Source: a virus | Direction: 5' to 3' (one strand) | Virus record (IMG/VR): IMGVR_UViG_3300008448_000667 | Location: 1 to 23,434 of that record | DNA: 23,434 nt | Shown here: positions 1 through 23,434 of the stretch, one piece after another | Layout of the letters: each line of letters opens with the position of its first letter | Numbering within the stretch: the stretch's first letter is position 1 | Made by a program: the position numbers and the translations under genes | The notes under the pieces: model-generated | Databases searched by the model: none | The model's input: the letters and a program-made list of their open reading frames with translations, nothing else | What the model was told of the DNA's origin: nothing

Positions 1-1
1 G

Positions 2-793
2 CAAAATTTAAAAACAATTGCACATGCTGCAACTGAATTATTAAAAATGGATTGTGATAAGGTTGATGATTTATTATCTGATGGTCACGGATGGGCCTTA
101 GACCATATTGCAACGTCAGCTGATGATGTTGAAGAAGTGTACCATTTTGTTGAAGGTAGATTAAGTGATTGGCATTTTGATTCTGAGGAAGAAATGGATT
201 ATTCTAAATGGTCAGAACCAATGAAGTTGGTTCAACCAGTAACTGTATCTAAAGATTTAGGTTATCATTTAAATAACAATATTGCTTTAGGTGAATCAAT
301 ATTTAGATATGGTTCAGAAAAATTCAAAACTTTATTAAAAGAAGTTAAACAATTACAACAAAAAGGGTTAATTAAACTTAATGAAAATGACCAATTTATT
401 GTTGAAGATTATGATAATGGTTTTGTTGTTGTTAATGAAAATAGAGTTAAATTAAACACTATATTTGAAGAAGTTGAAACTGAAACAATAAATGAAGCAG
501 AATTTCAAGGTAAGAAAGTTGAGTTAGGAAAACCTAAACGTGGTGGTTCTAAAAAATTCTATGTTTACGTAAGAAACCCTAAGACTGGTAAAGTTAAAAA
601 AGTTTCTTTTGGCGCTAAAGCTGGTGGTGGTAATTTGGCTGTTAAGTTAAAAGACCCTAAGGCTAGAAAAGCATTTTCTGACAGACATAACTGTAAATCT
701 AAAAATGATAAAACAAAACCAGGATACTGGGCTTGTCGTTTACCAAGATACGCTAAACTATTAGGATTATCTGGTGGTGGTACTTGGTGGTAA
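2..793 (+). CDS. Virion-associated protein with C-terminal FYVYV/RHNC domain, 5' partial
   Basis: The frame is open to the left edge, so the ATG at 47 is probably internal and the gene is partial. Numbered from that ATG, the N-terminal ~110 residues are acidic and helical. Three [L/I/V]NE motifs follow (LNE 111-113, VNE 129-131, INE 148-150). The C-terminal domain (residues ~150-248) starts EAEFQGKKVELGKP, continues FYVYVRNPKTGKVKKVSFG, and has a conserved DPKARKAF..RHNC...KTKPGYW.C core. I recognise this domain from uncharacterised proteins of large marine and T4-like phages, where it sits near head genes. Its function is unknown. The INE motif lies exactly at the domain boundary, which fits release by the prohead protease (inference). 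It heads a run of six genes that ends at the terminator at 5378. Confidence 0.7.
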   Translation, partial: QNLKTIAHAATELLKMDCDKVDDLLSDGHGWALDHIATSADDVEEVYHFVEGRLSDWHFDSEEEMDYSKWSEPMKLVQPVTVSKDLGYHLNNNIALGESIFRYGSEKFKTLLKEVKQLQQKGLIKLNENDQFIVEDYDNGFVVVNENRVKLNTIFEEVETETINEAEFQGKKVELGKPKRGGSKKFYVYVRNPKTGKVKKVSFGAKAGGGNLAVKLKDPKARKAFSDRHNCKSKNDKTKPGYWACRLPRYAKLLGLSGGGTWW

Positions 794-807
794 TAAAAAT
801 ATAAACT

Positions 808-1260
808 ATGGGAAGAATAGAAAAAAACAAAAGATTATTAATCGAAAGAAAGAATAAACAAGTTCTTGGCAAACCAGAAATGGATTGTCCAGAAGCAACT
901 CAAGATTTAAAGTTAAACACTAAAAATAGAGATGCTGCAATAAAAGAAAACCATATTCAATATGGTCCATTAAATGTTGATAAGCCAGCAGATTTCTGGG
1001 AAGATATAGCTGACCATTGGAAGACTAGCGTTGAAGCTGCTAAGGCCTCAAAATGCGGTAATTGTGTTGCATTTGATATTTCATCTAGAATGGATGATTG
1101 TATGCCAGGTCCAGTATCTGATGATGATGGTAGATTAGGGTATTGTTGGATGCATCACTTTAAGTGTCACTCAGCTAGAACATGTAGAACATGGGCTAAG
1201 GGTGGACCAATAGAAGAAGACTCAGTGTCATATAAATGGCAAGAAAAAAACGAAAAATAA
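808..1260 (+). CDS. Conserved Cys-rich phage protein, probable metal or Fe-S binder
   Basis: This 150-residue protein has a basic N-terminus, a conserved central part (MDCPEATQDLKLN, then YGPLNVDKPADFW) and a Cys/His-rich C-terminal half. The cysteines are C83-x2-C86, C98, C113, C120 and C126, with H116, H117 and H121 among them (CWMHHFKCHSARTC). The CxxC...C...GYCW spacing loosely recalls high-potential iron-sulfur proteins, but the family signature is not met exactly, so that link is weak. Similar proteins occur in large phages beside other virion-associated small-domain proteins; no function is known to me. It starts 14 bases after the previous stop and ends one base before the next ATG, so it is co-transcribed with both. 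Confidence 0.7.
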   Translation: MGRIEKNKRLLIERKNKQVLGKPEMDCPEATQDLKLNTKNRDAAIKENHIQYGPLNVDKPADFWEDIADHWKTSVEAAKASKCGNCVAFDISSRMDDCMPGPVSDDDGRLGYCWMHHFKCHSARTCRTWAKGGPIEEDSVSYKWQEKNEK

Positions 1261-1261
1261 T

Positions 1262-3013
1262 ATGAAACCATATAAAGAATCAAAAAACGGAAATATCATT
1301 AGGAGAACATTTTCACACGATGTGTCAGAAAGCGAATTGGTTTGGCACAGAGACCGTGAAGACAGAATTGTTTTGCCTTTAAATGAAAACGATTGGATGG
1401 TTCAATTTGATAACGAGTTACCAACTAAACTTATGGTTGGTGAGGAATACTTTATCTCTAAGAATGTTTATCATAGAGTTATTAAGGGTAATGGTGATTT
1501 AATGGTTGAAATTATTGAAACCAATTTTGATGATGACGCATATGAAATATATGAAATTATTGAAGAGGGTAAAAAGAAAAAAAAGAAAAAGAAAAAAGAC
1601 GCATGTTACCACAAAGTAAGGTCTAGATATGATGTATGGCCTAGTGCCTATGCTTCTGGTGCTCTTGTTAAGTGTCGTAAGGTTGGTGCAGCTAATTGGG
1701 GAAATAGTTCAAATGAAAGTGAGGAACCAATAGAAGAAAAATGGTCTGAAGATTATAAAAAAAGTATCGATTGTAGCAACCCTAAAGGGTTCAGTCAAAA
1801 AGCTCATTGTGATGCTAGAAAGAAAAGACAAAGAGGTGAAGAAACTAAATCTAAACCAATAAATGAAAACGTATCAGAAATTAGTCGTATTGTAAATCAA
1901 TATATGAAAGATACTGAATACGATATTCAAAATAGTTTAGGTAACTGTTCATTCTTTACTAGAGATATGATTAATTGGGCAAAGAATAATGGTATAAAAG
2001 CAGATTATGTTTATATGCCAATGAGTGAGGAATACAGAAAAGAAAACAATATTTCTGATAGTGAATGGGAAGACCATATAGTACCAATGATTAATGGTGT
2101 TATTATTGATTTTGCTTACACACCACAAGGTGTTTCTAAGAATGTTAGAACTAAAAATACAATACCACCAAGAGTGTTTAAATATAGTGATAATTTATTT
2201 AAACCAAATGGTATATATGGAAAATTTGGGTATACAAAACCAGAAATTAATACAGAATATGGAAACCCAAAAGATGTAAATTCTTTTGATGTTGTTGAAC
2301 CTAATAAGAAAAAAGAAGATTTAGGTGAATTATCTATTTATGAAGCTAAAAAAACTGATTTCTCAAAAGAAAAAAGTAAGGGTCTTCATGGATGGTTTGA
2401 GAGACAAGGTGGTAAGGGTAAATCAAAAGGATGGGTTGATTGCAACACATGTAGAAAAGACCCTAAGACTGGTAGAAAAAAATGTAAAACATGTGGAAGA
2501 AAAGATGGTGAGGAAAGAGCTAAATATCCAGCTTGTAGACCTACACCTTCAGCATGTGGTACAAGAGGTAAGGGTAAGAAGTGGGGTAAAAAAACTTCAA
2601 ATGAAAATTTGAACATGTCAGAAAATTTTAGTATCTTTGACAAAAATTATCTAAAAATGAAATTAAACGAAACATTTAATTATGAGGAACCTATGGTATT
2701 ACCAGCAGAACCTGTAACAAAACCAAAAGAATCTCCAATGGTTCAACCGTCTAGACGTAATAAGCCTTTCTTACCAGAAAGAGAATCACAACCAGACCCA
2801 AAAGCTGTTAATGAAAATAAAAACGTAAAAAAAATAACTATTGATATACCTAACGAACAAATATTGAAAAGGGTTTTATCAACACCGACTTTAAATAGAC
2901 TGGTTAGAACGCCATTAAAAGTTGGTATTAACGTTGAAATGGTTAACCACAAACAATTTAGTGACATTATGAGAATGTATCCGCTTTTAGGTATAGAAAT
3001 AAACGAAATATAA
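1262..3013 (+). CDS. Multidomain virion-associated protein: cupin-like, Cys/Lys-rich modules, C-H-D peptidase-like domain
   Basis: This 583-residue protein looks like a string of separate modules. Residues ~25-87 resemble a cupin-like beta domain (HRDREDRIVLPL...VYHRVI). A run of nine lysines follows (104-112), then DACYHKVRSRYDVWPSAYASGALVKCRK (113-141), then an IDCSNPKGFSQKAHC module (169-183). Residues ~205-330 form a possible papain/transglutaminase-like fold with C229 (GNCSFF), H272 (EDHIVPMI) and D283 (VIIDFAY) in the correct order for a catalytic triad. Residues ~373-445 hold a Cys-rich GLHGWFERQGGKGKSKGW...CNTC...CKTCGR...YPACRPTPSACGT module. The last ~100 residues are Pro-rich, then a compact alpha/beta segment. 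INE (200-202), LNE (468-470) and VNE (516-518) fall between modules and may be prohead-protease sites. The modules recur in large-phage proteins; the roles are inferred. Confidence 0.65.
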   Translation: MKPYKESKNGNIIRRTFSHDVSESELVWHRDREDRIVLPLNENDWMVQFDNELPTKLMVGEEYFISKNVYHRVIKGNGDLMVEIIETNFDDDAYEIYEIIEEGKKKKKKKKKDACYHKVRSRYDVWPSAYASGALVKCRKVGAANWGNSSNESEEPIEEKWSEDYKKSIDCSNPKGFSQKAHCDARKKRQRGEETKSKPINENVSEISRIVNQYMKDTEYDIQNSLGNCSFFTRDMINWAKNNGIKADYVYMPMSEEYRKENNISDSEWEDHIVPMINGVIIDFAYTPQGVSKNVRTKNTIPPRVFKYSDNLFKPNGIYGKFGYTKPEINTEYGNPKDVNSFDVVEPNKKKEDLGELSIYEAKKTDFSKEKSKGLHGWFERQGGKGKSKGWVDCNTCRKDPKTGRKKCKTCGRKDGEERAKYPACRPTPSACGTRGKGKKWGKKTSNENLNMSENFSIFDKNYLKMKLNETFNYEEPMVLPAEPVTKPKESPMVQPSRRNKPFLPERESQPDPKAVNENKNVKKITIDIPNEQILKRVLSTPTLNRLVRTPLKVGINVEMVNHKQFSDIMRMYPLLGIEINEI

Positions 3014-3014
3014 T

Positions 3015-3428
3015 ATGGAAGATTTATATTTAATATATATTAACTATGTTGGTAAGGATTATAAGGGTGATTACCTTTATGAGTTTATTTTTTCTGATAC
3101 AACAGAAGATATTGATGGTGAAGAATGGGATACATACCCAGCTTCTGGTAGACCAGAGCCGCCACATGAATCTTTTATAAAAAAAGTTGGTAGACTTGAA
3201 TCTGAACTAAAATTGGATGTAATACAGAATAGCGATACATTTGCTGTTTGGGATGCGATTGATGGTGTTATAGCCATGGCATGGGAAAACATCAATGATT
3301 ATGAAACATATCCTGAAAAAAGAATTTGTTTTAAATTTGGTGAGGCTTTGACTGATGTTGAAGATAAGCTTTATGAAAAAGACCTAATATTGAATTATAA
3401 TATGAGTAAACATGAACACAAAAAATAA
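3015..3428 (+). CDS. Conserved hypothetical phage protein (137 aa)
   Basis: This acidic soluble protein has no signal peptide or membrane segment. It begins MEDLYLIYINYVGKDYKG and contains DIDGEEWDTYPASG, then WDAIDGVIAMAWEN, suggesting a compact alpha/beta domain. I recognise the sequence type as conserved in phages of Bacteroidota, but I know no function. It starts one base after the preceding stop. Its last 17 bases overlap the next gene (ATG at 3412), so the two are translationally linked. Unlike its neighbours, it has no evident [L/I/V]NE site between domains, so it may not be processed, or may act in expression or assembly rather than inside the head. Confidence 0.6.
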   Translation: MEDLYLIYINYVGKDYKGDYLYEFIFSDTTEDIDGEEWDTYPASGRPEPPHESFIKKVGRLESELKLDVIQNSDTFAVWDAIDGVIAMAWENINDYETYPEKRICFKFGEALTDVEDKLYEKDLILNYNMSKHEHKK

Positions 3429-4113
3429 ACAAAAAATTAACGAGAAAGAAGAAATGCCTACTGTTCTTGTACCAAAAAATGAGTTACCTCAAATGATACA
3501 GAAACTTAAGGGGCAAAAAGTTAATATATTACCAGTTAATGAAATGGATGGTGTTATTGAACCGCAAGATAGAGCTACAATTAAATATCTTTCAAATGTT
3601 AAACATCATGAAACTGGTCAAATAGCACAACCATTTAATATTGCTGATAAAAAATATCAAATGGTAAGAGGTATTACACCAGAAAAAAATATTGTTTTGG
3701 GTGTTTATTGTTTTGACGATATGGATGATAATGGTAATAATATTATTTATCATGTTGATGAATTTGAAACCAAAGTTGCGAAGCCTATGCTTGAAATGGA
3801 AAAATTAACCACTGAAAGCGAAGATAAAACATCACAAGCTTCAGAATCTGAGAGTCTTAATTTGGGTGAATATAAGCATTTTATTGTAAATGAAAAAACT
3901 GGTAAATTTAAAAAATTTAAAACAATACCAGAATTGGCTGCTACTATTATGCTTGAAGATGAAAAATACATGGGGTTATATGAATTTAAAAAATTCTTTG
4001 AGTACAGAGTATTTGGTGTTCCTAAGAAAAAAACAACCAAGACTGAGGTTCAACAACAAACAGTAATAGAAAATAGAGTAGTAAAAACAATTAAGAAAAA
4101 AGACATAAAATAA
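3412..4113 (+). CDS. Hypothetical protein, probable head-internal substrate (233 aa)
   Basis: The protein starts with a short basic segment ending in a protease-like site (MNTKNKQKINE). Further VNE motifs occur at about residues 43-45 and 160-162 (PVNEMDG, FIVNEKTGKFKKF). The middle is Ser/Glu-rich and the C-terminus is Lys-rich (KKKTTKTEV...KTIKKKDIK). I do not recognise a domain. Position in the series upstream of the terminase and the repeated [I/V]NE motifs suggest an internal or processed head protein (inference). The start at 3412 lies inside the previous gene; a second ATG at 3454 (MPTVLVPKN) would avoid the overlap and remains possible, although it would drop the KINE segment. Confidence 0.55.
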   Translation: MNTKNKQKINEKEEMPTVLVPKNELPQMIQKLKGQKVNILPVNEMDGVIEPQDRATIKYLSNVKHHETGQIAQPFNIADKKYQMVRGITPEKNIVLGVYCFDDMDDNGNNIIYHVDEFETKVAKPMLEMEKLTTESEDKTSQASESESLNLGEYKHFIVNEKTGKFKKFKTIPELAATIMLEDEKYMGLYEFKKFFEYRVFGVPKKKTTKTEVQQQTVIENRVVKTIKKKDIK

Positions 4114-4114
4114 C

Positions 4115-5374
4115 ATGAGCAATTATAGAAAAATAGCTGAAAAAGCATTGTTAAAATCTTTAAACAAAACCAAATTAAATGAAGGTGTTGTTTATGGTGA
4201 AAATATATCAGAAAGAATGCATCCGCAGTTAGAAAAAGAATTGGCTGAAAGAAAACATTCATTGGGTATTCACCCAGCAATACCTGAGGGTGATGAAAAC
4301 AACTTTGAGCAAAAGATAATGGGTAAACGCTTTAGTGAAGTTGTTAACCGTTATAAGAGGGCTTTTGATGTTGATGAGATAGACACTTCAACCTTAATGA
4401 TGGAAATGATGCCAATGGTTCATGAAACTATGGCTCTAGAATCTAAACATAAAAAATCCTTAGAAGAATTGGCTGAAAAAATGATTCGTGAAGAATATGA
4501 TATGCCAGAAGATGTTGTTGAAATAAAAGCTTCTTTATCACCTAATATTGTTTTAGAAGGAACTAAAAAGAACCCAACACCTAAGTCTAGTGATTATCAA
4601 TTTGAAAATCATGATGATATGGTTAATGCAAAAGAAGAAGTTTATAAAAGACGTTTTTTAAATGCTATGATTCAAGGTGCTGCAAAGAAAACAAATCATA
4701 TGTTTCATATGGTTGATGATGAATTGACTGATATGGACCCTCGTTTATTAAATAGATATTCTAAGGTTATGTCAGCGGCTGATTACATGTATTATGTAAT
4801 ACCTAAAATGGATAACGGTACTAGTGGTGGTGTGGTTAAAGTTACATTTCCAACAGCTGAAAATCCTAAGGCTGTTATTGAAGCTGAAGCTATGATATTC
4901 CCAGTTCTTATTCATGAATTGGTTAAGGGTGTTATGGAGTTATTATCAGCACATGGTTTACCTAAGGATAAAAAATTAGGTGATTATGTTATAGATAAAG
5001 CAGACTTTTTAGCAGCAGAACCATGGGATATGAGAATGGGACCAGCATTATGGGATAGATTTACAGATTGTATTGATGCTGATGATTTTCATTTAAAACA
5101 TCAGTTATATATGGAATTAGCTTCAAAGCCTGTAAATGAATTTAATGGTTGTATGAGAGAAATCATGGCTGGTACCAACAAGGGTAAAAAAATAGTAAAA
5201 GAAATCATGGGTACTATTAAAAGAGAACTTCAGGAAGAAGAATTTAATAATGCTATGAATGAATTAAACACATACGAAGAAAAAGAATATTATACATTAG
5301 ATGAAATTATGTTCGGTAATGATATTGAACTTGATGAAGATGATGATGTATTTGAAAGTGATGATTTATTTTAA
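4115..5374 (+). CDS. Conserved phage structural-type protein upstream of terminase (419 aa)
   Basis: The first 23 residues form a basic amphipathic helix ending in a possible cut site (residues 1-20 Lys-rich, LNE 21-23), reminiscent of a capsid-targeting sequence. The body is largely helical, with Met-rich stretches (TSTLMMEMMPMVHETM) and a conserved-looking core AEAMIFPVLIHELVKGVMELLSAHGLP (residues 257-283). HELVK is not an HExxH zinc-protease motif. A second site, VNE, is at 340-342, and the C-terminus is strongly acidic (ELDEDDDVFESDDLF). I recall similar proteins next to terminase genes of large T4-like phages, without assigned function. It is the last gene before the terminator at 5378, and so ends the first operon of the window. 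Confidence 0.6.
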   Translation: MSNYRKIAEKALLKSLNKTKLNEGVVYGENISERMHPQLEKELAERKHSLGIHPAIPEGDENNFEQKIMGKRFSEVVNRYKRAFDVDEIDTSTLMMEMMPMVHETMALESKHKKSLEELAEKMIREEYDMPEDVVEIKASLSPNIVLEGTKKNPTPKSSDYQFENHDDMVNAKEEVYKRRFLNAMIQGAAKKTNHMFHMVDDELTDMDPRLLNRYSKVMSAADYMYYVIPKMDNGTSGGVVKVTFPTAENPKAVIEAEAMIFPVLIHELVKGVMELLSAHGLPKDKKLGDYVIDKADFLAAEPWDMRMGPALWDRFTDCIDADDFHLKHQLYMELASKPVNEFNGCMREIMAGTNKGKKIVKEIMGTIKRELQEEEFNNAMNELNTYEEKEYYTLDEIMFGNDIELDEDDDVFESDDLF

Positions 5375-5377
5375 TTA

Positions 5378-5404
5378 AAGGGGCTGTTAAGCCCCTTATT
5401 TATT
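5378..5404 (+). terminator. Rho-independent terminator
   Basis: A perfect 7-bp stem (AAGGGGC 5378-5384 with GCCCCTT 5391-5397) closes a six-base loop and is followed by a U-rich tail. It begins four bases after the stop codon at 5374. G+C in the stem is conspicuous in this AT-rich region. It separates the upstream operon from the terminase transcript. Confidence 0.85.
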
Positions 5405-5434
5405 TTAAAAAATTTATTTTATCTGAAATTAGTA

Positions 5435-5442
5435 TATTTATA
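5435..5442 (+). promoter_or_regulatory. Candidate phage promoter motif (TATTTATA) before terminase
   Basis: TATTTATA lies in the 84-base gap between the terminator and the terminase ATG, 16 bases before the start codon. The same octamer (or TATTTATT) is found in the same orientation relative to transcription before seven other transcription units in this window. AT-richness makes chance matches common, so this is a candidate only. Confidence 0.45.
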
Positions 5443-5458
5443 ATAAAAAGAAATATAT

Positions 5459-7225
5459 ATGCTAACAGCACAAGAAATATTTAAAGAATATTCTAAATGT
5501 CTCATGAATCCAATTTATGCGATTGAGACTTATTTGGAAACATTCGACAAAACGCAAGAAGGGTTTGTTCCTTTTAAATTATTCCCAAGACAAAAAGAAA
5601 TTATTAACGCATATGAAAAAAATAGGTTTAACTTAGTTACTAAACCTAGACAGGCTGGGGTTTCTACCACTACCGCAGCATACATGGCAATAAAAGTTGG
5701 TTGGGCTGATGAAGATAACCCAGAAGCTGTTCTAATTATTGCAAACAAACAAGAATTGGCTTTTGAATTTTTGGCTAAAATTAAGGATTTTTTATCTCAG
5801 TTACCTAGATGGGTTTGGGGTCATGAGTATTATGGTAATCCTAAGAATGAAGGTAAAACAATATTCTTAACTGATTCTAAAAAAGAAATTAAATTACCAA
5901 ATGGTAGTCGTGTAAAGGCTGTTGCGACATCTAAGGATGCATTGCGTGGTTTTACACCTACTTTTCTTATTATGGATGAGGCAGCTTATATTGATAACGG
6001 TGCTGAGGTATTTGGTGCGGCACTTACTGCATTGGGTACGGGTGGTAGAGCAACTCTTATTTCTACACCTAATGGTATGGACCCATTATATTACAAAACT
6101 TATGACCAAGCAAGAACCAAGAAAAACAATTTCAATATTATTGAAATGAAATGGTATGAAGATTTACGTTATAATAAAGATTTAAGATGGTCAAAGGGTG
6201 ATGATGTTGAGAAAGAAATTTATTTTACTTTTGAATCTTATCAAAATAAAATAGCCGATGGATGGAAACCAACATCAAGTTGGTATGAAGAAATGTGTAT
6301 GGGTATGAACAATGATTCTCGTATGATTGCTCAAGAACTTGACGTTTCTTTCATTGGTTCTGGTGGTAATGTTATTACTGAAGAATACATTGAATTTCAC
6401 GAAAAAAACAATGTAATGGAACCAAAGATTACCATGGGGTTAGAAAATGAAATTTGGATATGGGAAGAACCTCAAGAAGGTCACCAATATATTATGGGTG
6501 TCGATGTATCTAGAGGTGACGGAGAAGATAGTTCTACAATTGTTGTGGTTGATTTTACCACTATGGAACAGGTTATGGAATATCAAGGTAAAATACAACC
6601 AGACTTATTAGCTCAAATTGTTGAGGAATATGGTGAGTTGTATGAGGCTTATACTGTAGTCGATGTTACTGGTGGTATGGGTGTATCAACAGTTCTTAAG
6701 TTATTAGAATTTAATTATAAACGTTTGCATTATGATGATGCAACTGGTAAAATATTATCTGTTAGACAAAGAGAGTTAAACACTCATTTAAAAAAAGATA
6801 AAATACCAGGTTTTCACGCTACAAATGTACGTGTACCAATGATTTCAAATTTAGAATATAAGATTAGAAGTAATGCTATTAAGATTCGTTCTAGTCGTTT
6901 AACTTCTGAAATGAAAACATTTATATATAAAAATGGTAGACCAGACCATATGGATGGTTATCATGATGATTTGCTTATGTCATTAGCCATGTGTTTGTGG
7001 GTAATGGAACATTCATTTAAAAAACTTGAAAGGCTTGAAAAGCAAAATAAAGCAATATTAAGTAGTTGGTTAACTGGGGCTAATGTCTCAAGTTCACCAA
7101 CAGTTAAAGAGAAGGACCAAGTTACTGGTAATGTTGTACAAAAAATAAACCCCACGCATACTGCTTATAGAAATATTCAAGACCCTAGAGGTCAGTATTC
7201 GTGGTTATTCGCTAAACCTAAATAA
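5459..7225 (+). CDS. terL: Terminase large subunit (T4 gp17-like)
   Basis: This is the DNA-packaging motor: an N-terminal ATPase that translocates DNA through the portal and a C-terminal RNase H-fold nuclease that cuts concatemers. The Walker A-like motif is TKPRQAGVSTT (residues 61-71), Walker B with the catalytic Glu is FLIMDEA (169-175, D173/E174), and the coupling motif is LISTPNG (200-206). In the nuclease the expected acidic residues are D349 (MGVDVSRGDGEDSS), D402 (VVDVTGG) and D503/D504 (YHDDLLMSLA). The length, 588 residues, is close to T4 gp17 (610). The ATG at 5459 follows an A-rich leader with no Shine-Dalgarno sequence. Two small paralogous genes follow and then the portal, so packaging genes are grouped. 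All key residues are present, so the protein should be active. Confidence 0.96.
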   Translation: MLTAQEIFKEYSKCLMNPIYAIETYLETFDKTQEGFVPFKLFPRQKEIINAYEKNRFNLVTKPRQAGVSTTTAAYMAIKVGWADEDNPEAVLIIANKQELAFEFLAKIKDFLSQLPRWVWGHEYYGNPKNEGKTIFLTDSKKEIKLPNGSRVKAVATSKDALRGFTPTFLIMDEAAYIDNGAEVFGAALTALGTGGRATLISTPNGMDPLYYKTYDQARTKKNNFNIIEMKWYEDLRYNKDLRWSKGDDVEKEIYFTFESYQNKIADGWKPTSSWYEEMCMGMNNDSRMIAQELDVSFIGSGGNVITEEYIEFHEKNNVMEPKITMGLENEIWIWEEPQEGHQYIMGVDVSRGDGEDSSTIVVVDFTTMEQVMEYQGKIQPDLLAQIVEEYGELYEAYTVVDVTGGMGVSTVLKLLEFNYKRLHYDDATGKILSVRQRELNTHLKKDKIPGFHATNVRVPMISNLEYKIRSNAIKIRSSRLTSEMKTFIYKNGRPDHMDGYHDDLLMSLAMCLWVMEHSFKKLERLEKQNKAILSSWLTGANVSSSPTVKEKDQVTGNVVQKINPTHTAYRNIQDPRGQYSWLFAKPK

Positions 7226-7227
7226 TC

Positions 7228-7491
7228 ATGGCAAGAAAAGACTCATGTGGTCAATTTAAAAAAAGTGTTAATTTTGACCTTTACAATTGGTGCCCAGGCC
7301 CAAAAGATTTTAACAAATCATTAAATGGTGGTAGACCAAATAATAAAACAAAAACAATATCAAATAATTTTTGTACAGCAACGGCTGGTTCTCAGGGTAT
7401 TGATTTTATTAGTACTTACGTTTATAATGTAGTAACAATAAATGGAGAACCTAGTAGAATAGCTTATGTTGAATGTAATTATATGGTTTAA
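7228..7491 (+). CDS. Small phage protein, paralogue 1 of a tandem pair (87 aa)
   Basis: The protein has no signal peptide or membrane helix. It shares with its neighbour (7511-7774) the pattern FDLYNWCP..., NNK near residue 40, then FCTATAGSQGIDF, a TYVYN segment and a C-terminal SRIAYVECNY. Roughly half the residues match over the full length, so the pair arose by tandem duplication. This copy has an extra Cys early (KDSCGQ) and in NWCP. I do not recognise the family. The position between terminase and portal is where T4 has the sheath and tube genes, but the proteins are far too small for either. A minor structural or head-completion role is possible but unproven. Confidence 0.6.
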   Translation: MARKDSCGQFKKSVNFDLYNWCPGPKDFNKSLNGGRPNNKTKTISNNFCTATAGSQGIDFISTYVYNVVTINGEPSRIAYVECNYMV

Positions 7492-7510
7492 AATTTTAAA
7501 ATAAAAAAAC

Positions 7511-7774
7511 ATGGCTAATAAAAATCAACGCGGTCCTTATTTTAGAAAAACTGGTGGGTTTGATGTGTATAAATGGTATCCATTACCTAACAATTATGAT
7601 AAATCACAAAACACTGGTAGACTAAATAATAAAAATCAAGCAAGCCCTTATTTTTGCACAGCATCGTCTGGCTCTCAAGGTATTGATTTTACTAATACTT
7701 ACATTTACAATAACATACTTATAAATAATGAAGCTAGCAGACTAGCTTATATTGAGTGTGATTATGTTTCTTAA
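7511..7774 (+). CDS. Small phage protein, paralogue 2 of a tandem pair (87 aa)
   Basis: This is the second copy of the pair described at 7228-7491. Conserved segments are FDVYKWYP, NNK, FCTASSGSQGIDF, NTYIYN and SRLAYIECDY. The Cys residues near the N-terminus of copy 1 are lost (KWYP instead of NWCP), while one Cys in FCTA and one in IEC remain in both. Predicted to be a small beta-rich protein of unknown function. It starts 20 bases after copy 1 and ends 48 bases before the portal ATG, so it is probably co-transcribed with the terminase. Confidence 0.6.
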   Translation: MANKNQRGPYFRKTGGFDVYKWYPLPNNYDKSQNTGRLNNKNQASPYFCTASSGSQGIDFTNTYIYNNILINNEASRLAYIECDYVS

Positions 7775-7822
7775 CTATTTAATTTTTAAGAAATTTTAGT
7801 ATAATAATAGAAAAAAGATATT

Positions 7823-9919
7823 ATGGCAAAAGAAAATTTAACTATATTTCAGAGATTAAACAGGGTTGTTAATCCAAATTATAATCCACCACAAAAACAA
7901 ACAACACAACGTTTTAATTTGGGTGGTGGTGAATTGTTAAAAACAACTAACAAACAAGAATACGATGCCGCAAAATTACAAGCACAACAAAACAAGTATT
8001 TGCAAAGTACTTGGAAACGTGTTGAGAATGGATTATTTCAACAGTCTATAAATTATGAAACAACTCGTGTTGGTTCTTATGCTGATTTTGAGGCTATGGA
8101 ATTTTATCCAACAATTGCAGCAGCGTTAGATGTTATGATGGAAGAATCAACGACTGTAAATGATAGAGGTAGAGTTTTAAATATATATTCTGATAGTAAA
8201 CGTGTTAAGGGTATTTTAGAAGATTTATTCTTCAATAGACTTGATTTACACACCACATTGCCAATGTGGACTAGAAATACATGTAAGTATGGTGATAACT
8301 TTGTTTATTTAAACATTAATGATAGACAAGGTATTGTTTCAACTAAACAAATGCCTAACTATGAAATAGAACGTAGAGAAGCTGGTTTATATGATTTGGT
8401 TAGTGGTAGAGAATATTCTGATGACCAATCAGAAAATAGAGATAGAGTTAAATTCTATTGGAGAGGTCGTGATGTTGAATTTAATTCATGGCAAATAGCC
8501 CATTTTCGTTTACTAGGTGATGATAGAAGACTACCTTATGGTACTTCAGTTTTAGAAAAAGCTAGACGTATTTGGAAGCAACTTATTTTATCTGAAGATT
8601 CAATGCTTGTATATCGTGTAACTAGAGCACCAGAAAGACGTGTATATAAAATATATGTTGGTAACATTGATGATGCTGATGTTGAACAATATGTAAATGC
8701 AATCGCTGATAGATTTAAACGTATGCCAATTGTTGACCCACAAACTGGTCAAATTGATTTAAGATATAACCAATTATCAAACGACCAAGATTATTTTATC
8801 CCAGTAAGAGATGAGTCAGCACCAAATCCAATAGATACACTACCAGGTGCCTCAAACTTAGACCAAATCGCTGATATTGAATACTTGCAAAGAAATTTAT
8901 TCACAGCTTTGCGTGTACCTAAACCATTTTTAGGTTTTGATGAAACAACAGGAGAAGGTAAAAATTTAGCATTACAGGATATACGTTTTTCTAGAACTAT
9001 AAATCGTATTCAACAATCAATGCTTCAAGAATTAAATAAGATAGCAATTATACATTTGTTTATTTTAGGTTTTGAAGAAGATTTAGATAATTTTACACTT
9101 ACACTTAATAATCCATCTACACAAGCTGAAATGCTTAAGATTGAACATTTAACTTCTAAGGTTACTCTTGTTAAAGATGCAACATCTGATATTGGTACTG
9201 GATTTGGAGTTATGTCATGGACTAGAGCTCATAGAGATATATTGGGTTGGTCTGATGATGAAATTAAACAAGACTTACTTGAGCAACGTATGGAGAAAGC
9301 AGCTTCTGCTGAATTACAAAATACTGCAACAATTATTAAACATACTGGTATGTTTGATGCTGTTGATAAGATATACGGTGATTATGAAGCCGCATTAAAA
9401 GGTGCTCAAGGTGGTGGTGAAACTGGTGCTGAAGCTGCGCCTGCCGCTGGTGGCGGTGGAGGTGGAAGCTTCGGTGGAGGCGGTTTTGGTGGAGGCGGCC
9501 TAGGTGGTGAAGATTTAGATTTCGGTGGTGAAGCTGGAGCAGAGGCTGGAGCAGAAGCAGGGGCAGAAGCTGGAGCAGAAGCTGGAGCGGCACCTGAAGC
9601 TGGAGCAGAAGCTGGGGCAGCACCTGAGGCTGGAGCAGCGCCTGAGGCTGGAGCAGCACCTGAGGCTGGAGCAGAACCATTAGCAGAATCTTTAAAAAGA
9701 ACTGAGAATCTTTTAATTGAAAGAAAAGAAAAATTAAATAAAGAGTTGGCCGAAAGAACAAAAAAATATCAAAATCGTTTTGTTGATGTCTTGGTTGAAT
9801 CGGTAAAACCAAAGGGTGATGAGAGTGATGTTAGTGTTAAGATTTACGATAAAAACGTTAAGATTAATGAAGATGTTAACAATATGATAGATGATATAAA
9901 TAAAATGTTGGATGAATAA
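7823..9919 (+). CDS. Portal vertex protein (T4 gp20-like) with low-complexity C-terminal insert
   Basis: The portal dodecamer at one head vertex nucleates head assembly, docks the terminase and later the neck. Residues ~60-520 match the gp20 pattern: YPTIAAALDVMMEESTT, CKYGDNFVYLN, then YGTSVLEKARRIWKQL (~239-254) and VTRAPERRVYKIYVGN, followed by the wing/stem part with RVPKPFLGFDE. T4 gp20 is 524 residues; this protein has 698 because of a tail. The tail has a Gly-rich stretch (~530-565), then tandem EAGA and APEAGA units (~569-617), then a charged helical end (LIERKEKLNKELAERTKKYQNRF). LAE (620-622) and INE near the C-terminus resemble prohead-protease sites, so the tail may be trimmed in the mature head (inference). 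Translation starts after an A-rich leader without Shine-Dalgarno. Confidence 0.93.
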   Translation: MAKENLTIFQRLNRVVNPNYNPPQKQTTQRFNLGGGELLKTTNKQEYDAAKLQAQQNKYLQSTWKRVENGLFQQSINYETTRVGSYADFEAMEFYPTIAAALDVMMEESTTVNDRGRVLNIYSDSKRVKGILEDLFFNRLDLHTTLPMWTRNTCKYGDNFVYLNINDRQGIVSTKQMPNYEIERREAGLYDLVSGREYSDDQSENRDRVKFYWRGRDVEFNSWQIAHFRLLGDDRRLPYGTSVLEKARRIWKQLILSEDSMLVYRVTRAPERRVYKIYVGNIDDADVEQYVNAIADRFKRMPIVDPQTGQIDLRYNQLSNDQDYFIPVRDESAPNPIDTLPGASNLDQIADIEYLQRNLFTALRVPKPFLGFDETTGEGKNLALQDIRFSRTINRIQQSMLQELNKIAIIHLFILGFEEDLDNFTLTLNNPSTQAEMLKIEHLTSKVTLVKDATSDIGTGFGVMSWTRAHRDILGWSDDEIKQDLLEQRMEKAASAELQNTATIIKHTGMFDAVDKIYGDYEAALKGAQGGGETGAEAAPAAGGGGGGSFGGGGFGGGGLGGEDLDFGGEAGAEAGAEAGAEAGAEAGAAPEAGAEAGAAPEAGAAPEAGAAPEAGAEPLAESLKRTENLLIERKEKLNKELAERTKKYQNRFVDVLVESVKPKGDESDVSVKIYDKNVKINEDVNNMIDDINKMLDE
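9403..9675 (+). repeat. G-rich coding repeat in portal C-terminus (Gly tract plus EAGA/APEAGA units)
   Basis: Within the portal gene, 9403-9528 encodes Gly-rich low-complexity sequence. 9529-9675 consists of 12-base units encoding E-A-G-A, some expanded to A-P-E-A-G-A. Units differ mainly at third positions (gaa/gag, gct/gca, gga/ggg), so the peptide pattern is kept while the DNA has drifted. The stretch is clearly richer in G than anything nearby. It produces spurious long open frames on the other strand. Confidence 0.85.
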
Positions 9920-9941
9920 GCATTTTTGCTTAATTCTACAA

Positions 9942-9949
9942 TATTTATT
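9942..9949 (+). promoter_or_regulatory. Candidate phage promoter motif (TATTTATT)
   Basis: TATTTATT lies in the 45-base gap after the portal gene, 15 bases before the ATG at 9965. It matches the motif seen before the terminase and protease with one change (last base T). The sequence is weak evidence alone in AT-rich DNA. Confidence 0.35.
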
Positions 9950-9964
9950 AATAAAAAATTAATT

Positions 9965-10753
9965 ATGCAAAATTTTGGAAAAATAAAAAACGCTTTTAGT
10001 GAAATTTTGGCTGAGGGGATAGCTTCAAACGATGTTGCTAAAAAAAACTTGTTCAAAAAATATATAAAAACACTTAAAGAAAGCGAAATATTAAGAACAC
10101 AATTTTTGGTTTATGAAAATATTGAAAATGTGGTTGAGAGTGACCAGTTTTTGGCTAATTTAATCGTAAGTGAAAATTTATCATTATTAACTAAATTTAA
10201 TAAAAAAGATATATTATCTGAAAACAAAAAATTGATTGCGTTATCTAAGGAAGTTGCGAGCAAATTAGATGACGAATACGATGTAAGAATATCTAAATTG
10301 CATGAATCAATTGGTGATTTAGTGTTTTTTGAAATATCACCAAAGAATGTAAACGAAGTTGCTAAAAATAGAAAAAACGTTTTAGAATATATAGTTACAA
10401 ATAAGGGTAAGGTTGTTAATGAATCTTACGATGTACCATCTAGCATGTTAAGTTCAATTTTAGTTGAAAAATACAACGAGAGATATTCTGAACTAACAGA
10501 AACAGAAAAAGAAGTGATAAAGGTTTTAGTGGAATCTGACGATAATCAAAAAATAGAACTATATTCTAAAATAACTAGAGAATGTATTGATTTAATTGAT
10601 TCTAAATTAACAGAATCAGATTTAGACACAAAAGACAGATTATTAAAAGTTAAAGATAAACTATTAAGAAATACGATTGAGATTAATGAAGACTTTTCTA
10701 AGAATATTTCTAAATTAGTTGATTTGAAAGAAACTTTAAATAACGACAAATAA
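9965..10753 (+). CDS. Predicted prohead core protein with capsid-targeting-like N-terminus (262 aa)
   Basis: I chose the ATG at 9965; the frame extends upstream to a TTG at 9926, but that would overlap the likely promoter. The N-terminus MQNFGKIKNAFSEILAEG has the form of a T4 capsid-targeting sequence: a short basic/amphipathic helix ending in L-A-E, where the gp21-type protease would cut. The rest is highly charged and helical, with further possible sites (LSE, VNE in KVVNESYD, INE in IEINEDFSKN). In T4 the genes between portal and protease encode core proteins gp67 and gp68, which are small, packaged and cleaved. This gene sits in that slot but is longer and shows no clear sequence match. 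Core-protein function is inferred from position and motifs. Confidence 0.55.
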   Translation: MQNFGKIKNAFSEILAEGIASNDVAKKNLFKKYIKTLKESEILRTQFLVYENIENVVESDQFLANLIVSENLSLLTKFNKKDILSENKKLIALSKEVASKLDDEYDVRISKLHESIGDLVFFEISPKNVNEVAKNRKNVLEYIVTNKGKVVNESYDVPSSMLSSILVEKYNERYSELTETEKEVIKVLVESDDNQKIELYSKITRECIDLIDSKLTESDLDTKDRLLKVKDKLLRNTIEINEDFSKNISKLVDLKETLNNDK

Positions 10754-10765
10754 AAAATCAAAAAA

Positions 10766-10990
10766 ATGGGCGAATTTCAAATATCACCTAGTGAAAATAT
10801 TTTAAAATTAAGAAAATTAACCGAACAAATTTGTAATTTAGAATCTAACGGTGATTGTATTATTGAAAAATTGAAAATCGCAATAAATAGAGGAACTGAG
10901 GATATTTTATCTTCAAAAACAGAAAGAACAAAATTAAAACACTACGAAAAAATGTTTTCAGAAATTAAAATGATTATAAACGAAATTTAA
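10766..10990 (+). CDS. Small helical protein, possible core component (74 aa)
   Basis: The protein is short, charged and entirely helical by composition (KLRKLTEQICNLESNGDCIIEKLKIAI), and ends IINEI. No membrane segment or known domain is visible. It starts 12 bases after the preceding stop and ends one base before the next ATG, so the three genes form one unit. Position between portal and protease suggests a head-assembly helper comparable to T4 gp67/gp68, but there is no sequence proof. Confidence 0.5.
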   Translation: MGEFQISPSENILKLRKLTEQICNLESNGDCIIEKLKIAINRGTEDILSSKTERTKLKHYEKMFSEIKMIINEI

Positions 10991-10991
10991 A

Positions 10992-11327
10992 ATGGCAGAG
11001 AACAAAGATACATGGGCTGATTATAGTAAATTGGTGTTAAAAGAATTAGAGCGTTTAAATGAAAACCATGAAAAAATGCGCACTGATTTTGACACTAGGT
11101 TAAACGAAATGAGTCTTAAACTAAATGACATAAAGGGTGTTGAGAAAACAGTTAACCAAAATAGTGACTGGATTCAAAGAGTAAATGATATTTGGTCTCC
11201 TATTCAAATGAAGGAAGCTAAGGATGAAATATATCGACAAAAAAACCGTTGGGTTGCTGTAATTGCTATAATGAGCTTTATTCAAATAGTAGTTGGTGTT
11301 ATTTTAACTCTTTGGGGTAAAATTTAG
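10992..11327 (+). CDS. Coiled-coil protein with C-terminal membrane anchor (111 aa)
   Basis: Residues ~12-66 form a heptad-like coiled coil (LVLKELERLNENHEKM...LNEMSLKLNDI). Residues 88-108 are a single hydrophobic helix (VAVIAIMSFIQIVVGVILTLW) preceded by basic residues, so the protein should be anchored in the host inner membrane with the coil on the cytoplasmic side. The layout resembles XhlA-type holin-associated proteins, but similar proteins are also encoded inside head-gene clusters of Bacteroidota phages. A role in tethering prohead assembly to the membrane, as T4 proheads start on the membrane, is an alternative. No catalytic motif is present. It is the last gene of the unit that begins at 9965. 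Confidence 0.6.
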   Translation: MAENKDTWADYSKLVLKELERLNENHEKMRTDFDTRLNEMSLKLNDIKGVEKTVNQNSDWIQRVNDIWSPIQMKEAKDEIYRQKNRWVAVIAIMSFIQIVVGVILTLWGKI

Positions 11328-11358
11328 TTGACTTTTACCTGGTAATTTATTATATTTG
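11328..11358 (+). promoter_or_regulatory. Bacteroidota-type promoter (TTG ... TATATTTG)
   Basis: TTG(AC) at 11328-11330 is followed after 20 bases by TATATTTG (11351-11358). This matches the primary promoter form described for Bacteroidota (TTG, 17-23 bases, TAnnTTTG). The ATG at 11375 follows 16 bases later. It is the only clear match of this type seen before a gene here, and it differs from the TATTTATA motif. Confidence 0.6.
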
Positions 11359-11374
11359 ATATAAAATATCGAAT

Positions 11375-11821
11375 ATGAAAACAGGTAAACAATTTAAAAT
11401 TAATGACCACAAAAATTACAATGTAATATATGGTTGTGTTGACAATAAAAATCCAAAATCTATTTATATAAACATATCTTCATGGGCTGAACCTTTATCA
11501 GATTTTGAAGATGATTATAATAAAATAGTAAAAAATTTAGATAAAAAAATTAGACAAACAATTTATAATTTTTTATCTCAAAATAATAATTCAACATCTT
11601 TCTTAAAAGATAAAACAATTGTTGATTTAGATTTAAGAGAATCTGGAATAAAATTTGGTAAAAGAAGTTTTATGTGTTGTGAGATTACTTTATTTCAAAA
11701 AGAAGAAACATCAATAAATTCTGAATCGACAAAAAGAGCATTAAATTTAGTATCAACAATGATTATTGAAGAAATTTTAGATAAAAATTTAGATTTTAAA
11801 TTTAATAAAAAGAAACAATAA
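11375..11821 (+). CDS. Small phage protein of unknown function with its own promoter and terminator (148 aa)
   Basis: The protein is soluble and Lys/Asn-rich, with the segment KSIYINISSWAEPLSDFEDDYNKIVKN near the N-terminus, a basic middle (DKKIRQTIYNFLSQNN) and IVDLDLRESGIKFGKRSFMCCEITLF, which looks like paired beta strands. I do not recognise the family. It stands alone inside the head operon, with a host-type promoter directly upstream (11328-11358) and a terminator directly downstream (11826-11856). That arrangement suggests it is expressed earlier than, or independently of, the late head genes. It could be a small regulator or host-interaction protein; nothing in the sequence decides this. 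Its codons are more A/T-ending than those of the scaffold and capsid genes. Confidence 0.6.
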   Translation: MKTGKQFKINDHKNYNVIYGCVDNKNPKSIYINISSWAEPLSDFEDDYNKIVKNLDKKIRQTIYNFLSQNNNSTSFLKDKTIVDLDLRESGIKFGKRSFMCCEITLFQKEETSINSESTKRALNLVSTMIIEEILDKNLDFKFNKKKQ

Positions 11822-11825
11822 AATT

Positions 11826-11856
11826 AAACCTAGTTTTAAAAGCTGGGTTTTTTTAT
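11826..11856 (+). terminator. Rho-independent terminator
   Basis: AAACCTAG (11826-11833) pairs with GCTGGGTTT-side bases (11842-11850), including one U-G pair, around an A/U loop, and is followed by a run of U. It starts five bases after the stop of the 148-residue gene and precedes the protease promoter region. Confidence 0.75.
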
Positions 11857-11866
11857 TTATTTAATA

Positions 11867-11874
11867 TATTTATA
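11867..11874 (+). promoter_or_regulatory. Candidate phage promoter motif (TATTTATA) before protease
   Basis: TATTTATA directly follows the terminator at 11826-11856 and ends 19 bases before the protease ATG. A promoter is expected here because the upstream transcript terminates. Confidence 0.5.
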
Positions 11875-11893
11875 TCTATAAGAGTATAATATT

Positions 11894-12619
11894 ATGGATA
11901 TAAATTATAAAGATTTCAAAATACTTAAAAGAGGTGAATCTGGTTGGGGTGGTCTTATTGAACATGATGCTGGATATATCAGCCCAGATGAACCTAGAAA
12001 TCAACCTTTCATCAACGAAATAAAAAAATTAGACGGTGGTAGCAAATTAGCTATTGTTGAACCCTTAATTGTATATGTAGTTCTTCAAAAATATGGTGTA
12101 CTTAATCGTAATGGTAGGGTATATCCTGAATCTGTTTTGAAAAAACAAGTTGAGCTTTATCAAGAAGCAATTAGAGAAAGAAGAGCTGTTGGTGAATTAG
12201 ACCACCCAGAATCTTCAATTATTGCTGGTGATAGAATTTCTCACAATATCACTGAAACATGGTGGGAAGGAAAAACTCTTATGGGTAAAATGGAAATCCT
12301 AATGACACCAGGTTTCATAAACTATGGTATCGTATCTACAAAAGGGGATGAAGTTGCAAATTTACTAAGAAATAGAATTAAAATTGGTGTATCATCTAGA
12401 GGTGTTGGTTCTTTAAAAGAAGGTAAAAACGGAGAACAAATAGTACAGGATGATTTTGAGATAATTTGTTGGGATGTTGTTACAGCACCTTCAACACCAG
12501 ATGCTTGGATTGGTCGTAGTGCTGAAGAAATGAGACCTTATGTTGAAAACACTGAAATTAAGAAACCTATTATAAATGAAAATTTAAAAGATAGCTTAGA
12601 CAAATTTTTAGCAGACTAA
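11894..12619 (+). CDS. Prohead maturation protease (T4 gp21-type, S77/S80-like)
   Basis: This serine protease is packaged in the prohead core, then digests the scaffold and trims the capsid and internal proteins, cutting after Glu in (L/I)-x-E in T4. The family pattern is clear: a start-region NRNGRVYP (71-78), the catalytic His in GELDHPES (H104), and the catalytic Ser in IGVSSRGVGS (S167 or S168), with the segment DFEIICWDVVTAPSTPDAW (188-205) after it. Its length, 241 residues, is typical. The C-terminus carries PIINENLKDSL with INE at 227-229, a likely self-processing site, as T4 gp21 also cleaves itself. It lies directly before the scaffold and capsid genes, as in T4. The GELDHPE form is closer to the S80-type enzymes of T4-like phages than to T4 gp21 itself (family recall, not computed). 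Confidence 0.92.
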   Translation: MDINYKDFKILKRGESGWGGLIEHDAGYISPDEPRNQPFINEIKKLDGGSKLAIVEPLIVYVVLQKYGVLNRNGRVYPESVLKKQVELYQEAIRERRAVGELDHPESSIIAGDRISHNITETWWEGKTLMGKMEILMTPGFINYGIVSTKGDEVANLLRNRIKIGVSSRGVGSLKEGKNGEQIVQDDFEIICWDVVTAPSTPDAWIGRSAEEMRPYVENTEIKKPIINENLKDSLDKFLAD

Positions 12620-12639
12620 TATAAAAATTATATTTTTTT
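12618..12639 (+). terminator. Weak A/U hairpin, possible terminator
   Basis: AATATAA (12618-12624) pairs with TTATATT (12628-12634) around a three-base loop and is followed by T5. It overlaps the protease stop codon. With no G-C pairs it may be only partly effective, allowing read-through to the scaffold gene. Confidence 0.35.
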
Positions 12640-12648
12640 AGTTAAAAA

Positions 12649-12668
12649 GTGATTTTTGCTAAAAACAC
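12649..12668 (+). promoter_or_regulatory. Hairpin before the scaffold promoter motif
   Basis: GTG (12649-12651) plus TTTTT (12653-12657) pair with AAAAA (12661-12665) plus CAC (12666-12668), with one bulged A and a GCT loop. The hairpin ends four bases before the TATTTATT at 12672. It may be a second terminator element or mark the transcript boundary. Confidence 0.3.
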
Positions 12669-12671
12669 GCA

Positions 12672-12679
12672 TATTTATT
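12672..12679 (+). promoter_or_regulatory. Candidate phage promoter motif (TATTTATT) before scaffold and capsid genes
   Basis: The octamer lies in the 120-base gap before the scaffold ATG at 12740, leaving a ~60-base leader that includes the palindrome GAGTTAACTC. A promoter is plausible because the scaffold and capsid genes need high late expression. Confidence 0.4.
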
Positions 12680-12739
12680 AACAAATGAGTTAACTCTCGT
12701 TTTATTTATCTAATAAAAAAAAATCTTAAATAAAAAGAA

Positions 12740-13993
12740 ATGGCAGATAAAAAACCTATACTTGAAGAAGCACTTTTGGATATTAACCATATTCAAAACG
12801 CTCTTAATGCCAATACCAAAGAAATACTTCGTTCAATTGCGAAAGAAGAAATTAACGGTGTTGTGAAAGAATCCCTAGAAGAAGGGGTTTATGAAGAAAT
12901 GGACGTGGCCGAATCCACGTATGAAGAAGGTTATGTGAAACAAGAAGGTATGTACAAAGAAGGTATGTACGAAGAAGGAATGGATGGTATGGAACCATCA
13001 GAGGAACTTGATATGACTGATGCATCAGATGATGAAGTTATTGCTATCTACAAAAAAATGAGTGGTGATGATGAAATCGAAATTGTTGGCGATGAATTAC
13101 ACTTAAACATCAGCGAGCCTGGAGAGTACGTTGTTAAACTTAATGGTTCTGGAGAATCTGAAGAAGACTATGACGACGAAGATGAAGATGAATTGGAATT
13201 AGAACCTATGGATGCCATGGGTGATGATGAAGAAATCGAAATCGGAGACGAAGATGAGCCTGAGGATGATGAAGAATATGACGACGAAGGAGAAAGCGAA
13301 GATGATGATGAAGGAGATTACGACTATGAAATAGAATTGGATGATGAAGAATCTGATGGGGACGATGAAGAGCCTACTGAAGATGGTGAAGAATCTGATG
13401 AAATAGAATCTACTGAAGACGATGAAGAGTCTGAAGAAGAAGACATAGAAGAAGCTATGAGTTACACTAGAGGTTATGCTGGTAGACAAGGTGCTAGAAA
13501 AAATGGTGCTAGTCACGAACCAAAACAAAAATCTGAAAGTGTAAACGAAGCAATCGTTGCAAAAAAATTAGTTTCTGAAACAGCTAAAAAATATAACGCT
13601 TTACTAACTGAAGCAACTAAGCTTAAAGCTGAAAACAATGAGTTCAGAGCAGCTCTTAAAGAGTTTAGAACAAAACTAGTTGAGACAGTTGTTTTCAATA
13701 GCAATTTAACATACGTAACTAAATTGTTTATGGAACACTCAACAACTAAAGGTGAAAAAGATTCAATCCTTAAAAGATTTGATGAAGTTACTAGCCTTAA
13801 AGAATCAAAAAAGCTTTACAAAACTATTGCTAATGAATTGGAAGTTAGAAAACCAATTTCAGAATCAGTAGAAAACAAAATTATTAAAGAGGCTACTAGT
13901 GGTGTATCAAAACAAATCGTAGAAAGCACTGCTTACGTAGACCCTTCAACAAAGAGAATCATGGATTTGATTAACAGAGTTGAAAAAAGATAA
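12740..13993 (+). CDS. Prohead core scaffolding protein (T4 gp22-like)
   Basis: The scaffold forms the inner core around which the capsid lattice assembles, and is then broken into peptides by the prohead protease. The N-terminal 60 residues are helical; residues 61-85 carry short EGM(Y) repeats. Residues ~138-238 are extremely acidic (runs of D and E). The C-terminal ~150 residues are a helical domain with VFNSNLTYVTKLFMEHST and DSILKRFDEVTSLKESKKLYK (about 318-361), which I recognise as the conserved part of gp22-type scaffolds. There are many [L/I/V]-x-E sites (VNE 268-270, VSE 278-280, LTE 289-291, ISE 373-375, IKE 382-384), matching a protein meant to be degraded. It is longer than T4 gp22 (269) because of the acidic insert. 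Codons more often end in C than in flanking accessory genes, in line with high expression. Confidence 0.9.
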   Translation: MADKKPILEEALLDINHIQNALNANTKEILRSIAKEEINGVVKESLEEGVYEEMDVAESTYEEGYVKQEGMYKEGMYEEGMDGMEPSEELDMTDASDDEVIAIYKKMSGDDEIEIVGDELHLNISEPGEYVVKLNGSGESEEDYDDEDEDELELEPMDAMGDDEEIEIGDEDEPEDDEEYDDEGESEDDDEGDYDYEIELDDEESDGDDEEPTEDGEESDEIESTEDDEESEEEDIEEAMSYTRGYAGRQGARKNGASHEPKQKSESVNEAIVAKKLVSETAKKYNALLTEATKLKAENNEFRAALKEFRTKLVETVVFNSNLTYVTKLFMEHSTTKGEKDSILKRFDEVTSLKESKKLYKTIANELEVRKPISESVENKIIKEATSGVSKQIVESTAYVDPSTKRIMDLINRVEKR

Positions 13994-14026
13994 CATAACA
14001 ATAAAAACAAAAAAAATTAAAAAATT

Positions 14027-15862
14027 ATGTCACATTTATTGACTTCAGGACAAGTTGGTAACATCGGATTAAACCACATGAAGGCTATCCGTTTGGAAAC
14101 TCAACAAAAATGGGACTCTTTAGGCTTCTTAGATGGTCTTAAAGGTCACGTTAAAGAAAATATCGCTCAGTTATATGAAAACCAAGCTTCTAGCTTGTTA
14201 ACTGAATCTACTAACGCTACATCATCAGGTTCTTTCGAAACTGTTGTATTCCCAATCGTTAGAAGAGTATTCTCTAAATTATTAGCTAACGACGTTGTGT
14301 CTGTACAAGCTATGAACATGCCAATTGGTAAATTGTTCTATTTCGTACCTCTTACATCAGAGCGTGTAAACGAAAATGGTGTTGGTGGAAATTATTATGA
14401 TGGAGACGGTGCTACTTATTCTGCACACACTTCAATGGGTGTAGACGGTATTCCATCATGTGTTCAAACTGTTGGTGGTTGTGCTGTTACTCCATGGATG
14501 GGTAAAAACTTATATGATTTATTCTACAATGACGGTTTATTTGACCAATCAAAAGGTACATTAACAATTAATGTAACTGGTAATTTAGCTGTTTATACTT
14601 TAACAACTGGTGGTACTTTCTCTATTGTTGCTGGTGCTGGTACTGTGTTACCAACTGCTGCTGACGGTACTGTTAGAAACGTAATCGTTGCTCTTTCTGG
14701 TTTCTCAGCTGGTGCTGGTACTAATGGTAGAGAAGTATTAACAGGTCCAAATGGTAACCCAATGGATACTGAATCATTCTTAGCTTCATTAAAAGTTGTT
14801 GCTCCTGCTACATTATTAGATAATGATGGTAATGCTGTAATAGGTATTGGTCAGGAAGTTCCTTTCCGTTTAGTAACTCAAAGATATGGTGTTGGTATCG
14901 TATCTGGTCCAAATGTTATAACTGATGGTAACGGTGTTTGTTGGTTGGAGTTAGACTTGTCTCACCCAGCTGGAACTACAGCTGTTGCTGGTAGCGCATC
15001 TTATCCAGGTACTGCTACTTACGATGGTTATAAAGGTGCTTCTGCTACAACGCTTAGTTCATTCTCTGCTTTCACTGCTGCTTACGCTACATATGCTAGC
15101 TTAGAGTTTGAAACAGAAATGGGTGAAGTATCATTCAGACTTGATGAAGTTGTTGTTTCTGTAGAAGAAAGAAAATTAAGAGCTACATGGTCTCCAGAGT
15201 TAGCACAAGACGTTAGTGCATTCCACAACATCGATGCTGAAGCTGAATTAACTGCAATGTTATCAGAGCAAGTTGCTGCTGAGATTGACCGTGAAATCCT
15301 TAGAGATTTACGTAAAGCTGCTGCATGGCAATTGCGTTGGGATTACAACGGATGGAGAAAAACTTCAAACGCTGCTCAACCATATACTCAAAAAGAGTGG
15401 AATCAAACTTTAATTACTAAAGTTAACCAAATTTCTGCTCAAATCCATAAATCTACACTTAGAGGTGGTGCTAACTTCATCGTTGTATCTTCAGAGATTT
15501 CTGCAATCTTCGACGACTTAGAGTACTTCCACGTGTCAGACGCTAACCCTGAGCAAGACCAATACAACATGGGTATTGAGAGAATCGGTTCATTAGGTGG
15601 AAGATATCAAGTATATCGTGACCCATATGCACCAGCATACTCAGTAATCATCGGTCACAAAGGTAAATCATTATTGGATACTGGATACATCTACGCTCCG
15701 TATGTGCCATTACAGTTAACTCCAACAATGTACAACCCATTCAACTTCGCTCCAGTGAAAGGTATCATGACTCGTTACGCTAAAAAAGTAGTTAACAATA
15801 GATTCTATGGTCACTTGAGAGTTGACGGTGTTCAAACATTCAACACTAATGAATTAAGATAA
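14027..15862 (+). CDS. Major capsid protein (T4 gp23-like)
   Basis: This protein forms the hexamers of the head shell. T4 gp23 loses 65 residues to the protease at an LTE site; here SSLLTE/STNATSS places the equivalent cut after E60. Conserved HK97-fold segments follow: VVFPIVRRVFSKLLANDVVSVQAMNMPIGKLFYF (73-106), KLRATWSPELAQDVSAFHNIDAEAELTAML (383-412) and, near the end, LGGRYQVYRDPYAPAYSVIIGHKG and YIYAPYVPLQL. At 611 residues it exceeds T4 gp23 (521). The extra length lies mainly between ~165 and ~360, a Gly/Thr/Ala-rich beta-type insertion that may form a surface domain. Codon use favours C-ending codons for Ile, Phe and Asn, as expected for the most abundant virion protein. It follows the scaffold by 33 bases with no terminator between. 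Confidence 0.96.
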   Translation: MSHLLTSGQVGNIGLNHMKAIRLETQQKWDSLGFLDGLKGHVKENIAQLYENQASSLLTESTNATSSGSFETVVFPIVRRVFSKLLANDVVSVQAMNMPIGKLFYFVPLTSERVNENGVGGNYYDGDGATYSAHTSMGVDGIPSCVQTVGGCAVTPWMGKNLYDLFYNDGLFDQSKGTLTINVTGNLAVYTLTTGGTFSIVAGAGTVLPTAADGTVRNVIVALSGFSAGAGTNGREVLTGPNGNPMDTESFLASLKVVAPATLLDNDGNAVIGIGQEVPFRLVTQRYGVGIVSGPNVITDGNGVCWLELDLSHPAGTTAVAGSASYPGTATYDGYKGASATTLSSFSAFTAAYATYASLEFETEMGEVSFRLDEVVVSVEERKLRATWSPELAQDVSAFHNIDAEAELTAMLSEQVAAEIDREILRDLRKAAAWQLRWDYNGWRKTSNAAQPYTQKEWNQTLITKVNQISAQIHKSTLRGGANFIVVSSEISAIFDDLEYFHVSDANPEQDQYNMGIERIGSLGGRYQVYRDPYAPAYSVIIGHKGKSLLDTGYIYAPYVPLQLTPTMYNPFNFAPVKGIMTRYAKKVVNNRFYGHLRVDGVQTFNTNELR

Positions 15863-15881
15863 TTTAATCTTATATAAACCT

Positions 15882-15914
15882 AAAAAAGGCTACCATACGG
15901 TGGCCTTTTTTGTT
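15882..15914 (+). terminator. Strong rho-independent terminator after the capsid gene (repeat copy A)
   Basis: AAAAAAGGCTACC (15882-15894) pairs with GGTGGCCTTTTTT (15899-15911), 13 bp with one G-U pair and a four-base loop, ending in a T run. It ends the head operon. It is the first part of a ~65-bp direct repeat whose second copy is at 16945-17011. Confidence 0.88.
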
Positions 15915-15922
15915 TTATGAAA

Positions 15923-15930
15923 TATTTATA
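15923..15930 (+). promoter_or_regulatory. Candidate phage promoter motif (TATTTATA) in repeat copy A
   Basis: The octamer ends only three bases before the ATG at 15934. With T4-like spacing, transcription would begin within the start codon. So the messenger may be leaderless, or the motif may act in another way. Confidence 0.45.
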
Positions 15931-15933
15931 GAT

Positions 15934-16956
15934 ATGAAGAAAATAATTAAAAAATTACTTAGAGAACACATATTAAAATCACCATTTAAGGGTAGAAATA
16001 TTTATTACCATATAACCAATTTAGAAAATGCGATAAATATGATTGAAACCAATAAAATTGATGGGAATAGTCCTCAAGAAATAACTACTAAATTTAATAA
16101 AAAAACACCTATTTTTGGTATATCTTTTTCACGAGATAGTGAAATAAAATGGAGAGGTGGAGTTCAATTAATATTAAATGGTGATTTAATTAAACAAGAT
16201 TATGGTAAAAAAATAATGCCATTTGATTTTATTAAAGGTGCTTACCCTAAATCACACCCAATTAGGAATACTGATTGGTCAGCAGGTATCCCAAAAGTAT
16301 TTAGAAAAAATGAAAAAGGTGATTATTATGATTATACTGACAAACATGATTTTGATAATGAGCCAGATTATAATTATTATTTAGCAACTACAGCTCCTCT
16401 AAGTGAAGAATTTTTAATAGGTGATTTAGAACCATTATCTAAATATTTATTAGGTGTTAGATTATACAACATTGAAGATGCTATAATTCATAAATCAACA
16501 AAAAATGATGAATATGTACGTTTTTTTAAATTGATTAAAAATGTACCATTTTTTAATAAAGATTTTGAAAGATTAAATATTGATAACTTTATCAACAATA
16601 AGACATCAATTAGTGATACAATAATTAATTTATTTAATAAAACTGGTAAAATGAAATCTCGTGACATAATTGTTGCAAGTAAAGAACCAGATTTCATTGA
16701 TAAATTAATATCTAATGATATTAATAAATTACCAATTCAGGATGAATTATTATATTTACTTGCTTATTCACCAGAAACAGAAAAAATATTAAACGCTTTA
16801 AACCAAAAAAATTTAAAAAGTTTTTTATTTGCTATGAATGACTATGGCGGTGCAGGTTTGAAACATTTTATTAGAGATATGGTCCCTCCAAATAAACAAG
16901 ATGAATTATTAATAAAAATTAAATTTTATTTAGATAAATACAATAAAAAAGGCTAG
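15934..16956 (+). CDS. Predicted ADP-ribosyltransferase with capsid-targeting-like N-terminus
   Basis: I use the ATG at 15934; the frame runs up to a TTG at 15910, but that lies in the terminator. The N-terminus MKKIIKKLLRE/H is basic and ends in a likely prohead-protease site; the same LLRE start occurs in the gene at 18787-19521. The following domain resembles ADP-ribosyltransferases: NIYYHITNLENAINMIE with H26, then FGISFSRDSE (S64/S66, R67), a strand QLILNGDLIK, MPFDF, and an acidic motif APLSEEFLIGDLEPLSKYL (E158/E159). This gives an H-S-E order. The C-terminal ~160 residues are helical and not recognised. T4 Alt is a precedent for an ADP-ribosyltransferase that is packaged, trimmed and injected. 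No target can be named. The final codons (KKG, stop) lie in the second repeat copy, so the 3' end was shaped by the duplication. Confidence 0.6.
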   Translation: MKKIIKKLLREHILKSPFKGRNIYYHITNLENAINMIETNKIDGNSPQEITTKFNKKTPIFGISFSRDSEIKWRGGVQLILNGDLIKQDYGKKIMPFDFIKGAYPKSHPIRNTDWSAGIPKVFRKNEKGDYYDYTDKHDFDNEPDYNYYLATTAPLSEEFLIGDLEPLSKYLLGVRLYNIEDAIIHKSTKNDEYVRFFKLIKNVPFFNKDFERLNIDNFINNKTSISDTIINLFNKTGKMKSRDIIVASKEPDFIDKLISNDINKLPIQDELLYLLAYSPETEKILNALNQKNLKSFLFAMNDYGGAGLKHFIRDMVPPNKQDELLIKIKFYLDKYNKKG

Positions 16957-16979
16957 TATTACGGTGGCTTTTTTTTCTT
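16945..16979 (+). terminator. Degenerate terminator, repeat copy B
   Basis: This is homologous to the terminator at 15882. AAAAAAGGCTA pairs with TGGCTTTTTT only with a bulged G and a U-G pair, so the stem is weaker, but the T8 tract remains. The TAG stop of the upstream gene (16954-16956) lies inside the hairpin. Confidence 0.6.
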
Positions 16980-16988
16980 TATATAAGA

Positions 16989-16996
16989 TATTTATA
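16989..16996 (+). promoter_or_regulatory. Candidate phage promoter motif (TATTTATA) in repeat copy B
   Basis: The octamer ends three bases before the ATG at 17000, exactly as in copy A. Confidence 0.45.
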
Positions 16997-16999
16997 GAT

Positions 17000-17644
17000 A
17001 TGAAGAAAATATTTTTACTTATAACATTGTTCATAACAATGAACATGTTTTCACAAACGGTCACAACTGATAATAAACTAATCATACCACATGGAGATAT
17101 TACATTGTATTTAACGAAAGATACGTGTGCTTTTGTATCTAAACACGTTTTAAAATATTCTAGCTTTTTAAAGCTCGATAAAGAGCGTGATAATCGTTGG
17201 TTTCAAGATACGTACAAAGGTAAATACTATAAAGACGCATATTTGAAAACTGGTTATGATATTGGACACTTAACACCATCACACATCACATCATATGACA
17301 ATGAGTTAAACCATAAATCATTTAGCTTGTTTAATGCAGCGCCACAACTAGCTGGTTTCAATAGAGGTAAATGGGCTCAAATGGAAGGTGATGTTGAGAA
17401 TATAATCGCTAAGTCAAAGCAAAATGTTGTTATTATCACTGGAGTTATATATAACTCAAATAACATAAGATTTATGGGTAAGTCTAGAATACCAATACCA
17501 GAATCTTTTTTTAAGATTTTATTTATCAATGGTTCAACACAATGTTGGGTTGGGTCAAATATCAACGGGTTAATCGTAAACATTACATTAAAGAATTTAA
17601 ATGAATTATTTAAGATGAATAAAATGAATTTAACAATACAATAA
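17000..17644 (+). CDS. Secreted DNA/RNA non-specific endonuclease (NUC1, ββα-metal)
   Basis: The ATG at 17000 gives a clear signal peptide: MKKIF, a hydrophobic core (LLITLFITMNMF) and a likely cut at about residue 19 (FSQ/T). Residues ~25-210 are a DNA/RNA non-specific endonuclease. The catalytic motif is GYDIGHLTPS with general base H90; the usual DRGH has Ile in place of Arg. The metal-binding Asn is N121 in the segment FNAAPQLAGFNRGKWAQMEG (111-130). A typical NUC1 C-terminal part (VVIITGVIY...IPIPESFFKILF) follows. The enzyme should cut DNA and RNA without sequence preference outside the cytoplasm. The signal peptide protects the infected cell and phage genome. Possible roles are recycling host nucleic acid after lysis or blocking incoming DNA in the periplasm; neither is proven. 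It is the last plus-strand gene before the convergent terminator. Confidence 0.88.
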   Translation: MKKIFLLITLFITMNMFSQTVTTDNKLIIPHGDITLYLTKDTCAFVSKHVLKYSSFLKLDKERDNRWFQDTYKGKYYKDAYLKTGYDIGHLTPSHITSYDNELNHKSFSLFNAAPQLAGFNRGKWAQMEGDVENIIAKSKQNVVIITGVIYNSNNIRFMGKSRIPIPESFFKILFINGSTQCWVGSNINGLIVNITLKNLNELFKMNKMNLTIQ

Positions 17645-17668
17645 AAAAGGACCATATGGCCCTTTTTA
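17643..17668 (+). terminator. Bidirectional terminator between convergent genes
   Basis: AAAAAGG (17644-17650) and CC pair with GG and CCTTTTT (17661-17667), with one A-C mismatch and an ATAT loop. A-tract on one side and T-tract on the other allow it to end both the plus-strand nuclease transcript and the minus-strand transcript that ends at 17695. Confidence 0.75.
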
Positions 17669-17694
17669 TATATACGTTAACTATGTTTAATTAT

Positions 17695-18639
17695 TTATGC
17701 TTTTGTGCCGCAATGACCACAAAATTTATGGTCTTTATGTAGTTTAGCACCACAGCCAGTACAATATACTTTTACTTTGATATCTTCAGCTGTGTTTATT
17801 TTTTGAGATACTGGAAGCAATTTAGCTTCTACAGTATGGAAAGCGAAGTACTCAAAATCTTTGTTTACTGTTTTGAATTCTTGGTCAGAATGTGAACCTT
17901 CTTCAACCCTACCAGTTTCAATTGATTTAGATTTTTTTGCTTTTAACCTTTTAGTTGGTTCTGGGATTGAAAGACTATCAAAAGTAATTTCACCAGAAAC
18001 ATTACTAATATTTACTGAAGTGTTATAGAACGCACTAGTTGAACTTATGTCTGTTGTTGTTGTGGATAAACTACCACCAATAAAAGAAGTATTATTGCTA
18101 GTTGTAAATGTATCACACAATGGGGTGTAAGGTGCAGTACCAGTATTGTAAGCATAACCACCAGTATTTGTGCTACCATAAAGTCTAGTATCACTACCAT
18201 AGTTTGACCCATTCAAAACACCTCTAGTTGTAAGACCCCCTAATGTTACTATTGGGTTTCTTGGTCTAGGTTTTGATTCTCTGTAGAATTGAACCTTGAA
18301 ATCACCATTGTTTACTATAGCTTCTTTAACTTCTTGAGTGTTTGAAACTTCGTAAGTATCGAATAGGAATTTTTTGGCTACGTCTAAGTATCTATCAAGG
18401 AATACACGTTGTCCTGGGTTTAATACCAGTCCACCTTGTGAGATAACATTTCCGTTAAGTGTAATTTTAGCAAGTACTGATTCCGTAGTTGGATTGAAAA
18501 GTTCAATCTGGAACTCTTGCCCTTTTTGTAAGTAATAAGTTGGCAAATCGCCTTGTTTGTTGTAGAGTTTTATTCTACTCTTGTTCACAGCAATATTAGC
18601 TGTAGGCACCTTTGGTGCCACATAGTTTAATTGTTTCAT
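17695..18639 (-). CDS. Beta-rich phage protein with C-terminal zinc ribbon (314 aa)
   Basis: The N-terminal ~130 residues look like a compact beta sandwich: SRIKLYNKQGDLPTYYLQKGQEFQIELFNP, then VLAKITLNG and LVLNPGQRVFLDRYLD. I recall this domain from proteins of Bacteroidota phages and other large viruses, without assigned function. The middle (~135-225) is Gly/Ser/Thr-rich and probably flexible (NGSNYGSDTRLYGSTNTGG). The C-terminus has a four-Cys zinc ribbon, CTGCGAKLHKDHKFCGHCG (C293, C296, C307, C310). There is no signal peptide or membrane helix. A surface or decoration protein of the virion is one possibility. The gene stands alone behind a ~108-base leader with inverted repeats and a promoter motif, so it is probably expressed strongly and separately. 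Confidence 0.6.
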   Translation of the reverse strand: MKQLNYVAPKVPTANIAVNKSRIKLYNKQGDLPTYYLQKGQEFQIELFNPTTESVLAKITLNGNVISQGGLVLNPGQRVFLDRYLDVAKKFLFDTYEVSNTQEVKEAIVNNGDFKVQFYRESKPRPRNPIVTLGGLTTRGVLNGSNYGSDTRLYGSTNTGGYAYNTGTAPYTPLCDTFTTSNNTSFIGGSLSTTTTDISSTSAFYNTSVNISNVSGEITFDSLSIPEPTKRLKAKKSKSIETGRVEEGSHSDQEFKTVNKDFEYFAFHTVEAKLLPVSQKINTAEDIKVKVYCTGCGAKLHKDHKFCGHCGTKA

Positions 18640-18786
18640 TTTTAATTAACTTTTTAATTTTTGTTATTAATGTACCAATTTCTTTGTTGCCTAGACAACT
18701 CTAAAGCCTTATAAGACTCGAAACCAATACGTAGTCAACGTATATAATATAAATATATTAAAACTTTTTTTATTTGTAAATAGTTT
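18640..18786 (-). other. Structured 5' leader of the zinc-ribbon gene
   Basis: This 147-base gap separates two minus-strand genes. It holds a perfect inverted repeat, ATACGT-AGTCA-ACGTAT at 18727-18743, just inside the predicted transcript start. A second imperfect palindrome, GTTGCCTAGACAAC, lies nearer the gene. No terminator with a U tract is evident for the upstream gene, and no open frame is present. The stem-loops could stabilise the messenger or regulate it. Confidence 0.45.
18748..18755 (-). promoter_or_regulatory. Candidate phage promoter motif (TATTTATA on the minus strand)
   Basis: Read on the minus strand the octamer is TATTTATA, the same orientation relative to the gene as on the plus strand. 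It is 108 bases before the ATG of the gene ending at 18639. Confidence 0.45.
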
Positions 18787-19521
18787 TTATTGAAAATCTG
18801 AACCCATCTCACATAGAGTGGATTGAATTTGATGCCAATAAGTATCTGCTTCATCTGGCATTGAATCTCCAGACATACCATATTTCTTTACTTCACTATC
18901 AATTTCAATTTTTTCGTGTTTTAAATTTGATAATGGTGTGTGAATGGTCCTCATTATATCATTTCTAGTTTGTTCATCCATATCTTTTAAAGCACCATTA
19001 ACATACATCACGGCTTCTTCATAACTATTTATCGTCATTTTATTACAAAGAGTTTCCATAGTTTGGTTCATTTCTTGACCGTCTATTACGTTTTCGTTTA
19101 GTTTTTTAGATTTAATATAACCCATTACTTTTTGTATATCACCTTCTTGGTCTTCGCAACTAAATGTAGATAAAGCAGTTTCTTCATCTATTTGTACTAT
19201 TGTAACACGTTTTACTTCGTTATCAAATAAACAACTTTGTTTCATTTCTTTACCTGTAGATTCACCGTTGGAATCCATGTATTTACCATTTGGTAATTTT
19301 ACCATTATATGACAGTCTTCATAATCCAATTCTCTTTTACCACCCCATTCTGGTTCTAAAAACCAACCTCTAACAACATATAACGGATACCCATATAATC
19401 TATGTAGTGAAACTGCGTAGATATCACAATCACCAAAATTAAAATTGTGTTTGTCAAAATCATAATCATCGGTATATTTACCATATGATTCTCTAAGCAA
19501 TTTTTTTATAAAACTTTTCAT
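18787..19521 (-). CDS. Predicted packaged cysteine-peptidase-like protein with LLRE N-terminus (244 aa)
   Basis: The N-terminus MKSFIKKLLRE/S nearly repeats that of the ADP-ribosyltransferase (MKKIIKKLLRE/H); the DNA encoding KKLLRE also matches, so the two leaders share ancestry. After it comes a domain with C32 (FGDCDIYAVSLHRLYGYP), H71 (EDCHIMVKL) and D83 (NGKYMDSNG), the Cys-His-Asp order of papain/transglutaminase-like enzymes; the family is not certain and activity is unproven. Residues ~140-244, after another likely site (LNE 141-143), form a separate helical segment. A packaged protein trimmed after E11 and E143 is inferred. Its start codon overlaps the stop of the preceding structural gene by one base (TAATG), so the two are co-translated late in infection. 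Confidence 0.6.
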   Translation of the reverse strand: MKSFIKKLLRESYGKYTDDYDFDKHNFNFGDCDIYAVSLHRLYGYPLYVVRGWFLEPEWGGKRELDYEDCHIMVKLPNGKYMDSNGESTGKEMKQSCLFDNEVKRVTIVQIDEETALSTFSCEDQEGDIQKVMGYIKSKKLNENVIDGQEMNQTMETLCNKMTINSYEEAVMYVNGALKDMDEQTRNDIMRTIHTPLSNLKHEKIEIDSEVKKYGMSGDSMPDEADTYWHQIQSTLCEMGSDFQ

Positions 19522-20927
19522 TATTGTCCTTGTCTTAATTCTACTTGATTTACGATGTTAAATTGACAAACATTTTTAAGTGTTGTTACTTCTAAATTAG
19601 ATGTTGCTAATACATCCAAATAATAAGTGTTAGGTATTAAACTGGCAGTATCTAATAAGAAATAATAATAGTTGTTAGCCATTTCAACTGGTTGAAAATC
19701 GATAACCGTTAATTCGGCATTACCTTCTTTTACATATAACCTATATTGTAAATCATCAATATATTGTGTTTGTTCAACGGTATATGGTATTCTAGCTGAT
19801 ACAATCACTCTTCTAGTGTCACCACGCTTAATATTTTCTTGATTTCTAATACCACTAATGTTTACCGCTACTTTCTTAGGTAGCATATCGTTGGTTCCTA
19901 TGTTATAATAATCATAAGAAGATTTAACAACAAAATCTAAGGATATATTAGGTCTTGCAACACCATTTATAACAACATCTGACCAAACATCATTATACAT
20001 AGTTTCAACATTATTACCATCACTAGGTACAATAATGTCTATACTATAAACACCCTTAGTTACGTGAGTAACATCTGATGAAGTATAAGCACTAAATAGG
20101 TCTCCATTATAATCATAAACGTTTACATAGGGTATTTGGTCTAAATTAGATGGATTTCCCGCAAGATTTACATAAAGATATAGTTTGTTATTCTTATCTA
20201 AGAAAAAGTTGTTTCTATCGTCTTTAATGTGGTTTTCATAGATTGTTTCAACAAATGGTTCGTAGAATGTTTGAGTATTGTTTGTAAAGAAACCAACATA
20301 TTGTAATGAAGTTGTGTTTATAAGTTCATAACCTCTAGCATACGCAATACCTAAACCATAATTAGTATTACCTGTTAGCACATCATTAACATAGTCTGTA
20401 ATATCCATTTCAATATTTTCATTACCCTTATCAAAGTGTTGTGTTGTAACAGTTATCCCAGAAGGTGAACCAGAATAAACACCAGTACCACCAGGCCAAT
20501 TAATACCAGTTTTAGAGTTAACCCAGTTTGATGGGCCTGTAGAATATAAATATTCACCACTAGCAAGTATTGGTATTTCATAATCATAACCAACACCATT
20601 ATCCCAGTCTTGATTTACTTTAAATAAGATTAAATCAAAGGATGATGCTCTGTCTTTTGCAGCCATCGTACCGTTAAGTAATCCAGTATCGAATGAAGCT
20701 GTATTTGTAAGTCTAAGTGTATGTTTAAGTTTTGATAAGTCGGTATATGTACCGCCAGTATATAGTTGTTTTAATCTAGTTTCATCAAAGTGAAATATGA
20801 ATCTGCTAAACTTTTCAATACCATCGTATCCACCATAAAATAATTCAGCAACTGGGTTTAAACCAGTGTTTGCTATTGAATTACTAATAATTGTATTGTT
20901 TTTGTCGAAATATGTACGTATTACCAT
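19521..20927 (-). CDS. Beta-rich virion structural protein with DNRLRE-like domain (468 aa)
   Basis: Residues ~1-235 resemble the DNRLRE-type beta domain of Bacteroidota surface proteins: FSRFIFHFDET, SSFDLILFKVNQDWDNGVGYDY, SNWVNSKTGINWPGGTGVY, and ITDYVNDVLTGNTNYGLGIAYARGYE. The remaining part has repeated Ig-like beta strands (YLYVNLAGNPSNL, YSIDIIVPSDG, VRPNISLDF-like segments) and ends in a further beta domain. No signal peptide or membrane segment is present. In a phage baseplate/tail cluster it is likely a virion protein such as a neck, baseplate or fibre component, perhaps with sugar binding. Upstream, 39 bases away, is the gp5-like gene, with a candidate promoter motif in the gap. 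It overlaps the next gene by one base. Confidence 0.65.
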   Translation of the reverse strand: MVIRTYFDKNNTIISNSIANTGLNPVAELFYGGYDGIEKFSRFIFHFDETRLKQLYTGGTYTDLSKLKHTLRLTNTASFDTGLLNGTMAAKDRASSFDLILFKVNQDWDNGVGYDYEIPILASGEYLYSTGPSNWVNSKTGINWPGGTGVYSGSPSGITVTTQHFDKGNENIEMDITDYVNDVLTGNTNYGLGIAYARGYELINTTSLQYVGFFTNNTQTFYEPFVETIYENHIKDDRNNFFLDKNNKLYLYVNLAGNPSNLDQIPYVNVYDYNGDLFSAYTSSDVTHVTKGVYSIDIIVPSDGNNVETMYNDVWSDVVINGVARPNISLDFVVKSSYDYYNIGTNDMLPKKVAVNISGIRNQENIKRGDTRRVIVSARIPYTVEQTQYIDDLQYRLYVKEGNAELTVIDFQPVEMANNYYYFLLDTASLIPNTYYLDVLATSNLEVTTLKNVCQFNIVNQVELRQGQ

Positions 20928-20940
20928 GTTTTGTTTTAAT

Positions 20941-20948
20941 TATAAATA
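20941..20948 (-). promoter_or_regulatory. Candidate phage promoter motif (TATTTATA on the minus strand)
   Basis: The octamer lies in the 39-base gap between the gp5-like gene and the DNRLRE-like gene, 13 bases before the ATG at 20927. Confidence 0.45.
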
Positions 20949-20966
20949 TCACAAAACTTAATAAAA

Positions 20967-21962
20967 TTAATTAATACGCACGTTTTTAGATAACATAGTA
21001 TCTTCTAATCTAGCAGCATTTTTTTTAAACTCATCAACATCCTGTATCTCACCACCAGCAATTAAATCTGTTGCTGTCTTACCGTTACCATTGTGAACAT
21101 GAGATAAAAGGGCGTTTTTTAATAATTTAAGGTAATCCAATAGAACATCACCATAAGGTACTTGGTGGGCTGTTAATAGTATTCTTAACATTTCTTCTTC
21201 TGAAATCAAATCAACTTGGTTTGTAGTGTTAAAGCTTGGTGAGCCACCGTGTGTGATTAAATTTATTTTATTCGCCACAATATTTGTTACCGTACCATTT
21301 CTATCTGATATTTCAGTTTCAGTTATTGGTGGTAACGCCACATTATTTTTAATTTGTATATAAGCTTGTGTGTTAAAATTAAATTTAATTGGGTATGGGT
21401 TTAAAAATGTCATTTGTGATTCAACAAATTTACCAGCTCTAATTAAAACTTCATTGTTTTTTTGTGTAATATCTGTGTTGTATCTTCCTTGAATAGATAC
21501 GTCATCTGGGTTTGGGAAAACCCCCTTTAAATCTGGTATGTTGTCTGGTGTTACATTAGGTTGTATCGGACCAAAACTAAAACCACCTAAAGCGGTTGTT
21601 CTAGCGGAATCAAAATCTAATTTATTTAATTGTGAAATTAACGGACCAATATATAATCTATCTGAACCTTCTTTTTTTCTGCTAAAAACAAAAATAAGAA
21701 CCATTTCACCAACTTTTGGTTTAATCGAGATGTGTTTTGGCATCAATGGTAAACACCATGGTAATTTTTCATAACCAACCGTGCCGACTAACAATTCATC
21801 ATCACCACCATTAGCAACAGAACCCTTAATCCATACTTTAATTCTATTTAAACCTAAAGGGTCATCAACATACATAACCTCACCAAATTTTAAATATTGG
21901 AAAGTATTTGAAGTATTATAAGATGAATCTTTACCTCTAGTTAATTTATTTGGTTGTGACAT
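20967..21962 (-). CDS. Baseplate central spike / hub protein with gp5-type OB fold
   Basis: The N-terminal domain (residues ~22-110) has the OB-fold pattern of T4 gp5 and related spike proteins: FGEVMYVDDPLGLNRIKVWIKG, then KLPWCLPLMPKHISIKPKVGEMVLIFVFS and DRLYIGPLIS. The gp5-type spike sits at the tip of the tail tube and pierces the host envelope. There is no lysozyme domain after the OB fold, unlike T4 gp5. The C-terminal part has mixed strands and the motif LSHVHNGNGKTATDL (287-300), seen in other phage spike-like proteins and possibly metal-binding through the His residues. The 331 residues are shorter than T4 gp5 (575), in keeping with the missing lysozyme. It lies in a block with other small structural genes, three bases after the coiled-coil gene. 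Confidence 0.8.
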   Translation of the reverse strand: MSQPNKLTRGKDSSYNTSNTFQYLKFGEVMYVDDPLGLNRIKVWIKGSVANGGDDELLVGTVGYEKLPWCLPLMPKHISIKPKVGEMVLIFVFSRKKEGSDRLYIGPLISQLNKLDFDSARTTALGGFSFGPIQPNVTPDNIPDLKGVFPNPDDVSIQGRYNTDITQKNNEVLIRAGKFVESQMTFLNPYPIKFNFNTQAYIQIKNNVALPPITETEISDRNGTVTNIVANKINLITHGGSPSFNTTNQVDLISEEEMLRILLTAHQVPYGDVLLDYLKLLKNALLSHVHNGNGKTATDLIAGGEIQDVDEFKKNAARLEDTMLSKNVRIN

Positions 21963-21964
21963 GT

Positions 21965-22147
21965 TTAAACTTCTTTTTTAAGTCTTTTTAAAATAATTGT
22001 ATTTGCAACTTCAAAACGTTTTTCTATTTCAATTAGTTTATCATAGTCTTGAATCATTTTTAATTTTAACGCCTCATAATCGGCTTCCATTTGTTTTATT
22101 TCAAACAAAATTTCATTGTTTGATTTTTCTTCTAAATCTTTATGCAT
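21965..22147 (-). CDS. Small coiled-coil protein (60 aa)
   Basis: The protein is a single charged helix with heptad spacing (NNEILFEIKQMEADYEALKLKMIQDYDKLIEIEKRF). No other domain is visible. It is tightly placed between two structural genes (gaps of 4 and 2 bases) on the same strand, which supports it being real. A chaperone or spacer role in baseplate assembly is conceivable but unproven. Confidence 0.6.
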   Translation of the reverse strand: MHKDLEEKSNNEILFEIKQMEADYEALKLKMIQDYDKLIEIEKRFEVANTIILKRLKKEV

Positions 22148-22151
22148 AATA

Positions 22152-22628
22152 TTATCTCATTATACCATTACCAACACCCATTGTTGTTGTAACGCCTTGT
22201 ACTACTATTGGTGCACCTAAGTTACCAACACCAACACCTACAATACCAACCCCAGGTGGTATAACAACATTTACAACACTTTCGTTTAGTAATGCACTTA
22301 TTATTTCATCACATTGAATTGCCAGCATAGCTTCTGATGTATTTGGACCATCTGCAAATATGTCACCTACTGGTAAACCACATTCTGATTGTCTACTTAT
22401 AATTCTAGACGCAATCTCTTTACTCGAAACACCAGGTCTCAACGGAGCACCAACCATTATTAGTGGTGGTGGTAATGGCTCTACTGGTGTTTGTGGTAAT
22501 TTAAACGCTGATAGGATTAAATTTATAACACCTGTCATTGTTGATAAATCAAAAATGTTTTCAGCTGAATCTTGTATCTCTGAAAATTTATCCTTAGCGT
22601 TTTTACCTAAATCACTTAATTCACTCAT
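22152..22628 (-). CDS. Probable baseplate/tail structural protein (158 aa)
   Basis: The N-terminal ~40 residues are helical. The middle has a Pro-rich PVEPLPPPLIMVGAPLRPGVSSKEIASRIISRQSECGLPVGDIF, and the C-terminus is Gly/Val-rich beta (VVIPPGVGIVGVGVGNLGAPIVVQG). I recall similar proteins in tail clusters of Bacteroidota phages, always small and without assigned function. Its ATG overlaps the stop of the upstream gene by one base (TAATG). Position next to the gp5-like spike favours a tail or baseplate component. Confidence 0.6.
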   Translation of the reverse strand: MSELSDLGKNAKDKFSEIQDSAENIFDLSTMTGVINLILSAFKLPQTPVEPLPPPLIMVGAPLRPGVSSKEIASRIISRQSECGLPVGDIFADGPNTSEAMLAIQCDEIISALLNESVVNVVIPPGVGIVGVGVGNLGAPIVVQGVTTTMGVGNGIMR

Positions 22629-23434
22629 TATACTAAATTTTTAACGCTGTCTACAGCATTTTTTATTTTATCTTTACCAATACCAATAAGACTCAATATT
22701 TGGTCTTTTCTGTTTTGTATTTTTTCAATTTGTTTTGACAAAGCAACCTGACCTGCTAGTTTTGTAGCTTCTTTCATAACGTATGACATTAATAACTTAA
22801 CTATTTCCCTTTCTAACATTTTAAATAAAACATTAAATAATTTTTTATTCTTTTTTATAAAGTCTTTAGCGTCAGTATATTCAGCTGTTGGTCCATATAA
22901 TATCTTAAAGTTTATTAAAAATATTATGATAATTTTTGGTGAAATTAATATGTTTGCTAGAGATTTAATTAAATTTCTAATCATATCTATAGCAAAACTT
23001 ATTTTAATTGTTTGTTTGTCTTCACTATTTGGTGTTTGGCTAGCCAAATTATCAGACATACTGTTTAAAGTATTTGCTATTAAACTTCTTTGTTGTACTA
23101 AAGTTGACGTTAGGTTATAATTATTTGTAAAATCAGTTAGAAACTCTACTGGCATTGTTGCATCAAATTCTGTGCTTGTTTTTACTTTAATAATACCGTT
23201 TCTTCTATTATCAGCAATTTCTTCTTGTCTGGCAACTTCCGCATTAGTAAAATTAAAGAAATCATCACTTATTTCAGTATTTGCATTAGCATTTGCTAAT
23301 CTATCAATAATATCATTAATTTCAGCTTCAGTTTGTAATTGTTTTCTAGTTTTATTTTGCTGAACCGATATACTACCAAATAAAATATCAATTAATTGGT
23401 TAACAAATTTTTTAGCGTCAATAAGCTTTATTGA
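22628..23434 (-). CDS. Virion structural protein, N-terminus cut by window edge
   Basis: The frame is open from the right edge to the stop at 22628, giving 268 residues with no start needed inside the window; the ATG at 23155 is probably internal. The visible N-terminal part reads KLIDAKKFVNQLIDILFGSISVQQNK, then LQTEAEINDIIDRLANANANTEISDDFFNF. The C-terminal half has two hydrophobic helices (FAIDMIRNLIKSLANILISPKIIIIFLINFKILYG, then IVKLLMSYVMKEATKLAG) and a Lys-rich coil ending NAVDSVKNLV. Hydrophobic helices in a tail-block protein could interact with the membrane during DNA delivery, as tape-measure-like or hub proteins do; this is speculative. It is the first visible gene of the minus-strand tail block. 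Confidence 0.65.
   Translation of the reverse strand, partial: SIKLIDAKKFVNQLIDILFGSISVQQNKTRKQLQTEAEINDIIDRLANANANTEISDDFFNFTNAEVARQEEIADNRRNGIIKVKTSTEFDATMPVEFLTDFTNNYNLTSTLVQQRSLIANTLNSMSDNLASQTPNSEDKQTIKISFAIDMIRNLIKSLANILISPKIIIIFLINFKILYGPTAEYTDAKDFIKKNKKLFNVLFKMLEREIVKLLMSYVMKEATKLAGQVALSKQIEKIQNRKDQILSLIGIGKDKIKNAVDSVKNLV

What the first reader, a model, noticed from the sequence alone, without database searches (positions are those of the whole stretch)
15934..16956. Predicted injected ADP-ribosyltransferase downstream of the capsid gene
The protein has an H26 / S64-x-S66-R / E158-E159 order after a cleavable leader, resembling ADP-ribosyltransferase folds. T4 Alt is packaged, trimmed by gp21 and injected to modify host RNA polymerase. 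This protein is not similar to Alt in any way I can see, and its helical C-terminal half is unrecognised, so it may be a separate invention of the same strategy.
Basis: partly seen in the sequence, partly recalled or inferred. Interest (0 to 1): 0.75.

Follow-up and report, generated by a model that had tools for sequence, protein, structure and literature searches.

The report
Phage head-packaged ADP-ribosyltransferase with cleavable leader
A bacterial virus appears to pack into its head, and inject with its DNA, an enzyme that would tag host molecules with ADP-ribose; it belongs to a large, so far unnamed phage family that carries the same kind of short cut-off address label that other phage cargo proteins carry.

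Summary
No Pfam, NCBIfam or sequence-level PDB match was significant. Relatives reached through neighbouring genes led to a phage family (120 ORFs in fetched loci) in which H26 and E158 are invariant and S64/R67 are 98% conserved (61 rows). AlphaFold2 with 61 sequences gives a confident core; the five best PDB matches are all DarT ADP-ribosyltransferases (probability 0.98-0.99, E about 0.01). So it has an ART fold, DarT-like rather than Alt-like. The leader MKKIIKKLLRE fits a T4-type capsid-targeting sequence. A prohead-protease-like site ([LIVFM]-x-E) stands at one fixed spacing before the ART domain in 78 of 92 members (shuffles: mean 4.4, maximum 13), and before all 13 domains inside longer ORFs. 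The same leader sits on many unrelated proteins; in loci that hold the capsid gene, 39 of 39 lie downstream of it. The capsid protein has the same L-L/I-x-E site, and a head maturation protease is encoded 3.3 kb upstream. Packaging and activity are inferred, not shown. The strategy is known (T4 Alt; Iyer et al.); this family and its processing signature look new.

The parts
15934..15966 (+). Leader MKKIIKKLLRE, putative capsid-targeting sequence; predicted cleavage after E11
   Evidence: Fits the T4 gp21 motif L/I-X-E (PMC9026906); E11 is E in 95% of 61 family rows; same leader on many unrelated ORFs
15997..16578 (+). ADP-ribosyltransferase-fold domain, residues 22-215; H26 codon 16009-16011, S64 16123-16125, R67 16132-16134, E158 16405-16407
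   Evidence: Family alignments, AF2 core, Foldseek to DarT and Tpt1/KptA
16240..16401 (+). Lineage-specific insertion inside the domain, about residues 103-156
   Evidence: Mostly absent from the three closest relatives; low pLDDT
16579..16953 (+). Helical C-terminal extension, residues 216-340, no relatives found
14027..15862 (+). Major capsid protein (gp23 type); predicted propeptide cleavage SLLTE60|STNA
   Evidence: PHROG 138, 1.1e-67; L-[LI]-x-E site conserved in relatives
11894..12619 (+). Head maturation (prohead) protease
   Evidence: PHROG 207, 7.6e-43
12740..13993 (+). Acidic protein between protease and capsid gene, probable prohead core protein
   Evidence: Position and composition; similar gene order in Flavobacterium phage immuto
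15881..15912 (+). Terminator-like hairpin between capsid gene and ART gene
   Evidence: 14-pair stem with T-rich end
15922..15938 (+). Element ATATTTATAGATATGAA overlapping the start codon; identical copy at 16988-17004 before the nuclease gene

Best explanation
A virion-packaged ADP-ribosyltransferase. Inferred course: it is made late with the head proteins; the basic leader MKKIIKKLLRE brings it into the prohead core; the prohead protease cuts after E11, as it cuts the capsid protein after LLTE60; the mature enzyme of about 329 residues stays in the head and is ejected with the DNA. In the host it would bind NAD+ (H26, T28), use R67 and E158 to break it, and ADP-ribosylate a host macromolecule. 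The DarT-like fold makes a nucleic acid somewhat more likely than RNA polymerase as target, but the target is unknown. Supported by computation: ART fold, family, conserved catalytic-type residues, conserved protease-like site. Inferred: packaging, cleavage, ejection, activity, target.
For: Fold: top five PDB matches are DarT, and Tpt1/KptA (also ARTs) come next among plausible hits; the family profile's best PDB sequence hit is DarT1, aligned at the H-x-T motif (E 0.43, not significant alone). Homology: a profile built without the window's clade finds the window protein at 8.9e-6; hhalign 96.9%. Published DarT roles of H13/T15, R51 and E160 (PMC9967889) match the motif order H26-I-T28, R67, E158. 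Leader: site at fixed spacing 78/92 versus shuffled mean 4.4 and maximum 13; 37/49 when thinned to under 45% identity; 13/13 internal domains preceded by it. Context: 39/39 leader ORFs downstream of the capsid gene; capsid site conserved; protease encoded. Leader-tagged siblings hit ART-PolyVal above its cutoff.
Against: No virion proteomics and no activity data. Foldseek E-values are only about 0.01, with TM-scores 0.27-0.31 on the query, since much of the model is a helical extension and an insertion. In the window clade the site lies 14 rather than 6 residues before YH, the nearly invariant R of ExEDR is F160, and the first Glu of ExE is displaced or replaced. Some family members (Dickeya JA, Sen-NF) start directly at the ART domain with no leader. 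A hairpin stands between the capsid gene and this gene, so co-expression is not certain.
Confidence: 0.76

Rival explanations
1. An active ART made after infection and kept in the cell (like T4 ModA/ModB, or a DarT-type toxin); the leader is not a capsid address.
For: Fold closest to DarT, a toxin-antitoxin enzyme; some relatives lack a leader.
Against: Site conservation over the family and before internal domains; leader ORFs found only downstream of the capsid gene; no DarG or NADAR-like antitoxin recognised next to it.
Confidence: 0.13
2. A packaged ART-fold protein that no longer catalyses: a binding protein for NAD+, ADP-ribose or nucleic acid, or a core component.
For: The window clade has changed neighbouring positions (R160 to F, displaced first Glu) and gained an insertion.
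Against: H26, S64, R67 and E158 are all retained although overall identity to the wider family is about 14-26%.
Confidence: 0.08
3. An RNA 2'-phosphotransferase (Tpt1/KptA) relative for RNA repair.
For: Tpt1/KptA chains are the next ART fold matches; a relative in Vibrio phage D484 lies near an RNA ligase.
Against: DarT scores better; no KptA family match in Pfam; a capsid address makes little sense for routine repair.
Confidence: 0.03

Closest known systems
DarT (DarT1/DarT2) DNA ADP-ribosyltransferases
   Same: Fold; order of H-x-T, Arg and Glu motifs
   Different: No PF14487 match; no antitoxin partner recognised; phage-encoded beside the capsid gene with a cleavable leader
Bacteriophage T4 Alt
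   Same: ART in a T4-type phage with a short N-terminal propeptide ending in an [L/I]-x-E site; packaging and ejection proposed here, known for Alt
   Different: Alt belongs to the R-S-E clade; this protein has His in motif I and a DarT-like fold; gene position differs
T4 internal proteins IPI-IPIII with capsid targeting sequence
   Same: Short N-terminal leader with an L/I-X-E cut site, on unrelated mature proteins
   Different: Leader sequence (MKxxIKKLLRE) and cargo are different; packaging not shown here
ART-PolyVal (PF18760) and polyvalent proteins (Iyer et al. 2017, 2022)
   Same: Phage ARTs predicted to be packaged and injected; some relatives here are multidomain with NTase, deaminase or several ARTs
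   Different: Different ART family; here the evidence includes a conserved protease-like site before each ART domain

Membership tests
ADP-ribosyltransferase superfamily | ART fold | tested here: met
   AF2 model, core blocks pLDDT above 90; top five PDB matches DarT at probability 0.98-0.99
ADP-ribosyltransferase superfamily | Motif I His and catalytic Glu in order | tested here: met
   H26 and E158 invariant in 61 rows
ADP-ribosyltransferase superfamily | NAD+-dependent transfer activity | not testable with these tools
   needs biochemistry
DarT family (PF14487) | Match to the curated DarT model | tested here: not met
   No match in the window nor in Pfam scans of the protein and its close relatives
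DarT family (PF14487) | Catalytic Arg and Glu (R51, E160 in Thermus DarT) | tested here: inconclusive
   R67 98% and E158 100% conserved and in the right order; residue equivalence inferred, no coordinates available
T4 Alt / R-S-E ARTs | Arg in motif I | tested here: not met
   Motif I residue is His in all 61 rows
T4-type capsid-targeted internal head proteins | Short N-terminal leader ending in a prohead-protease-like site | tested here: met
   LLRE11; site at fixed spacing across the family far above shuffles
T4-type capsid-targeted internal head proteins | Cognate prohead protease, and capsid protein with a like site | tested here: met
   Head maturation protease; capsid L-[LI]-x-E, Glu in 86 of 86 rows with a residue there
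T4-type capsid-targeted internal head proteins | Presence in the virion and ejection | not testable with these tools
   no proteomics for a phage with a family member was found
ART-PolyVal (PF18760) | Match to the curated model | tested here: not met
   No match for the window protein; other leader-tagged ORFs do match

The most novel reading that the evidence does not exclude
These T4-type phages hold an exchangeable cargo slot just downstream of the capsid gene: a protein given the MKxxIKKLLRE leader is packed and trimmed, and the slot has been filled in turn with DarT-like ARTs, ART-PolyVal, GNATs, kinase-like, nucleotidyltransferase-like and other effectors. The leader would then be a general sequence key for finding injected phage effectors in metagenomes.
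Probability: 0.6. Interest if true: 0.82.

Novelty: new variant of a known kind. Interest (0 to 1): 0.68.

Why it matters
Most proteins that phages inject are unknown because they share no sequence. A conserved address-and-cut label next to the capsid gene would let them be listed from sequence alone, and it predicts exact mature N-termini that mass spectrometry can check. It also adds a DarT-like, so far unannotated enzyme family to the early weapons of large phages.

Tried and rejected
Direct searches with the single protein found nothing. Single-sequence AF2 was poor (pLDDT 55) and was not used. A 4-member profile gave only chance PDB hits. A scan of GTDB genome contigs with family patterns found no relative, which is weak evidence that the family is phage-bound. 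Atu_ph07, for which a virion proteome exists, was tested because a BFVD fold hit came from it, but the family profile found no member there, so published proteomics could not be used. Flavobacterium phage immuto has a similar head-gene order but no such cargo after the capsid gene by annotation. A homologue of the C-terminal half was sought and not found. DarT sequences for a profile-profile test could not be obtained. Reading the leader as a signal peptide was rejected: it is short and basic and has no hydrophobic core (sequence).

Full report
What is there. The window is a whole 23.4 kb virus contig. It carries a T4-type head module on the + strand: large terminase 5459-7225, portal 7823-9919, head maturation protease 11894-12619, an acidic probable core protein 12740-13993 and the major capsid protein 14027-15862. 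A similar order is annotated in Flavobacterium phage immuto, one of the nearest named capsid relatives. The ORF in question starts at ATG 15934, 74 bp after the capsid gene.

The family. The protein alone matched nothing. Using the capsid protein and the downstream nuclease as bait gave three distinct homologues directly after the capsid gene (L091, L093, L012), 44-45% identical over residues 1-215 and lacking the C-terminal half. A profile of these reached a 412-aa protein (L151, E 1.3e-5), and that one reached 'hypothetical proteins' of Alishewanella, Dickeya, Vibrio, Pseudomonas, Rhizobium and Microcystis phages. Two more scans gave about 90 IMG/VR loci; 120 ORFs in the fetched loci carry the domain. 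Independence: a profile without the window's clade still finds the window protein at 8.9e-6, and hhalign gives 96.9%. The family has no convincing Pfam match, no informative NCBIfam match, and only 3 of 61 members touch an unnamed PHROG.

Fold and residues. H26 and E158 are invariant, S64 and R67 98%, position 159 always acidic. AF2 with 61 sequences gave mean pLDDT 77, with core blocks above 90. All five top PDB matches are DarT chains (probability 0.98-0.99, E about 0.01); next come Tpt1/KptA chains, also ARTs, mixed with low-probability helical proteins. In DarT the residues H13/T15 bind NAD+, and R51 with E160 are needed for the reaction (PMC9967889); the window has H26-I27-T28, R67 and E158 in the same order. 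That equivalence is inferred, since no coordinates were available to superpose. The window clade has its own changes: R160 to F, a displaced first Glu of ExE, and, in the window protein itself, an insertion of about 50 residues.

The leader. T4's protease cuts after L/I-X-E; 10-19-residue leaders act as capsid targeting sequences; Alt is cut at ITE-6 (PMC9026906, PMC5694885). MKKIIKKLLRE fits. In the family, 90 of 105 members have [LIVFM]-x-E within 14 residues before the YH motif, against 19% of random 14-mers; in 79 of these 90 six residues separate the Glu from the Tyr; and all 13 ART domains that start over 100 residues into a longer open frame are preceded by the site, including three tandem ARTs in one 1,372-aa open frame. 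At the fixed spacing 78 of 92 match, versus a shuffled mean of 4.4 and maximum of 13, and 37 of 49 after thinning to under 45% identity. In the window clade itself the spacing is longer (14 residues), so the leader there rests on LLRE and on its relatives' leaders. The capsid protein has L-[LI]-x-E at its predicted propeptide end. L170, a broad-family member with IQKLLRE, lies directly after its capsid gene.

Other cargo. The same leader occurs on many unrelated ORFs: ART-PolyVal, GNAT plus ART-PolyVal, GNAT with a Tpt1-like part, kinase-like, P-loop and nucleotidyltransferase-like proteins (some below curated cutoffs). In loci with the capsid gene, 39 of 39 leader ORFs lie downstream and none upstream, with similar amounts of sequence on both sides; related phages make these counts not fully independent.

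Prior knowledge and novelty. Iyer et al. (PMC9503650) already argued from gene context that phage ARTs are often packaged, and named 16 viral ART families; their supplements could not be read here, so this family may be one of theirs. What seems new is the family as assembled here and the direct processing signature. I therefore call it a new variant of a known kind.

Noticed in passing
window 17000-17644 (+): Next gene is a DNA/RNA non-specific endonuclease (PF01223, 7.9e-28) with an N-terminal signal-peptide-like stretch ending MFSQ; found beside the cargo slot in several relatives.
   Followed up: partly
window 18787-19521 (-): Second leader-tagged ORF (MKSFIKKLLRE, 244 aa), on the opposite strand; its C-terminal part recurs as a 112-aa leader ORF in relatives. 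Function unknown.
   Followed up: partly
window 15922-15938 and 16988-17004: Identical 17-mer ATATTTATAGATATGAA at the starts of the ART and nuclease genes, each after a hairpin with a T run (the second seen by eye only); similar elements precede other leader ORFs. Possibly a late promoter or start element that makes the genes exchangeable cassettes.
   Followed up: partly
L177:1-4116: A 1,372-aa open frame with three tandem ART domains, each preceded by SLLKEGITDEVYHFT, and a DUF4116: looks like a cleavable polyprotein.
   Followed up: partly
L238:4015-7020; L213:5296-6987; L216:2900-4765; L233:5284-6864: Fusions of the ART domain to nucleotidyltransferase-like, deaminase and DUF5661 domains, with the protease-like site just before the ART domain.
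   Followed up: partly
L156 / Alishewanella phage Slicko01: A tandem island of ORFs with a different shared leader (MKIxxLYESLLEEG) on several ARTs, an ART-PolyVal-like, a ParB-like and a kinase-like protein (names by eye).
   Followed up: partly
BFVD matches of the model of window:15934-16953: Fold matches include a Tupanvirus protein (E 3.2e-4) and weaker ones in Klosneuvirus and Pithovirus, hinting at related ARTs in giant viruses.
   Followed up: no
window 7228-7491 and 7511-7774: Two adjacent paralogous 87-aa ORFs between terminase and portal genes, function unknown.
   Followed up: no
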